Of a stretch of DNA of 64,000 nt, positions 1-64,000 are shown piece by piece. The notes under the pieces are model-generated. The model did not search any database, was not told the origin of the DNA, and was given only the letters and a program-made list of their open reading frames with translations. The stretch is from Clostridiales bacterium. Lineage in GTDB: Bacteria; Bacillota; Clostridia; Clostridiales; Clostridiaceae. The stretch's first letter is position 1. Every line of letters begins with the position of its first letter. A program made the position numbers and the translations under genes. The stretch spans positions 1 to 64,000 of the forward strand of contig JAAYPK010000035.1 in the NCBI GenBank assembly GCA_012519845.1. Reading direction: 5' to 3'.

Positions 1-97
1 AGTAAGACCCCTTGAAGAACACAAGGTTGATAGGTCAGAGGTGTAAGTATGGTAACATATTTAGCTGACTGATACTAATAGGTCGAGGGCTTGACCA
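1..97 (+). rRNA. 23S ribosomal RNA, 3' end (partial)
   Basis: The first ~97 bases match the conserved 3' end of bacterial 23S rRNA, including the block ACTAATAGGTCGAGGGCTTG that closes the molecule. The 5' part lies outside the window, and the exact mature 3' end is uncertain by a few bases. No 5S gene follows before the tRNA. Confidence 0.93.
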
Positions 98-134
98 AAT
101 AAAAAAAGAATTTAAGTATATAGACTATGTGCAA

Positions 135-158
135 TTTTCAGAGAACAATCTCTGAAAA
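135..158 (+). other. 10-bp hairpin between 23S rRNA and tRNA-Asn
   Basis: A perfect inverted repeat (TTTTCAGAGA, loop ACAA, TCTCTGAAAA) lies in the spacer where a 5S gene is usually found. It is not followed by a T-run, so a processing site (for example RNase III) is more likely than a terminator. This role is inferred. Confidence 0.5.
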
Positions 159-163
159 AATAT

Positions 164-238
164 TCCGCGGTAGCTCAATGGTGGAGCACTCGGCTGTTAA
201 CCGATAGGTTGGAGGTTCGAGCCCTCTCCGCGGAGCCA
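164..238 (+). tRNA. tRNA-Asn (GTT)
   Basis: Full cloverleaf with acceptor TCCGCGG/CCGCGGA, anticodon loop CTGTTAA (anticodon GTT), T arm GGTTCGAGCC and encoded CCA. It sits directly downstream of the 23S gene and is probably co-transcribed with it. The outermost anticodon-stem pair is a C-T mismatch. Confidence 0.97.
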
Positions 239-293
239 TTTTTAATTAAAAGAAAATATAATGATTTGTTATTTATAGCAAATAATTGATATA

Positions 294-330
294 ATAAAAG
301 AGAAGTATTTTTTATACTTCTCTTTTATTT
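294..330 (+). terminator. Terminator of the rRNA/tRNA operon
   Basis: A 15-bp perfect stem (294-308 with 314-328) and a T5 loop, followed by a T-rich stretch. It separates the rRNA/tRNA unit from the response regulator gene. Confidence 0.7.
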
Positions 331-358
331 ATTTATAACAAAATTGGGGGACAAATAT

Positions 359-1045
359 ATGACAAAAATATTATTGGTTGAAGATGAAGAAAGTATTAGA
401 AGCTTTTTAAAAATAAATTTAGAACGTAACGATTTTCAAGTGATAGAAGCAGAAACTGGAGAGGAGGGAATTAAAAAAGCAGATTTAGAAAAACCTGAAA
501 TAGCAATACTAGACGTAATGCTTCCAGGAATAAATGGATTTGAAGTATGTCATGAGTTAAGAAGTAAGTACAGTGATATGGGTATAATTATGCTAACGGC
601 TAAGGGGCAAGATATAGATAAAATAATGGGTTTAGAATATGGTGCAGATGATTACATTATAAAACCATTTAATCCCCTTGAGGTAGTACTAAGAGTTAAG
701 GCCATTTTAAGAAGAGTAAAAAATCAAAATGGAACCAAAGATGTAAATAGATTAGAAAGTGGTGAATTCATACTTGATTTGTATTCACAAAAGTTATTGA
801 AGAATGGCAAAGAAATAGATGTTACTCCTAAAGAATATTTATTAATGAAGCTTTTTATAGAAAATCCGAATAAGGCTTTTACCAGGGATGAATTATTAAA
901 TGAAGTTTGGGACTATAATTTTTTTGGAGATCCTAAAATAATAGATGTTAATATAAGAAGATTAAGATTTAAGATAGAGGATGATGCATCAAATCCTAAA
1001 AGAATAGAAACTGTATGGGGAATAGGTTACAGATGGAAAAGTTAA
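359..1045 (+). CDS. OmpR/PhoB-family response regulator
   Basis: Two-component transcription factor of about 228 residues. The N-terminal receiver domain (about 1-115) has the acidic pair after LLVE, phospho-acceptor Asp52 (in ILDVMLPG) and the conserved Lys in KPF. The C-terminal winged-helix domain (about 130-227) ends in the typical GIGYRW motif. ATG 359 is chosen because GGGGGA lies just upstream; a TTG at 344 would place this ribosome site inside the gene. It overlaps the sensor kinase, which is its obvious partner. The regulon is unknown, but the downstream lipoprotein suggests envelope sensing. Confidence 0.95.
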   Translation: MTKILLVEDEESIRSFLKINLERNDFQVIEAETGEEGIKKADLEKPEIAILDVMLPGINGFEVCHELRSKYSDMGIIMLTAKGQDIDKIMGLEYGADDYIIKPFNPLEVVLRVKAILRRVKNQNGTKDVNRLESGEFILDLYSQKLLKNGKEIDVTPKEYLLMKLFIENPNKAFTRDELLNEVWDYNFFGDPKIIDVNIRRLRFKIEDDASNPKRIETVWGIGYRWKS

Positions 1046-2445
1046 AGAGTAAAAGTATCAAAATTAGGGTATTAAAAAGTTTCTTAATGGTTATTTCAAT
1101 AATGATAATACTCCTTAATATATTGATAATAGCATTTATTAAGAACTATTATTATAATAATACAGAGATTACATTAAGCAACCAAATAGATGTTGCCGTG
1201 CTATTTTATAATAAATATTTTACTGGATCTTCATTAAAAGAAAATATTTATGATAATGTTGATTCTTTTTGGAATCAGGCAAATGCCGAAGTTCAAATTT
1301 ATGATGAACACGGAAATTTATTAATGGATTCTATTGGGGTTGATATTCAAGGTAAGGATAATATAGATGTAGTTAAAGTATTAAATGGAGAGACAAGCTA
1401 TAGGTGGATTGGTGAAGAAAAATATTATGAATATAAAGTAATGGCTTTATCAAAACCTCTCATTATTAACAATGAGCTAATTGGAGTAATAAGATATGTT
1501 ATATCTCTTGAGAATGTTGATAATGAAATAAATAATATTTTAACAGTATTGATAGTTATATCAATTATTGTATTAGTAATAGGGGGAGTAATGAGTTTGT
1601 TTCTCTCTAAAAGTATAATAAATCCAATAAAACATTTAACTAAGACTGCAGAAGAAATGGCAAATGGAAATTTAGAAGTAAGAAGTAAAATTACAGGACA
1701 AGATGAAATAGGAAAGCTATCATTAACTTTAAATTATATGGCAGATGAACTTTCTAAAAGAAATAAGCTTAAGGATGAATTTATATCATCAGTTTCACAT
1801 GAACTTAGAACACCATTAACTGCAATTAAAGGATGGGTAATAACTTTAGATTCAGAAGAAACAGATGAAAAAACATTAAAAATGGGATTAAAAATCATTG
1901 AAAAGGAATCTTATAGATTAATTAATATGGTAGAAGAACTATTAGATTTTTCAAGATTACAAAATGGAAAGGCAACAATAAAGTGTGTTGACACAAAAAT
2001 TAAAAATTTTGAATCTTACATTGAAGCATATATGTCACAAAGAATGGTTACAGAAAAGAAAAAGTTAATTATTAATTCCAAGGATGATAAAAAAACAATA
2101 CATATTGACATTGATAAAATTAAGCAAGTAATACTTAATTTAATTGATAATGCTTTTAAATTTACGGATAATGATGGAGTTATAAAATTGACTATAAATA
2201 GAGAAGAAGATAAATTAATTATTATTGTTGCTGACAATGGGTGTGGAATACCAGAAGATGAGTTGCCACGAGTAAAGGAAAAGTTTTATAAAGGCAGAAA
2301 TGCAAAATCGCAAAATGGTATAGGATTATCTATATGTGATGAAATTGTAAAACTTCATAATGGTAGTATGATTATAGAAAGTAAAGAAGGCTATGGAACT
2401 AAGGTTATTATTGAAATACCACAGAATAATGGAGGGATATATTGA
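1033..2445 (+). CDS. Sensor histidine kinase
   Basis: Membrane histidine kinase that should phosphorylate the upstream regulator. It has an N-terminal transmembrane helix, an extracytoplasmic sensor of about 130 residues, a second helix, a HAMP linker, a HisKA domain with phospho-His256 in SVSHELRTP, and an HATPase domain with N box (NLIDNAFKF), G1 (DNGCGIP) and G2 (GIGLSICDE). ATG 1033 is preferred, overlapping the regulator by 13 bases, since GGGG lies 12 bases upstream; ATG 1015 is an in-frame alternative without a visible site. The ligand is unknown. Confidence 0.94.
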   Translation: MEKLKSKSIKIRVLKSFLMVISIMIILLNILIIAFIKNYYYNNTEITLSNQIDVAVLFYNKYFTGSSLKENIYDNVDSFWNQANAEVQIYDEHGNLLMDSIGVDIQGKDNIDVVKVLNGETSYRWIGEEKYYEYKVMALSKPLIINNELIGVIRYVISLENVDNEINNILTVLIVISIIVLVIGGVMSLFLSKSIINPIKHLTKTAEEMANGNLEVRSKITGQDEIGKLSLTLNYMADELSKRNKLKDEFISSVSHELRTPLTAIKGWVITLDSEETDEKTLKMGLKIIEKESYRLINMVEELLDFSRLQNGKATIKCVDTKIKNFESYIEAYMSQRMVTEKKKLIINSKDDKKTIHIDIDKIKQVILNLIDNAFKFTDNDGVIKLTINREEDKLIIIVADNGCGIPEDELPRVKEKFYKGRNAKSQNGIGLSICDEIVKLHNGSMIIESKEGYGTKVIIEIPQNNGGIY

Positions 2446-3914
2446 TGAAAAAGAAAATCTTAATTATTTTTATTTCATTATTTTTTCTTTTGTTATGTGG
2501 ATGTAGCTCAAATAATTATGAAAAGAATACTGACTTAGTAGCACCTAAAAATAATAATATTGAAATAGAGGGTGTATGGACTATACAAGATTATAATGTT
2601 TTAGATGATGAAATTGCAGATGATAACGGGATATATGTTATGCTTCAGAACAATATTATAATAAAAGATTCAGAAATTTCAATTGGAAATAGTAAATACG
2701 ATAATATTAATTATAAACTTAAAAAAGTTGATTCTGATTATGTTATTACATATGAAGATAAAAAAACAACATTGCTTGATTTAGGTATTGATGAAGGTGG
2801 GGTAAAGGTATATTCAATTAGTCATGATAATAGTTTAATAGGAGAAATAATATATATCAATAAAGAAAATTCCTATCTTTATTATCAAGGATATTTACTT
2901 AATATAAAGTATGATGGAAAAGTTGATGAGAAAAAAGAAAATAAAGAAGATATAAAATCCAATGAGAATAATGTTAATAATAATATAAATACTTCTGAAG
3001 GAATATTACTAGGATTAAAAACTAAATCAAGTGTTAATTCTGACGGAGATTATGTTAGAGAAAAATATCGCACTATTTGGATTAGCACAATTTACGGAGA
3101 ATTTCAACCAATTAAGGAAAAAGATAATATTATGGTGCCAAGGAGTCAAGGAATGTGGAGAATTGTTCCAAAGGTTTATGAAAATAAAGAACAAAATATT
3201 TATTATGAATATTTTGATGCTGATCCTATTGATACTGTTAGAGAAGAGCAGAAAATTAATTTAGATAACATATCTAATGATAAGATTTTAAAAAGAAGTA
3301 TAAATTATGTTTCAGGAGATTATTTAGCTACGGAAGTAATTAATAATGAAAAGTTTAGTGAATCTCCAGTATATGAAGTATTGCCTATAGATAATGTTTT
3401 TTCTACATCACCAATTCAGATAGGGGATATATATGGTACATATATTAATACTGAATTTAAAAAAGCATATGATAATGCATATTCTTTAGTTAATATAAAT
3501 GAGAATAACAAGTTAAGCAAGGATATTAATTATGGTAATTATACTATAGTAAGAACTAATGGAAGATGGACATTGCAAGGTAGAATTTCTCCTATAATAA
3601 GTTCAGGAAAGTCAATTAATTTTGCAATTAATACACCTATTAATAAGAAATTAAGTAAATATAATATTCTAACAATACCATGGAAGATATTAAAGGGTAA
3701 GATTCCTTTATTTATAGATGCTTATACATCACCAAGTGGAAACATAGCTATAATAATAGTAAAAGGAGAGATACTAGTATATACTATTAATAATGGACAA
3801 ATAAGTGATACTCCTGTAAATAGAATTCAATTAAAAAATGGAGAAGAAGTAATAATGAGTGAATGGTGTGAGAATGACTATGTTAGAAAGTGGAATAGTT
3901 ATTTTGAACCATAG
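2445..3914 (+). CDS. Predicted lipoprotein, third gene of the two-component operon
   Basis: About 489 residues. It begins with a lipoprotein signal: charged KKK, a hydrophobic stretch and lipobox LCGC with the modified Cys at about residue 20, so it should be anchored outside the membrane. The rest is rich in Asn, Asp and Ile, with a low-complexity Asn/Glu/Lys linker near residues 160-185. No domain was recognised. The start overlaps the kinase stop (TGATG) and has GGAGGG 8 bases upstream, so it is translationally coupled. A role as accessory sensor or target of the upstream system is inference. Confidence 0.8.
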   Translation: MKKKILIIFISLFFLLLCGCSSNNYEKNTDLVAPKNNNIEIEGVWTIQDYNVLDDEIADDNGIYVMLQNNIIIKDSEISIGNSKYDNINYKLKKVDSDYVITYEDKKTTLLDLGIDEGGVKVYSISHDNSLIGEIIYINKENSYLYYQGYLLNIKYDGKVDEKKENKEDIKSNENNVNNNINTSEGILLGLKTKSSVNSDGDYVREKYRTIWISTIYGEFQPIKEKDNIMVPRSQGMWRIVPKVYENKEQNIYYEYFDADPIDTVREEQKINLDNISNDKILKRSINYVSGDYLATEVINNEKFSESPVYEVLPIDNVFSTSPIQIGDIYGTYINTEFKKAYDNAYSLVNINENNKLSKDINYGNYTIVRTNGRWTLQGRISPIISSGKSINFAINTPINKKLSKYNILTIPWKILKGKIPLFIDAYTSPSGNIAIIIVKGEILVYTINNGQISDTPVNRIQLKNGEEVIMSEWCENDYVRKWNSYFEP

Positions 3915-3938
3915 AGAATAGAAAGGAGAGACTTAAAA

Positions 3939-5318
3939 ATGATAACAATAGAAACTGCAAAAATAGTACTTTCAAAATGCTTAATTACAGGTGGAGATTT
4001 TGCTGAAATATTTGAAGAAGATTGCATAAGCAATTCCATTAGTATTATTGATAATAAGGTAGAGAATGCTTTAGGTGGGAGAAATTATGGAATTGGTATT
4101 AGAATTTTTAAAGGACTTAAAAGTGTTTATGCATATACTAATGATAATAGCTTAAGCAGTTTATTAGATACAGCTTATAAAGCAGCATTAGCTTTAGGTG
4201 ATTTAAAAGAAGATAAAAGTATTATTTTAAAACCTATTAGTGTTAATAATATTCATTCTATCAATTTATACCCTAAGGATGTAAATTATAATAAAAAAAT
4301 ACTAATAATGAAGGATGCTTATAAAAGTGCAAAAGAATATAGTACAGAAATATCACAGGTAAGTGTTTCATATAGTGATAAAGATCAAAAAATCTTAGTT
4401 GCTAATACAGAAGGTATTTACATTGAAGATAGAAGAATTAGAACAAGACTTGGCATAAATGCAATAGCTTCGAAAGGCAACGAAAATCAAACAGGATTTG
4501 AAGGACCAGGAAGATATAAAGGATTTGAAATGTTTGAAGAAATAGATCCAGTATATTATGGGAAAGAAGCTGCAAGAACAGCACATACAATGTTACATGC
4601 TAAGAATTGTCCAGCAGGGAAAATGGTAGTTGCCATTGATAATGGATTTGGGGGAGTTTTATTTCATGAAGCATGTGGACATTCTTTAGAAGCAACTTCT
4701 GTTGCAAAGGGAAATTCAGTTTTTGCAGATAAATTAGGAGAACAAATTGCCTCTACAAAGGTTACAGCAATAGATGATGGAACTATCCCAAATTCATGGG
4801 GATCTATTAATATTGATGATGAAGGTACGAAGTCAAATAAAAATATCTTAATAGAAAATGGTATATTAAAATCATATATGATAGATAAACTAAATGGAAG
4901 AAGAATGAAAATGGAGCCTACAGGCAATTCTAGAAGGCAAAGCTATAAATTTGCACCTACATCAAGGATGACTAATACTTATATAGCAAATGGAGAGGAT
5001 AACCCTGATGATATAATAAAGTCAATTGACAAGGGACTATATGCAAAGAAACTTGGGGGAGGATCTGTTAACCCAGTTACAGGAGAATTTAATTTTGCTG
5101 TAGCGGAAGGATATTTGGTAGAAAACGGTAAGATACAAGAGCCTGTAAGAGGTGCTAGTTTAATAGGAAAAGGTAAAGATGTGTTAATGAATATTGATAT
5201 GGTTGGTAACAACTTAGATCAAGCACAAGGTATGTGTGGTTCTTCATCAGGAAGTATTCCGGTTAATGTAGGGCAGCCTATGATAAGAGTTAAAGATATG
5301 ACTGTTGGTGGAAGATAG
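3939..5318 (+). CDS. tldD: TldD-family metalloprotease subunit
   Basis: TldD (PmbA/TldA family, peptidase family U62), about 459 residues, near the usual length. The zinc-binding HExxxH motif is visible as HEACGH (His243-His248). The C-terminal part has family blocks around GTIPNSWGS, SYKFAPTSRMTNTY and MCGSSSGS. TldD is known to form a heterodimeric protease with TldE; in other bacteria it trims modified peptides such as microcins and degrades unfolded peptides. Its partner lies 12 bases downstream. No RiPP precursor was recognised nearby, so the substrate is unknown. Confidence 0.93.
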   Translation: MITIETAKIVLSKCLITGGDFAEIFEEDCISNSISIIDNKVENALGGRNYGIGIRIFKGLKSVYAYTNDNSLSSLLDTAYKAALALGDLKEDKSIILKPISVNNIHSINLYPKDVNYNKKILIMKDAYKSAKEYSTEISQVSVSYSDKDQKILVANTEGIYIEDRRIRTRLGINAIASKGNENQTGFEGPGRYKGFEMFEEIDPVYYGKEAARTAHTMLHAKNCPAGKMVVAIDNGFGGVLFHEACGHSLEATSVAKGNSVFADKLGEQIASTKVTAIDDGTIPNSWGSINIDDEGTKSNKNILIENGILKSYMIDKLNGRRMKMEPTGNSRRQSYKFAPTSRMTNTYIANGEDNPDDIIKSIDKGLYAKKLGGGSVNPVTGEFNFAVAEGYLVENGKIQEPVRGASLIGKGKDVLMNIDMVGNNLDQAQGMCGSSSGSIPVNVGQPMIRVKDMTVGGR

Positions 5319-5330
5319 GAGGCTAAATAT

Positions 5331-6674
5331 ATGGAGTTTAATGATTTTAAAAATATTTTATTTAAAAAAGCAAAGGAAAAAGGTTTTATAGAATGTGAAA
5401 TATATTTTATAAATAAAGAAAATTTAAGTGTAACAGTTTATGAAGAAAATGTTGATAAATATAATTTAAACAAAACTTTTGGCCTTTCCTTCAGAGGAAA
5501 GATTAATGAAAAAATGGGATATTCTTATACTGAAATATTAGATGAATCTTCTGTGGATATGTTAATAAAAAATGCATTAGAAAGTGCTAATTCTGTGGAA
5601 AGTAATGATATTCAATTTATTTATGAAGGGGATAAGAATTATTCTGAAGTAAAAACATATAGTGATAAATTAGAAAATATTGAGGCAGATAAGTTAATAA
5701 AAATAGCCATTGACATGGAAAAGGAAGCTAAAAAATATTCAGATAAAGTTGTTAATATAGGTGGATGTAGTGTAGGATATGGCTCATCTAATTATGGAAT
5801 ATATAATACTAAAGGATTAGAACTAGAGAATAAAAGTAATATATTAACTGCTTATGTTGTTCCTATTGTTTTAGATAAAGAAAACAAATATGATGGTACA
5901 GGATATGCTATAGGAAATTCACTTGAGGATTTGGATCCTAAAAAAATAGCAAAGGAAGGAGTAACAGAAGCTCTTTCAAGAATTGGTGGTAAAAGCATAC
6001 CTTCAGGAAAGTATAAGACTATTTTTTATAATGAAGCAATGGTATCATTAATTAGTGCTTTTATAGGAATATTTGATGCTGATTCAGCACAAAAAGGATT
6101 ATCTTTATTAAAGGATAAAGAAGGAGAAATAATAGCTTCTGAGTTAATTACAATTGTTGATAATCCATTACTTGAAAATGGTCTTGCATCAACTCCTTTT
6201 GATGATGAAGGGGTAGCTACTTTTAAAAAGGAAATCATATCAAAAGGAAAATTAATAACATTACTTCATAATTTAAAGACTGCTAATAAAGCTGGAGTTA
6301 AAACTACAGGTAATGGATTTAAAGCATCATATGCATCTCCAGTAAGTATAGAACCTACAAATTTCTATATAGAAAAAGGAAGTAAAAGCTTAGATGAACT
6401 TATGAAGGATGTATCAGAAGGTTTACTTATAACAGAATTAGCAGGATTACATTCAGGAGCTAATTCTATAACAGGAGATTTTTCATTAGCAGCAAAAGGA
6501 TTTTATATAAAAGATGGAGTAAAGGCTTATCCAGTTGAACAAATTACAGTAGCAGGAAATTATTTTGAATTTCTAAAAAACATAAAAGATGTAGGAAATG
6601 ATTTAAAGTTTCCTTTAAGTAGTATAGGATCACCATCAATTAGAATTGATGAATTGTCAGTAGCAGGAAAATAA
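5331..6674 (+). CDS. pmbA: TldE/PmbA-family protease partner subunit
   Basis: TldE/PmbA homologue of about 447 residues. It lacks the HExxxH motif, as expected for the non-catalytic subunit, but keeps C-terminal family blocks (SITGDFSLAAKGF, QITVAGN, SIGSPSIRIDELSVAG). It follows tldD in the same operon, preceded by a GGAGG site. The pair should form a cytoplasmic TldD-TldE protease in which this subunit helps enclose the active site. The operon ends at a strong hairpin. Confidence 0.93.
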   Translation: MEFNDFKNILFKKAKEKGFIECEIYFINKENLSVTVYEENVDKYNLNKTFGLSFRGKINEKMGYSYTEILDESSVDMLIKNALESANSVESNDIQFIYEGDKNYSEVKTYSDKLENIEADKLIKIAIDMEKEAKKYSDKVVNIGGCSVGYGSSNYGIYNTKGLELENKSNILTAYVVPIVLDKENKYDGTGYAIGNSLEDLDPKKIAKEGVTEALSRIGGKSIPSGKYKTIFYNEAMVSLISAFIGIFDADSAQKGLSLLKDKEGEIIASELITIVDNPLLENGLASTPFDDEGVATFKKEIISKGKLITLLHNLKTANKAGVKTTGNGFKASYASPVSIEPTNFYIEKGSKSLDELMKDVSEGLLITELAGLHSGANSITGDFSLAAKGFYIKDGVKAYPVEQITVAGNYFEFLKNIKDVGNDLKFPLSSIGSPSIRIDELSVAGK

Positions 6675-6706
6675 AATTGACTTAATTGAACTAAGAACTA
6701 AGAGAG

Positions 6707-6754
6707 AAGAGATGAGGAGATTTCTCAGGCAAGCTAGAAATCTCCTCATCTCTT
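6707..6754. terminator. Bidirectional terminator between pmbA and the ltaS-like gene
   Basis: A 17-bp perfect inverted repeat (6707-6723 with 6738-6754) with a 14-base loop, followed by TTTTTCTT on the plus strand. It lies between two convergent genes and probably serves both. Confidence 0.8.
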
Positions 6755-6774
6755 AGTTTTTCTTAATCAATTTC

Positions 6775-8625
6775 TTATCTCTTAAAGTAGTTTGATCTAA
6801 TAATTTTATCTGATAATTCTAAAGAACTGTATATAATATCTTCAGTTTCTGGTGTAAGATCTTCTCCAAATACAGTACCATTTGTAGTTACGGCAAAGCT
6901 TCTATTAGTATTTAATAAATTTCTACCTAAAGAAGTATTTTCATATTCACTGGAATCTATTCCTAGTAAACATAGTATTGTAGGCATTAGATCAATTTGT
7001 CCTCCAATTGTATCAAAGGTTTTTCCTTCAGTGATGCTTGTATCATAAATAATAAAGGGAACTGTTGATATATCGTCCTTTATTTTAAACCAATCTTCTT
7101 TGTTTGTTAACTGTTCAATAGAATGATTATAATACTTATGAACACCACCATGATCGCCAGTTATTACGATTATGGAATTATCAAGTAAACCTTCATTTTT
7201 AAGATTTTCAATAAATTTACCAATTTGTGTATCAGTATAATGAACACTTTCAATATATCCACCTAATTCACTTTTATTTAGCTCACTATCTAAATTAAAA
7301 ATTCTTTTTTCATCTGGTAATGCAAATGGACCATGATTAGTTAAGGTAATCGTGTGAGCAAAAAATGGAGTTTTAAATTCTTTTAATTTTGGGATTACTT
7401 GATTAAAATAGCTTTCATCACTTAAGCCCATACCTATTAATTCATCAGGATTAAATGAAAAATAATCAAAGAAATTCTCAAAGCCAATTCCACCTTTTAA
7501 TGCATTTGCATAATTCCAAAAGGAGCCTTTGTCTGGATGAATTGATGCAGTTTCATATCCATTTGAAGCTAATATTTTAGGCATAGAAACATAATCATTA
7601 TTTGGATATCTAAAGAATGTACTACCTCTTCTTAGTGGAAGTAATGATGTATTCATCATAAAATCACAATCGGAGCTTGTCCCTTCATTTACTTGTTCAT
7701 AGATGTTAGGGAAATATAATCCATTATTAATGATATTATCAAGTACAGGAGTTATTTTTTGCCCATTAATTTCTTGACCAATAATAAAGCTTTCTAATGA
7801 TTCTACTTGAATTAGTATTAAATTTTTGTTTTTTGACAATCCAGCATACTCATTATTGCCTAGATTTTCATTTTTCCAATTATAATAATATTCTATAGAT
7901 TCTTTTTCTTCATCAGTTAATTCATAAGGCTTAGAATCCCTATATACAGTATAAAGATCCATAATATGATATCCTAAAGAAGTAAAATATTTAGTGGTAT
8001 TTGTGGGATCCATTCCGTCAAATAAATAGGCATTTTTAACATCTTCGTTTTTAAGAACATTTATGTTAAAAGGTATATATAAAATATAAATTAGAGGAAT
8101 TATTAATGTTAATAAAAAAGCTTTTGGAGCTCTTTTTTTAAAATTCTTATAATATTTTCTTGTAAGAAATACATAAACCCCTAGGATAATTAAATCTAAG
8201 AAAAATAAAATATCAAGAGGACTTAACATTGAAAATACAGTGCCACTTAAATTATCTAAATTAGCTGTTTGAGTTAAAATAAGTACCGAAGGAACTGTTA
8301 AGAAGCCTCTAAAGTACATTACATCAAGTAGTGTTAATATTGTAATAATACCATCAATTATAAATATATAAATAACTCGTCCTTTTCCTTTAAATAAAAA
8401 AGAAAAGCTTAATGAAACTAATGCAAAAGCTAAATAATATAATAGGAATGCTGAAGAATTTAAATATCCAGTAACTAAATCGAATTTATAAGGATTTTGG
8501 CTTTGAATAAAACATTGAAGAAAGATACTCTTTATAATAATCCCTAGTAGCGGAATTAAGAATAATCCTATTTTAATTCTTTTTGATTTATCTATATTAT
8601 TAATAAAATTTTTTACTCTTTCCAT
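6775..8625 (-). CDS. ltaS: LTA synthase-family membrane sulfatase
   Basis: Polytopic N-terminus (five hydrophobic helices within about residues 10-210) followed by an extracellular sulfatase-fold domain. Visible motifs are the metal-binding Glu in QVESLES, the nucleophile Thr316 in NEGTSSD, TLTNHGPF and GDHGG. These match lipoteichoic acid synthases, which polymerise glycerol-phosphate from phosphatidylglycerol on a lipid anchor. About 616 residues, close to LtaS. ATG 8625 is preferred because AGAGGTGA precedes it; an upstream in-frame start lacks one. Clostridia often carry several paralogues, so the exact polymer is uncertain. Confidence 0.88.
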   Translation of the reverse strand: MERVKNFINNIDKSKRIKIGLFLIPLLGIIIKSIFLQCFIQSQNPYKFDLVTGYLNSSAFLLYYLAFALVSLSFSFLFKGKGRVIYIFIIDGIITILTLLDVMYFRGFLTVPSVLILTQTANLDNLSGTVFSMLSPLDILFFLDLIILGVYVFLTRKYYKNFKKRAPKAFLLTLIIPLIYILYIPFNINVLKNEDVKNAYLFDGMDPTNTTKYFTSLGYHIMDLYTVYRDSKPYELTDEEKESIEYYYNWKNENLGNNEYAGLSKNKNLILIQVESLESFIIGQEINGQKITPVLDNIINNGLYFPNIYEQVNEGTSSDCDFMMNTSLLPLRRGSTFFRYPNNDYVSMPKILASNGYETASIHPDKGSFWNYANALKGGIGFENFFDYFSFNPDELIGMGLSDESYFNQVIPKLKEFKTPFFAHTITLTNHGPFALPDEKRIFNLDSELNKSELGGYIESVHYTDTQIGKFIENLKNEGLLDNSIIVITGDHGGVHKYYNHSIEQLTNKEDWFKIKDDISTVPFIIYDTSITEGKTFDTIGGQIDLMPTILCLLGIDSSEYENTSLGRNLLNTNRSFAVTTNGTVFGEDLTPETEDIIYSSLELSDKIIRSNYFKR

Positions 8626-8688
8626 ATTGTCACCTCTTGAAATAATAATCAAAATCAATTATATTACAATATGGAATTCTAAGCAAAT

Positions 8689-8721
8689 AATAATCCAAAG
8701 TAATAATAACTTTGGATTATT
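8689..8721 (-). terminator. Hairpin downstream of the 8737-9516 gene
   Basis: A 13-bp perfect stem (8689-8701 with 8709-8721). On the minus strand it is followed by ATTTGCTT, a weak T-tract, so it probably ends the upstream unknown membrane gene. Confidence 0.55.
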
Positions 8722-8736
8722 TAGTAAATTTAATAT

Positions 8737-9516
8737 TTATATATTATAACTTTTATTTGTATTGTAAATAACTAGGTTTGAAGTTGGTCCTTCATTGTTC
8801 CTGTAATATTCTGCAAAGGAACCATCAAAATCTTCAGAACTGTTATTAACGAAATAAATTAAAAATCCTTTAGCAAGAGATATATTATATTTTGATTTAT
8901 ACTCATTGCAAATGTTTTTCAATACTTCAGGATCGTCACTATCTACAACTAAAACAAACCTTAAATAATCATTTCCCATTCCTACAGATTTAATTGAATA
9001 TGGAACATTATTATTATCATTAAAATCTCCAGAAAAAGTATAAGTTAATGTGGTTGCATCCTTAGGTGTTTCGAAATTATATTTAGCACAATTATTTGGC
9101 AATAAATTGGTAATAGACAAAGTCTTATTGGCTAAAATATTATTATTCCCATTTAAAATATCTAAACTAATATTACCACTAAAGGTTTCTTTAGAATTAT
9201 TGGTGATTGTGGTAAATGTTTGGGTAGATTTAATTTTATATTCGAATGACAAATCTTCTAAGCTAGATTCCTTATAAATTGAAGTTGAAGCATTAGGCGT
9301 TTCATTAGAAATGTTGTTTATTTCTATAGAATTCTTCTTATCTATTATGCTAAATATTGTTCCACTACCAAGAGTTAATACAGAAGAAATCAAAACAAAT
9401 AAAGTTAGCATTGAAAATAGTTTATTTTTTTTATATATTTTTAATCCTAACAAAACTATAGATATACAAATTCCCAATATTCCAGATACATAAAGTATTA
9501 ATGTTATATAATCCAT
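8737..9516 (-). CDS. Membrane protein of unknown function
   Basis: About 259 residues, family not recognised. The N-terminus has two hydrophobic helices (about residues 3-27 and 35-60), followed by a polar, Asn/Ser-rich part that looks extracytoplasmic. Residues 90-165 read as a beta-rich segment, followed by a second compact region with many Asp and Tyr residues. AGGTGATA precedes the ATG at ideal spacing, supporting a real gene. It shares direction with the ltaS-like gene but a hairpin separates them. A cell-surface role is inferred from topology only. Confidence 0.75.
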   Translation of the reverse strand: MDYITLILYVSGILGICISIVLLGLKIYKKNKLFSMLTLFVLISSVLTLGSGTIFSIIDKKNSIEINNISNETPNASTSIYKESSLEDLSFEYKIKSTQTFTTITNNSKETFSGNISLDILNGNNNILANKTLSITNLLPNNCAKYNFETPKDATTLTYTFSGDFNDNNNVPYSIKSVGMGNDYLRFVLVVDSDDPEVLKNICNEYKSKYNISLAKGFLIYFVNNSSEDFDGSFAEYYRNNEGPTSNLVIYNTNKSYNI

Positions 9517-9653
9517 ATTATCACCTCGAAATATGTCGTTTAATTGTTATAATATAATTATAACTAAAAAGTATACATCTTAAAACAGTGTTTATAAAAA
9601 GTTAATATGATATAATTTTATTATAGTCTAGAGTTTTAAGGAGGAATTTATGT

Positions 9654-10607
9654 ATGAAAGAGTATGACTTGATTATTATTGGCGGTGGAATATCGGCAAT
9701 GACAGCAGCTCTTATGGCAGCAAAAAACAAAATTAACAATATCTTAATAATAGATAGAGAAGAGACTCTAGGAGGAATATTAAATCAATGTATAAATAAT
9801 GGCTATGGATTTAAATTATTAAATACAGAATTAACAGGGCCCGAATATGTAAATATAATAAGTGAGAAGTTGAAGGAATATCCTAATATAGATGTTAAAC
9901 TTAATACAGAAGTAGTTAAGGTGCAAAATAAGAACGTAGTTAAATATATTAATTCTTCAGAAGGGGTAGTATATATATCATCAAAAGCTATAATTATTGC
10001 TACAGGATGCAGAGAAAAATTTAGTGGAAATACATCTGTTCCTCTTTCAAAATATTCTGGTATATATACTGTAGGTAGTGTTCAAAGAATAGTAAATACA
10101 GAAGGGTATCTTCCAGGAAAAGAACCTATAATAATTGTGGATAATAATTGGGCATTGCAAGTAGCTAAAAGGATTTTAATTGAAGGAGCTAAAATAAAAG
10201 GTATTTTACTTAGTAGTAATTTTATTCCAGATGATAGGGTTATGAAAATACTAAAAGAATTTAAAGTACCTATTATTAAGAATAGCAAGGTAAAAGATTT
10301 AATTGGACAATATAAAATTGAAGGAATAAAAATATTTAATGAAGAAACTAAGCAGACTTCATACATAGGATGCGATTCATTAATAATGTCAGTAGGCTAT
10401 TTTCCTGAAATAAATATTGTTAAAGATTTACAGATGGAAATAGATAAAGAAACTTTCGCACCAGTTGTAAATAATTATGCCACTTCTATAGATGGTATTT
10501 TTGCTTGTGGAAATGTTATATATGGATTAAATGCAATAAATGAAAATAATTTAGATGGATTGGAAGCTGGTAAAGTAGCAGCAGAATATATAAAGTCAAA
10601 ATTTTAA
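9654..10607 (+). CDS. NAD(P)/FAD-dependent oxidoreductase (Glp-cluster type)
   Basis: Pyridine-nucleotide-disulfide-type flavoprotein of about 317 residues. It has an N-terminal FAD Rossmann motif (IIGGGISAMTA), a central NAD-binding region and the C-terminal FAD block SIDGIFACGN. The segment GGILNQCINNGYG plus LTGPEY resembles the small FAD subunit that usually sits beside glpA and a DUF1667 gene in clostridial glycerol-3-phosphate operons, but neither neighbour is present. There is no CxxC redox pair as in thioredoxin reductase. ATG 9654 is used since the overlapping ATG at 9650 reads into a stop. Substrate unknown. Confidence 0.85.
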   Translation: MKEYDLIIIGGGISAMTAALMAAKNKINNILIIDREETLGGILNQCINNGYGFKLLNTELTGPEYVNIISEKLKEYPNIDVKLNTEVVKVQNKNVVKYINSSEGVVYISSKAIIIATGCREKFSGNTSVPLSKYSGIYTVGSVQRIVNTEGYLPGKEPIIIVDNNWALQVAKRILIEGAKIKGILLSSNFIPDDRVMKILKEFKVPIIKNSKVKDLIGQYKIEGIKIFNEETKQTSYIGCDSLIMSVGYFPEINIVKDLQMEIDKETFAPVVNNYATSIDGIFACGNVIYGLNAINENNLDGLEAGKVAAEYIKSKF

Positions 10608-11165
10608 TCTTTTTAATATTTCTGATAGCATTAAAGTATTTCCCAGGGAATTAAGATGGATTCCGTCAAGATAAATATTATTAGTAAAATTATCATTAGT
10701 TAACTTGTAAAAATCAATATAATTAATTGAGTTTTCATTGCATAAATTAATTATATTTTTTCTTAGGATAGGTAATGATTTTGAACAATAATCGTAGAAG
10801 TCAGAAGGAGAAAACAATTTTTCAGCCATATCCTTATTAATTCTTGGCGGGATTCCAATGTATATATTTGGGGTAATAGGTTTAATTTCTTCAATCATAA
10901 CAACTAAGTTTTTAATAATTGAAGAAACTGATTTTCCAGTTAATAAATCATTTGTTCCGCCCATTATAAAAACATATTTTGGACATTTGGAAGTAACATC
11001 ATTATAAAAGCGATCAAGCATATTAACAGTGGTGTTCCCATTTATGCCTTTATTAATTATTTTTATAGGGATTCTTTTTGAAAGATTGTATGTCCATCTA
11101 TCATTACTAGGCACACCATAACCAAATGTAAGACTATCACCTATTAATATAAAAATATTTTCCAA
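10596..11165 (-). CDS. SGNH/GDSL-family esterase
   Basis: About 189 residues, a typical single-domain SGNH hydrolase. Block I is IGDSLTFGYG with nucleophile Ser11, block III is GGTNDL, and block V is DGIHLNSLG carrying the Asp/His pair. There is no signal peptide, so it should be cytoplasmic, acting on acyl or acetyl esters. It is convergent with the FAD oxidoreductase gene and overlaps its 3' end by 12 bases. It lies 12 bases after the RusA-like gene and is probably in the same operon. Confidence 0.9.
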   Translation of the reverse strand: MENIFILIGDSLTFGYGVPSNDRWTYNLSKRIPIKIINKGINGNTTVNMLDRFYNDVTSKCPKYVFIMGGTNDLLTGKSVSSIIKNLVVMIEEIKPITPNIYIGIPPRINKDMAEKLFSPSDFYDYCSKSLPILRKNIINLCNENSINYIDFYKLTNDNFTNNIYLDGIHLNSLGNTLMLSEILKRLKF

Positions 11166-11177
11166 AATACCACTTCC

Positions 11178-11798
11178 TTAAAATAACTTATCAAAACAAT
11201 TTTTACAAATTAAAGTTTTACCCTTATTGCAGGAAACATAATCATTAGATTTAAGTGTCTTTTTGCATATATCACAGGTATTTTCCAAATTATTTGTTCT
11301 TTCTATAGTTTTTGTATTAATATTCTTTTCTATACTTTTTTTTAGAGAGCTATATATTACTTTTTCAGTTTCAATTTCATTTTTATTAATAGAATATGAA
11401 AGCGAAAAGGAACTTTCTCCAAAAAGCTCTAGTTCAAAACGTGGATTTGCTTTATCATAATATTCTTCAGTTATTATTTTTCTAATTTGAGCATCATTAA
11501 CTATAAGACCGCTTTTTTCAATTCCATCGAAGATACTTTTTGTTATATTAATTGTATCTGGATGACGTTTTTCGCTTTTATAGTATACCTTTAATACAGC
11601 TATTAAGCTTTCATCTAAAACAATACCAGGATTTTGTGCTCTAGCAGTATAAGCAATTTTTTGCTCATATAAAGCATATCTATCATTGTACTGTCCAGAA
11701 TTACTAGGCAAAATAGCACGACCTTTACTATTATGTAATTTGAAATTTGACTTTGTTATTGGTGAGTCAAGTACTATTACCTTAGCATAATTTTGCAT
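11178..11798 (-). CDS. RusA-like Holliday-junction nuclease with C-terminal zinc finger
   Basis: About 206 residues. Residues 5-140 follow the RusA layout: an N-terminal strand, an INSK-like segment (HNSKGR), then RHPDTINITKSIFDG and VNDAQI. This matches the family pattern R-x-D-x-D-N-x-x-K ... DD-x-Q-I. Asp81, Asn84, Lys87, Asp91 and Asp102 are kept, but the second acidic residue of the DxDN motif is Ile83. The C-terminus (about 172-206) adds a CxxC...CxxC zinc-binding module absent from standard RusA (about 120-140 residues). RusA proteins are usually phage-borne and resolve four-way junctions; here the neighbours are chromosomal. Assignment is by motif reading. Confidence 0.65.
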   Translation of the reverse strand: MQNYAKVIVLDSPITKSNFKLHNSKGRAILPSNSGQYNDRYALYEQKIAYTARAQNPGIVLDESLIAVLKVYYKSEKRHPDTINITKSIFDGIEKSGLIVNDAQIRKIITEEYYDKANPRFELELFGESSFSLSYSINKNEIETEKVIYSSLKKSIEKNINTKTIERTNNLENTCDICKKTLKSNDYVSCNKGKTLICKNCFDKLF

Positions 11799-11981
11799 TT
11801 TTCAAAATCCTCCTAAAAAACTATATAATTACTGAAATTCATTAAGAAAATTAATGAATTATTTCATAAACTTATTTATAATAAATAATAGAGTTTGTAA
11901 TTTAAATATACATTAGATAATAATAGAGTACAAGAATATCATTAGAGAAAAGTTATTATACGAGAAATAAGAGGAAAGAAA

Positions 11982-12992
11982 ATGGAAGAAAAAATAATAT
12001 TATCAATAGAATCAAGTTGTGATGAAACTTCAGCAGCAGTTGTTAAAAATGGAAGAGTTGTATTGTCAAATATAATTGCTTCTCAGATAGATACACATAA
12101 AAAGTACGGGGGAGTAGTTCCAGAGGTTGCATCAAGAATGCATATAGAAGTAATAGATAGAGTAGTTAAAGAAGCTTTAGAAGAAGCAAAGGTTACTTTA
12201 GATGATATAGATGCTATTGGGGTAACCTATGGACCAGGATTAGTAGGCGCATTATTAGTTGGGCTTCAATATGCAAAGGGGTTGGCCTTTGCAAGTAAAA
12301 AACCATTAATTGGAGTAAATCATATAGAGGGACATATTTCAGCTAATTTTATTGAATATAAGGAACTTACCCCACCATTTGTATCATTAGTTGTTTCTGG
12401 TGGTCATACCTTTATAGTATATGTTAAAGATTATGGGGAATATGAAGTTCTAGGACAGACAAGAGATGACGCAGCTGGAGAGGCTTATGATAAAGTAGCT
12501 AGAGCAATTGGTCTTGGTTATCCAGGCGGCCCTAAAATTGATAAATTGGCTAAAGAAGGAGATAAAAATGCAATAGACTTTCCAAAAGCCAATTTTCATG
12601 AAGAAACTTTAGATTTTTCCTTTAGTGGAGTTAAATCAGCAGTATTAAATTACATTAATAAATGTAATATGAAAGATATTGAAATAAATAAGGCGGATGT
12701 TGCAGCATCTTTCCAAAAAGCTGTGATTGAAGTTTTAAGAGATAATGTATTTAAGACATGTAGCATAAAAGGAGTAAATAAAATAGCAATTGCTGGGGGA
12801 GTTGCGTCAAATTCTGCATTGAGAGAATCATTAATCAATGAAGGGAATAAAAGAGGGATAGAAATATTATTCCCATCACCGATTTTGTGTACAGATAATG
12901 CGGCTATGATTGGAAGTGCGGCTTATTATCAGTATTTGAAAGGAAATATCTCCACATTAAACTTAAATGCAAAACCAAATTTAAAATTATAG
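11982..12992 (+). CDS. tsaD: tRNA threonylcarbamoyladenosine synthase subunit TsaD
   Basis: TsaD (Gcp/Kae1, ASKHA fold), about 336 residues, normal length. It transfers the threonylcarbamoyl group to A37 of ANN-decoding tRNAs. Visible features are the N-terminal [12 protein letters not shown], metal-binding HxxxH (HIEGH), [17 protein letters not shown] and [20 protein letters not shown] precedes the ATG. TsaC, which makes the threonylcarbamoyl-AMP substrate, is encoded at 40919 in this window; TsaB and TsaE are not here. Confidence 0.97.
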
Positions 12993-13005
12993 GATGGGTG
13001 TAAAA

Positions 13006-14022
13006 ATGAATATGATTCCGCAGTCTAATGGGCTGTATAAAGTAAAAAGAGATAAGAAAGTGGCTAAAAAAGGATACATAAAAATTATATTAATGATTTT
13101 AGTAAGCTTATTAGTTTCTGGATTTATTTTTCAATCATTACATGATTTCATTGGTAATGAAAAAATTTCATCTTCATTATACTATACAAAGGTAGATGGA
13201 AAGAAAATTGAATATAATTATAGTGGTTCTGGTGATTATACAATAGTTTTTGCCGGAGCTATAGGAACTAATTTATACCAATGGAATTCAATAGCTCAAG
13301 AGTTACAACAAGAACTTGGAGTTAAGACTTTTGTTTATAATAGAAGTGGATATGGATTTAGCGAATCTAATGAAATGAAAACACCAAAGGATCAGGCAGA
13401 AGATTTAAAAATTCTATTAAGAAAAGCTGGCGTATCAGGAAATATTATTTTAGTTGGAGAAGAATATGGAAGCTTGATAATGAGTAATTTTGCAGCTTTA
13501 TATCCAGAGTCAGTACAAGGAGTAGTATTAGTAAATCCATATAATGAACTAGAAATTAAAAGTGAAGAATATAAGAAGTCAATAAAAAATAAATATTATA
13601 AAAGTTATATACAATATTTAGGATCATATATTGGGCTAACAAGTTTATTAGATAAATTTAATTTATCATATGAAATAAAATCATTTGTAGAAAATCTTAG
13701 TGATGTTCAAAGAGAAGAATATGACATTAAAAAGAATCAAAAAAATTATAGACAGGCCATATTAAATGAATTTGAATCTTTATATAAATATGAAGATACT
13801 TCACAAAATGAAGGTTTATTAGAAGATAAACCTTTATATTTAATAACTAAAAATGATAATGAACCATTGACACTAATGGGAAATAGTAAATATACAACTT
13901 TATATAAAACGGAAAGTGAAGAGGAGAATATTTCAACTACAGATGGAAAAGCTATAATTGATGGAATAAAAGTAGTAGTAAGAGAATCAAAAAAAATAAA
14001 TAAAAGTAAATCACTTGATTAA
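13006..14022 (+). CDS. Membrane-anchored alpha/beta-hydrolase-fold protein, nucleophile missing
   Basis: About 338 residues with one N-terminal transmembrane helix (about 20-42), then an alpha/beta-hydrolase domain. Fold landmarks are YNRSGYGFSES and the nucleophile-elbow region ILVGEEYGSLI. In active members the elbow is G-x-S-x-G; here the central residue is Glu, so classical serine hydrolase activity is unlikely. It starts just after tsaD. ATG 13006 is preferred because GGGTG lies 5 bases upstream, although ATG at 12994 and 13012 are possible. Function unknown. Confidence 0.8.
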   Translation: MNMIPQSNGLYKVKRDKKVAKKGYIKIILMILVSLLVSGFIFQSLHDFIGNEKISSSLYYTKVDGKKIEYNYSGSGDYTIVFAGAIGTNLYQWNSIAQELQQELGVKTFVYNRSGYGFSESNEMKTPKDQAEDLKILLRKAGVSGNIILVGEEYGSLIMSNFAALYPESVQGVVLVNPYNELEIKSEEYKKSIKNKYYKSYIQYLGSYIGLTSLLDKFNLSYEIKSFVENLSDVQREEYDIKKNQKNYRQAILNEFESLYKYEDTSQNEGLLEDKPLYLITKNDNEPLTLMGNSKYTTLYKTESEEENISTTDGKAIIDGIKVVVRESKKINKSKSLD

Positions 14023-14108
14023 TTATTAAAAATATGACATATTATTGCCATAATAAGCCTATATAATAAAAATATAGATAAGGAAATAAGTGTCAGGGAG
14101 GAATAATT

Positions 14109-15482
14109 ATGTTTGATAATAATGAAAATAACAATTCAATTTCTGGAGAAAGTGAAAATAAATATGATGAAACAATTAGAAATGAAGAAATAAATCAAAA
14201 CAGTACAGATTATTCAGAAGATAATCAAAGTGAAGAACCACTATTCTCAAAGGAATATAGTAGTGAAAGTAATGCTAGGTATTATGATCAAAGTAGCCAA
14301 GGGCAAAATCAATTTAATAATAATAGTGGGCAATGGACTTATTACCAGCAAGATAATGTAAATAATAATATAAACAATAATAATAAACCTAATAAGAGAA
14401 CTGGTGGTAAAACAGCAAAAATAATTGCTGCAGTTGCTGGATGTGTTTTAATTGCTTTTTCTGGAGGATTAGTTGGAGGATATGTTGCAAATAAAAATTC
14501 CAATATTAATACTACTGGACAGAAAACTATAAGTAGTTCAGATTATGCGGCACCGGAATTTTTAAGTAGTACAGATGGATCGTTAACAGTTTCGGAGGCG
14601 ATTGAAAAAGTTAAACCTGCTGTTGTTACAATTTCAACAAAAACTACAAGTCAAGATTCATGGGGATTTAGGCAAGATGTTGAAGGATTAGGTTCAGGAG
14701 TAATAATAAATGATGAAGGATACGTAATAACAAATTACCATGTAATAGAAGGTAGCACAGATGTTTCTGTAATATTAAGTAATGAAAAAGAAGTAAGCGC
14801 TACTGTTGTAAATTATGATCAGCAAAAGGACTTAGCAATGTTAAAGCTAGAAGATGGAACTGAGATTCCAGGAGTTGCTGAACTTGGTAATTCAGATGCT
14901 TTATATCCAGGACAAGATGTAATTGCAATTGGAACACCATTATCTAAAGAATTTGCTTATACATGTACAAAAGGAATAATTAGCGCAGTGGGAAGAAGTG
15001 TTGAGACATCTACAGGAATTACTATGAATTTAATTCAAACTGATACAGCTATTAATCCTGGTAATAGTGGTGGACCATTAATAAATACAAAAGGCCAAGT
15101 TATAGGAATTAATTCAATGAAGTTAGTTACTACAGAAGTTGAAGGAATTGGGTTCTCAATACCAATAAATGAAGTAAGTGATAGATTAGAAAATTTATCT
15201 AAGCCTATTATTACTTTAGGAATTACAATTCAAAATGTAACAGATGAATTATCTAAAAAATATGATCTACCAGTAGGAGTTTATGTAAAAAGCGTTAATG
15301 AATTTTCTGTAGCAGAAAAAGGTGGAATAAAATCTGGCGATGTTATAGTGGAATTTGATGGTAAGAAAATAACTACTTCTGATGAATTAAACGAAGCTAA
15401 GAATGCAAGAGAAAAGGGAGATACTGTTAAAGTTGTAGTTTATAGAAATGATAAAGAAATAACATTAGAATTAACATTGTAA
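14109..15482 (+). CDS. htrA: HtrA/DegP-family membrane serine protease
   Basis: Cell-surface quality-control protease of about 457 residues. The N-terminal ~95 residues are disordered, rich in Asn/Gln/Ser and cytoplasmic, followed by a transmembrane helix (about 100-122). The trypsin-like domain has the triad His211 (NYHVIEG), Asp241 (KDLAMLKL) and Ser320 (GNSGGPL), and a single PDZ domain fills about 365-457. GGAGG precedes the ATG. HtrA proteases degrade misfolded exported proteins. The gene seems to be its own transcription unit. Confidence 0.95.
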   Translation: MFDNNENNNSISGESENKYDETIRNEEINQNSTDYSEDNQSEEPLFSKEYSSESNARYYDQSSQGQNQFNNNSGQWTYYQQDNVNNNINNNNKPNKRTGGKTAKIIAAVAGCVLIAFSGGLVGGYVANKNSNINTTGQKTISSSDYAAPEFLSSTDGSLTVSEAIEKVKPAVVTISTKTTSQDSWGFRQDVEGLGSGVIINDEGYVITNYHVIEGSTDVSVILSNEKEVSATVVNYDQQKDLAMLKLEDGTEIPGVAELGNSDALYPGQDVIAIGTPLSKEFAYTCTKGIISAVGRSVETSTGITMNLIQTDTAINPGNSGGPLINTKGQVIGINSMKLVTTEVEGIGFSIPINEVSDRLENLSKPIITLGITIQNVTDELSKKYDLPVGVYVKSVNEFSVAEKGGIKSGDVIVEFDGKKITTSDELNEAKNAREKGDTVKVVVYRNDKEITLELTL

Positions 15483-15491
15483 ATCGTAAGA

Positions 15492-15519
15492 ACATTTACC
15501 TCTGATTTAGCATAATTTA
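15492..15519 (+). promoter_or_regulatory. Sigma-K-like promoter before the cysteine-rich protein
   Basis: ACA, a 16-base spacer, then CATAATTTA. This fits the mother-cell sigma-K pattern AC-N16/17-CATAnnnTA known from Bacillus. It ends 30 bases before the start codon. Motif match only. Confidence 0.5.
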
Positions 15520-15549
15520 GTATTATAAAACACAACGGAGGTAAAAGTA

Positions 15550-15942
15550 ATGAGCGGAAAAGTAGCTATATGTTCAGTATGTCCAAAAGAAAATCAACAA
15601 ATTGAGGCTGTTATTAAATTACCAGTAGAAAAAAGAGCTGTAATTCATGGTACAGTTTTAGATGCTTGTGGAAATCCTGTTGCAGATGCAGTAGTAAAAT
15701 TGCTTCAAGTGGTTGAAGGATGTAAGTTACCTTGTCCTTTAACTCACACATTTACAGATCAATATGGACAATTTTTATTAGGACCTTTATGTCCTAATAG
15801 AAGATATCTTTTGAAAGTATACAAAGATAATATTCAAGTTAAATATATGCCATTAGATGTAAATTGTTATGAGGGTAAATGTATAGGAACTACTGCAGCA
15901 CAATGTTGTGGAAAGTCTCAAGACAATAATTGTTGTTGTTAA
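15550..15942 (+). CDS. Cysteine-rich protein with carboxypeptidase-regulatory-like domain, possible spore coat component
   Basis: 130 residues with 13 cysteines, including the tail CC...CCC. The central part (about 30-100) reads as a small beta-sandwich of the carboxypeptidase regulatory-like type (AVIHGTVLDACGNPVADAVV ... TDQYGQFLLGPL). There is no signal peptide. A strong GGAGG precedes ATG, and a sigma-K-like promoter lies just upstream. High cysteine content plus late mother-cell expression would suit a disulfide-cross-linked coat or exosporium protein, consistent with the coat genes that follow. That function is inference; no named family member was recognised. Confidence 0.75.
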   Translation: MSGKVAICSVCPKENQQIEAVIKLPVEKRAVIHGTVLDACGNPVADAVVKLLQVVEGCKLPCPLTHTFTDQYGQFLLGPLCPNRRYLLKVYKDNIQVKYMPLDVNCYEGKCIGTTAAQCCGKSQDNNCCC

Positions 15943-15951
15943 TAGATATTA

Positions 15952-15996
15952 AAGGGCTAATCTCAAGATTAGATAATTCTAGTCTTGAGGGCCCTT
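15952..15996 (+). terminator. Terminator after the cysteine-rich gene
   Basis: Stem pairs AAGGGC with GCCCTT and CTCAAGA with TCTTGAG, with an internal bulge, followed by TATTTTGCTT. It makes the cysteine-rich gene monocistronic. Confidence 0.65.
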
Positions 15997-16068
15997 ATTT
16001 TGCTTAATTGAATAGTTGTATATTACTGTGTTATACTAAAGTAAATACACCCTTTAAGGAGAAAAAAT

Positions 16069-17217
16069 ATGAAAAAGAAAATTAAATATGCTATATGTTT
16101 TTTTGTATCATTAATTATTTTTGTAAGTTTTTTTTTAGTGATAAATAATAATGGTCAAGACAAAAATATAAGAGGTAAAATAGTTGTTTGGAGTGATGAA
16201 AAAACATATGATTATATGAATTCAGTGGCTCAAGAGTTTATGATACAAAATACAAAATGCAACATAGAAGTAGTAAAGATAAATGAAAATGAACTTGATA
16301 GTTATCTAATTGAGGCAATAAAGACAGGGAGTTTACCTAATATTGTTGAAATAGGAAGCGATTCATTAAATAAATTAATTGAAGAAGTAGATGGAAATTC
16401 AAGTTTTAAAAATATAGATAGTTATATAAATAATTATTCAAGTAATTATACAGGAAGAATGTTACAAGAGGGTAAAATAGATGATAAGAATATAGGGTTT
16501 CCTTTTACTACTAATCCTATTGTTTTATATTTAAGAGAAGATATGTTAAATGAATATGGATATAAAGGTGAAAATATTAATACTTGGACCGACTTAATAA
16601 ATATGGGTAAGGATGTTTTTGAAAAGAGTGGTGGAAAAATTAGAGTTTTAAAAGCTACAGGTAAAGATTATGAATATTTAATATCTTTATTAGTAATGCA
16701 AGCAATGGAGGAAAGTAATTCTGAAACAGAAATAAAAAAAATAGTAGATGAAAAAATATCAATATTAAAAAATGATAATATATTAAATTATGATGATTAT
16801 GGAAGTTATTTAGCACGTTTATCTTCAATGGAAGGAATGGATGAATTAAGGAAAATTGATACGGAATGCCAATGGACTGCTAATAATGCACCTTCTGTTG
16901 TAAATGGAGGAAATAGGTTTTATTTAATGGAAGGAAAAACTCTGATAACATTCAATAAAGACGGAAATAATAATAATTTATTAGCAGAAAAATTTTTAGG
17001 AGCATTAACAATTAATTCTGAAAATATAATAAAATATTTAGATAATCAGTTATTCTTAAGTTCTCTTTCTGTTTACAATAATAAACAGATTGAAATAAGT
17101 TTTAATAACTTTCAAGGAAAGAGCCCTCTAGTTATTATGTCCAATATTTCTAAGAAGGCTCCGGAACTTGAAGAATATAGTTTATATAAAAAAATAAAAA
17201 ATGAATATATTAATTAA
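16069..17217 (+). CDS. Extracellular solute-binding protein (family 1 type), orphan
   Basis: About 382 residues. The N-terminus has KKK followed by a hydrophobic helix (about 5-26) without a lipobox Cys, so it is membrane-anchored or secreted. The remainder resembles sugar-type ABC binding proteins: GKIVVWSDE near the start, then FPFTTNPIVLYLREDM, as in the domain-hinge region of this class. No permease or ATPase genes are adjacent. It leads into the coat-gene island and overlaps the convergent glycosyltransferase by 8 bases. Whether it binds a transport substrate or has a structural role is unknown. Confidence 0.75.
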   Translation: MKKKIKYAICFFVSLIIFVSFFLVINNNGQDKNIRGKIVVWSDEKTYDYMNSVAQEFMIQNTKCNIEVVKINENELDSYLIEAIKTGSLPNIVEIGSDSLNKLIEEVDGNSSFKNIDSYINNYSSNYTGRMLQEGKIDDKNIGFPFTTNPIVLYLREDMLNEYGYKGENINTWTDLINMGKDVFEKSGGKIRVLKATGKDYEYLISLLVMQAMEESNSETEIKKIVDEKISILKNDNILNYDDYGSYLARLSSMEGMDELRKIDTECQWTANNAPSVVNGGNRFYLMEGKTLITFNKDGNNNNLLAEKFLGALTINSENIIKYLDNQLFLSSLSVYNNKQIEISFNNFQGKSPLVIMSNISKKAPELEEYSLYKKIKNEYIN

Positions 17218-18334
17218 TTAAATTTGAAATACTATTATAAGCTTTTAGGGTTATGTTAGAAGTATTATTCCATGAGAATTGTAAGCTTCTTTCATAGCCT
17301 TTTTCTATATATTCATCTTTTAAACTATCATTATTTAATAGTGATTTAATACAATAAGCAAGTTCATCTATATTATTTGGATTTATTAATATTGCACAAT
17401 CAGAAGTAACTTCAGGAATAGAAGTGCAATTAGAAGTAATAACAGGGGTTTTACAGCTCATTGCTTCAAGAGGAGGAAGTCCAAAACCTTCATAAATTGA
17501 GGGATAAACAAAGGCTTCTGAGGCGCTATAAAATAATGGAAGGATATTGTCATCTAAATATCCAGTAAATATTACATCATTAGAGAGGCCTAGTAGATCT
17601 GTCAAGTCTTTTAGTTTAAGGCCTTCATCTTTTAAGGAACCTCCTAGAACCAATTTATGAGATGTATTCAGGTCTTTTTTTATTTTATTAAAAGCTAAAA
17701 TTAATTTTTTTACATTCTTTCTTGAACTAAATCCACCAAGATATAAAATAAAAGGGCTTTCTATTTTATAGTGGGTTTTAATAAATTCTTTACATGAATC
17801 TTTTGAAAGAGGTTTAAAATTACTATTTGAAGCTAATGGTATTACAAATATTTTTTCACTTGGACAATTTGGGAAAAAGCGTAAAATATCATTTTTAGAA
17901 AAATCTGAAACTGTTAAAATACCTTTTGCTTTTTCAATTATATAGGGCATATCTTTTAAAAATCTTTCTAAATATCCTTTTCCAACAGTTTCAGGAAGAA
18001 CATAGGGTATTAAATCATGAATTGTTACTACGGTATTTATATCCCATTCTAAGGGGAGACCAATGCCGTTTTGAGGAATATGAAAAAGGTCTATTGAGTT
18101 TTCTAAAATGGTGTTAGGAAAAAAGTTTTGTTCGTAAAATCCTCCACATTTTCCAGAACAGCAGAAAATATTATTGTTATTTTCAATTAGCTCTTTCGGA
18201 ACATTACCAGTCCAAAATATATTTAAATCTCTTTTTAATATATGTGATAGATTAAAAACAAGATTTTTTGTGTAAGTACCAATTCCAGAACCGTTGTGAA
18301 GAGTGGCACTTCTTGCATCTATTCCTACTTTCAT
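17210..18334 (-). CDS. GT4-family glycosyltransferase (coat-island copy 1)
   Basis: About 374 residues, a complete GT-B enzyme. The N-terminal glycine-rich acceptor loop is GSGIGTYTKNL, and the C-terminal nucleotide-sugar motif is YPSIYEGFGLPPLEAMSC (E-x7-E). Retaining GT4 enzymes transfer sugars from NDP donors. It is divergent from the first CotS-family gene and similar throughout to the second GT4 at 21314. In clostridia such enzymes beside cotS genes are probable spore-surface polysaccharide or coat glycosylation enzymes; donor and acceptor cannot be read. Confidence 0.9.
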   Translation of the reverse strand: MKVGIDARSATLHNGSGIGTYTKNLVFNLSHILKRDLNIFWTGNVPKELIENNNNIFCCSGKCGGFYEQNFFPNTILENSIDLFHIPQNGIGLPLEWDINTVVTIHDLIPYVLPETVGKGYLERFLKDMPYIIEKAKGILTVSDFSKNDILRFFPNCPSEKIFVIPLASNSNFKPLSKDSCKEFIKTHYKIESPFILYLGGFSSRKNVKKLILAFNKIKKDLNTSHKLVLGGSLKDEGLKLKDLTDLLGLSNDVIFTGYLDDNILPLFYSASEAFVYPSIYEGFGLPPLEAMSCKTPVITSNCTSIPEVTSDCAILINPNNIDELAYCIKSLLNNDSLKDEYIEKGYERSLQFSWNNTSNITLKAYNSISNLIN

Positions 18335-18397
18335 TTATCTCACCTTAAAAACATTATTAATATAAAATATTATTAATAAGTAAAAATGTGATAAATC

Positions 18398-18424
18398 ACA
18401 ATAAATATATGAAAGCATATAATA
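18398..18424 (+). promoter_or_regulatory. Sigma-K-like promoter before the first CotS-family gene
   Basis: ACA, a 15-base spacer, then CATATAATA, a full match to the sigma-K -10 pattern CATAnnnTA with slightly short spacing. Located 28 bases before the start codon. Confidence 0.4.
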
Positions 18425-18451
18425 GAATGAATTAATATATGGAATAAATAC

Positions 18452-19441
18452 ATGGAAGAGAAAATAATTAAGATAATGTATGATAACTATAATTTAAAAG
18501 TTGATTCTATTGAAAGGAATAAAAATGTATATAAATTAAATTCAAATGGAGTAGCCTATTGTTTGAAAATAATTAAATATGAATATTCACATTTCTATTT
18601 TATTATTTCGGCCATTCTTCATATACAAAATAAAGGTTATAGTGGCACACCGGAAATTATTAAAACAAAAGATGGAGCTTATTATATAAAGATATTAGAT
18701 AAATATTGCTACTTAACAAAATGGATTGGAGGAAGAATAAGCGATTATAGTAATATAAAGGATTTAGAAAATACATCATTTGAGTTAGGTGAATTTCATA
18801 AATATAGTGAAGGATTTACACTTAATGATAATATGAAACCTAGAATTTATTGGTTTTCTTGGATAAAGATCTTTAATACTAGAAAAAATGAAATATTAGA
18901 TTTTAAAAATAGAATTAATCAAAAATGTATCAAAAATGAATTTGATAAGTTATATTTAGAATATTTAGACAAAGAAGTTATGAAAGCGGAGAAGTCTATA
19001 AAAGGTATAAACAATTCTAATTATAAGGAGTATATGGAGAGAGAGGTACTTAAAAGGGGATTTTGTCATCATGATATAGCAAATCACAATGTGCTGGTGG
19101 ATTTATATGGAAATGTAAATTTAATTGATTTTGATTATTGCATTTTAGATTCATCATTGCACGATTTAGGATCCTTAATAATTAGAGCTTTGAGAAAGAA
19201 TAATTGGGATCAAGAGATTGGAGAAAAAATATTTAGAGCATATAATTTTTCAAAACAAATTAATAAAGAAGATATATTGTTTTTGAAATATTTCATTACT
19301 TTTCCACAAGGTTTTTGGCAATTAGGAATTCAAAAATATTGGGAGCAGCAGCTTTGGGATGAAAAAGAATATTTAGGAAAACTGGAGAGATATTTAGAAG
19401 AGAGAGAAAAAATAGAAAACTTTACCAAGGAGTTTTTTTAG
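18452..19441 (+). CDS. CotS-family spore coat protein (kinase fold), copy 1
   Basis: About 329 residues with the CotS/YutH kinase-like (APH-type) fold. Catalytic-type motifs are retained: HHDIANHN (Brenner HxDxxxxN) and LIDFDY (metal-binding DFD). In B. subtilis CotS is an inner-coat protein made under sigma-K. The gene opens a plus-strand run with the ATT-start gene and the second CotS copy. No clear AGGAGG precedes ATG (only a weak GGAATAAA). Any phosphotransferase activity is unproven. Confidence 0.88.
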   Translation: MEEKIIKIMYDNYNLKVDSIERNKNVYKLNSNGVAYCLKIIKYEYSHFYFIISAILHIQNKGYSGTPEIIKTKDGAYYIKILDKYCYLTKWIGGRISDYSNIKDLENTSFELGEFHKYSEGFTLNDNMKPRIYWFSWIKIFNTRKNEILDFKNRINQKCIKNEFDKLYLEYLDKEVMKAEKSIKGINNSNYKEYMEREVLKRGFCHHDIANHNVLVDLYGNVNLIDFDYCILDSSLHDLGSLIIRALRKNNWDQEIGEKIFRAYNFSKQINKEDILFLKYFITFPQGFWQLGIQKYWEQQLWDEKEYLGKLERYLEEREKIENFTKEFF

Positions 19442-19471
19442 TTTTTAAAAAATTTATTAGGAGGGATTATT

Positions 19472-20215
19472 ATTAATAATTTAACATTATCTGAATATTT
19501 ATTAAATAAGGATATTATAGTTAAAGAAAAAAAACTATACAATCTAAAAGAAAAATCAGAAGAAGACTTACTTGGACAAATTAAATTAATAAATTACCTT
19601 CATAATATATTGGCTTCTTACGGTGAAGGTATTAGCAGAATTGAATGTAAATTAGGTAAATTATTAGAAAGTATGAATGTAATATTAAAAATATCAAAAA
19701 AACAATTAGAAGAAATTAAGTGGAAGAAGAATAGAGATAATGTAGAAAGCTTTTTATTTATATATGGTGATGAAATAATTAATGCAGGAGAAAAATCATT
19801 AGGTGAAATAGTAAAAATGGATTACTATGATCTTCTAAAAAGAAGCATGAAGAAAAAAGAAATATGCCTTGGACAAGTAACAAAAGAAAATTTAAGAGTA
19901 ATGGATAGAGTTGAAATCGGAACATTAAAAAGTGCTAGTTATAATTTAATTGAAGAAGATATATTTATGATTATTAAGGAAGAGGTTAGAGAAAATCCAA
20001 AATTTAATTATAATTATATATTAACTCAATATGTTTCTATAGCAAATTTAAAAGACAATAGTGAGGAATATATAAGATGCCTTCTTGAATATCCTTATGA
20101 CTTATTAAAAGAATGGAAAAGATATGTAAAAAAAAGAAGAGGTGATAATGTAGATAAATATTTATGTAATATGAAAAGAATTATAGAATATGAGCTTAGA
20201 AAGGATTATATATAA
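19472..20215 (+). CDS. Unknown coat-island protein, apparent ATT start codon
   Basis: About 247 residues, family not recognised; charged, Lys/Glu-rich, mostly helical in appearance, no membrane segment. The frame is open from 19442. A perfect AGGAGGG (19459-19465) is followed by three in-frame ATT codons, and the one at 19472 has ideal 6-base spacing; there is no ATG, GTG or TTG near it. The first conventional codon, TTG 19610, has no ribosome site and would discard 46 codons of normal-looking coding sequence. It sits between two CotS genes, overlapping the next start by one base. A recent ATG-to-ATT mutation or a sequencing error are alternatives. Confidence 0.7.
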   Translation: MNNLTLSEYLLNKDIIVKEKKLYNLKEKSEEDLLGQIKLINYLHNILASYGEGISRIECKLGKLLESMNVILKISKKQLEEIKWKKNRDNVESFLFIYGDEIINAGEKSLGEIVKMDYYDLLKRSMKKKEICLGQVTKENLRVMDRVEIGTLKSASYNLIEEDIFMIIKEEVRENPKFNYNYILTQYVSIANLKDNSEEYIRCLLEYPYDLLKEWKRYVKKRRGDNVDKYLCNMKRIIEYELRKDYI

Positions 20216-21261
20216 TGAAAAATTTAAGATATCCTGATAAAAATTATTTAATGGAATATGATTTAACTATGGATTTTTTTTATGAATTAGATCTTCAGGT
20301 ATTTGATGTTATTCCTTTAAGAAAGATTTTTATATTACACACAAATAAAGGAAAGAAGGTATTAAAGAAAGTTGATTATGAGGAAGAAAGAATAAATTTC
20401 ATTAGTAGTTATTTAGATAAAATAAGTGATATTTGTCCTGGAATAGTAAAATTTTATAAATACAAAGAAGATAAATTTTTAATAAAGTATAAAGGGAATA
20501 ATTATTTAGTGATGGATTTAATTGAAGGAAGAGAAGTTACATTTACAAATCCAATTGAATTTAATATGGCAGCAGAGTTTCTTGGAAATTTCCATAAAAC
20601 ATCTCAAGAAGTATTAATGAATTTAAAAAATGATATCCCTATAGAAAAAAATTTCATAAACAAAATAGATGATGCAATTAAGGACATACGTGAAATAAAA
20701 ATGTGGGTAGAAGAATATAAATATAAAAATGAATTTGATAGTATTTTTATAGATAAAGTACAAGAATATTTAGATGAAATTCAGGAAGCAAAAGAATTTT
20801 TAATGAAAGTAGAAAATTACTATGGAAAAGAAATAAAAAAGGAATTAGCAGTGTGTCATAATGATCTTGCTGAACATAATTTTATAATAAAAGATGAGAA
20901 AATAAATTTAATTGATTTTGATTATTTAACAATAGACTTAAAAGTGGTGGATATAGCAGATCTTTTATTAAAGGGTATAAAGAATAATGCTTTTGATTAT
21001 GAAAAAGCTAAAAAGGCCTTAAGAGAATATAGAAAAAGTAATACAATAAATAGTTATGAATATGATTATATTTATGCTTTGATGAAATTTCCAAGGGATT
21101 TTTATTCGTTGACCAAAAGTTATTATAAAAAAGAAAAAGCATGGAATTATAATGTGTTTTTAAATAGATATAATAATAAACTTATTAACGAAAGTTTTAG
21201 AAGAGAATTTCTTGAAAATTATAGAGATGAATTTGTAAATAAAGACCTTATAATTAATTAA
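20215..21261 (+). CDS. CotS-family spore coat protein (kinase fold), copy 2
   Basis: About 348 residues. The kinase-fold signature is visible as CHNDLAEHN and LIDFDY, both catalytic-type motifs, plus an N-terminal lobe with LKKVDYEEE that could supply the nucleotide-binding Lys. The start overlaps the previous stop (TAATG), so translation is coupled to the ATT-start gene. It is divergent in sequence from copies 1 and 3, indicating old duplication. It is convergent with the second GT4 gene. Location in the inner coat is inferred from the family. Confidence 0.88.
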   Translation: MKNLRYPDKNYLMEYDLTMDFFYELDLQVFDVIPLRKIFILHTNKGKKVLKKVDYEEERINFISSYLDKISDICPGIVKFYKYKEDKFLIKYKGNNYLVMDLIEGREVTFTNPIEFNMAAEFLGNFHKTSQEVLMNLKNDIPIEKNFINKIDDAIKDIREIKMWVEEYKYKNEFDSIFIDKVQEYLDEIQEAKEFLMKVENYYGKEIKKELAVCHNDLAEHNFIIKDEKINLIDFDYLTIDLKVVDIADLLLKGIKNNAFDYEKAKKALREYRKSNTINSYEYDYIYALMKFPRDFYSLTKSYYKKEKAWNYNVFLNRYNNKLINESFRREFLENYRDEFVNKDLIIN

Positions 21262-21313
21262 TGTATTAAATCCCATAATAGATTTTATATAAAAAATATT
21301 ATGGGATTTAAAA

Positions 21314-22432
21314 TTATGAAAGCATTGATTTATATGCAGCAATAGTTTTATTTGCTGTTTCTTGCCAGGAAAAGTCCATGCTTCTAATTAGGCTTTTATT
21401 AAACATTGAAAGCATTAATAAATTATCATTTAAAACTCTATTTATAGAATCGCTTAAGTTCTGAATATCATATGGGTTAATTAATATAGCAGAATCTTCA
21501 CAAATTTCTGGGAGAGAAGTTAAGTTTGATGTAATTACTGGTGTGCCACAAGCCATGGCTTCTAGTGGTGGAAGTCCAAACCCTTCATAAAAGGAAGGAT
21601 AAACTAACATTTCACATCCGTTATAAAATATAGGTAGGTCTTCAAGTGGAACAAAGCCAGTAAAAATAACATCATTACTAATTTTCAAATCATAGGTTTT
21701 TTGTTTATATTTTTCATATGATAAACCTTTTCTACCAACAATAACAAGTTTTGTGTTTTTTCTGTCTGTTAAGGGGATATTCGAAAAAGCTTCTATTAGT
21801 CCCATTATATTTTTCCTTGGACTAAAGCCTCCAACATATAAGATAAAATTATCAGTAATTTGGTACCGGCTTGTAAGGATTTTTTTACAAAATACTTTAC
21901 TTATAGGTGTATATATAGATTCAGCTGCAAGAGGTGTAACATAAATTTTCTCCTTAGGGAAATTAAATTCTTTTATAATATCTTTTTTTGAAAATTCTGA
22001 TACAGTTATTATACCTTCACAAGAATTAATTATTTTGGGCAATTCATCATGGAAGATTCTTAGATATTTTTCGCTTACAGTTTCAGGCATTCTTAGTGGA
22101 ATAATATCATGCAACGTAATGGTCTTTTTGCAATATATATTTTCTGATAAGCCAACTCCATTTTGTGGAACGTGATAAAGATCCATGTTTTTTTTACCTA
22201 ATAAATTTGGAACTCTAACATCATCCCAAAAGTTATCTGTAATGCTACTTATTACCGAATCTATATGAAAATTATTATTTAAATCCTTAAGAGAAGAATC
22301 ATCAGGTAAAAAGATAAGATAGTCATTATTTTTATCTACGGTATTTAAGCTTGAAATTAATTGATAGGTATAGGTACCAATACCGGTTCCTCTGTACCAT
22401 TTTGCTGCTCTTCCGTCAATACCAATCTTCAT
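21314..22432 (-). CDS. GT4-family glycosyltransferase (coat-island copy 2)
   Basis: About 372 residues, paralogous to the GT4 at 17210: the N-terminus GTGIGTYTYQL and donor-site motif YPSFYEGFGLPPLEAMAC are near-identical in pattern. It lies between CotS copies 2 and 3 on the opposite strand, the same arrangement as the first GT4, suggesting duplication of a GT-CotS module. Likely modifies a spore-surface polymer; substrate unknown. Confidence 0.9.
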   Translation of the reverse strand: MKIGIDGRAAKWYRGTGIGTYTYQLISSLNTVDKNNDYLIFLPDDSSLKDLNNNFHIDSVISSITDNFWDDVRVPNLLGKKNMDLYHVPQNGVGLSENIYCKKTITLHDIIPLRMPETVSEKYLRIFHDELPKIINSCEGIITVSEFSKKDIIKEFNFPKEKIYVTPLAAESIYTPISKVFCKKILTSRYQITDNFILYVGGFSPRKNIMGLIEAFSNIPLTDRKNTKLVIVGRKGLSYEKYKQKTYDLKISNDVIFTGFVPLEDLPIFYNGCEMLVYPSFYEGFGLPPLEAMACGTPVITSNLTSLPEICEDSAILINPYDIQNLSDSINRVLNDNLLMLSMFNKSLIRSMDFSWQETANKTIAAYKSMLS

Positions 22433-22537
22433 GATGTTTCCTTTCTTAGTACTATAATTTTATTATATTAAAATGAGGTAAGTTTTGTTAATAAAAGAAA
22501 TAGGATGTACATATAAATATAAAGGAGGTGAGGCAAA

Positions 22538-23536
22538 ATGATGAGGGAATTTGAAATCGAAAGACAATTTGATATTAACATTGAAGTAATCAAAGCAAAT
22601 AAAGGGGTATATTACTTAAAGACTAATAAAGGTGAAAGATGTTTAAAAAAAATTAATTATGGTCCTCAAAAATTATTATTTGTATATGGCGCTAAAGAAC
22701 ATTTAATTAATAATGGATTTAGTAATGTTGATAATTATTTTTTGAATATAGATGGGGAGCCATATGCTTTAGTTAATGAAGATTTATATACTCTTTCTAA
22801 ATGGCTTGATGGAAGAGAATGCGATTTTCACAATATTGAAGAGGTTATACTTGCAGCAAAAACATTAGCAAAGATGCATGAAGCATCAAAAGGATATGAA
22901 CCTCCTGAAAATTCAAAGCTCAAAAGCGATTTGGGACGATGGAATCACCTTATGGAGAAAAGGATTAAGTCTTTAGATAAAATGAGAGATATGCTTAGGA
23001 AGAAAAGCAATAAAAGTGACTTTGATATAGTTTATTTGAAATCAATGGAATTTTATAAGTCTATTGGCATGAAAGCATTAAAGACATTGGAAGAGTCATC
23101 ATATTATGAGCTATGTGCAAAAGCAGAAAGTGAAAAGAGCTTTTGTCATCATGATTTTACTTATCATAATATAATATTAAATGATAAAAATGATGTGTAT
23201 GTAATTGATTTTGATTTTTGTAAAAGAGAAGTTAGAACTTTTGACATATCAAATTTCATGATAAAAGTGCTTAAGAGGGTGGACTGGAATTTTAGTTTTG
23301 CAAAATCAATAATAGATGCATATAATTCCATATCACCACTTTCTCATGAGGAACATAAAGTTCTATATGCGTATTTACAATTTCCACAAAGATATTGGAG
23401 ATTAGCAAATAGATACTACTATAATGAAGTTAATTGGGGACAAAATACATTTTATAATAAATTAAAGGGTATAGTAGATGAGAAAGATAAGTTTTTAGAA
23501 TTTTTAAGTGAATATGAAAAGGAATTTATTAAATGA
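22538..23536 (+). CDS. CotS-family spore coat protein (kinase fold), copy 3
   Basis: About 332 residues, with HHDFTYHN and VIDFDF motifs of the APH-type kinase fold, and a Trp/Tyr-rich C-terminal region (QFPQRYWRLANRYY) shared in pattern with copy 1. A very strong GGAGGTGA precedes two adjacent ATG codons; the first is used. It is divergent from the second GT4 and leads into yabG, a coat-processing protease, supporting a coat role. Confidence 0.88.
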   Translation: MMREFEIERQFDINIEVIKANKGVYYLKTNKGERCLKKINYGPQKLLFVYGAKEHLINNGFSNVDNYFLNIDGEPYALVNEDLYTLSKWLDGRECDFHNIEEVILAAKTLAKMHEASKGYEPPENSKLKSDLGRWNHLMEKRIKSLDKMRDMLRKKSNKSDFDIVYLKSMEFYKSIGMKALKTLEESSYYELCAKAESEKSFCHHDFTYHNIILNDKNDVYVIDFDFCKREVRTFDISNFMIKVLKRVDWNFSFAKSIIDAYNSISPLSHEEHKVLYAYLQFPQRYWRLANRYYYNEVNWGQNTFYNKLKGIVDEKDKFLEFLSEYEKEFIK

Positions 23537-23607
23537 TTAAGCAAAAGGATTATCTCTAAATAAGATTTTGAGGTAGTCCTTTTGTAGTTGCTTCATATTC
23601 CTTAGTA

Positions 23608-23635
23608 ACTTATTACTGTTTCTTTTCATAGAATA
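23608..23635 (+). promoter_or_regulatory. Sigma-K-like promoter of yabG
   Basis: ACT, a 16-base spacer, then CATAGAATA, an exact CATAnnnTA -10. yabG is known to depend on sigma-K in Bacillus, so the motif and gene agree. Ends 31 bases before the start codon. Confidence 0.55.
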
Positions 23636-23665
23636 GATATATATAGCAATATATGGGGGAAGATT

Positions 23666-24523
23666 ATGGTAATTGGAGACATAGTTGTTAGAAAATCTTA
23701 TGATAGGGATGTAACCTTTAAAATAATAGATATAAAAGAAAAAAATGGTGATAAGGTATATATATTAAAAGGTATATGTATTAGAATTCTTGCAGATTCA
23801 AAAGGTGTAGACTTAGAAATAGTTAATGATGATAATGAAGGGAAGAAAGATAAAATACTTAATAGTAGAGTAAATAGTGCTATAAAAAATGCTATTGCAC
23901 TTAGGGGAGATATTTTGTCAAGAGCAAAACCTAAAGAATTAAATGAAAGAGAATTAATGTTTGGGCGCCCAGGTAAAATTCTTCATGTTGATGGAGATAG
24001 TGAGTACATGGAAACATGCTTAAAAGTGTATAAACAACTTTTATTAGATGCTGTTGGAGTAGCGATACCTGAAAGACAGCAACCAGAGCAAATTGTTGAT
24101 TTAGTAAAAGAAATTAAACCTGATATTGTTGTTTTAACAGGTCATGATGGGGTACAAAAGGATACTAAAAACTTTTTGGATGTTAGTTGTTATAGGAATT
24201 CTAAATATTATATTGATGCAGTTAAGGCTTTAAGAAATTATAATGGAAGTTATGATGAGCTTGTTATTTTTGCTGGTGCATGTCAAAGTTGTTATGAATG
24301 TATGTTGGATGCAGGGGCAAATTTTGCTTCAAGTCCTAATAGAGTTTTGATTCATTGTTTGGATCCTGTTTTTGTATGTGAAAAAATCGCTTATACGAAA
24401 ATTGATAAAGTGGTAGCTATAACAGAAGTAATTAACAATACAATAACTGGAATTAAGGGGATTGGAGGGCTGCAGACGAGAGGCAAATATAGAGAGGGAT
24501 ATCCTAAATCACCTTACTTGTAA
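23666..24523 (+). CDS. yabG: Sporulation-specific protease YabG
   Basis: About 285 residues, usual YabG length. Family features are the N-terminal small beta domain (VIGDIVVRKSYDRDV), GRPGKILHVDGD, VLTGHDG and the cysteine-containing AGACQSCYECMLDAGANFASSP. YabG is a cysteine-type protease that processes coat proteins such as SpoIVA, and in C. difficile also cortex-lytic proteins. It is made late in the mother cell. It closes the coat-gene island. GGGGGA precedes the ATG. Confidence 0.96.
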   Translation: MVIGDIVVRKSYDRDVTFKIIDIKEKNGDKVYILKGICIRILADSKGVDLEIVNDDNEGKKDKILNSRVNSAIKNAIALRGDILSRAKPKELNERELMFGRPGKILHVDGDSEYMETCLKVYKQLLLDAVGVAIPERQQPEQIVDLVKEIKPDIVVLTGHDGVQKDTKNFLDVSCYRNSKYYIDAVKALRNYNGSYDELVIFAGACQSCYECMLDAGANFASSPNRVLIHCLDPVFVCEKIAYTKIDKVVAITEVINNTITGIKGIGGLQTRGKYREGYPKSPYL

Positions 24524-24636
24524 AAAGTAAAAATGAATATTTTAATAAATTGTAAAAAAAATAAGGTAAAAATGAATAAATAAATAGAAAAAAACAAAGA
24601 ATATAGTATAAGATGTGAAAATATATAAAAGATATA

Positions 24637-24665
24637 TTGACAGTGGTATTTATTAGTGATAAAAT
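24637..24665 (+). promoter_or_regulatory. Upstream sigma-A promoter of veg
   Basis: TTGACA, 17-base spacer, TAAAAT. It lies 40 bases upstream of a second near-perfect promoter for the same gene. Confidence 0.6.
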
Positions 24666-24676
24666 AAATATTTTAC

Positions 24677-24705
24677 TTGACAGAAAAATGGAATTATAGT
24701 ATAAT
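24677..24705 (+). promoter_or_regulatory. Downstream sigma-A promoter of veg
   Basis: TTGACA, 17-base spacer, TATAAT: a perfect consensus promoter. The B. subtilis veg promoter is likewise known for its strength. Confidence 0.85.
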
Positions 24706-24728
24706 TTACTATGAAAGAGGGTGTTTAG

Positions 24729-24962
24729 GTGGAGAAAAATAGAACTATTGCAACAATAAAGAAAACTATTGAAGATCACTTAGGAGAAAAGGTTGTTCTA
24801 AAAGCTAACGGTGGCCGTAAAAAAATATTAGTAAATGATGGAGTTTTAGAGAGCGCTTATCCAAGTATCTTTGTAATTAGATTGGAGAATGACACCCAAA
24901 GGACAGTGACATATAGTTATTCAGATGTATTAACAAAGACAGTTCAATTGGATTTTCTTTAG
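24729..24962 (+). CDS. veg: Veg family protein
   Basis: 77 residues, normal for Veg. Recognised from the block GEKVVLKANGGRKK and the C-terminal SYSDVLTKTVQLDF. The start is GTG with AGAGGGTG upstream. Veg is a small cytoplasmic protein that in B. subtilis stimulates biofilm formation by countering SinR and has been linked to spore outgrowth. Two consensus promoters precede it and a perfect hairpin terminator follows, so it is a short, highly expressed single-gene unit. Confidence 0.93.
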   Translation: MEKNRTIATIKKTIEDHLGEKVVLKANGGRKKILVNDGVLESAYPSIFVIRLENDTQRTVTYSYSDVLTKTVQLDFL

Positions 24963-24971
24963 AATATAAAG

Positions 24972-25001
24972 AGCTTTGATATTAGTATCAAAGCTTTTTT
25001 T
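24972..25001 (+). terminator. Terminator of veg
   Basis: A 10-bp perfect stem (AGCTTTGATA / TATCAAAGCT) with a 4-base loop and a T7 run. Confidence 0.9.
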
Positions 25002-25138
25002 ATGTATATATACTTATAGTAAGTAGCTATATGGTATTGTAAAACAGTCCATATATTCTAGTTTATATAATAATAGTAAATTATTATTATAAATTATACT
25101 TATTAATAAATTAAAATTAATATTAATTATAAAAAGGT

Positions 25139-25224
25139 AAAAAAAGAAAGATGGTGGGTTCCATCTTTCAACTATGGTATAAAAGGGTATTGAGAATTTA
25201 TGAGAGGTTATATGGTCAATAACC
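25139..25224 (-). ncRNA. Candidate small RNA upstream of sipL
   Basis: The minus strand has a complete small-RNA architecture in the 440-base gap between veg and sipL. A consensus promoter would start transcription at G25224. The first bases form a 6-bp hairpin (GGTTAT/ATAACC), followed by an A/U-rich linker of about 35 bases. The end is a 9-bp perfect stem (GAAAGATGG/CCATCTTTC) with a T7 run on this strand. Predicted length is about 86 nt. No convincing ribosome site or ORF is present. Targets are unknown; the rest of the gap is AT-rich with no other feature seen. Confidence 0.6.
25146..25169 (-). terminator. Terminator of the candidate small RNA
   Basis: 9-bp perfect stem with 6-base loop, followed on the minus strand by seven T residues (25139-25145). 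On the plus strand there is no T-run, so it works only in the minus direction. Confidence 0.75.
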
Positions 25225-25230
25225 AATATT

Positions 25231-25259
25231 ATAATACGACAAAATTAGATAGTTGTCAA
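25231..25259 (-). promoter_or_regulatory. Sigma-A promoter of the candidate small RNA
   Basis: On the minus strand: TTGACA, 17-base spacer, TATTAT. One mismatch from consensus and optimal spacing, in a region with no minus-strand protein gene. Confidence 0.7.
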
Positions 25260-25401
25260 CAGATTTTTTCACAATTATAATTTTTATTTATAGTTAGAAA
25301 TAAAATTAATTTTATAAATAAAAAATTAAAATAATAGTAATAAATATAATTGTTTTATATATAAATATTAGTAGGAATAGGTATAATGGAGGTACCAATA
25401 A

Positions 25402-26964
25402 GTGACTAATATAGATATTATTAAAGAAAATATTCAATTTCAAAAACTTGTTAAATATGATTTATCTACGATTATATTGCAGAATGAATATTTAATTCCT
25501 GATACTCAGCCAGATGTACAAGAAATTATGATGGTAGACACAAAACCCATAATAACAGGACAAAAAATAATGAATGATAAAATTATTATTGAAGGAAACA
25601 TTGAATATACAATAATTTATATACCTAGGGATGATAATGAGATATTAAATTCAGTAAAGTATTCTGAGAAGTTTACAAGTTTTGCTGATATTGTTAATGG
25701 GGATAACAATATTTCTTTTGAATCAGAATGTAAAGTTGAACATATTGAAGCACATATAATGAATGAAAGAAAAATACAAATTGATGGGGTAATGAATGTT
25801 ACTTATGAAATATTTAAAACCAGAAATTTTGATTTTGTTAAGGACATAGAAAATTCTAATAACATTCAAGTACTAAAAAAACAAGATACAATAAATAGAC
25901 TTATTTCCAGCAAAGAATTCGAGGTTTTAAGTAAGTCAGTTATTAGAATTGGAATGGATAAACCCCAAGTATTCAAAATACTAAATACTTCACTAACTCT
26001 TCATAAAAAAGATATCAAAGTAGGAGAAGACAAAATATATTTTACTTGTTATTGTAAAGTTAAAATACTGTATTTAGGTGCTGAAAGTAAAGAAGTTATT
26101 TCAATAGAAGATGATGTATTCTTGTCCAAAGAAGAAGAGATGATTGGAGCATATTCAGAAATGACATCTTATGCTTCTTATGGAATAAAAAATAGTGAAA
26201 TACAGCTTGAAGATGATGATTTAGGAGAAGCGAGAATTATTAATACAGAGTTTTTACTAGCTGCATTAGTTAAGGTATTTTCAATGGATAATGTTGAAAT
26301 AATGAAAGATGCATATTCAACAAAACACACATTAAATCTAAATAAGAAAGTTCATGAAATAGAGTTATTGAAGGGAATACAAAGTACTGAATCCATAATA
26401 AAAGACAATATATATATAAAAGAAGGGGATATTCCACCTGAAAACATAGTAGTGACTCTTGGAAATGTATTAATTACAGAAAAAAATGTTTTAGATGGGA
26501 AAGTAGTAGTTGAAGGGGTATTAAAAGCTAATATTTTATATAAAACATCAAGAGAAGAAAGATTTTTTGGTAATATTCAAGGAGATATACCTTTTACAAT
26601 TGCTGTAGATATGCCATTTGTAACATCTAAAATGAGTGCATCAGCCAATTGTACTTTAGAAAATATTGAGGCTGCTATAGAGGTTAATACAATAGCAATA
26701 AGGGGAACTGTTTCATTATCAGTAAAAGTATGTTGTGAAGAGGAAAAAGAGTTTATTGAAGATGTAATAGAATCTGAAGAAGAAATTAAAACAAAAAAAG
26801 CAAGTGTAACCATTTATGTAGTAGGTAATGGTGATACATTATGGAAGTTAGCTAAAAGATTTAATACAACAGTAGAAGAACTTGTAAAAATTAATAACAT
26901 TGAAGATGAAAATGTTATTAATCCAGGAGAAAAATTAATTATTCCAGGAAGAGCTATTTTTTAA
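25402..26964 (+). CDS. sipL: SipL-like spore coat morphogenetic protein (SPOCS/DUF3794 domains plus LysM)
   Basis: About 520 residues, as for C. difficile SipL. It has repeated SPOCS (DUF3794) beta-rich domains (roughly 35-125, 165-250 and 340-430), including YLIPDTQPDVQEI, and a C-terminal LysM domain (about 470-517: VGNGDTLWKLAKRFN). In C. difficile the LysM domain of SipL binds SpoIVA and tethers the coat to the forespore. The start is GTG with GGAGGT 8 bases upstream. Expression in the mother cell is expected, but no clear sigma-E promoter was read. Confidence 0.92.
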   Translation: MTNIDIIKENIQFQKLVKYDLSTIILQNEYLIPDTQPDVQEIMMVDTKPIITGQKIMNDKIIIEGNIEYTIIYIPRDDNEILNSVKYSEKFTSFADIVNGDNNISFESECKVEHIEAHIMNERKIQIDGVMNVTYEIFKTRNFDFVKDIENSNNIQVLKKQDTINRLISSKEFEVLSKSVIRIGMDKPQVFKILNTSLTLHKKDIKVGEDKIYFTCYCKVKILYLGAESKEVISIEDDVFLSKEEEMIGAYSEMTSYASYGIKNSEIQLEDDDLGEARIINTEFLLAALVKVFSMDNVEIMKDAYSTKHTLNLNKKVHEIELLKGIQSTESIIKDNIYIKEGDIPPENIVVTLGNVLITEKNVLDGKVVVEGVLKANILYKTSREERFFGNIQGDIPFTIAVDMPFVTSKMSASANCTLENIEAAIEVNTIAIRGTVSLSVKVCCEEEKEFIEDVIESEEEIKTKKASVTIYVVGNGDTLWKLAKRFNTTVEELVKINNIEDENVINPGEKLIIPGRAIF

Positions 26965-27087
26965 AAAAATAAATATATGTAAGTGGATGCTACAAAATGA
27001 TTTGTTTCATTTTGTAGCATTTCTTTTTTATTGAATAATAACTTTTATATGGGGAACAATAACAAATGCATGATTTGAGGTGAAAAA

Positions 27088-27903
27088 ATGGATAAGAAAC
27101 TAAGTGGAAATTTAATTATTATTGGTGGAGCAGAAGATAAAGAAGGGAAAAAAGAAATATTAAAAAAAGTGTGCAATTGCATTAATAAATTAACAGATAT
27201 TTTATTAGTAGCTACAATTGCTACTGAATATCCAAAGGAAATGGCTAGTAAATATAAAAAAGCTTTTGGAGAATTAGGTGTTAAGAATATAAAAATTTTA
27301 GATATTAGCAAAAGAGAAGAGGCGTTTATAGATGAAAACAAGTTAATAATAGAAGAGGCTTCATTAATATTTTTTACTGGAGGAGATCAATTAAGAATAA
27401 CCAGCTTGATTGGAGGAACTCCAATATATGATGCATTAAAAGAATCGGCAAATAAGGGAAAATATATAGTTGGAACCTCAGCAGGTGCATCAGTAATGTG
27501 TGATACTATGATTTTAGAAGGTGAAGATGAAGAGGCACCGAGAAAATGCACAATTAAAATGTCTTCAGGATTAGGGTTAGTTAACAATATAATTATTGAT
27601 CAACATTTTATTCAAAGAGGAAGAATTGGAAGATTATTAACAGCAGTGGCTCAAAATCCAGAAGTTTTAGGAATCGGAATAGATGAAAATACAGCTATTT
27701 GTTTGAATTTTGAAGGAGACATTGAAGTAATAGGTGAAGGTGCCGTTTATTTTGTTGACGGAAGTAAGATAACCTATAGCAATGTATCTGAACAACAAAG
27801 TAATGAGGTACTAAGTATATATAATGTTAGAGTAGACGTATTAAAAGAAGGTAACAAATTTAGTCTTAAAAGAAGGGCACCTTTTGAGGAGGAAAAATCT
27901 TAA
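27088..27903 (+). CDS. cphB: Cyanophycinase
   Basis: About 271 residues, normal for cyanophycinase (peptidase family S51). It cleaves cyanophycin (multi-Arg-poly-Asp) to beta-Asp-Arg dipeptides. The nucleophile is visible in GTSAGASVM; FTGGDQLR and QHFIQRGRIGRL are further family blocks. GAGGTG precedes the ATG. The cyanophycin synthetase gene starts at once downstream, and GAGGAGG for that gene lies in the last codons of this one. The pair makes and degrades the polymer. Confidence 0.95.
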   Translation: MDKKLSGNLIIIGGAEDKEGKKEILKKVCNCINKLTDILLVATIATEYPKEMASKYKKAFGELGVKNIKILDISKREEAFIDENKLIIEEASLIFFTGGDQLRITSLIGGTPIYDALKESANKGKYIVGTSAGASVMCDTMILEGEDEEAPRKCTIKMSSGLGLVNNIIIDQHFIQRGRIGRLLTAVAQNPEVLGIGIDENTAICLNFEGDIEVIGEGAVYFVDGSKITYSNVSEQQSNEVLSIYNVRVDVLKEGNKFSLKRRAPFEEEKS

Positions 27904-27904
27904 G

Positions 27905-30532
27905 ATGAAAATAATAAAACAAAAAATATATGAAGGAATAAATATATATTCTCATAAAAAATGTATTAGAATAGATGTTGATTTGTGCGGTTATGCTGAA
28001 ATTCCAAGTAAGGATATACCAAATTTTAATCAAGAACTTGTTGAAATGATTCCAGAATTAAAATCACATAGATGTGGTATTGATGAAGAAGGCGGATTTG
28101 TAAAAAGGCTAAAAGAAGGCACTTATTTGGCTCATATATGTGAGCATATAATAATAGCAATTCAAAACAAATTAGGTATAGAAGTTGCATACGGAAAAGC
28201 AAGAGAAATTAAAGATGATTTATACTATATAATATTTCAATATGAATATAAAACAGTTGCGATAGAAACTGCTAGATTAGCAATAGATATAATTAATAGT
28301 TTAATTAATGAACAAAAAATAAGTTATGAGGATAGAATAAAAATTTTAGAAGAAATATTATCAAAAGAGATAACAGGACCAAGTACACAAGCCATAAAGC
28401 TAGCAGCTAATAGATTAGGGCTACCAACTATGCAATTAAGTGATAGTGGCTTTTTTCAAATTGGTTATGGGAAGCAAGGTCGCGTTATAGAAGCCACAAT
28501 AGGATCAAATAGTAGTTGTGTAGCAGTTGATATAGCTTCTGATAAATTATTAACAAAGGAACTGCTTAAAAGTCAGAATATACCTGTAGCAGAAGGAAAT
28601 AAGGTTACTAATATAATTAATTTACTAAAAGAAGGAGAAGTATTGGGATATCCACTTGTATTAAAACCAAGATTTGGTTGTAAAGGAGATGGAGTAATAC
28701 TAAATATTTCTTGCGAAAAAGAGCTAATTGAAGCCTATAATTCCATTAAGGATAAGTATCCTGATTTAATTATAGAAAAAAATATTGAAGGAAATGACTA
28801 TAGGGTATGTGTGGTAGGTAATAAGGTAATAGCAGTTTCACTAAGAATTCCACCTTTTATTATTTGTGATGGAATTCATGATATAAAGTTTTTAATTAGG
28901 AAAGTTAATGAAGATTCAAAAAGAGGATTCGATCATGAAAAACCATTAACTAAAATAAAAATAGATGAAAAATTATTAAAAACAGTTAAGAAGCAGGGCT
29001 ATAGTTTATCTTCTATACCACCTGAAGGTAAAAAAATAACCTTAAGATATAATGCAAATTTATCTACTGGCGGGGAAGCAATAGATTATACTGAATTAAT
29101 TAGTGAAGAAAATAAAGAAATATGTATACGGGCAGCAAAAATAATAGGTCTTGATATATGTGGAATAGATATAAAAACTAAAGATATAAGTCAATCATTG
29201 AATAGTAATGGGGTAATTATAGAAGTAAATGCCGCACCAGGTATAAGAATGCATGAACATCCAAGTGTAGGTATATCAAGGAAGGTTGGCGAGGCTATAT
29301 TAAGATTACAGTATAAAGGAGAACCTTGTAATATACCTGTAATATCTGTTACAGGAACTAATGGAAAGACTACCACTACAAGATTAATATCTCATGTACT
29401 TAGTACTATGGGATATAAAGTTGGAATGACTTCAACAGAAGGAATTTTTATAGGTGGGAAATGTATTGATAAAGGCGATGATACTGGTTATTTAAGTGCA
29501 AGAACCATTTTATTTAATAAAGAAGTTGAAGTAGCAGTATTAGAAACAGCAAGAGGAGGTATAATCAAAAAAGGATTAGCCTATGAAAATGCAGATGTTG
29601 CTGTAATAACAAATATAACAGAGGATCATTTGGGGTTAGATGGAATAAATACAATGGAAGAATTAGCATTTGTAAAATCATTAGTAGGGGAAGCTGTAAA
29701 AGCTTCAGGATATGCTGTAATTAATTGTGATGATAAATGGAGTAAAAAAATAATTCCAAGAATTAAAGTTAATAAAATATTCTTTTCCAAAAACAAAGAA
29801 AATCCATTATTAATAAATGAAATTAATAATGGAGGAATAGCTGTGTTTGTAGAAGGGGAAAACATCTATGTAATTAATGATAATAAGAAGTATCACATAA
29901 TTAATATAGAAAACATGCCTCTTACTTTTGGAGGAATTTTAGAATTCAATATTGAAAATGCATTGGCTTCATGTGCAGCATTAGTTGGAATAGGAATTGA
30001 TTATTGTATGATATCAAAAGGATTTAAAACATTTCAAATTAATGAACAATACAATCCAGGAAGATTTAATATGTATGATTATAATGGAGTTAATGTAATA
30101 TTAGACTATGGACATAATATTGAGGGATATAAAGCAATTTTCAAAGCAATTGATAAAATTAAAAGTAATAAAGTAATTGGTGTTATTGGAGTTCCAGGAG
30201 ATAGGGAAAATGAAAATATGGTTAAAATAGGTGAGCTGTGTGGTGAGTTTTTAGATTCCATAATAATTAAAGAAGACAAAGATAGACGTGGAAGATTAGA
30301 AGGAGAAACCGCCAATTTGATAAAAGAAGGTATTTTAAAAACTTCTAATAATAAGAATGCATTAATAATTTTAGATGAAATAGATGCATTTAATGAAGCT
30401 ATAAAACTTAGCAAAGAAGGGGACATAATAATAGTTTTCTATGAAGATTTTAATTCTTTGTTAGAAATAATAAAAGGTAATCAGAAAGACAAAGGAATTA
30501 ACGAAAAAAACTTAAATGTAGCAAATAATTAA
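27905..30532 (+). CDS. cphA: Cyanophycin synthetase
   Basis: About 875 residues, typical of CphA. An N-terminal domain (about 1-160) is followed by an ATP-grasp domain (about 215-480) that adds Asp and a Mur-ligase-like domain with P-loop GTNGKTTTTR (about 484-493) that adds Arg. Visible blocks are LVLKPRFGCKGDGV, EVNAAPGIRMHEHP and LDYGHN. ATG 27905 is chosen; it follows the cphB stop directly with GAGGAGG 12 bases upstream. In C. perfringens cyanophycin enzymes have been linked to spore assembly, which fits the position between sipL and spoIIR. A terminator hairpin follows. Confidence 0.95.
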   Translation: MKIIKQKIYEGINIYSHKKCIRIDVDLCGYAEIPSKDIPNFNQELVEMIPELKSHRCGIDEEGGFVKRLKEGTYLAHICEHIIIAIQNKLGIEVAYGKAREIKDDLYYIIFQYEYKTVAIETARLAIDIINSLINEQKISYEDRIKILEEILSKEITGPSTQAIKLAANRLGLPTMQLSDSGFFQIGYGKQGRVIEATIGSNSSCVAVDIASDKLLTKELLKSQNIPVAEGNKVTNIINLLKEGEVLGYPLVLKPRFGCKGDGVILNISCEKELIEAYNSIKDKYPDLIIEKNIEGNDYRVCVVGNKVIAVSLRIPPFIICDGIHDIKFLIRKVNEDSKRGFDHEKPLTKIKIDEKLLKTVKKQGYSLSSIPPEGKKITLRYNANLSTGGEAIDYTELISEENKEICIRAAKIIGLDICGIDIKTKDISQSLNSNGVIIEVNAAPGIRMHEHPSVGISRKVGEAILRLQYKGEPCNIPVISVTGTNGKTTTTRLISHVLSTMGYKVGMTSTEGIFIGGKCIDKGDDTGYLSARTILFNKEVEVAVLETARGGIIKKGLAYENADVAVITNITEDHLGLDGINTMEELAFVKSLVGEAVKASGYAVINCDDKWSKKIIPRIKVNKIFFSKNKENPLLINEINNGGIAVFVEGENIYVINDNKKYHIINIENMPLTFGGILEFNIENALASCAALVGIGIDYCMISKGFKTFQINEQYNPGRFNMYDYNGVNVILDYGHNIEGYKAIFKAIDKIKSNKVIGVIGVPGDRENENMVKIGELCGEFLDSIIIKEDKDRRGRLEGETANLIKEGILKTSNNKNALIILDEIDAFNEAIKLSKEGDIIIVFYEDFNSLLEIIKGNQKDKGINEKNLNVANN

Positions 30533-30537
30533 ATCAT

Positions 30538-30580
30538 AGGCTTAGATATATCAAGTTTTAGGTATATCTAAGCCTTTATT
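30538..30580 (+). terminator. Terminator of the cphBA operon
   Basis: 13-bp perfect stem (AGGCTTAGATATA / TATATCTAAGCCT) with a 12-base loop, followed by TTTATTT. Confidence 0.8.
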
Positions 30581-30687
30581 TAAATATAGAAAATTGATAC
30601 AAATAAACTTTATAATTTCACTTTTTTTATTATTTTTCTTATGATAAAATTAATTCAATAAAGATGCTGAAAGGATTAAAGAATATT

Positions 30688-31530
30688 ATGAGGGAAAAAG
30701 CCTATGCAAAAATTAATATATCTTTAGATGTTATTGGAAAGCGAGAAGATAATTATCATTTACTAAAAATGATTATGCAGACTATAGATGTTTATGATGA
30801 GGTAGAGGTAAAGAAAGCAAATGAAGGAATTAATTTAAGATGTAATAAAAAATTTGTTCCTAATGATGAAAGAAATTTAGCCTATAAGGCTGCAAAATTA
30901 ATGATGGAAAAATATAAAATTAATGGTGGGGTATACATAAACATAAAAAAGAACATACCAGTTTCAGCTGGACTTGCAGGAGGAAGTACTGATGGAGCAG
31001 CTGTTCTTAGGATAATGAATAATTTATTTAATATAAATGCTACTAACCAGGAGTTAAGAGAATTAGGATTAAAATTAGGTGCAGATGTTCCTTTTTGTAT
31101 TGAGGGAGGAACTGCATTATGTGAAGGTATAGGTGAAAAAATAACTCAATTAAAGCCTTTTAAGAATCATATTTTAGTATTAGTAAAGCCAGCCTTTGCA
31201 GTTTCAACAAAAGAAGTATATAAAAAGTATGATATTTCAAAAGTAAGAAAACATCCTAAAACTTTTGACTTAATTAAAGCAATTGAGAAAAATGATTTTT
31301 ATTATGTGGCAAAGAATATGAAAAACCTATTAGAAAATGTGACACTAAAAGAGTATGAAATCTTAATTAATATAAAAGAGCAGATAAAAGAATTTGGAGC
31401 AATTAATTCAATGATGAGTGGAAGTGGTCCAAGTGTATATGGCTTTTTTGATGATATGCTAAAAGCGAAAGAATGCTATGATGAAATGAAGAAAGTATAT
31501 AGAGATGTTTTTATTACAAGAACAATATAG
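30688..31530 (+). CDS. ispE: 4-diphosphocytidyl-2-C-methyl-D-erythritol kinase
   Basis: GHMP-family kinase of about 280 residues. It phosphorylates CDP-methylerythritol in the MEP isoprenoid pathway. It shows the N-terminal AYAKINISLDV, the ATP-binding PVSAGLAGGSTDGAA and the C-terminal MSGSGPSVYGFF. ATG 30688 fits family length; an in-frame ATG at 30664 has no ribosome site and adds eight atypical residues. It is followed by spoIIR. Confidence 0.95.
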   Translation: MREKAYAKINISLDVIGKREDNYHLLKMIMQTIDVYDEVEVKKANEGINLRCNKKFVPNDERNLAYKAAKLMMEKYKINGGVYINIKKNIPVSAGLAGGSTDGAAVLRIMNNLFNINATNQELRELGLKLGADVPFCIEGGTALCEGIGEKITQLKPFKNHILVLVKPAFAVSTKEVYKKYDISKVRKHPKTFDLIKAIEKNDFYYVAKNMKNLLENVTLKEYEILINIKEQIKEFGAINSMMSGSGPSVYGFFDDMLKAKECYDEMKKVYRDVFITRTI

Positions 31531-31534
31531 ATAT

Positions 31535-31563
31535 GAATAGAAAGCCTTTTTATGGACATAATT
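31535..31563 (+). promoter_or_regulatory. Sigma-F-like promoter of spoIIR
   Basis: GAATA, 14-base spacer, GGACATAATT. The -10 fully matches the forespore pattern GGnnAnAnTw, and the -35 is one off GYATA. spoIIR is a known sigma-F target. Motif match only. Confidence 0.5.
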
Positions 31564-31584
31564 TAATCCATAAGGAGGTTTTTT

Positions 31585-32205
31585 ATGAAAAAAAATATAT
31601 ATGCTATTTTATTCGTTATTTGTATATCTTTGTTCTCAGGATGTACAAGCATTCAAAAAACATATTATTACAAATATGATGATGTGAAAAATTCTATTAT
31701 TAGATTTCATGTTATTGCAAATAGTGATAGTGATGAGGATCAAAAATTAAAATTAAGAATTAAAGATAAAGTTATAGATAATATATATCCTTTTTTAAAA
31801 GAATCAAAAACTATAGAAGAATCTAGAGAAATAATAAAAAGCAAAGAAAATGATATTATTGAAATAGCTAATTCCATAATTAAGGAGAATGGGTATGATT
31901 ATAAGGTTGAAATAAAACTTGAAAGGGATAATTTCCCTGAAAAATCTTATGGAAGTATAATATTACCTCAAGGAAATTATGAAGCTTTTAAAATAATAAT
32001 TGGAAGTGGAGAAGGAAAGAATTGGTGGTGTGTAATGTTTCCACCTTTGTGTTTTGTTGATGTTACAAAGGGACAAGTTGAGGATGAAAAAAGTAAAGAA
32101 GAATTAGATAATGAAATAGAAAAGAATACTGATGATAATACAGAAGAGGAAGATGTTGAAGTGAAATTTAAAATTGTAGAATGGTTTGAAGATATATTTA
32201 ATTAA
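31585..32205 (+). CDS. spoIIR: Stage II sporulation protein R
   Basis: About 206 residues. SpoIIR is the forespore signal that activates SpoIIGA to process pro-sigma-E in the mother cell. Family blocks are IIRFHVIANSDSDEDQKLKL and GNWW-type GKNWWCVMFPPLCFVD. The N-terminus is a secretion signal ending in FSGC, a near-lipobox, so it could be a lipoprotein. The C-terminal tail (about 170-195) is highly acidic. AAGGAGG precedes ATG. A sigma-F-like promoter is just upstream. Confidence 0.95.
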   Translation: MKKNIYAILFVICISLFSGCTSIQKTYYYKYDDVKNSIIRFHVIANSDSDEDQKLKLRIKDKVIDNIYPFLKESKTIEESREIIKSKENDIIEIANSIIKENGYDYKVEIKLERDNFPEKSYGSIILPQGNYEAFKIIIGSGEGKNWWCVMFPPLCFVDVTKGQVEDEKSKEELDNEIEKNTDDNTEEEDVEVKFKIVEWFEDIFN

Positions 32206-32339
32206 GGTTAGTCTTCAAATAAAGTTAATATGTACTCATAAATACAATACAAAAAATGGCTTTAATAAAATTTCACTTGATAAATATTTCTTTTAATCAT
32301 AAACTATAAAATGTAATGAATAAATGGAGGAATAATAAT

Positions 32340-33329
32340 ATGACTAGAGCGTTGGCAATGATGTCAGGTGGATTAGATAGTGGTTTAGCTGCAAAATTAA
32401 TAAAAGATCAAGGTATTGAAGTAATAGGTATATGCTTTAAATCTTATTTTTTTGGAGAAGAAAATGCAGTAAAAATGGCTAAACAAATAGGAATAAGATT
32501 GGAAGTAATTGATTTTTCGGAAAAACATTTAATTATGGTAAAGAATCCTAAGCATGGTAGAGGTAAGAATATGAATCCTTGCATAGATTGTCATGCTATG
32601 ATGATGAATTATTGTGGTAAAATCCTAGAAGAATACAATGCAGATTTTATTATAACAGGAGAGGTGTTAAATCAAAGACCAATGTCTCAAAATAAACAAG
32701 CCTTAAATACTGTTAAAAAAGAATCTGGATTTTCAAATAAAATATTAAGACCACTATGTGCATTAAATTTAGAACCTACAGAAATGGAATTAAGTGGACT
32801 TGTTGATAGAGAAAAATTATTAGATATTTCAGGTAGAAGTAGAAAGGTACAAATGGAATTAGCAGAGAAATGGGGAATAAAAGATTATCCATCTCCAGCT
32901 GGAGGATGTAAACTAACTGAACCTAATTATTCTGTAAGACTAAAAAAAGCTTTAGAAATAAATGAAAATATAACACCAAAGGAAATTGCATTACTAAACT
33001 ATGGTAGGCATTTTATAAGTGAAAATAATTGCGAAATTATTGTTTCTAGAACAGGAGAAGAGGCAGAAAAGATAAAAGAAATTTTGACAAAAGAAGATTT
33101 GGTATTTATTCCTTCAAGTCATATGGGAGCAATGGCTATTATTCATGGAACTTCTGATGAAAATGATAGGAACCTTGCATGTAGAATAGTTGCTAGATAT
33201 AGTAAAGGGAAAGATTGTGATTCTGTTACTATTAAGTATGGAAATTTTGGAACTAAATTTAATAAAGAAATTAGTGTTAAACCTATGAAAGATGAAGAAA
33301 TAAATGATTATTTAATACAGTATAAATAA
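32340..33329 (+). CDS. PP-loop ATPase, MnmA/ThiI-like tRNA thiolation homologue
   Basis: About 329 residues. The N-terminal PP-loop (ALAMMSGGLDSGLAA) binds ATP for adenylation, as in tRNA thiolases. It also has a CxxC (PCIDC, about residues 82-85) and a later Cys in SPAGGCKLTEP, candidate sulfur carriers. The C-terminal domain (about 220-329) ends in KYGNFGTKFNKEISVKPM and is unlike classical MnmA. ATG 32340 has GGAGG at good spacing; an upstream in-frame start (32316) lacks one. Databases often label such genes as tRNA methyl/thio-transferases; the precise substrate is not established from sequence. Confidence 0.75.
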   Translation: MTRALAMMSGGLDSGLAAKLIKDQGIEVIGICFKSYFFGEENAVKMAKQIGIRLEVIDFSEKHLIMVKNPKHGRGKNMNPCIDCHAMMMNYCGKILEEYNADFIITGEVLNQRPMSQNKQALNTVKKESGFSNKILRPLCALNLEPTEMELSGLVDREKLLDISGRSRKVQMELAEKWGIKDYPSPAGGCKLTEPNYSVRLKKALEINENITPKEIALLNYGRHFISENNCEIIVSRTGEEAEKIKEILTKEDLVFIPSSHMGAMAIIHGTSDENDRNLACRIVARYSKGKDCDSVTIKYGNFGTKFNKEISVKPMKDEEINDYLIQYK

Positions 33330-33350
33330 AGAATGTTGAGGGAAGAATAA

Positions 33351-33773
33351 ATGGAAAATAATGCTGTGATTAGTATTTTGAGCAACAACAATATTAGTGA
33401 AGGAGAACAAATAGAAGTATTATCTCCAGGAAAATATATAAAACTTGATGATGGCTATAAGGCAATTTATGAAGAAACAGAATTATCTGGAATGGATGGG
33501 ACTACCACCACTGTAATAATTAAGGAAAAAGAAGTGATTTTAGAAAGAGAAGGCACAACAACAACTAAAATGATATTTAATGAAAATGAACCTTCAATAT
33601 CATTATATAATACTCCATATGGAATGCTTGAAATCACCATATCTACTAATAGACTAGATGTAGACATGAATGATGAAGGTGGGGAAATAAGTATAAATTA
33701 TGATATGGCAATAGCAGGACAAAGTCCTCTTAACACATCCTTATTATTAAAAGTTAAAATGACAAAGCAATAA
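33351..33773 (+). CDS. DUF1934 (YwiB-like) protein
   Basis: About 140 residues forming a small beta-barrel-like protein of the DUF1934 family. Indicators are the alternating beta pattern with TTTTVIIKEKEVILEREG and the C-terminal IAGQSPLNTSLLLKVK block. Function is unknown in the family; a lipocalin-like fold is known for relatives. It lies 21 bases after the PP-loop gene in the same direction and may be in one operon with it. GAGGGAAG precedes the ATG. Confidence 0.75.
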   Translation: MENNAVISILSNNNISEGEQIEVLSPGKYIKLDDGYKAIYEETELSGMDGTTTTVIIKEKEVILEREGTTTTKMIFNENEPSISLYNTPYGMLEITISTNRLDVDMNDEGGEISINYDMAIAGQSPLNTSLLLKVKMTKQ

Positions 33774-33848
33774 TATATTTATATGTTGATTAACCATCTA
33801 CAGTTATGGCAATAATTAGAATAACAAAATAAGGTAGGTGGTTTTTTA

Positions 33849-34142
33849 ATGGATATGACAGAAAAATATATTTTTATATTAAGTATGATTTGCAGGCATT
33901 ATTCTATAGAACCTGTAAATTTTTTAAATATATTAAAAGACAAAGATAATAAATACTTATTTTTATTATTATTAAAAAAATATAAATGTATTGATGAAAA
34001 TAAAATAAAAGAGGATCTAAAGTTAAAAAACAAGCGGAGCTTAACATATAATCTTAAAAGGGCAGAAGAAAGGTTACTTATAAATAGCGCCTTTAGGGAG
34101 AAATTCTTTGAAATAGAAGAAGACTTGTTAAAGCATAAATAA
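33849..34142 (+). CDS. Small protein resembling DnaA domain IV
   Basis: 97 residues, all helical in appearance. The pattern [14 protein letters not shown] ... [19 protein letters not shown] ... [14 protein letters not shown] recalls the DnaA C-terminal DNA-binding domain (helix-turn-helix with a following basic helix), but without AAA+ or other domains. This reading is by pattern only and is uncertain. AGGTAGG precedes ATG. It lies about 100 bases before rho in the same direction. If correct it could be a stand-alone DNA-binding protein; otherwise unknown. Confidence 0.6.
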
Positions 34143-34246
34143 AAATATATAATAATTATATAGGATTTAAAACATTTCTTATTTCACTTCAATATAATTT
34201 CAACAGATTTCCAGTTAATTTAAATACAAAATTTGGAGGTGTCATT

Positions 34247-35635
34247 TTGACAAAAGAACAATATGAAAATAAAACTTTAGCAGAATTGAAGGAGATAGCT
34301 AAAGAGTTAGGTATAAAAAATATATCTAAGTTTAAAAAGAATGAGCTTATAGATGAGATAATATTATCAAATAGTCATTCTGTTAAAAAAGATGGAGTAA
34401 TATTAAAAGAAAAAATTGCCCCAAAAGTAGATAATAGAACTAATTTAAATAAAAATAATAATCAAATGAAGCCAGAGGAAAAGAAAGAACAATTAAAATC
34501 AATAATTAATAATTCTGATATTGCAAAAGGTATTTTAGAAATATTAGAAAATAATAGTTTTGGATTTTTAAGATGTAAAAATTATTTAACTAGCAGTGAG
34601 GATATATATGTTTCACCTTCACAAATAAGAAGATTTAATTTAAAAACTGGAGATGAAGTTATTGGAAAGGTTAGAGAAGCAAAAGAAGGAGAAAAATTTA
34701 AAGCATTAATATATGTTGATAAAGTTAATGGTGAGCATCCTGAAAAAGCCATTGGAAGAACTGCTTTTGAAAACTTAATTCCAATATATCCAACAGAAAG
34801 AATAAGGCTTGAATCAAATAATTCTTCAGATTTATCATCAAGACTTATGGATATTATTTGTCCAATTGGAAAAGGTCAAAGAGGAATTATAGTAGCACCA
34901 CCTAAAGCAGGAAAAACAACTTTACTTAAAAAAATTGCTCAAAGTATATCAGCAAATGAACCAGAATCGGTTTTAATAGTATTACTTATTGATGAAAGAC
35001 CAGAAGAAGTTACAGATATGCAAAGAAGTATTAATGGTGAAGTAATTTATTCAACCTTTGATGAAGAGCCTCAAAATCATGCTAAAGTATCTCAAATTGT
35101 TTTGGAAAGAGCTAAAAGAATAGTGGAACAAGGAAAAGATGTAATAATTCTATTGGACAGTTTAACTAGATTATCAAGAGCTTATAATTTAACTGTTACT
35201 CCATCAGGTAGAACATTATCAGGGGGATTAGATCCAAGTGCACTAATAATGCCTAAAAAATTCTTTGGAGCAGCTAGAAATATTGAAAATGGTGGAAGTT
35301 TAACAATATTGGCAACAGCATTAGTTGATACTGGCTCAAGAATGGATGATATGATTTTTGAAGAATTTAAAGGAACTGGGAATATGGAAGTTCATTTAGA
35401 TAGAAAGCTTCAAGAAAGAAGAATTTTCCCTGCTATAGATATATATAAATCAGGAACAAGAAAAGAAGACTTATTATTAAATGAAGAAGAAAAAGAAGTT
35501 GCTTTCTCATTAAGAAAAACAATGTATAAAGAGGGAAATATAGAAGCTATTACTGAAAATTTAATTACAATGTTATCAAAAACAAAAAATAACAAAGAAT
35601 TTATTAATTTATTTCAAAAAAATGAAAATAAATAA
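34247..35635 (+). CDS. rho: Transcription termination factor Rho
   Basis: About 462 residues. It has an N-terminal SAP-like Rho_N helix bundle ([25 protein letters not shown]), an Asn/Lys-rich linker, the RNA-binding cold-shock-like domain (about 95-170), then the RecA-type motor with P-loop [11 protein letters not shown] and Walker B VIILLDS. Rho is an ATP-dependent RNA helicase that ends transcription. The start is TTG with GGAGGT 6 bases upstream. A long symmetric hairpin follows the gene. Confidence 0.97.
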
Positions 35636-35639
35636 TTAA

Positions 35640-35690
35640 AAATAAAGTATTATTTTAAGATGTAAAGATGCTTAAAATAATACTTTATTT
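35640..35690. terminator. Bidirectional terminator between rho and the diacylglycerol glycosyltransferase
   Basis: 20-bp perfect inverted repeat (35640-35659 with 35671-35690) with an 11-base loop, between convergent genes. Confidence 0.75.
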
Positions 35691-35704
35691 AATTTATAGT
35701 TAAA

Positions 35705-36808
35705 TTAAACATTAATTAAATTACTTGAAATTGAAACAATTTTTTTTGTGGAATAAGTTGAAGACAAATTATTCATATTTTTTTTCATTTCTTTCAATTT
35801 ATTTGGATTTTCAATTAAAAAATCTAAGGTAGAGTTAATATCTTTAACATTATTAATGCATATTGCGTAGCCATTTTCACAAAGAAATTTTGTATTTTCC
35901 ATTTCCTGACCAGGAATAGAGAAAGGTATGATTAATGGTAAATTCTTTACAATTGATTCTGTGGCAGTAAGACCACCAGGCTTAGATATTATTGCATCAG
36001 AATAATCCATTAGCATAGAAACATCATTTGTGAAACCTAAAATATGAATTTTTTTATTAGGGTACTTTTGAGAACACTTATTAATTATTTGTTCTTTCAA
36101 AGCTTTATTATTTCCACAAACTACAGTAATTCGCAGTTTATGTTTATTATTTAATAATTCATTAAGAACAAAATAAATATTATTTAGCCCCATACTACCG
36201 CTCATTAATAATAAATTAAAATATTCTTTATCTTTAATTTCAATGACTTTTTTATCATTAGTGTAAAAGTCACTTTTAATAGGAATCCCTAAGGTAACAA
36301 TTTTATCATAAGAAATACCTCTATCTATTAAGGATTTTTTTGTGTATTCACTACCAGTAATATAAAGATCAACAAGCTTGTTTACATAAGTGAAGTGAGC
36401 CTTAAAATCAGTAACAATTGAAATAAAAGGTATAGATATTTTATTTTTTTTCTTTAATTTTGCAAGTAGATTTACTGTTAAAGGATGAGTGCCAATTATT
36501 AAGTCTGGTTTTATTAAATTAATTGATTTAAGTAATTTCTTCGTTGTAAAGGTAAATACAATTTGAAGTAATGTATTTGTTTTTTCACTATCAGTAAAAT
36601 CATAAAACCATCCATAAATTGAAGGAAATTTTGAAGCTAATATTTCATAACCTTTAACAACAGTTTTATTTAGGATTTTACTATTAGAAGCTAAGAAATC
36701 AAGCTTAATACATTCAAAACCTTCCTTAGAAAAGGCATCAATTAAAGAACTAGCAGCTTGATTATGGCCTTGACCTGTAGAAGTTGTTAAGATTAATACT
36801 TTTTTCAT
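35705..36808 (-). CDS. MGDG-synthase-family diacylglycerol glycosyltransferase
   Basis: About 367 residues. The N-terminal MGDG_synth domain starts VLILTTSTGQGHNQAA, followed by FYDFTDSEKT; the C-terminal GT28-type domain has LLMSGSMGLNN and KPGGLTATES (UDP-sugar site). Such enzymes (for example UgtP) glycosylate diacylglycerol to make glycolipids and lipoteichoic acid anchors, at the inner membrane face. That could supply an anchor for the ltaS-like gene in this window. ATG 36808 has GAGTGAT upstream; the longer TTG form does not. Confidence 0.9.
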   Translation of the reverse strand: MKKVLILTTSTGQGHNQAASSLIDAFSKEGFECIKLDFLASNSKILNKTVVKGYEILASKFPSIYGWFYDFTDSEKTNTLLQIVFTFTTKKLLKSINLIKPDLIIGTHPLTVNLLAKLKKKNKISIPFISIVTDFKAHFTYVNKLVDLYITGSEYTKKSLIDRGISYDKIVTLGIPIKSDFYTNDKKVIEIKDKEYFNLLLMSGSMGLNNIYFVLNELLNNKHKLRITVVCGNNKALKEQIINKCSQKYPNKKIHILGFTNDVSMLMDYSDAIISKPGGLTATESIVKNLPLIIPFSIPGQEMENTKFLCENGYAICINNVKDINSTLDFLIENPNKLKEMKKNMNNLSSTYSTKKIVSISSNLINV

Positions 36809-36911
36809 AAAATCACTCAATTCATTTTATATTCAAAAAAATATTCCGTAATTTAAGCATAACTTAAAGTAATGTAAATATATGAAATCTATTTATATAT
36901 TCAAATAATAC

Positions 36912-36939
36912 AGAAAATGGGAAAGACAAAGTCTTTCCC
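36912..36939 (-). terminator. Terminator of rpmE
   Basis: 9-bp perfect stem GGGAAAGAC/GTCTTTCCC with a 3-base loop, followed on the minus strand by ATTTTCTG. Confidence 0.7.
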
Positions 36940-36946
36940 GTATCTT

Positions 36947-37159
36947 CTACTTGTTTTGATTAAGGTTGAATCTCTTGTTGAATTTATCAACTCTTCCACC
37001 AATATCAACAATTTTTTGCTTACCAGTGAAGAATGGGTGGCATTTAGAGCATATTTCTACTTTTAGTTCGTCTTTTACAGAACCAGTTGTAAAAGTATTT
37101 CCACATGCACACTTAACTACAGCTTCATGATTGTATTCTGGATGTATGCCTTTTCTCAT
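36947..37159 (-). CDS. rpmE: 50S ribosomal protein L31 (zinc-binding form)
   Basis: About 70 residues, starting MRKGIHPEY as in bacterial L31. It keeps the zinc ligands CxC and CxxC (CACG, CSKCH), so it is the C+ type normally used when zinc is sufficient. ATG 37159 has GAGGTG upstream; a longer frame is not supported. A good sigma-A promoter and a terminator bracket the gene. Confidence 0.97.
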
Positions 37160-37218
37160 TTTTTTCACCTCTTTCGATTGCTTATTTAGTAACAAAATGT
37201 GTAATAAACAACTATTTG

Positions 37219-37247
37219 AGTATATCATACAGGGTAGTAAACGTCAA
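37219..37247 (-). promoter_or_regulatory. Sigma-A promoter of rpmE
   Basis: On the minus strand: TTGACG, 17-base spacer, TATACT. About 60 bases before the rpmE start. Confidence 0.7.
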
Positions 37248-37281
37248 GAAATTGCATGTTTAAATAAGGTTAAAAAATACT

Positions 37282-37309
37282 TTGTCAGACAGTATTAAAA
37301 TGATATAAT
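37282..37309 (+). promoter_or_regulatory. Sigma-A promoter of the DUF1385-prmC gene
   Basis: TTGTCA, 16-base spacer, TATAAT, 33 bases before the start codon. Confidence 0.6.
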
Positions 37310-37342
37310 CGAAAGTAAGAAATTAAAAAGAGGTGTATAAAG

Positions 37343-39091
37343 ATGGCTCAAAAAAATGTAGGTGGGCAGGCAGTAATTGAAGGAGTAATGATGAGGGGAT
37401 TAAAAGGTGTTGCTACTTCAGTTAGAAAAGAAAACGGTGATATAGTTACAAAAATGGATAATAGTATACCTTTTGCCAAAAAATATCCCAAATTGGACAA
37501 GCCATTTTTAAGAGGAATATTTGTTTTAATTGATAACTTAAAAATAGGAATAAATTCATTAAATTATTCAGCTTCATTTTTTGAAGAAGAGGAAGAAACT
37601 AAATTTGACAAATGGCTGAATAAAAAATTTGGTAATAAGGCAAATGATATTATTATATCAATAACTATGGTTATATCATTTATTTTTTCTATAGCAATAT
37701 TTGTTGGGATTCCAACAGGTGTGGCTTCAATATTCCAAAAATTCAACTTTAATTCAATTGGGTTAAATATTATTGAAGCAATTCTTAGAATAGCAATATT
37801 AGTATTTTATATGTGGATTATTAGTAAGCTTGATGATATATATAGGCTATTTCAGTATCATGGAGCAGAACATAAAACTATATTTTGTTATGAAGCAGGG
37901 GAAGAGTTAACAGTAGAAAATGTAAAGAAGTTTTCTAGATTTCATCCTAGATGTGGAACTAATTTTTTATTCCTGGTAATGTTTATTAGTATATTTATTT
38001 TTACTTTTACATCATGGGGATCATTTTTATATAGATTAGTATTAAGAATAGTATTAATACCTGTAATTTCAGGGATTTCTTATGAATTAATAAGATGGCT
38101 TGGAAAAAACAATGGTGAACTTGCAAAAATAATTGCATATCCAGGATTAAAACTTCAAAATTTAACAACAAGAGAACCGGATGAAAGTCAAATTGAAGTA
38201 GCTATAACTTCTCTTAAAAAAGCTGAAGGAATTGAAGAAAAAGCTACAATAGGAAAATTAATAGATCTTGGAGTAAAAAAACTCTCCAATATTGATTCTG
38301 GAAGATTAGATTCACAATTATTACTTTCAAAGGTATTAGAGAAAGATAAAGTATATATATTAACTAATTCAGATAAAGAGGTAAGTGAAGAAAAAACAAA
38401 TGAATATTTAAAGTTAATAGATTTAAGATCAAATAATAAACCTTTAAAATATATTTTAGGAGAATGTGATTTTATGGGGTTAGATTTTAATCTTGAGGAA
38501 GGTGTACTTATTCCTAGAAGTGATACTGAAGTGTTAGTTCAGGAGGTGTTAAATAATATTTCAGAAAATTCTAGTATTAATGTATGTGATTTATGTTGTG
38601 GAAGTGGAGCTATAGGAATTGCATTGGCACATTATAGAAAAAATATAAAAGTAGATTCAGTTGATTATTTTGACATACCAGAAAAAGTAACAAAGTCAAA
38701 TATAATTAAGAATAACTTAGTAGATAGAGTGAATTTTATAAAAAGTGATTTATTAAAAGAAATAATTAAAAATAATAAAAAATATGAAATAATAGTATCA
38801 AATCCACCATATATAGAAAGTGATGAAATCCATAATCTTATGAAGGATGTTAAAGATTATGAACCTTTAGTTGCACTTGATGGTGGGAAAGATGGACTTG
38901 AATTTTATAGAAAAATAGTGGATGAAAGCAAGGCAGTTTTGGTTAATGACGGATTACTTGCCTTTGAAATTGGATATAATCAAGGAAATAAGGTAAAAGA
39001 AATTATGGAGGAAAATGGTTTTTATCAGGTGGAAATAAAAAAAGATTTGGCAGGTTTAGACAGAGTTGTTATTGGAAAGTTTATTTGTTGA
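37343..39091 (+). CDS. prmC: Fusion of DUF1385 membrane protein and PrmC release-factor methyltransferase
   Basis: 582 residues in one frame. The N-terminal half (about 1-300) is a DUF1385 protein (GGQAVIEGVMMRG, several membrane helices between about 95 and 240, YHGAEHKTIFCYE, FHPRCGTNFLF). The C-terminal half (about 305-582) is PrmC/HemK with SAM-binding CDLCCGSGAIGIALA and catalytic NPPY (487-490). PrmC methylates the Gln of the GGQ motif in release factors, and prfA lies next. The fusion puts the methyltransferase on the membrane. The reading frame is continuous through the join, so it is not an assembly artefact visible here. Confidence 0.93.
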   Translation: MAQKNVGGQAVIEGVMMRGLKGVATSVRKENGDIVTKMDNSIPFAKKYPKLDKPFLRGIFVLIDNLKIGINSLNYSASFFEEEEETKFDKWLNKKFGNKANDIIISITMVISFIFSIAIFVGIPTGVASIFQKFNFNSIGLNIIEAILRIAILVFYMWIISKLDDIYRLFQYHGAEHKTIFCYEAGEELTVENVKKFSRFHPRCGTNFLFLVMFISIFIFTFTSWGSFLYRLVLRIVLIPVISGISYELIRWLGKNNGELAKIIAYPGLKLQNLTTREPDESQIEVAITSLKKAEGIEEKATIGKLIDLGVKKLSNIDSGRLDSQLLLSKVLEKDKVYILTNSDKEVSEEKTNEYLKLIDLRSNNKPLKYILGECDFMGLDFNLEEGVLIPRSDTEVLVQEVLNNISENSSINVCDLCCGSGAIGIALAHYRKNIKVDSVDYFDIPEKVTKSNIIKNNLVDRVNFIKSDLLKEIIKNNKKYEIIVSNPPYIESDEIHNLMKDVKDYEPLVALDGGKDGLEFYRKIVDESKAVLVNDGLLAFEIGYNQGNKVKEIMEENGFYQVEIKKDLAGLDRVVIGKFIC

Positions 39092-39117
39092 AAATAATAA
39101 ATAAATTGTGATATAAT
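39088..39117 (+). promoter_or_regulatory. Possible sigma-A promoter of prfA
   Basis: TTGAAA, 18-base spacer, TATAAT, overlapping the prmC stop codon. It would allow prfA expression independent of prmC. Confidence 0.5.
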
Positions 39118-39152
39118 ACAATGATGTAAAAATAGAAATACGGAGTGATATC

Positions 39153-40229
39153 ATGTTATTAGATAAATTAGCTTTTACAGAGAATAAATATGACGAATTG
39201 TCTGTAAAAATAAGTGATCCATCAATTATGGCGGATCAAAATGAATGGCGAAAGTTATGTAAAGAACACGCTGAATTAGAAATAATAGTCAATGCTTATA
39301 GAGAATACAAAAAAGTTGTAGAAGATTTGGAAGCAGATAAAGAAATGCTATCAAGTGAAAATGATAGAGAAATGAGAGAAATGCTTCAAGAAGAGATTTC
39401 TGAGCTTTCTAAAAAAGAAGTGGAACTTGAAAATCATATACAAATACTATTGCTTCCTAAAGACCCTAATGACGATAAAAATGTTTTTGTTGAAATTAGA
39501 GGTGGAGCTGGTGGAGAAGAAGCTGCTTTATTTGCTCATAGTTTATTTAGAATGTATACAAGATATGCAGAAAATAATAGATGGTCTGTTGAAATAATGA
39601 GTCTTAATGAAACAGATCTTGGGGGCTTTAAAGAAGTTGTATTTATGATAAAGGGAAATGGAGCTTATTCGAAGCTAAAATATGAAAGTGGCGTTCATAG
39701 AGTTCAAAGAGTTCCAGACACAGAGTCTAGTGGAAGAATACATACCTCAACAGCTACAGTTGCAGTATTACCAGAAGTAGATGATGTTGAAATTGAAATA
39801 AATGAAAAAGACTTGAAAATTGATGTGTTTAGGGCATCAGGAAATGGAGGACAATGTGTTAATACAACAGATTCAGCTGTAAGAATGACACATTTACCAA
39901 CAGGACTTGTAGTATCATGTCAAGATGAAAAGTCACAACTTAAAAATAAAGAAAAAGCATTAAAAATCCTTAGAGCAAGGTTATATGAAAAAGCTGAAGC
40001 AGAGAGGTCAGCAGGTATTGCAGAAGATAGAAAGAGTCAAGTTGGTACAGGAGATAGAAGTGAAAGAATAAGAACCTATAATTACCCTCAAGGAAGAGTA
40101 ACAGATCATAGAATAGGACTAACTTTATATAAACTTGAGTCATTTTTAGATGGGGATATAGATGAGGTTATTAATGCATTAATTACTGCAGATCAATCAG
40201 AAAAAATGAAACAAATGGGAAATGATTAA
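39153..40229 (+). CDS. prfA: Peptide chain release factor 1
   Basis: About 358 residues, standard RF1 length. It has the GGQ loop (SGNGGQCVN) that triggers peptidyl-tRNA hydrolysis and the stop-codon recognition motif PxT as PDT in [10 protein letters not shown]. It reads UAA and UAG stops. PrmC, which methylates the GGQ glutamine, is encoded just upstream. The site before ATG is CGGAGTG. Confidence 0.97.
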
Positions 40230-40258
40230 TATATTTTTATAAAGAAAGTTGTTATTGT

Positions 40259-40289
40259 AAAGTCCTACATTAAAAAATGTGGGACTTTT
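40259..40289 (+). terminator. Hairpin after prfA
   Basis: 13-bp stem with one G-T pair (40259-40271 with 40276-40288) and a short T4 tract; likely a weak or partial terminator before the next gene. Confidence 0.55.
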
Positions 40290-40305
40290 ATGTAATTGGA
40301 GGTTA

Positions 40306-40902
40306 ATGGACTTGGATATATTTAAGGCAATAAAGAAAGAAAATAAATTTTTAAAAAGATTTAACATAATAATGATTTTTTTAGCAGTAATATTGCCGCT
40401 TACAATGTATTTAACAGGCGTAAAAACATTGTTTTATTATTTATATTTGCTAATTATTGAAGGACTAATATTAATAGCAATTTTAAATAAATTAAATTCA
40501 ACTAAAATTAAATATAATTGTATTAATAATAGATTGAAATTTAAAACGGGCATTTTAACAAAAGAAAGCATGCTGTTTTGTGATAAGATAATACTAGTTC
40601 ATACAGAAAAAATGGAAGAAGAAATGGAGATAATTATTGTATCTACAGTTAATTTCAAAAATAAAAACTTAAAACCAGTTTTAAAGGGATTTTATAAAAG
40701 ATTTCCTAAATTACAGAAGGAACTTGATATTATTAGAAAAACAGAAGAAGAAGAACAAATATATTATTATCAAATAATAAGAAGAGGTGGATTAAGAAAG
40801 TATCTGTTATTGGATTGTATTTATAAGAATTGTGTAAAAGCAGTTTATACCAGTGAATGTATAGAAAATATAAAAATTGCAAGAGGACAGACATTAGTTT
40901 AA
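40306..40902 (+). CDS. Small membrane protein of unknown function
   Basis: About 198 residues with two adjacent membrane helices (about 20-42 and 45-65) and a cytoplasmic C-terminal part rich in Lys and Glu. Family not recognised. The start is ambiguous: ATG 40306 is only 2 bases after GGAGGT, whereas TTG 40312 is at the preferred 8 bases and would give MDIFKAIKK. It lies between prfA and tsaC, 16 bases before tsaC, and probably shares their transcript. Confidence 0.75.
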   Translation: MDLDIFKAIKKENKFLKRFNIIMIFLAVILPLTMYLTGVKTLFYYLYLLIIEGLILIAILNKLNSTKIKYNCINNRLKFKTGILTKESMLFCDKIILVHTEKMEEEMEIIIVSTVNFKNKNLKPVLKGFYKRFPKLQKELDIIRKTEEEEQIYYYQIIRRGGLRKYLLLDCIYKNCVKAVYTSECIENIKIARGQTLV

Positions 40903-40918
40903 GAAGGAAGGAATAGTT

Positions 40919-41965
40919 TTGGAAACAAAAATAGCTAGACTTGAAAAAAAAGAGGATGAAAATACATATTTAAATGAAGCATCAGAAATAATAAAAAAAG
41001 GTGGTATAGTTGCATTTCCTACTGAAACAGTGTATGGATTAGGAGCTAATGCTTTAAATGAAGAGGCAGTAAAAAAAATATTTGTAGCAAAGGGAAGACC
41101 GCAAGACAATCCATTAATTATTCATGTTGCTAGTAAAAATATTAAAGAATATGTTAAGGAGATACCAGAGGTAGCTATTAAAGTGATGGATAAGTTTTGG
41201 CCAGGACCAATTACAATTATTCTATTTAAAAAGGATATAATTCCAAATGCAACTAGTGCGAATTTAGATAGTATTGGTGTAAGAATGCCTGATAATAAAG
41301 TTGCACAAGAAATAATTAAAAGAGCTGGCGTACCAATTGCAGCACCTTCAGCTAATATAAGTGGAAGACCTAGTCCTACGGATTTAGAGAGATGTGTAGA
41401 AGATTTAAATGGAAAAGTCGACTATATTATAGGAGGAGAAAAATGCAATGTAGGAGTAGAATCTACAATATTGGATTGTACTGTAGATCCACCAATGGTG
41501 TTAAGACCAGGAGGAATTACGCTAGAAATGCTTAAGGAAATTGATTCTAGAATTGAAGTTGATAAAGCAATACTTCAAAAACCTAAGAATAAAAATTTTA
41601 AGCCAAAAGCACCAGGTATGAAGTATAGACATTATGCACCAAAGGCTCCTGTAAAGATTATTAAAGGACCAAAAGGAAAAACTATTGATAAAATTAATGA
41701 AATGATACAAAATTATATAGATGAAGGAAAGAAAGTTGGAGTTCTTTCATGTAAAGAAAATAGTAGTTACTACAATAATGCAAAAGTTATTACTTTAGGT
41801 AGTAATTTAAATCAGATTGCACAAAATTTATTTGAATCCCTTAGGGATTTAGATGATGAAGGTGTTGATGTAATCTTATCTGAAGCTTTTGAGGAAAAGG
41901 GAGTAGGATTGGCAGTTATGAATAGACTGAATAAAGCAGCAGGATTTGATATAATAACAATTTAG
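40919..41965 (+). CDS. tsaC: Threonylcarbamoyl-AMP synthase (Sua5/YwlC type)
   Basis: About 348 residues, the long Sua5 form: a YrdC-like catalytic domain (about 15-205; GGIVAFPTETVYGLGANA, KGRPQDNPLIIHV) and a C-terminal Sua5 domain (about 230-345). It makes threonylcarbamoyl-AMP from threonine, bicarbonate and ATP for t6A37 in tRNA, passed to TsaD (also in this window). TTG start with AAGGAAGG upstream. Confidence 0.95.
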   Translation: METKIARLEKKEDENTYLNEASEIIKKGGIVAFPTETVYGLGANALNEEAVKKIFVAKGRPQDNPLIIHVASKNIKEYVKEIPEVAIKVMDKFWPGPITIILFKKDIIPNATSANLDSIGVRMPDNKVAQEIIKRAGVPIAAPSANISGRPSPTDLERCVEDLNGKVDYIIGGEKCNVGVESTILDCTVDPPMVLRPGGITLEMLKEIDSRIEVDKAILQKPKNKNFKPKAPGMKYRHYAPKAPVKIIKGPKGKTIDKINEMIQNYIDEGKKVGVLSCKENSSYYNNAKVITLGSNLNQIAQNLFESLRDLDDEGVDVILSEAFEEKGVGLAVMNRLNKAAGFDIITI

Positions 41966-41977
41966 GAGGATATACAT

Positions 41978-42427
41978 ATGAAAATAGCAATTGGATGTGA
42001 CCATGGAGGATTTGCATTAAAAAATGAGATAATTAATCATCTAAAAGGAAAAAACTATGAAATAAAGGATTTTGGTTCTTATTCTGAAGAATCATGTGAT
42101 TATGCTGATTATGCAATTAAAGTTGCAGAAAGTGTTGCTTCAAAAGAATATGAATTTGGAATTTTAATTTGTGGAACAGGAATAGGTATAGGGATTGCCG
42201 CTAATAAAGTTCCAGGTATAAGAGCAGCATTATGTAGCGATACATTTAGTGCTCATGCAACAAGAGAACATAATGATGCTAATATATTAACATTAGGACA
42301 AAGAGTTGTAGGTCCAGGATTAGCACTTGATATAGTTGATACATTTTTATCTTCAAAATTTGAAGGAGATAGACATATTAGAAGAATAGAAAAAATAACT
42401 GCTATAGAGAAAAAATATTCTAAATAG
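41978..42427 (+). CDS. rpiB: Ribose-5-phosphate isomerase B
   Basis: 149 residues, normal RpiB/LacAB length. It interconverts ribose-5-phosphate and ribulose-5-phosphate. Visible motifs are the N-terminal [11 protein letters not shown] and the active-site Cys in [15 protein letters not shown]. It sits 12 bases after tsaC and 19 before upp, in one operon. Confidence 0.96.
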
Positions 42428-42446
42428 TAGTATAGGGGGCGGGAAA

Positions 42447-43076
42447 ATGAGTGAAGTAATAGAAATAAATCATCCATTAATATTACATAAACTTGCATAT
42501 ATAAGAGAAAAAAATACAGGATCAAAAGCATTTAGAGAATTAGTTAGAGAGATTGCAATGCTTATGACTTATGAAGCAACTAGAGATTTTGAAATGGAAG
42601 AAATAGAAATAGATACACCTATATGTACTACAAAGTGTAAAGTTTTATCTGGGAAAAAAGTGGCTGTAGTTCCTATTTTGAGAGCCGGCCTTGGATTAGT
42701 GGACGGAGTATTAGAATTGCTTCCATCTGCAAAGGTAGGTCATATTGGTTTATATAGAGATGAAGAGACATTAAAGCCAGTAGAATATTTTTGTAAATTA
42801 CCACAAGATATAAATAAAAGAGAGGTTTTAGTTGTAGATCCTATGCTTGCAACAGGAGGTTCTGCTATAGATGCAATAACACTTTTAAAAAATAAAGGAG
42901 CTGTTAATTTAAGATTTATGTGTTTGATTGCAGCACCAGAAGGAATATCTGCGTTAAAACAAGAACATCCTGACGTTGACATATATGTAGCAAAGATTGA
43001 TGAAAAATTAAATGAAAAAGGATATATTGTACCAGGTCTTGGAGATGCAGGAGACAGATTATTTGGTACAAAATAA
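42447..43076 (+). CDS. upp: Uracil phosphoribosyltransferase
   Basis: 209 residues, standard length. It makes UMP from uracil and PRPP in pyrimidine salvage. The PRPP-binding motif is [15 protein letters not shown], and the C-terminal uracil-binding region is [22 protein letters not shown] precedes the ATG. Pairing with rpiB links ribose-phosphate supply to salvage. Confidence 0.97.
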
Positions 43077-43082
43077 TATAAT

Positions 43083-43135
43083 GAGGGGGACTTTAATCCA
43101 ATATATATTTGATTAAAAGAACCCTTTGTTTTAAT
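43083..43135 (+). terminator. Probable terminator after upp
   Basis: Imperfect hairpin (GAGGGGG...CTTTAATC with GATTAAAAG...CCCTT) followed by TTGTTTTAATTT. Less clean than others in the window. Confidence 0.5.
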
Positions 43136-43294
43136 TTACATTGCTATACTAGTAAGATATAATTTAATAGAATATTGGAATATACAGGGGAATTAGCTGA
43201 GAAGTAATAAAAAATATGTATTGCATAGTAGAAAAAATTAAAAAACAAAATAGTAAAGTAGGCTATTAAATATATTATTATGGAGGAATAATCT

Positions 43295-44440
43295 ATGAAG
43301 AAGATTATAACAATTTTCGGAACAAGACCAGAAGCAATAAAAATGGCTCCTTTAGTTAAGGAATTAGAAAAAACTGAAGGAATAGAATCAAAAGTGTGTG
43401 TAACTGCTCAACATAGAGAAATGCTTGATCAGGTACTGGATTATTTTGAGATTACACCTGATTTTGATTTAAACATAATGCAAACAAAACAAACTTTAAC
43501 TGGAGTTACAAATAAAGTATTAGAAGGTCTTGAAGAAGTATTCATAAAGGAAAAGCCAGATATGATATTAGTTCATGGAGATACCACTACAACATTTGCA
43601 GGAGCTTTAGCTGCATTTTATCAGCAAATTAAGGTTGGGCATGTAGAAGCTGGTTTAAGAACTTTTGATAAATATTTTCCTTTTCCAGAAGAAATGAATA
43701 GAAAGTTAACAGGAGCATTAGCAGATTTACATTTTGCACCAACAAAAGTTTCAAAGGAAAATTTACTTAGAGAAGGGGTAAAAGAAGAAAGTATTTTTGT
43801 TACTGGAAATACAGTAATAGATGCTATGAGGCATACTGTTAAAGAGGATTATAATTTTTCTCATGAAGAACTAAATCATATAGATTTCAAAAATAAAAAA
43901 GTAATAATGATTACAGCACACAGAAGAGAAAATTGGGGAGAAGGAATAAATAATATTTGCACAGCATTGAACAAAATAGTAGAAGAAAACGAAGATGTTG
44001 AGTTAATTTATTTGGTTCATTTAAATCCAGTAGTAAAAGATGTTGTATATAGAGAATTAGGAAATAAGGAAAGAATACATTTATTGCCACCATTAGATAC
44101 AAATGAAACTCATAATTTGATGAATAAATGTTTTATGGTTATGACTGATTCAGGAGGTCTTCAAGAAGAGGCACCACATCTTGGTAAACCAGTTTTAGTT
44201 TTAAGAGATGTAACAGAAAGGCCAGAAGCTGTTGCTTATGGAACAGTAAAATTAGTTGGCACAGATGTAGATAAAGTAGTTAATGAGGCTAATAATTTAT
44301 TAAGAAATAAGGATGCATATGAAAGAATGAGTAAATCAATAAATCCTTATGGAGATGGAAAAGCATCAGAAAGAATTACAAAAGCAATATTAAGGTATTT
44401 TGGATTGATAAATGAAAATATTAAAGAATTTGGTATATAG
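43295..44440 (+). CDS. wecB: UDP-N-acetylglucosamine 2-epimerase (non-hydrolysing)
   Basis: About 381 residues. It converts UDP-GlcNAc to UDP-ManNAc for surface polymers such as teichoic acid linkage units or capsules. Visible blocks are IFGTRPEAIKMAPLV, HGDTTT, HVEAGLRTFDKYFPFPEE and TDSGGLQEEAPHLGKPVL. GGAGG precedes the ATG. It stands alone between upp and thlA. Confidence 0.96.
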   Translation: MKKIITIFGTRPEAIKMAPLVKELEKTEGIESKVCVTAQHREMLDQVLDYFEITPDFDLNIMQTKQTLTGVTNKVLEGLEEVFIKEKPDMILVHGDTTTTFAGALAAFYQQIKVGHVEAGLRTFDKYFPFPEEMNRKLTGALADLHFAPTKVSKENLLREGVKEESIFVTGNTVIDAMRHTVKEDYNFSHEELNHIDFKNKKVIMITAHRRENWGEGINNICTALNKIVEENEDVELIYLVHLNPVVKDVVYRELGNKERIHLLPPLDTNETHNLMNKCFMVMTDSGGLQEEAPHLGKPVLVLRDVTERPEAVAYGTVKLVGTDVDKVVNEANNLLRNKDAYERMSKSINPYGDGKASERITKAILRYFGLINENIKEFGI

Positions 44441-44466
44441 TTTGACTAAAATTTAACAAAAATATA

Positions 44467-44494
44467 TTGAAAAATAACTAAGAAATGGTATAAT
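44467..44494 (+). promoter_or_regulatory. Sigma-A promoter of thlA
   Basis: TTGAAA, 16-base spacer, TATAAT. The flanking TTTAACAAAAATATATTGA closely resembles the well-known strong thl promoter of solventogenic clostridia. Confidence 0.8.
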
Positions 44495-44562
44495 GAGATT
44501 ATGTTAATAGTTTAACAATGCTAATAATGTAATGAATGATAAATTTTAGGAGGTAAATATTA

Positions 44563-45744
44563 ATGAGAGAAGTAGTTATTGCTAGTGCAGCAAGAACAGC
44601 ACTAGGTTCATTTGGAGGATCACTTAAAGATGTACCAGCTGCAGAATTAGGGGCTATAGTTGTAAAAGAAGCTATAAAAAGAGCTGGTATTAAACCAGAG
44701 GTTGTTGATGAAGTAGTATTAGGTAATGTTATTCAAGCAGGACTTGGACAAAACGTTGCAAGACAAGCTACTATTAAAGCAGGATTACCAGAAGAAGTAC
44801 CTGCAATGACAATTAACAAGGTTTGTGGATCAGGACTTAGAACTGTTGCATTAGCAGCACAAATGATAAAAGCAGGTGATGCTGATGTTGTAATAGCTGG
44901 TGGTATGGAAAACATGTCGGCTGCACCATATGTTCTTGATAAAGCAAGATGGGGACAAAGAATGGGCGATGGAAAATTAGTAGACACTATGATTAAAGAT
45001 GCATTATGGGATGCTTTCAATAATTATCATATGGGTGTTACTGCTGAAAATATCGCTAAGCAATGGAATATATCTAGAGAAGAACAAGATGCTTTTGCTG
45101 CTGCTTCTCAACAAAAGGCTGAAAGGGCAATTAAAGAAGGTAGATTTAAGGATGAAATAGTTCCAGTTGTTATTCCACAAAGAAAAGGTGAGCCAAAAGT
45201 ATTTGATACTGATGAGTTCCCAAGATTTGGAACAACACCAGAAACTTTAGCAAAATTAAAGCCAGCATTCGTTAAAGATGGAACAGTAACAGCTGGTAAT
45301 GCTTCAGGAATAAATGATGGAGCTGCTGCTTTTGTAATAATGAGTGCTGAAAAAGCAAAAGAATTAGGAGTTAAGCCTTTAGCAAAAATAGTTTCTTATG
45401 GTTCAAAGGGATTAGATCCTTCAATAATGGGATATGGACCATTCCATGCAACTAAGAAAGCATTAGAAGTATCTGGTCTTAAGATTGAAGATTTAGATTT
45501 AATAGAAGCAAATGAAGCTTTTGCAAGTCAAAGTTTAGCAGTTGCAAAAGATTTAGGTTTTGATATGAGTAAAGTAAATGTAAATGGTGGAGCAATAGCT
45601 TTAGGACATCCAGTTGGAGCTTCAGGAGCTAGAATTCTTACTACTTTACTTTATGAAATGGAAAAGAGAGATGCAAAGAAAGGTTTAGCTACACTTTGTA
45701 TTGGTGGAGGAATGGGAACTGCACTTATTGTTGAAAGAGTATAG
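44563..45744 (+). CDS. thlA: Acetyl-CoA acetyltransferase (thiolase)
   Basis: 393 residues, standard biosynthetic thiolase. It condenses two acetyl-CoA to acetoacetyl-CoA, the first step toward butyrate or butanol. Active-site residues are Cys88 (NKVCGSG), His349 (GHPVGASG) and Cys379 (LCIGGGMG). GC-richer codons (GCT, GCA) than its neighbours suggest high expression, as does AGGAGGT before ATG and the thl-type promoter. A strong terminator follows, so it is monocistronic. Confidence 0.97.
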
Positions 45745-45770
45745 TTACTATTAAAATTTATCAAATTTAT

Positions 45771-45799
45771 GAGTCAACCAATAGGTTGGCTCTTTTTTT
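45771..45799 (+). terminator. Terminator of thlA
   Basis: 9-bp stem GAGTCAACC/GGTTGGCTC (one G-T pair), 4-base loop and a T7 run. Confidence 0.88.
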
Positions 45800-45829
45800 A
45801 CAGGGGATAATAGGTTAAAGGAGATAAAG

Positions 45830-46990
45830 GTGGAAAGAATAAAAAGAAACAAAATAAGGAAAAGAAGGAAAAAGAAAAGATTATTGATCTTATCTATTAT
45901 TTGTATTATTGGAATAATAACTACATGTTTACTTAGAAGTTTAATTTCAAAGGAAGAGGATTCGATTACTGATAATAGGCAAGAAAATGAGTATACAGAT
46001 GTTAACATAAATATAGAAGAGCCATCAGCTCAGAAAAAAGAAATAATAATAACTATGGCAGGAGATTGTACTTTAGGAACAGATACAAAATTTAATGTAA
46101 ATGGAAGCTTCAATGAGGAAATCAAAAAATTAGGAAATGATTACTCAAAAATAATGAGAAATGTAGCCAATGTATTTCAAGAAGATGATTATACAATAGT
46201 AAATTTAGAAACTACATTTACGGAATCTACAGAAAAAGCAGAAAAAGGTAGTGGGGTTGTATATCATTTTAAAGGACCAAAGGATTATGTTAATATATTA
46301 ACTTCATCATCAATAGAGGGGGTTACAATTTCTAATAATCATTCATATGATTATGGTCAGAAAGGATTAGATGACACAAGAACAGTTCTAAGAAATAATA
46401 AGGTTGATTATTGCGGATATGGTGACAAAATAATTAAAGAGATAAAAGGAAATAAAATTGGAATACTAGGGTATAGTGTTTGGTGGGTATCAGATGAAAT
46501 AAAAAATAATATTAAGAAAGATATTGAAGATTTAATTGCAGATGGGTGCAATATAATTATTCCTTATTTTCATTGGGGAGAAGAAGGAAAATCTGTACCA
46601 AATGAAGTACAACAGGAAATAGGACGATTTGCAATCGATAGTGGTGCTACAATGGTAGTAGGATCACATTCACATGTAATACAAACAATAGAGAATTATA
46701 AGGGAAAACTAATTGCATATTCATTAGGAAATTTTAGCTTTGGAGGAAATTCAAACCCTTCAGATAAAAGAACATACATATTGCAAAGTAAATTTATAAT
46801 TGAAGGAAATGAAATTGACAAAATTGAATACAAAATAATTCCAACGTTTATTTCTTCAACAAATATTAGAAATGATTATGCGCCTACAATAGCATCAGGT
46901 AAAGATTCTGAGGAAATATTAAGTTATATTGGAAAGTTATCCCCAACGATTAATTTTAATAATAAAAGTGAATTTTTTTCTTTAAAATAA
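45830..46990 (+). CDS. CapA-family metallophosphatase-like membrane protein
   Basis: About 386 residues. A very basic N-terminus is followed by one membrane helix (about 18-38), a short acidic linker, and an extracellular CapA (PGA_cap) domain from about 65. Metal-site motifs are TMAGDCTLG, NLETTF, ISNNHSYDYG, YFHWGEE and VGSHSHV. CapA homologues act in poly-gamma-glutamate export or surface polymer hydrolysis; no capB/capC genes are near, so capsule synthesis is not supported here. The start is GTG with AAAGGAG upstream. Confidence 0.85.
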   Translation: MERIKRNKIRKRRKKKRLLILSIICIIGIITTCLLRSLISKEEDSITDNRQENEYTDVNINIEEPSAQKKEIIITMAGDCTLGTDTKFNVNGSFNEEIKKLGNDYSKIMRNVANVFQEDDYTIVNLETTFTESTEKAEKGSGVVYHFKGPKDYVNILTSSSIEGVTISNNHSYDYGQKGLDDTRTVLRNNKVDYCGYGDKIIKEIKGNKIGILGYSVWWVSDEIKNNIKKDIEDLIADGCNIIIPYFHWGEEGKSVPNEVQQEIGRFAIDSGATMVVGSHSHVIQTIENYKGKLIAYSLGNFSFGGNSNPSDKRTYILQSKFIIEGNEIDKIEYKIIPTFISSTNIRNDYAPTIASGKDSEEILSYIGKLSPTINFNNKSEFFSLK

Positions 46991-47374
46991 AAGTGAATAT
47001 TATCAAATTAGATATTTCATAAGTAAGTTTAATTAATTTTAATTTATTAAATAAATGAAAAAAGTTTTGATAAAAAACATTATAAATCAAGAAAAATATG
47101 AAAAAAATGTTAATAATATAAATCTGAAAATGTTATCATCGAGATGAAACAAAAAAGTTAATTTTCAGAAAATTCATTAATATAAAATTAATATGAAATT
47201 CAAATTCAGATGTTATGATATAAATCAAGAAACAGACATTTCATGTGAAAAATGGCAAGATATAATAAATATATCGACAAAATAGCTATTTTTAATGAAA
47301 TTTAACTGAATATGAAGTTTTCTTAAAGTTCAAGGTAAGACTATAATAATTACAAATGAAAGGATGATACAAGG
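46991..47374 (+). other. Long AT-rich leader region of the ATP synthase operon
   Basis: 384 bases without a gene. It holds a 14-bp direct repeat (TATAAATCAAGAAA at 47081-47094 and 47219-47232) and a TATAAT at 47342-47347 with only a weak -35. No ORF with a ribosome site or terminator hairpin was found. It probably carries the operon promoter and perhaps a regulatory leader. Confidence 0.5.
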
Positions 47375-47731
47375 ATGCATCAAAAAATTAATAAACTTCA
47401 ATTAAGAGTAATAAGGTTAGATTTAATAGTTGGTTTTTTAATTTCTTTGATTAGTTCAGTTGTTCTATCATTAGAAATATCTATAGTTTACTATTTTGGT
47501 GTTATCATTGCTTTAATGAATTTTTTAATTCATTATTATACTACAATAAAATGGCTTGGTAATAATTTATTGTTGCTATCAATAACTTCCTTGCTTAGAG
47601 TATTAATAATAGCACTTCTGGTTATACCAATAAGGAATAATATGAGTTTAGTATTAGCATATGTATTTGCCATAATATTTCACCAAGTAATAGTAATCTA
47701 TTCTACATCAAGGCAGAAAGGGAGTGTTTAG
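47375..47731 (+). CDS. atpI: ATP synthase protein I
   Basis: 118 residues with four hydrophobic helices, the usual AtpI topology. AtpI assists c-ring assembly and perhaps Mg2+ supply in other bacteria. It is the first gene of the atp operon, as in most Firmicutes. AAAGGATG precedes the ATG at 10 bases. Confidence 0.85.
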   Translation: MHQKINKLQLRVIRLDLIVGFLISLISSVVLSLEISIVYYFGVIIALMNFLIHYYTTIKWLGNNLLLLSITSLLRVLIIALLVIPIRNNMSLVLAYVFAIIFHQVIVIYSTSRQKGSV

Positions 47732-47732
47732 G

Positions 47733-48416
47733 TTGGAGACTGTTACACCTATTTTTTCTTTCAGTATAGGCGGTTTTCCCATTAGTATTACTAGAGATAT
47801 AGTAGTTCAATGGGGAGTAATGTTATGTTTATTTATAGCATCTGTACTACTTACAAGAAATTTGAAAAGAAAGCCTAACAAGGTACAGGTTGTAATTGAG
47901 TCGTTATATTCTTATGTTGAGGGGCTCGTCAAACAGAATATGGGGGAGTCATTTATTAATTTTATTCCTTATGTAGGAACTTTGGTTATTTATTTATTAA
48001 CATTAAATTTAATAGGATTAATAGGATTAAAGCCACCTACACAAAATTTAAGTGTTACTGCAGGATTAGCTATTACTTCATTTGCTGTTATTAATTTTAC
48101 AGCGATAAAGAGGAATGGAATATTGGGATATTCCAAAGGCTTTGCACAACCTTATTTCATAATGTTACCAATAAATATAATGGAAAGAGTAGTTTTACCA
48201 GTATCTCTTGCTCTTAGACTTTTTGGTAATATGTTAGCAGCTACAATGCTTATCGAGATGATTTATAATGCACTCGAAAGCGTTACGTGGATAGCACAAA
48301 TTGGATTGCCAATTTTTGTTCATGGATATTTTGATTTATTCGATGGAACAATTCAAATGTTAGTATTTACAATGCTAACAATAATAAACATAAAAATGAC
48401 ATCAGAACATCATTAG
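47733..48416 (+). CDS. atpB: ATP synthase Fo subunit a
   Basis: About 227 residues, polytopic, forms the ion half-channels next to the c ring. The essential Arg is in LALRLFGNMLAA. TTG 47733 is preferred: it follows the atpI stop by one base with AAGGGAG 8 bases upstream. GTG 47724, overlapping atpI, is an alternative but sits on the ribosome site. Confidence 0.95.
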   Translation: METVTPIFSFSIGGFPISITRDIVVQWGVMLCLFIASVLLTRNLKRKPNKVQVVIESLYSYVEGLVKQNMGESFINFIPYVGTLVIYLLTLNLIGLIGLKPPTQNLSVTAGLAITSFAVINFTAIKRNGILGYSKGFAQPYFIMLPINIMERVVLPVSLALRLFGNMLAATMLIEMIYNALESVTWIAQIGLPIFVHGYFDLFDGTIQMLVFTMLTIINIKMTSEHH

Positions 48417-48428
48417 AATGAAAAATGA

Positions 48429-48659
<231 letters not shown>

Positions 48660-48700
48660 GTTATTTAATAAGAATATAACTCCGAAGGGAGGAAAAAAGA

Positions 48701-49180
48701 ATGGAAATAAATTTTTCGGAAATGATTGCGACAATAATTAATTTCTTTATCTTAGTATTAATATTAAAACACTTTTTATGGGATAAAATTGCCAAAGTCA
48801 TTCAAGAAAGAGAAGATTATGTAGAAGAAAAATTAACAAAAGCTGACGAAGATGCTGAAAAAGCAAGGTTATATCTTGTTGAAAATGAGAGAATTCTTAG
48901 TACTTCAAGAACAGAAGGCAAGAAGATAATTGAAGAAAAAAAAGATAAGGCAAATGAGCTATATAATGAAATAATTGCTGATGCCAATAAAGAAGCTAAA
49001 GCCATTATGGATAGAGCTAAATTTGATATAGAAAGAGAAAAAGAAAAAGCAGAATACGAATTAAAGAAGGAAGTAGTCAATTTAGCAATTGAATTATCTA
49101 CAAAAGCTTTAGAGGAAAAGGTTGAGGAAAGTAAGCAAAGAGAGTTGATTAATGATTTTATTACTAAGGTAGGTAGTTAA
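48701..49180 (+). CDS. atpF: ATP synthase Fo subunit b
   Basis: 159 residues: one N-terminal membrane helix (about 7-25), then a long charged helix (to about 150) forming the peripheral stalk dimer. GGGAGG precedes ATG. Two bases separate it from atpH. Confidence 0.96.
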   Translation: MEINFSEMIATIINFFILVLILKHFLWDKIAKVIQEREDYVEEKLTKADEDAEKARLYLVENERILSTSRTEGKKIIEEKKDKANELYNEIIADANKEAKAIMDRAKFDIEREKEKAEYELKKEVVNLAIELSTKALEEKVEESKQRELINDFITKVGS

Positions 49181-49181
49181 A

Positions 49182-49721
49182 ATGTATGAATATTTAGACA
49201 AAAGATACGCTATGGCATTATATGAGGTTGCTGAAGAAAAAGGAAAGGTAGAAGAATACCTTAAGGATCTCAGAAGTGTATGCGATTTAATTGATGCAAA
49301 TAAAGATTTCTACGAAGTAATAAAGCATCCTCAAATAAGTACAAAGAAGAAAAAAGAAACATTTATTAATATATTTAAAGGTAATATTGATCAAGATTTA
49401 CTTTCGTTTTTAGTTATTCTAATTGAAAAAAATAGAATACTTTTTCTTAGAGAAAAACTTAATCAAATGGAACAAATTTATCTAGAAAAAAATAATACAT
49501 TAAAGGCAACAGTAAAAACAGCTGTTCCATTATTAGATGAAGAAAAAGAGCAATTAAAGCTTAAGCTTGAAAATCAATATAATAAAAAAATAATACTTAC
49601 GTCTGTAATAGACAAAAGTATTTTAGGTGGAGTTTATGTTAGAGTAGGAAATGATGTTATAGATGGAACTGTAAAATCAAAACTTTCCGAATTAAAAGAC
49701 ATAATGCTTAAGAGAGAATAG
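49182..49721 (+). CDS. atpH: ATP synthase F1 subunit delta
   Basis: 179 residues, links F1 alpha to the b stalk. Typical features are the N-terminal [19 protein letters not shown] and C-terminal [11 protein letters not shown]. It follows atpF with almost no gap; AGGTAG lies at the end of atpF. Confidence 0.95.
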
Positions 49722-49731
49722 AGGTGAATCC

Positions 49732-51243
49732 ATGAACATTAAACCAGAAGAAATTACTTCAATTATAAAAAAAGAAATTGAAAAATATGAAAAAAATATA
49801 AAGACTGTAGATTCTGGTACAATAATTCAAGTCGGCGATGGAATCGCTAGAGTGTATGGATTAGATGATTGTATGGAAGGTGAATTACTAGAATTTCCAA
49901 ACAACGTTTTAGGAATGGCACTTAATCTTGAACAAGATAATGTAGGCTGTGTTTTACTAGGCTCAGAAGAAGGAATTAAAGAAGGAGATATTGTAAAACG
50001 AAGTAACAAAATTGTTCAAGTGCCAGTTGGTGAAGCGCTAATTGGAAGAGTTGTAAATTCACTAGGAGAAGCTATTGATGGTAAAGGGCCTATAAATACT
50101 AATGAAACAAGAGCAATAGAAGTCCCAGCTCCAACAATTATAGAGAGAAGTTCAGTAAATGAGCCATTACAAACTGGAATCAAGGCTATAGATTCAATGA
50201 TACCAATAGGTAAAGGACAAAGAGAATTAATAATAGGAGATAGACAAACTGGAAAAACTGCATTGGCAATTGATACTATTATTAATCAAAAGGGGAAAGA
50301 CGTAATATGTATATATGTCGCAATCGGCCAAAAACAATCAACTGTTGCGAATATAGTAAACACATTAACTGAAATGGGGGCTATGGATTACAGTATAATT
50401 GTAAGTTCAACTGCATCTCAAAGTGCACCACTACAATACTTAGCACCTTATGCAGGTTGTAGTATTGGTGAGTATTTTATGAATAAAGGTAAAGACGTAT
50501 TAATAATATATGATGATTTATCTAAGCATGCAGTAGCTTATAGAACCATGTCATTATTACTTAGAAGACCACCAGGAAGAGAAGCATATCCTGGAGATGT
50601 ATTCTATATACATTCAAGGTTACTTGAAAGGGCAGCCAAACTTTCAGATGAATTAGGTGGAGGGTCATTAACAGCCCTTCCAATAATAGAAACACTTGCA
50701 GGGGATATTACAGCATATATACCAACAAATGTTATTTCAATTACTGATGGACAGATATTCCTTGAATCAGATTTATTCTATTCAGGACAAAGACCAGCAG
50801 TTAATGCAGGTATATCAGTATCAAGAGTTGGTGGTAATGCTCAAATTAAGGCAATGAAACAAGTATCAGGAACATTAAGACTTGAACTTGCACAATATAG
50901 AGAGCTTGCATCATTTTCACAGTTTGGTTCAGATTTAGAGCCAGATGCACAAAAAAGACTTGAAAAAGGTAAGAGAATCTATGAAGTATTAAAGCAAGAT
51001 CAATATACTCCAATGGCAGTAGAGAAGCAAGTTATTATCTTATATGCTGCAGTTAACGATTTTCTTTCAGATATTAAAGTAAGTGATATTAGAAAATTTG
51101 AATATGAATTATTAGAGTACATTGATACTCATAAAAGGGATCTAATTAAGAACATTAGTGAAAAGAAAACTCTTACTGATGAGATAAAATCAAAACTTGA
51201 AGAAGCTATTATCGAGTTTAAAAAAGTATTTTTACAAAATTAA
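49732..51243 (+). CDS. atpA: ATP synthase F1 subunit alpha
   Basis: 503 residues. Non-catalytic nucleotide-binding subunit with P-loop GDRQTGKT and the family signature [20 protein letters not shown] precedes the ATG. Confidence 0.98.
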
Positions 51244-51285
51244 AGAACTATAATATAAAAATCCATTTCTATAGGAGGCAGAAGT

Positions 51286-52140
51286 ATGGGGGCAGCAGGT
51301 TTAATTGAAATTAAAAGAAGACTAAAATCAGTGCAAAGTACAAAAAAAATAACAAAAGCAATGGGTTTTGTCGCCACTTCTAAACTAAGAAAATCTAGGA
51401 AAGAATTAAGTGCAAACAATGCGTATGCAGAAATTGCCAAGAAAAATGTAAAGATTGCAGCAGAGTTTGTAGATGATAGTTCACAATTTCTATATTTTAA
51501 AAAGAATAATAGTCAGAAGGTATTATATATAGTTGTAACATCAGACTCTGGCCTTTGTGGAGGCTATAACATCAATGTGGTAAATAAACTTAAACAATTG
51601 GCAGGGTTAGAAAAAGATAATGTATGTGTAATTACAGTAGGTGCAAAGGGAATTCCATATATAAAAAAGACAGGTTTTAATTCCGTTGCAGAATATGTTG
51701 ATATTCCAGATGTTCCTACTATAAAGGAAGTTAAATTTATATATGAAAAAGCATTAAGGCTATTTTGTGAAGGTGAAGTTTCAGAAGTTAAAATAATATA
51801 TACTGAGTTTCATTCTCCAGTAAAACAAGTTGTAAAATCAGAAACATTATTACCTATTGAAATTGAAAATAGTAATGTAGGATCTCAAGGGTTTGTTGAA
51901 CCTGACGTAAACATTGTTCTTAAAAAATCATTAGATATATATTTAAAAGGTATGATTAGAAGTATACTACTAAGTTCAAAGTGTAGCGAGCAAAGTGCTA
52001 GAATGACTGCAATGGATTCAGCAACAAGTAATGCTAATGATATTATTTCTAGTTTAGAAATAAAATATAACAGGATAAGACAAACAATGATAACTCAAGA
52101 GATATCTGAAATAGTTGGAGGAGCAGAAGCTCAAAAATAG
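51286..52140 (+). CDS. atpG: ATP synthase F1 subunit gamma
   Basis: 284 residues, the rotor shaft: N-terminal helix with RRLKSVQSTKKITKAM, central domain with TSDSGLCGGYN, and C-terminal helix ending near ITQEISEIVGGAEA. AGGAGGC precedes ATG. Confidence 0.97.
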   Translation: MGAAGLIEIKRRLKSVQSTKKITKAMGFVATSKLRKSRKELSANNAYAEIAKKNVKIAAEFVDDSSQFLYFKKNNSQKVLYIVVTSDSGLCGGYNINVVNKLKQLAGLEKDNVCVITVGAKGIPYIKKTGFNSVAEYVDIPDVPTIKEVKFIYEKALRLFCEGEVSEVKIIYTEFHSPVKQVVKSETLLPIEIENSNVGSQGFVEPDVNIVLKKSLDIYLKGMIRSILLSSKCSEQSARMTAMDSATSNANDIISSLEIKYNRIRQTMITQEISEIVGGAEAQK

Positions 52141-52143
52141 TAA

Positions 52144-53547
<1,404 letters not shown>

Positions 53548-53561
53548 GGGGTTGAGGAAAA

Positions 53562-53963
53562 ATGGCCAAAACCTTTAGATTTAAATTATTAACTCCTGAA
53601 AAAAAAGTTGTTGATGAAGATGTAGAAAAAGTATTTACTTTATCAGAGGATGGTGAAGTAGAGTTTTTAGCAAATCATGCACCTATATTAATTAGCACAA
53701 AAGTTTGTGCTACATCATATATCGATAGTTTAGGAAATAAAAAAGAAGTTTTTACAAATGAAGGAGTTATTAATATTAGAGATAATGAATTAGTTTTTTG
53801 TTGTGATTCAGCAGAATTAAAAGAAGATATTGATTTAGAAAGAGCATTAGCAGCAAAGGAAAGAGCAGAAAAGAGGCTTAAGGATAAAAATAAAAATGAT
53901 TCAATAAGAGCTGAAGCATCTTTAAGAAGAGCCTTAGTTAGATTGAAAATGATAAAAGAATAA
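53562..53963 (+). CDS. atpC: ATP synthase F1 subunit epsilon
   Basis: 133 residues: N-terminal beta-sandwich (about 1-85, FLANHAPILI) and C-terminal helical pair (about 90-133). It couples rotation and can inhibit ATPase. Last atp gene; a terminator hairpin follows. Confidence 0.96.
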   Translation: MAKTFRFKLLTPEKKVVDEDVEKVFTLSEDGEVEFLANHAPILISTKVCATSYIDSLGNKKEVFTNEGVINIRDNELVFCCDSAELKEDIDLERALAAKERAEKRLKDKNKNDSIRAEASLRRALVRLKMIKE

Positions 53964-53977
53964 GAATTTCAAAAAAG

Positions 53978-54020
53978 AGCTATATTTAGTGATAAATAAC
54001 ACTAAGTATAGCTTTTTTTT
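53978..54020 (+). terminator. Terminator of the ATP synthase operon
   Basis: 14-bp stem with one G-T pair (53978-53991 with 54000-54013) and a T8 run. Confidence 0.88.
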
Positions 54021-54129
54021 GACAAGTTCATACACAAAAATTGTTAAATATAAATACTATAGATTATGGACTATATTTGAATATAAATTTTATATAATGA
54101 CAAGAATTAAAAAGAAAGGCGGGAAAAAC

Positions 54130-54756
54130 ATGAAAAAGCTTAATTTCTTTTTAATACTGATAGTGTGCTTGATTAATCAAGTCACAAACAGTTATTCATT
54201 ATTAGAATTTAATAAAATATCCCATAGTATAGAGAAGAAAATAGATTTTGTTGAAAATTCAGTTAAAGTGCAATATAAATCTAAAAATGACAATGAGGTA
54301 TTAAATAATCTTATCAATAAGATTAAGGAAAATTATAAGGAGAGTCTAATTGATATAGAAGATGATTGTATAAATATAGTTGATAAAAATAAAAAAATTA
54401 CTGTAGAAACATTTTTATATTCTGATTGTAGGGATATTAAAATTGAAATTGTAAACTATGATAAAAATAGAAGCATCATTAAATTAATGAAAGAATTAAA
54501 CAAATTACTAGATAAAAAAGATTATGAAATAAAATATTATAGCTATATTAAGGGGAAAACTAATAATATAAATGAGGCTGACTCCATAGTAAATGAAGAT
54601 CTTAATCTAAAAAGTATACAAACCCTAGAAATTCATAAGGGAAAGGTTGGAACTGGATTTTTATACTGTGGCGAAAAAATAAGCTTTGCTATAAACGAAT
54701 ATGATACAGGCTCTTATTTAATTATTGGAACACCAATAATTAATACAACATACTAA
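54130..54756 (+). CDS. ywmB: YwmB-family exported protein
   Basis: About 208 residues with an N-terminal signal or anchor (about 1-20) then a mixed alpha/beta domain. Identification rests on length, topology and position: B. subtilis has the order atpC-ywzB-ywmB-murAA-spoIID, and this gene sits between atpC and murA. YwmB proteins have a TATA-binding-like fold; function is unknown. ATG 54130 with GGCGGG upstream is chosen; a longer frame back to 53989 lies over the atp terminator. Confidence 0.75.
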   Translation: MKKLNFFLILIVCLINQVTNSYSLLEFNKISHSIEKKIDFVENSVKVQYKSKNDNEVLNNLINKIKENYKESLIDIEDDCINIVDKNKKITVETFLYSDCRDIKIEIVNYDKNRSIIKLMKELNKLLDKKDYEIKYYSYIKGKTNNINEADSIVNEDLNLKSIQTLEIHKGKVGTGFLYCGEKISFAINEYDTGSYLIIGTPIINTTY

Positions 54757-54777
54757 CAATTCATTGTGGAGGATAAT

Positions 54778-56043
54778 ATGGAAAAAATAATCGTTAAAAG
54801 TGGAAGAAATTTAAAAGGTGAAGTTAATATAAGCAGTGCTAAAAATTCAGTTTTACCAATTATAGTTGCTTCCATATTATGTCCTGAAGAAATAGCAATA
54901 AAAAATGCACCTATGTTAGAGGACGTTAATGTAATATGTAAAGTACTTTATAAATTAAATTGTAAAGTTACCATATCAAATATAGATAATACTATTAAAA
55001 TTAATACAAGGGATATAGTTAAAACCAATTCAGATAGTGAGTTAATAAGAAAAATGAGGGCTTCTTTTTTATTAATGGGTCCTATGATAGCAAGACATGG
55101 ATATTGCAAATTATCATTGCCAGGAGGCTGTAATATTGGTAGTAGACCTATAGATTTACATTTAAAAGGTTTTAAAGCATTAGGAGTTCAAATAAATATA
55201 GGACATGGATTTGTTGAAGCAAAGGTAAAAAAATTAAAAGGTAATAGAATATATTTAGATTTTCCATCAGTAGGTGCTACAGAAAATATATTGATGGCTG
55301 CTTGTTTAGCTGAAGGAACTACGGTTATAGATAATGCTGCAGAAGAACCAGAAATATGGGATTTAGCAAACTTTTTAAATAAAATGGGAGCTAAAATATC
55401 AGGAGCAGGAACTAAAAAAATTACAATTGAAGGAGTAAGAAAACTAAAGGGTGTGGAATACCAACCTATTTTTGATAGGATAGAAGCTGGAACATTTATG
55501 GTGGCAGCCGCCATTACTAACAGTATAATAAAAATAAATGGAGTTAACTCAGAACATGTTAGCCCATTAATTGATAAATTAAAAGAGTGTGGAGTAAGAT
55601 TTGTATGTGATAAAAACAATTTTATTGTTGATGGTACAAATGTGGATAAAAAAAGTGTAGATATTAAAACTATGCCATATCCAGGATTTCCAACAGATAT
55701 GCAACCACAAATGATGAGTCTTTTAAGTACTATTAATGGGTCAAGTATTGTAACAGAAACTGTATTTGAAAATAGATTTATGCATGTTCAAGAACTGATA
55801 AGAATGGGTGCCAATATAAAAATTGATGGTAGAACTGCTTTTATAGAAGGTGTACCAAAATTAACTGGATGTGAAGTAAAGGCTACTGATTTGAGAGCAG
55901 GTGCAGCTATGATCTTGGCTGGACTTGTTGCTGAAGGTACAACAGAGATAGGAGATATTTATCATATTGATAGAGGCTATACTAATATAGAATATAAATT
56001 TAACAGTCTTGGTGCCGATATTTGTAGAGTTAAAGATAAATAA
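54778..56043 (+). CDS. murA: UDP-N-acetylglucosamine 1-carboxyvinyltransferase
   Basis: About 421 residues. First committed step of peptidoglycan synthesis (enolpyruvyl transfer from PEP to UDP-GlcNAc). The fosfomycin-target Cys is present in PGGCNIGSRPIDLH, and the substrate Lys in SAKNSVLP. ATG 54778 has GGAGG 5 bases upstream; GTG 54766 lies before that site and is rejected. Confidence 0.97.
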   Translation: MEKIIVKSGRNLKGEVNISSAKNSVLPIIVASILCPEEIAIKNAPMLEDVNVICKVLYKLNCKVTISNIDNTIKINTRDIVKTNSDSELIRKMRASFLLMGPMIARHGYCKLSLPGGCNIGSRPIDLHLKGFKALGVQINIGHGFVEAKVKKLKGNRIYLDFPSVGATENILMAACLAEGTTVIDNAAEEPEIWDLANFLNKMGAKISGAGTKKITIEGVRKLKGVEYQPIFDRIEAGTFMVAAAITNSIIKINGVNSEHVSPLIDKLKECGVRFVCDKNNFIVDGTNVDKKSVDIKTMPYPGFPTDMQPQMMSLLSTINGSSIVTETVFENRFMHVQELIRMGANIKIDGRTAFIEGVPKLTGCEVKATDLRAGAAMILAGLVAEGTTEIGDIYHIDRGYTNIEYKFNSLGADICRVKDK

Positions 56044-56060
56044 GAATATGTTAAAAAATG

Positions 56061-56116
56061 AAAGTAAGGGATATTTTAGAAAAGTAATAGTAATAAATAT
56101 CCTTTACTTTTGTTAT
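56061..56116 (+). terminator. Terminator between murA and spoIID
   Basis: 16-bp stem with one G-T pair (56061-56076 with 56095-56110), then TTTTGTT. Confidence 0.7.
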
Positions 56117-56141
56117 ATGAAGAAAATAATAAGCATATATT
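56115..56141 (+). promoter_or_regulatory. Sigma-E-like promoter of spoIID
   Basis: ATA, 16-base spacer, CATATATT, a full match to the mother-cell sigma-E pattern ATA-N16-CATAYAHT. spoIID is a known sigma-E gene. Ends 30 bases before the ATG. Confidence 0.55.
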
Positions 56142-56171
56142 AAGTGAAGTATATTTTTGGAGGAAACTATT

Positions 56172-57224
56172 ATGAAAAAATTACTTATCACAAAGAATAT
56201 GCCTTTATTATTTGTAACAATATTTATACTTATGTTTTTAATAATAATACCTGAATTATATTTCATGGATAAAAACCAATTGGATAATAAATTTAATTTA
56301 ACAGAGGACAGTGTTAAATATAATGCTGAAAGTTTGACTTTTAGTGGAGAGGCAAATGCAAGAATCTATGATGTAAAAAATAATAAAATAATAGAAATAA
56401 ATTATGAAGAGTATATTAAAGGAGTAGTCGCAAGTGAAATGCAAGCAAATTTTAATGATGAAGCTTTAAAGGCACAAGCAGTTGCAGCAAGAACATTTTA
56501 TTTCTCAAAAAGAAATAAAAATTGTCCTAATGCAGAAGGCGGAGAAATTTGTTCATCTACACATTGTCAAGTATATATGAATAAAGAAGAATGTATTAGT
56601 AAATGGAGTGAAAAAAATAAAGAAGCCAACTGGGAAAAAATAAGCAAGGCTGTAGATGAAACTTCAGGAGAAGTCTTAACTTATGAAGGGGAACTTGTAC
56701 TATATCCACAATTTTTTGCAACTAGTTCAGGTAAAACTGAAAACGCAGTAGATGTATTTGCTAATAATATTCCTTATTTAGTATCAACAAAGAGTGAAGG
56801 GGAAGAAATAGCACCTAAATATACTAGTGAGGTATCAATAGAAGGGAATGAATTTGTTAATAAAATAAATAAAAAATATTCTTCTGCGAATATGACAATT
56901 TCTGATATTAAAAATCAAATTAATATAGATTCATATACAGAAGGAGGATCTATAAAAAAAATAAAAATCGGGGATATTACTATTTCAGGAATTGAGTTTA
57001 GAAAACTGTTCAATTTAAATAGCTCAAACTTTAAAATAGAATACAATAATTCAAAGATAAATATAATTTGTAAAGGATATGGACATGGTGTAGGGATGAG
57101 TCAATGGGGGGCAAATGTTATGGCTAGAGATGGTAAAAACTATAAAGAGATACTAAAACATTATTATACAGGAGTAGAGATTAATAAGATAAAATTTAAG
57201 GAGTTAGAGAAAACTAAGAGATGA
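56172..57224 (+). CDS. spoIID: Stage II sporulation protein D (lytic transglycosylase)
   Basis: About 350 residues: an N-terminal membrane anchor (about 12-32), then the SpoIID domain. The catalytic Glu is in VVASEMQANF, followed by ALKAQAVAARTFYF; C-terminal GYGHGVGMSQWGAN is diagnostic. SpoIID cleaves glycan strands in the mother cell to drive engulfment with SpoIIP and SpoIIM (not in this window). ATG 56172 with GGAGG at 8 bases is preferred. Confidence 0.97.
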   Translation: MKKLLITKNMPLLFVTIFILMFLIIIPELYFMDKNQLDNKFNLTEDSVKYNAESLTFSGEANARIYDVKNNKIIEINYEEYIKGVVASEMQANFNDEALKAQAVAARTFYFSKRNKNCPNAEGGEICSSTHCQVYMNKEECISKWSEKNKEANWEKISKAVDETSGEVLTYEGELVLYPQFFATSSGKTENAVDVFANNIPYLVSTKSEGEEIAPKYTSEVSIEGNEFVNKINKKYSSANMTISDIKNQINIDSYTEGGSIKKIKIGDITISGIEFRKLFNLNSSNFKIEYNNSKINIICKGYGHGVGMSQWGANVMARDGKNYKEILKHYYTGVEINKIKFKELEKTKR

Positions 57225-57253
57225 GGATAGAAATAACAGATTTCTTCATTTTG

Positions 57254-57284
57254 GAGCTGTCGCTTTGATAGCTCTATTTTTTTT
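57254..57284 (+). terminator. Terminator of spoIID
   Basis: 8-bp stem GAGCTGTC/GATAGCTC with a 5-base loop and a T8 run. Confidence 0.75.
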
Positions 57285-57390
57285 ACACAAAAGAGGATTT
57301 ATACACTAATTATTTAGTACATAAATACCATTTTTATTAGCTTAACACATATATTGTAGAAAAAAAGGGAAATAAAAAAATGTAAATTAT

Positions 57391-57419
57391 GTATGATTTT
57401 AAAACATGCGGAAATAATA
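57391..57419 (+). promoter_or_regulatory. Sigma-F-like promoter of spoIIQ
   Basis: GTATG, 14-base spacer, GGAAATAATA; the -10 fits GGnnAnAnTR. The implied leader is very short, beginning at about the ribosome site. Motif match only. Confidence 0.4.
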
Positions 57420-57437
57420 GAGAAAGGAGGTGTTTAT

Positions 57438-58169
57438 ATGGACAAAAACCATAAACAAAAGGTTAAAGATTTTTTTAGGAAGGAGGGCTTTTATGTAGTA
57501 CTTTTCCTATGCTTATGCATTGTAGCAACGGTTGCAGCTATATCATATAAGATATCAAATAATAATATAAAAAGTAACGAGGTAGAAGAAAATAATCAAA
57601 CTATTACACAAAATTCCGATGATAGAAGCAATGTAACTAGTGAAATGCCAAATGCAGAAAGAGTGGAAAACGATAAGCAGACTTTAAATGATCAAAATGA
57701 AAAAACTAGCTCTCAAAGTGCAGCAGTATCAACAAATGCAAAGGTGACATTAACTAAGCCTATTGAAGGTAGTTTAAGTAGAGGGTATACATACCCTAAG
57801 CCAGTGAAAATAGATGATGATACTCAAAGGACTATAAAAGGTATTGATATTGAAGGAAAAATAGGTACGGAAGTTAAAGCAGCAGGAGAGGGAGTAATTG
57901 AAAGTATTGAATCAAATGATGTTCAAGATGGTGTTTCAATTGTAATAGCACATGTAAATGGAATAAAAACAAAATACAGTAATTTAGACGAAAATGTTTT
58001 AGTAAAAAAGGATCAAAAAGTAACATCAAGTACTGTTATTGGGAAAATAGGTAGAAGTTCAAAAATATACAATACAGAAACTTTTGGTGAACATCTTAAT
58101 TTGCAAGTTCTTGACAATAAAAATGAACAAATAGATCCATTGAAATATTTTGAATATAAAAATAAGTAG
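57438..58169 (+). CDS. spoIIQ: SpoIIQ-like forespore protein with degenerate M23 (LytM) domain
   Basis: About 243 residues: N-terminal cytoplasmic tail, one membrane helix (about 17-38), polar linker, then an M23/LytM domain (about 110-235). Its place between spoIID and spoIIID matches B. subtilis spoIIQ. The HxGxD zinc motif reads IKGID (His lost, Asp kept) and the HxH motif reads HLN, so two zinc ligands are missing and endopeptidase activity is unlikely. SpoIIQ binds SpoIIIAH across the intermembrane space. GGAGGTG precedes ATG 57438. Confidence 0.9.
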   Translation: MDKNHKQKVKDFFRKEGFYVVLFLCLCIVATVAAISYKISNNNIKSNEVEENNQTITQNSDDRSNVTSEMPNAERVENDKQTLNDQNEKTSSQSAAVSTNAKVTLTKPIEGSLSRGYTYPKPVKIDDDTQRTIKGIDIEGKIGTEVKAAGEGVIESIESNDVQDGVSIVIAHVNGIKTKYSNLDENVLVKKDQKVTSSTVIGKIGRSSKIYNTETFGEHLNLQVLDNKNEQIDPLKYFEYKNK

Positions 58170-58176
58170 TAATTAT

Positions 58177-58217
58177 GATTAATCAGTCATTTTAAATAAT
58201 AAAATGACTGATTAATC
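58177..58217. repeat. Perfect 18-bp inverted repeat upstream of spoIIID
   Basis: Arms 58177-58194 and 58200-58217 are perfectly complementary with a 5-base centre. No T-run follows on the plus strand. It may be a weak terminator of spoIIQ or a protein-binding palindrome controlling spoIIID. Confidence 0.7.
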
Positions 58218-58276
58218 AGTACTTAAAAAAATATACCATGCATAATTATAAATATAGGAATTAAGGAGGTAGCATT

Positions 58277-58528
58277 TTGAAGGACTACATTGAAGAGAGA
58301 GTGCTAGAAGTGGCTCAATATATTATTGATTCAAAAGCTACAATTAGGAAAACAGCAAAAGTTTTTGGGGTAAGTAAAAGCACTATCCATAAAGATATGA
58401 CAGAAAGATTGCCAAAGATAAGTCCAACAATTGCAGAAAAAACTCATAGTGTGTTAGAACTAAATAAAGCAGAGAGACATATTAGGGGAGGAAAAGCCAC
58501 TAAATTAAAATATAAAGCTATTGAATGA
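58277..58528 (+). CDS. spoIIID: Sporulation transcription factor SpoIIID
   Basis: 83 residues. Small mother-cell DNA-binding regulator with helix-turn-helix ATIRKTAKVFGVSKSTIHKD and a basic C-terminal tail (RHIRGGKATKLKYK) that contacts flanking DNA. It modulates the sigma-E regulon and leads to sigma-K. The start is TTG with AAGGAGGT upstream. Sigma-E control is expected but no clean motif was read. Confidence 0.97.
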   Translation: MKDYIEERVLEVAQYIIDSKATIRKTAKVFGVSKSTIHKDMTERLPKISPTIAEKTHSVLELNKAERHIRGGKATKLKYKAIE

Positions 58529-58549
58529 TATTTATATTACGTATATAAT
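58521..58549 (+). promoter_or_regulatory. Sigma-A promoter of the mreB/mbl gene
   Basis: TTGAAT, 17-base spacer, TATAAT, starting inside the last codons of spoIIID. It separates vegetative expression of the next gene from sporulation control. Confidence 0.65.
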
Positions 58550-58619
58550 AAAAAATAAAGCAATAATGAAAAATATATTATATATTGTAGAAAAATATAA
58601 ATATGGGAGTGAATAGGCA

Positions 58620-59654
58620 ATGTGGTTTTGGAAAACGGGAGCAGAATTAGGAATTGATTTAGGTACAGCAACTGTTTTAGTATATGAAAAAGGCAAAGGT
58701 ATAATATTAAAAGAACCTTCTGTAGTAGCCATTAATAAAAGTAATAATAAAATATTGGCTATAGGAGAAGAAGCTAGAAAAATGATTGGCAGAACGCCAG
58801 GGAATATAGTAGCTGTTAGACCATTGAAAGATGGAGTAATATCTGATTATGATATTACAGAAAGAATGCTAGCAGAATTTATAAAAAAAGTTGCTGGAAA
58901 GAGAAATTTGGTTGCACCTAAAGTAATGGTTTGCATTCCATCCAAAGCTACTGAAGTGGAAAAAAGAGCAGTTTTAGAAGCAACAAGAAACTCAGGGGCT
59001 AAAAGGGTACACTTAATAGAGGAGCCTTTAGCGGCAGCAATAGGTGCAGGGTTAGATATAACTAAACCTGATGGTATAATGATAGTTGATATAGGCGGAG
59101 GAACTAGCGATATAGCTGTTATTTCATTAGGTGGGATTGTTGTAAGAGAATCAATAAAAATTGCCGGTGATAAATTTGATGAATCAATAATAAAATATGT
59201 TAGAAATAAATACAAAATTATGATTGGAGAAAAAACTGCTGAAGATTTAAAAATATCAACAGGTTCAGCATTTAAAAATAATAGGAACCTTACTACAACT
59301 ATGAAAGGAAGAAATTTAGTAACTGGATTACCAGATGAAATAGAAGTAACAACAGAACAAATTAGAGATGCGCTTTTAGAACCAGTTACTAGTATTGTAC
59401 AAAGTGTAAAAAATGTACTAGAAAAAACACCACCAGAATTAGCAGCGGATATTATTGAAAAAGGAATTATTATGACTGGTGGTGGTGCATTATTAGACGG
59501 CTTAGACAAGCTTATTGAATATGAAACTGGTATAGCTGTAACTATTGCAGATAGAGCTGTAGAATGTGTTGCAGAAGGTACAGGTAAGGTATTATCCTTT
59601 TTTGATAAATTAGAATTTGATGATGGAACTAACGAAGTAGGACTAATTGAATAA
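58620..59654 (+). CDS. mbl: MreB/Mbl-family rod-shape actin
   Basis: 344 residues. Bacterial actin with phosphate-1 loop GIDLGTATVLVY, phosphate-2 DIGGGTSDIAV and C-terminal MTGGGALLDGLD. It polymerises under the membrane and guides cell-wall elongation. The position after spoIIID matches mbl in B. subtilis, hence the symbol; mreB itself is the alternative name. GGGAGTG precedes the ATG. Confidence 0.93.
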   Translation: MWFWKTGAELGIDLGTATVLVYEKGKGIILKEPSVVAINKSNNKILAIGEEARKMIGRTPGNIVAVRPLKDGVISDYDITERMLAEFIKKVAGKRNLVAPKVMVCIPSKATEVEKRAVLEATRNSGAKRVHLIEEPLAAAIGAGLDITKPDGIMIVDIGGGTSDIAVISLGGIVVRESIKIAGDKFDESIIKYVRNKYKIMIGEKTAEDLKISTGSAFKNNRNLTTTMKGRNLVTGLPDEIEVTTEQIRDALLEPVTSIVQSVKNVLEKTPPELAADIIEKGIIMTGGGALLDGLDKLIEYETGIAVTIADRAVECVAEGTGKVLSFFDKLEFDDGTNEVGLIE

Positions 59655-59677
59655 TTAAATGTACTAATATAAAAGTA

Positions 59678-59737
59678 AAGGCTATATTAAAAAATGCTAA
59701 TAATTATTAAATGTATTAGCATTTTTTATATAGCCTT
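59678..59737. terminator. Bidirectional terminator between mbl and yyaC
   Basis: About 24-bp stem with one bulge (59678-59702 with 59714-59737) containing internal A/T runs, between convergent genes. Confidence 0.8.
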
Positions 59738-59740
59738 ATA

Positions 59741-60280
59741 TTATAAGGCTAAATCTAAATTATTTTTCAATGAATAAGCATAAATTAGACCTTTAGTAAT
59801 TACTTTTGCCATATCTAGAATTAAAGCTAGTCTAATTGATCTAGAGGGAAAAGAATCTGCATTTTCGCTAGCATCAACTATACCAATAACAGAGGCAATG
59901 CCTACTTCAGGAAGGCTTTTTCCAACACCCTTTCCAGGATGAATTGAAGAATTACGTGTATGGATTTCACCAATAGATTCACTTTCTCCTAAACATGCAT
60001 CTATACCGATTATACAAGCATTTGGGTGAAGTATATATATTTCTTCTAAACGTTTATCTATATTAAGAGCATGTATAGGGGTAGAAATTGTACCGTATAT
60101 AGGTAATGGAAACATACTAGTTTCTAATAATGTGCCAACCAATGGTCCTAAGCAATCTCCTATACATTTATCTGTTCCAATACAAACAATAACAGTATTC
60201 TCATTTATGAAATTCTTCATTTCATTGCCAATTTCATAATAAGCAAGAGAAGTTCTATAGTCTATTCTTTTTTTATTCAA
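59741..60280 (-). CDS. yyaC: YyaC-like spore protease family protein (DUF1256)
   Basis: About 179 residues. It resembles YyaC, which is related to the germination protease GPR: CIGTDKCIGDCLGPLVG, GTISTPIHALN, CIIGIDACLG and HPGKGVGKSLP. In B. subtilis yyaC is a forespore gene. TTG 60280 is preferred, 8 bases from AAGGGGG; GTG 60289 overlaps that site. Substrate unknown. Confidence 0.88.
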   Translation of the reverse strand: MNKKRIDYRTSLAYYEIGNEMKNFINENTVIVCIGTDKCIGDCLGPLVGTLLETSMFPLPIYGTISTPIHALNIDKRLEEIYILHPNACIIGIDACLGESESIGEIHTRNSSIHPGKGVGKSLPEVGIASVIGIVDASENADSFPSRSIRLALILDMAKVITKGLIYAYSLKNNLDLAL

Positions 60281-60385
60281 ATTACACACCCCCTTGACTA
60301 AATATATGAATGGTCATCATCAATTATTATTTAAGTATAAAATTTCTTTAAATGGAAATTAATAATAGTAAAAGGAGTAGTTTAC

Positions 60386-60805
60386 ATGAAAAAAGTAAGA
60401 ATTATATTAATATCGATATTCATTTTAATCCCAACTTATTTTATATTTTTATGGGAACCTGATGAAATTACGAAAACAACTTTTAAGTTAGACAGTATGT
60501 TAAATGTGGATAGGGAGTTATCAAAAGAAGAGAAATTAACCAACGCTGAAACAAAAGAAAAATATTTATCAATTTCTGAACTTGAAAATAAAATTAGTAA
60601 TGATAATAAGGATAAATATAAAAAATTATTGTTAGATTTATCAATTATAGATTATGAAAAAATATTAGTACTAAGTAAAAGTAAGAACACTGATGAATCA
60701 ACAGAGGAATATATAAGATTATTAAGAAAACGATTAAGTAATGATAAGTTTATAGAAATAAAAGAAATATTGATGCCATATATAAATGTAGATGATATAA
60801 AATAA
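60386..60805 (+). CDS. Small membrane-anchored protein of unknown function
   Basis: 139 residues: an N-terminal hydrophobic helix (about 4-23), then a charged, helical extracytoplasmic domain rich in Lys, Glu and Asp. No lipobox and no recognised family. AAAGGAG precedes the ATG. It stands alone between divergent yyaC and the tRNA cluster. Confidence 0.75.
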   Translation: MKKVRIILISIFILIPTYFIFLWEPDEITKTTFKLDSMLNVDRELSKEEKLTNAETKEKYLSISELENKISNDNKDKYKKLLLDLSIIDYEKILVLSKSKNTDESTEEYIRLLRKRLSNDKFIEIKEILMPYINVDDIK

Positions 60806-60892
60806 AATAATATATAGTATGTTAAAATGGAGAAAAAATTCGTATTTAAGAGAATTATAAGAATAATTTAAATTAATGAGCGTATATAAAGG

Positions 60893-60921
60893 TTGAAATA
60901 TGGAACCGTTATATATATACT
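60893..60921 (+). promoter_or_regulatory. Sigma-A promoter of the tRNA cluster
   Basis: TTGAAA, 17-base spacer, TATACT, about 50 bases before the first tRNA. Confidence 0.6.
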
Positions 60922-60972
60922 AACTATTGTTGGTTACAGATTTTAATTAAATAACTAACTATAATGAAATAT

Positions 60973-61057
60973 GGATGAGTTCCCGAGTGGCCAAAGGGGG
61001 CAGACTGTAAATCTGTTGCAAGTTGCTTCGATGGTTCGAATCCATCCTCATCCACCA
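60973..61057 (+). tRNA. tRNA-Tyr (GTA), copy 1
   Basis: 85-nt class II tRNA with long variable arm; acceptor GGATGAG/CTCATCC, anticodon loop CTGTAAA (GTA), encoded CCA. Identical to the copy at 61250. Confidence 0.97.
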
Positions 61058-61064
61058 TTTAAAT

Positions 61065-61140
61065 GGGCGCATAGCTCAGCTGGGAGAGCATCTGCCTTAC
61101 AAGCAGAGGGTCACAGGTTCGAGCCCTGTTGTGCCCACCA
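61065..61140 (+). tRNA. tRNA-Val (TAC)
   Basis: 76-nt cloverleaf; acceptor GGGCGCA/TGTGCCC (one G-T pair), anticodon TAC in loop CTTACAA, encoded CCA. Confidence 0.97.
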
Positions 61141-61169
61141 TTTAAATGAAAATTAAATATTTCTTATAT

Positions 61170-61244
61170 GCTGGCATGGCTCAACGGTAGAGCAGCTGAC
61201 TTGTAATCAGCAGGTTGTAGGTTCGATTCCTATTGCCAGCTCCA
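61170..61244 (+). tRNA. tRNA-Thr (TGT)
   Basis: 75-nt cloverleaf; acceptor GCTGGCA/TGCCAGC, anticodon loop CTTGTAA (TGT), encoded CCA. Confidence 0.97.
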
Positions 61245-61249
61245 TATAA

Positions 61250-61334
61250 GGATGAGTTCCCGAGTGGCCAAAGGGGGCAGACTGTAAATCTGTTGCAAGT
61301 TGCTTCGATGGTTCGAATCCATCCTCATCCACCA
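61250..61334 (+). tRNA. tRNA-Tyr (GTA), copy 2
   Basis: Identical over all 85 nt to the first tRNA-Tyr, so a recent duplication or gene conversion inside the cluster. Only five bases separate it from tRNA-Thr. Confidence 0.97.
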
Positions 61335-61361
61335 AAAGTCTATACTTTGTATAGACTTTTT
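61335..61361 (+). terminator. Terminator of the tRNA cluster
   Basis: 11-bp perfect stem (AAAGTCTATAC/GTATAGACTTT) with a TTT loop and T5 run. Confidence 0.88.
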
Positions 61362-61395
61362 ACTTTTATTAAAAAGTATTAGGAATTATTAGTCA

Positions 61396-61424
61396 TTGAA
61401 AATATAAAAATACTATGCTAGAAT
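61396..61424 (+). promoter_or_regulatory. Sigma-A promoter of the metK leader
   Basis: TTGAAA, 17-base spacer, TAGAAT, about 30 bases upstream of the riboswitch. Confidence 0.6.
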
Positions 61425-61452
61425 ACTAATATAGTATAATTTAATAACAAAA

Positions 61453-61552
61453 CTCTTATCAAGAGAGGTGGAGGGATAGGGCCCGATGAAACCCGGCAAC
61501 CTGTATATTCAAGGTGCCAATTCCTGTAGGATTTCCTACGAGATGAGAGAGA
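61453..61552 (+). promoter_or_regulatory. SAM-I (S-box) riboswitch aptamer
   Basis: Conserved S-box core: CTTATCAAGAG, GGTGGAGGGA, GGCCCGATGAAACCCGGCAA and GGTGCCAATTCC. P1 pairs CTCTTATC with GATGAGAG (one G-T pair). SAM binding should favour the terminator just downstream and shut off metK. Confidence 0.97.
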
Positions 61553-61567
61553 AATTAATGTAATATT

Positions 61568-61590
61568 CTCTTCATTTGAAGAGTTTTTTT
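61568..61590 (+). terminator. Riboswitch expression-platform terminator
   Basis: Stem CTCTTC/GAAGAG with loop ATTT and a T7 run, between the SAM-I aptamer and metK. It would form when SAM is bound. Confidence 0.88.
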
Positions 61591-61617
61591 ATTTGAGAAA
61601 AAAGAAAGGAGAAAAAA

Positions 61618-62793
61618 ATGAAAAAATTATTTACATCAGAATCAGTAACAGAAGGACATCCAGATAAAATATGTGATCAAATTTCAGATGGAGTGTTAGA
61701 TGCAATATTGGAAAAGGATCCATATGCTAGAGTAGCATGTGAAACTTGTACAACTACAGGAATGGTTATGGTTATGGGGGAAATATCAACAAGTTGTTAT
61801 GTTGATATCCCAAAAGTAGCAAGAAATGTTATAAAAGAAATAGGATATGATAGGGCTAAATATGGATTCGACTGTGAAACATGTTCTATTATTACATCTA
61901 TAGATGAACAATCTTCTGATATAGCTATGGGAGTTAATGAAGCTCTTGAATCTAGAAAAGGAGAGGTAGATGATGTAGAAGCAATTGGTGCAGGAGATCA
62001 AGGGATGATGTTTGGTTTTGCAACAAATGAAACACCAGAATATATGCCTTTACCAATTGCAATGGCACACAGATTATCACGAAGACTAAGTGAAGTTAGA
62101 AAAAATAATACATTATCATATTTAAGACCAGATGGAAAGACTCAAGTTACAGTGGAATATGAAGATGATAAGCCTAAAAGAATCGATGCAATTGTTATTT
62201 CAACTCAACATGATGAAAAAGTAACATTAAAACAAATTGAAGAGGATCTTATAAAATATGTAATAAAAGAAGTTGTTCCATCAGAACTATTAGATGATGA
62301 AACAAAGTACTTTATAAATCCAACTGGAAGATTTGTTGTTGGGGGACCACAAGGAGACTCAGGATTAACTGGTAGAAAAATAATAGTAGATACTTATGGT
62401 GGATATGGAAGACATGGAGGCGGAGCTTTTTCAGGAAAGGATCCAACAAAAGTTGATAGGTCAGCAGCATATGCAGCAAGATGGGTTGCAAAAAACTTAG
62501 TTGCAGCAGGAGTAGCAGAAAAATTAGAAATTCAACTTGCATATGCAATAGGAGTAGCTAAGCCGGTTTCTATTACTATTGATACATTTGGAACAGGAAA
62601 AGTAAAAGAAGATGTATTAACTGATATTGTTCAAAAGGTATTTGATTTAAGACCTGGAGCAATAATTAGAGATTTAGATTTAAGAAGACCTATATATAGG
62701 CAAACAGCAGCTTATGGACATTTTGGAAGAACTGACATTATTCTTCCATGGGAACAACTAAACAAAGTTGAAGAAATAAAGAAATATTTATAA
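61618..62793 (+). CDS. metK: S-adenosylmethionine synthetase
   Basis: 391 residues, standard length. It makes SAM from methionine and ATP. Visible motifs are [28 protein letters not shown], the P-loop-like [16 protein letters not shown] and [15 protein letters not shown] precedes the ATG. A SAM-I riboswitch controls it by feedback. A terminator follows. Confidence 0.98.
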
Positions 62794-62797
62794 ATAT

Positions 62798-62840
62798 AAA
62801 AGGCATTTTAAATTGAATTTCAGTTTAAAATGCCTTTTAA
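62798..62840 (+). terminator. Terminator of metK
   Basis: 15-bp perfect stem (62798-62812 with 62824-62838) with an 11-base loop and T4. Confidence 0.8.
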
Positions 62841-62892
62841 TATTGTGGTATAATTAAAATATATAACGCGGAAGATAGGGAGAGAATAGCAA

Positions 62893-64000
62893 ATGGAGGT
62901 AATTCAAGGCATTGTAGAAGTAATACTTTTCAAAAGTGAAGAAACTGGTTACGTAGTTGCAAAAATAAATGTAAATAATAGACCGGTTACAGTTGTAGGA
63001 ACAGTGCCATATTTAAGTGAAGGTCAGCATGTAAGAATTACTGGAGAGTGGAAGATTCATAAACAGTTTGGAAATCAGTTTAGTATTGTAAACTTAGAAG
63101 AAATATTACCAACTACAATTGACGGGATTGAAAAGTATCTATCTTCAGGAATTATCAGAGGAATAGGTCCTGTTACAGCTAAAAAGATCATAGAATATTT
63201 TGGCGAAAAAACATTAGAGGTTTTAGATAATGATATTAATAGATTGAAGGAAATAGATGGCATTGGTGAAAAGAAATTTGAAGTGATTTCTGAATCTTAT
63301 TTAGCACAGCATGATTTGAAAAATATAATGATATATTTTGGGCAATTTGGAATAACCCAAGGGCAATGTTTAAAAATATATAAAAAATTTGGACCAAATG
63401 GAAAAGAAATAATTGAAAAAAATCCCTATAAATTATGCAGTGAAATTAAAGGTATAGGTTTTAACACTGCAGATAGAATTGCTAGTATTTTAGGCATAAG
63501 TAAGGAATCAGAGTCAAGAATAAAAAGTGGTATAGAATATGTAATAAATAGATTTTGCGGATATGGTAATACATATATGCCTAAAAGTAAAGTTATTGAT
63601 GAGGTTAAGGAATTATTAGGAATAAGTGAAGAATTAATTGAAAGTAATATTTATAATTCTTCAATTGAAGGTAAAATTATAGTTGAAAAAGTCAATAATG
63701 AAGAAGGTGTATTTTTACCTATGTATTATTATTGTGAACTAGGAATAACTGAAAGAATAGCAAAACTAGCTATAGAAAATTTTCAAAGTATAAATACTGA
63801 TGTAGAATTTGAAATAAATAATTTTGAGAGAAAAAACAAAATTAAATTTGCTAAATCTCAAAAAGAAGCTATAATTGGAGCCTTTACAGATGGCATTGAA
63901 ATAATTACAGGAGGTCCTGGAACAGGAAAAACAACAATAATTAAATCAATAATTGATATTTATGAAAATCAAGGACAGAAAGTACTATTAGCAGCGCCTA
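62893..64000 (+). CDS. recD2: RecD2-type ATP-dependent DNA helicase (partial, runs off the window)
   Basis: At least 369 residues seen; the 3' part is outside the window. The N-terminal OB-like domain (EVIQGIVEVILFKSEETGY) and helix-hairpin-helix repeats (SGIIRGIGPVTAKKI, EIDGIGEKK, CSEIKGIGFNTADRI) are typical of RecD2/YrrC, followed by the helicase P-loop GGPGTGKTTI. RecD2 is a 5'-3' helicase acting in repair and fork stability without RecBC. AGGGAGAG precedes the ATG. Confidence 0.95.
   Translation, partial: MEVIQGIVEVILFKSEETGYVVAKINVNNRPVTVVGTVPYLSEGQHVRITGEWKIHKQFGNQFSIVNLEEILPTTIDGIEKYLSSGIIRGIGPVTAKKIIEYFGEKTLEVLDNDINRLKEIDGIGEKKFEVISESYLAQHDLKNIMIYFGQFGITQGQCLKIYKKFGPNGKEIIEKNPYKLCSEIKGIGFNTADRIASILGISKESESRIKSGIEYVINRFCGYGNTYMPKSKVIDEVKELLGISEELIESNIYNSSIEGKIIVEKVNNEEGVFLPMYYYCELGITERIAKLAIENFQSINTDVEFEINNFERKNKIKFAKSQKEAIIGAFTDGIEIITGGPGTGKTTIIKSIIDIYENQGQKVLLAAP

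Follow-up and report, generated by a model that had tools for sequence, protein, structure and literature searches.

A 29-base module common to a conserved candidate small RNA of the Clostridium family and to phage late regions

We found that the gap between veg and sipL in the window, by which we mean the whole 64,000-nucleotide stretch of DNA analysed, holds on its minus strand what its sequence indicates to be a genuine and unusually conserved small-RNA gene. The surprising part is that a 29-base module of the predicted RNA, CTCTCATAAATTCTCAATACCCTTTTATA, is common to this host small RNA and to phage late-region RNAs. We tentatively read the locus, with a confidence somewhat short of even, as a stand-alone regulatory small RNA whose module would act in trans by short pairing with multiple mRNAs and would be copied by phages as a mimic. 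If transcribed as predicted, it would be an unusually conserved small RNA, absent from Rfam 15, in a large family that comprises industrial, gut-dwelling and pathogenic species.

Anatomy, conservation and genomic setting

The initial annotation had placed a TTGACA-N17-TATTAT promoter, a hairpin at the predicted start and a clean stem with a T7 terminator in this gap, giving a predicted length of about 86 nt, and all of these parts lie where it put them (Table 1). It had taken the lack of a conserved promoter and terminator in close relatives as telling against a gene; both proved to be conserved, and at the level of sequence, a stand-alone small-RNA gene is strongly supported. The gap exists as described, except that it measures 439 bases (stop 24962 to start 25402) rather than 440.

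Table 1. Features of the predicted small-RNA gene and of its neighbours in the window.
Feature	Position	Strand	Basis or remark
-35 hexamer TTGACA	25254..25259	minus	sequence and promoter scan
-10 hexamer TATTAT, spacer 17	25231..25236	minus	sequence and promoter scan
Predicted small RNA, 86 nt	25139..25224	minus	sequence, fold, RNA model R1
5' hairpin GGTTAT-TGACCAT-ATAACC	25206..25224	minus	predicted fold
29-base module CTCTCATAAATTCTCAATACCCTTTTATA	25178..25206	minus	common to phage RNAs
Terminator stem-loop GAAAGATGG-loop-CCATCTTTC	25146..25169	minus	terminator scan and fold
T7 tail	25139..25145	minus	sequence
veg, convergent neighbour	24729..24962	plus	stop 24962
sipL-like LysM protein gene, divergent neighbour	25402..26964	plus	start 25402

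Six bases separate the -10 hexamer from the GG at 25224, which is the first base of the 5' hairpin. This hairpin contains six pairs, the linker 36 bases and the terminator stem nine pairs; the module lies between the two hairpins of the predicted RNA, and the predicted fold leaves all but its first base unpaired. The predicted energy of the 86-nt fold is -17 kcal/mol, where shuffled sequences average -8 (z -3.8) and none of 200 folds as well, and RNA model R1, which was built from sequences including that of the window, matches the predicted RNA over its full length with 115.1 bits. In a scan of a 1.8-kb region, terminator-like sites numbered three against 0.2 in shuffles; promoter-like sites were not in excess (21 observed, 16.3 in shuffles, sd 3.9), so the promoter claim must rest on conservation.

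Of 90 loci collected, the 82 that were anchored were compared; excluded were seven copies that were second ones, diverged or truncated, and a single locus that did not anchor. The promoter spacer (best of 16-18) is 17 in all 82, and the -35 hexamer reads TTGACA in 75 and TTGACT in 7. The hairpin starts 6-7 nt past the -10 in 82 of 83 loci, a set overlapping the 82. Immediately before the -10 stands TGTCG (25237-25241, minus strand), found in 56 of 83 promoters of relatives, with TGACG in 11 of the 83 and other letters elsewhere. The extended string TGTCGTA resembles a Spo0A box, with one mismatch to the consensus; a one-mismatch 0A box occurs in 57 of 83 promoters of the small-RNA gene.

The linker is present as first described, but the wording "short A/U-rich" underplays it, as it is the most conserved part of the small RNA. 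Its 33-base form ACCTCTCATAAATTCTCAATACCCTTTTATACC occurs unchanged in 83 of the 90 loci; among the other seven, one is cut by a contig end, one belongs to a decayed second copy, three carry one change and two carry three. The promoter spacer, terminator loop and flanks vary while the linker stays exact, and in alignment A1 (39 distinct sequences, mean column identity 92%) the module is nearly invariant. Among the matches listed, 112 of 117 named stretches, selected by a 26-base exact pattern, have the exact linker, and four of the five non-exact ones are phage-type copies. Among the named genomes that carry the gene are C. beijerinckii, C. ljungdahlii, C. magnum, C. drakei, C. tetanomorphum, Sarcina ventriculi and a Haloimpatiens.

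In much of the Clostridium family the gene forms part of the core genome. A 140-base query matches 64 of 68 genus genomes; G041 (completeness 59%), G042 (78%), G035 and G052 gave none, and the last two have no Veg match either. Across the family, a 104-base DNA query (BLAST) matches 148 of 206 genomes, and the covariance search suggested by the initial annotation matches 147 of 206, each reaching 33 of 46 genera. A class-wide draw of 391 genomes gave 12 matches, all in the same family; since at least 19 family members are among the genomes listed, about 372 genomes of other families gave no match under these stricter filters, which lose weak matches.

A coding reading of the locus was considered and rejected: the terminator loop varies between 5 and 8 bases across loci, so that any reading frame is shifted, and the 70-aa minus-strand frame listed there extends beyond the terminator. 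Across the 39 distinct sequences, 99.1% of the cells in the two helices hold a pair. The 5' hairpin is paired in 97.9%, with A-U changing to G-U at one pair and no two-sided changes, and the terminator stem in 100%. The compensatory changes hoped for at the outset are nearly absent (one of 15 pairs, in one of 39 sequences) because the sequence hardly varies; with a single two-sided pair, covariation speaks neither for nor against the helices.

The only NCBIfam match of veg is BflmStimVeg (E 2e-24), below the model's cut-off. NCBIfam matches only a C-terminal LysM-type stretch of the sipL-like protein, in every case below cut-off, and the name sipL is taken from the initial annotation. Among 164 full copies of the small-RNA gene, some genomes being counted twice, the fetched stretches hold sipL in 156 and veg in 153. 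Five copies from three species have neither: L059 and L119 (C. paraputrificum), L060 and L179 (G018), and L062, which are second full chromosomal copies away from veg-sipL. L062 is a further full copy in G051, whose veg-adjacent copy (L066, L303) has CCCTTTTATA tandemly duplicated inside the linker.

We searched 15 family genomes, either lacking a model match or chosen for comparison, for Veg. It is present in 12, with sipL beside veg in all 12, and one of these 12 gaps (L289) holds the small-RNA gene, while the other 11 (99 to 446 bases) contain nothing closer than seven edits to the module. Within one genus the gap measures 468 bases where the gene is present (L289) and 298 bases where it is absent (L294). 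The gene is thus either cleanly present between veg and sipL or cleanly missing there, and behaves as a unit. In the gap of G178 (L299, without the gene), a plus-strand stretch lies seven edits from the module, by chance or as a remnant.

Several further features adjoin the locus. A two-way terminator-like hairpin (24968-24999) follows veg, and two tandem sigma-A-type promoter matches (24637-24705, with 11 and 12 of 12) precede it. Upstream of sipL we read by eye TCATA ... TATATAAA, which we take to resemble a sigma-E promoter. Cyanophycinase and cyanophycin synthetase genes (27088-30532) adjoin sipL.

The module in phages and prophages

The 29-base core is found again in prophages and in viral contigs, where it has the same orientation as the late genes. 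An exact 19-base pattern returned 15 viral-contig stretches, and the partial second matches in the genus search consist of the linker alone, on other contigs. Annotated plasmids gave no match; among annotated phages, two Bacillus phage G records match weakly over query bases 49-76, a stretch that covers at most the terminator and the very end of the module's flank.

Among the 46 loci examined, two are without the module, and 34 distinct phage-type contexts were distinguished. Setting aside four looser ones (L090, L257, L258, L262) leaves 30 close contexts, in which the module is kept with sharp edges and both flanks are exchanged. Because the module itself served to find the phage copies, its conservation among them is in part a product of the search. 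In the phage-type loci looked at, the neighbours of the module are phage genes. A late transcription regulator occurs in 21 of 37 oriented phage-type loci, always upstream and on the same strand, and a terminase in 11 of 37, always downstream and on the same strand; the remainder are short stretches or gave no match, some loci are duplicates, and six regulator queries and the terminase queries were drawn from the phage-type loci themselves. Four of the regulators were tested, and each matches phrog_36, a family of transcriptional regulators.

The surroundings of the module differ from phage to phage. It directly follows an Rfam-called tRNA in L078 and L089 and a tRNA-like fold, recognised by eye, in L076, L080, L086 and L087, and in 8 of the 34 contexts the promoter-like string TANAATAGTA lies roughly 20-47 bases before it. 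The phage scaffold flanks are more structured than shuffled flanks (Wilcoxon p 4e-6, 30 contexts). The openness of the module in phage RNAs, 0.54 against 0.50 with shuffled flanks, shows no significant difference (p 0.16).

A DUF3800-VIII RNA (RF03075) was present in 6 of 20 phage-type loci scanned with Rfam; it adjoins the module on its 3' side in L077, L082, L210, L211 and L217, and lies about 100 bases 3' of it in L215. The 67 genus genomes contain 18 DUF3800-VIII matches in nine genomes, 14 of them over the family cut-off, and in L255 and L261 the module stands directly 5' of the RNA with 1-2 edits. The 18 matches average 8.9 edits to the module against 11.4 for shuffled modules (0/500 as low), and the 12 matches over the cut-off that lack a near-exact copy average 10.25 against 11.5 (2/500 as low), though the DUF3800-VIII loci are related to each other and the edit-distance test is therefore weak. 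In L256 and L264 the module and a terminator hairpin are followed, some 200-450 bases on, by a DUF3800-VIII RNA whose 5' segment differs. An alternative DUF3800-VIII 5' segment was considered as a copy of another host small RNA and rejected: it has three matches in 67 genomes, all DUF3800-VIII loci, and none is a stand-alone host copy.

These contexts suggest, with appreciably less than even confidence, a core clostridial small RNA with a displayed 29-base module that phages would plug into interchangeable scaffolds, namely tRNA tails, terminator hairpins and DUF3800-VIII RNAs of the region between late regulator and terminase. The DUF3800-VIII RNAs would then be carriers of displayed 5' segments, and an exact copy of the host effector could let the phage take over or saturate the effector's partner. 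The phage copies amount to a natural experiment: what phages have retained of the RNA is probably its working part. The shared module also gives a way into the question of what DUF3800-VIII RNAs display.

Partner of the module and competing explanations

On the reading to which we give most weight, a vegetative-type (sigma-A-like) promoter would drive an 86-nt RNA ending at its own terminator and displaying the nearly invariant module between two hairpins. The module would be the working part, acting in trans, and its pyrimidine-rich blocks CCUCUC, UUCUC and ACCCUUUU would pair with mRNAs, most likely over short stretches and with multiple targets. Clostridial phages would have adopted this module in RNAs of their own, encoded between late regulator and terminase, and would in this way produce an imitation of the host RNA late in infection. 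C/U-rich blocks in stand-alone small RNAs usually act on RNA targets. For this reason we lean towards RNA targets as the partner, with a protein reading close behind.

We looked for complementary targets at several lengths. A long antisense target was rejected, since complements of at least 21 of 24 positions, G-U allowed, comprised in 10 genomes only gene copies and one match with three mismatches. Across 67 genus genomes, an exact 13-base complement occurs at 16 places beyond the host gene copies, about eight of them phage-type, against 11 places for the reversed pattern; an exact 12-base complement occurs at about 32, of which 11 are phage-type, against about 74 reversed. We read these hand counts as no excess of exact 12-13-base complements over reversed patterns. 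Two extra 13-base sites (G016:C4 and G017:C5) may be orthologous. At 48 start regions of the window the module pairs with a mean of -11.8 kcal/mol against -12.1 for shuffled modules, showing no enrichment, and one rRNA operon of one genome gave no excess pairing, 50 of 60 shuffles being as good.

For seed pairing, an invariant block of 29 bases is long, and this counts against the base-pairing reading. Its long contiguous invariance, the complementary target searches that found none, and the different structured scaffolds around the same module would instead suit a site for a conserved host protein such as an RNA chaperone, a ribonuclease or a regulator, which the host RNA would control or titrate, on the model of CsrB acting on CsrA, with phage late RNAs as decoys. 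Titrating RNAs typically carry a repeated array of binding blocks, however, and the module has only two UCUCA blocks; we know of no protein for it and consider this explanation somewhat unlikely, though worth serious weight.

A descent in the opposite direction, in which the host RNA would be a domesticated phage late-region RNA with a module inherited from DUF3800-VIII-type RNAs, appears improbable. In its favour, the module or a looser form of it stands directly 5' of the structure in DUF3800-VIII matches, at the lower edit distances given above; against it, the loci are interrelated, the host gene keeps its neighbours throughout the family, and an alternative DUF3800-VIII 5' segment lacks a stand-alone host counterpart in the 67 genomes.

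The synteny with sipL and veg would also suit a local regulator of either gene, acting by antisense pairing or through transcription from the divergent promoter. Against shuffled linkers, however, linker pairing gave a mean z of -0.30 at 104 distinct sipL start regions, -0.65 at 98 distinct veg start regions and +0.13 at 55 distinct yabG start regions, so that regulation of sipL is unsupported as far as pairing goes. Together with the extra copies away from veg-sipL and the phage genes that neighbour the phage copies, this makes a local role decidedly improbable. The RNA may still have a part in sporulation.

An attachment site, with the module as crossover core between host RNA gene and phage or other element, is highly improbable in spite of the sharp ends of the identity on both sides and an integrase-like frame (by eye) near the module in L212, given that the phage copies lie between late regulator and terminase where flanking genes are recognised and that the integrase-like frame in L213 (by eye) is more than 10 kb off.

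Comparison with known systems

The initial annotation had called the RNA undescribed, which holds as far as Rfam 15 and the open-access literature go; an earlier prediction elsewhere is possible. None of the 4227 families of Rfam 15, including RsaE, FsrA and 6S, matches the small-RNA locus, the only two weak hits in the gap (E 1 and 1.5) both falling on the hairpin after veg, and we found no open-access paper naming this RNA. A 2011 paper reportedly predicted Clostridium small RNAs and may include this gene. A paper of that description is cited as reference 40 in PMC3879012, which itself deals likewise with clostridial small RNAs, assembling a set for C. acetobutylicum from terminator-based prediction and RNA-seq; veg, CAC2905 and CAC2906 are absent from its main text. 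The method of a GC-based survey including C. novyi largely misses small RNAs, according to PMC6429828.

Compared with the DUF3800-VIII RNA (RF03075, cut-off 40.2 bits), which in some phage-type loci has the module directly 5' of it, the window RNA ends in a plain terminator hairpin, and RF03075 has no match in the window, nor any down to E 5 in 24960-25420. In the case of RsaE/RoxS and FsrA, trans-acting small RNAs of Firmicutes, the RNA has its own promoter and terminator, a length of about 85-110 nt and C/U-rich single-stranded stretches. The window RNA is predicted to resemble them on each of these points, but differs in matching nothing in Rfam, in its longer invariant stretch, in having no target found and in being shared with phages.

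Among phage RNAs, StxS of Shiga-toxin phages has a late-region origin. It acts on host regulation as host small RNAs usually do, and, in the available part of PMC12197685, no letter-for-letter copying of a host small-RNA module is noted for it; the hosts also differ. AgvB, a prophage small RNA that counters the host GcvB, is likewise a phage RNA interfering with a core host small-RNA network, as described in the same source. AgvB mimics the targets of the small RNA (PMC12197685), whereas here the phage carries the small RNA's own module, in the same sense.
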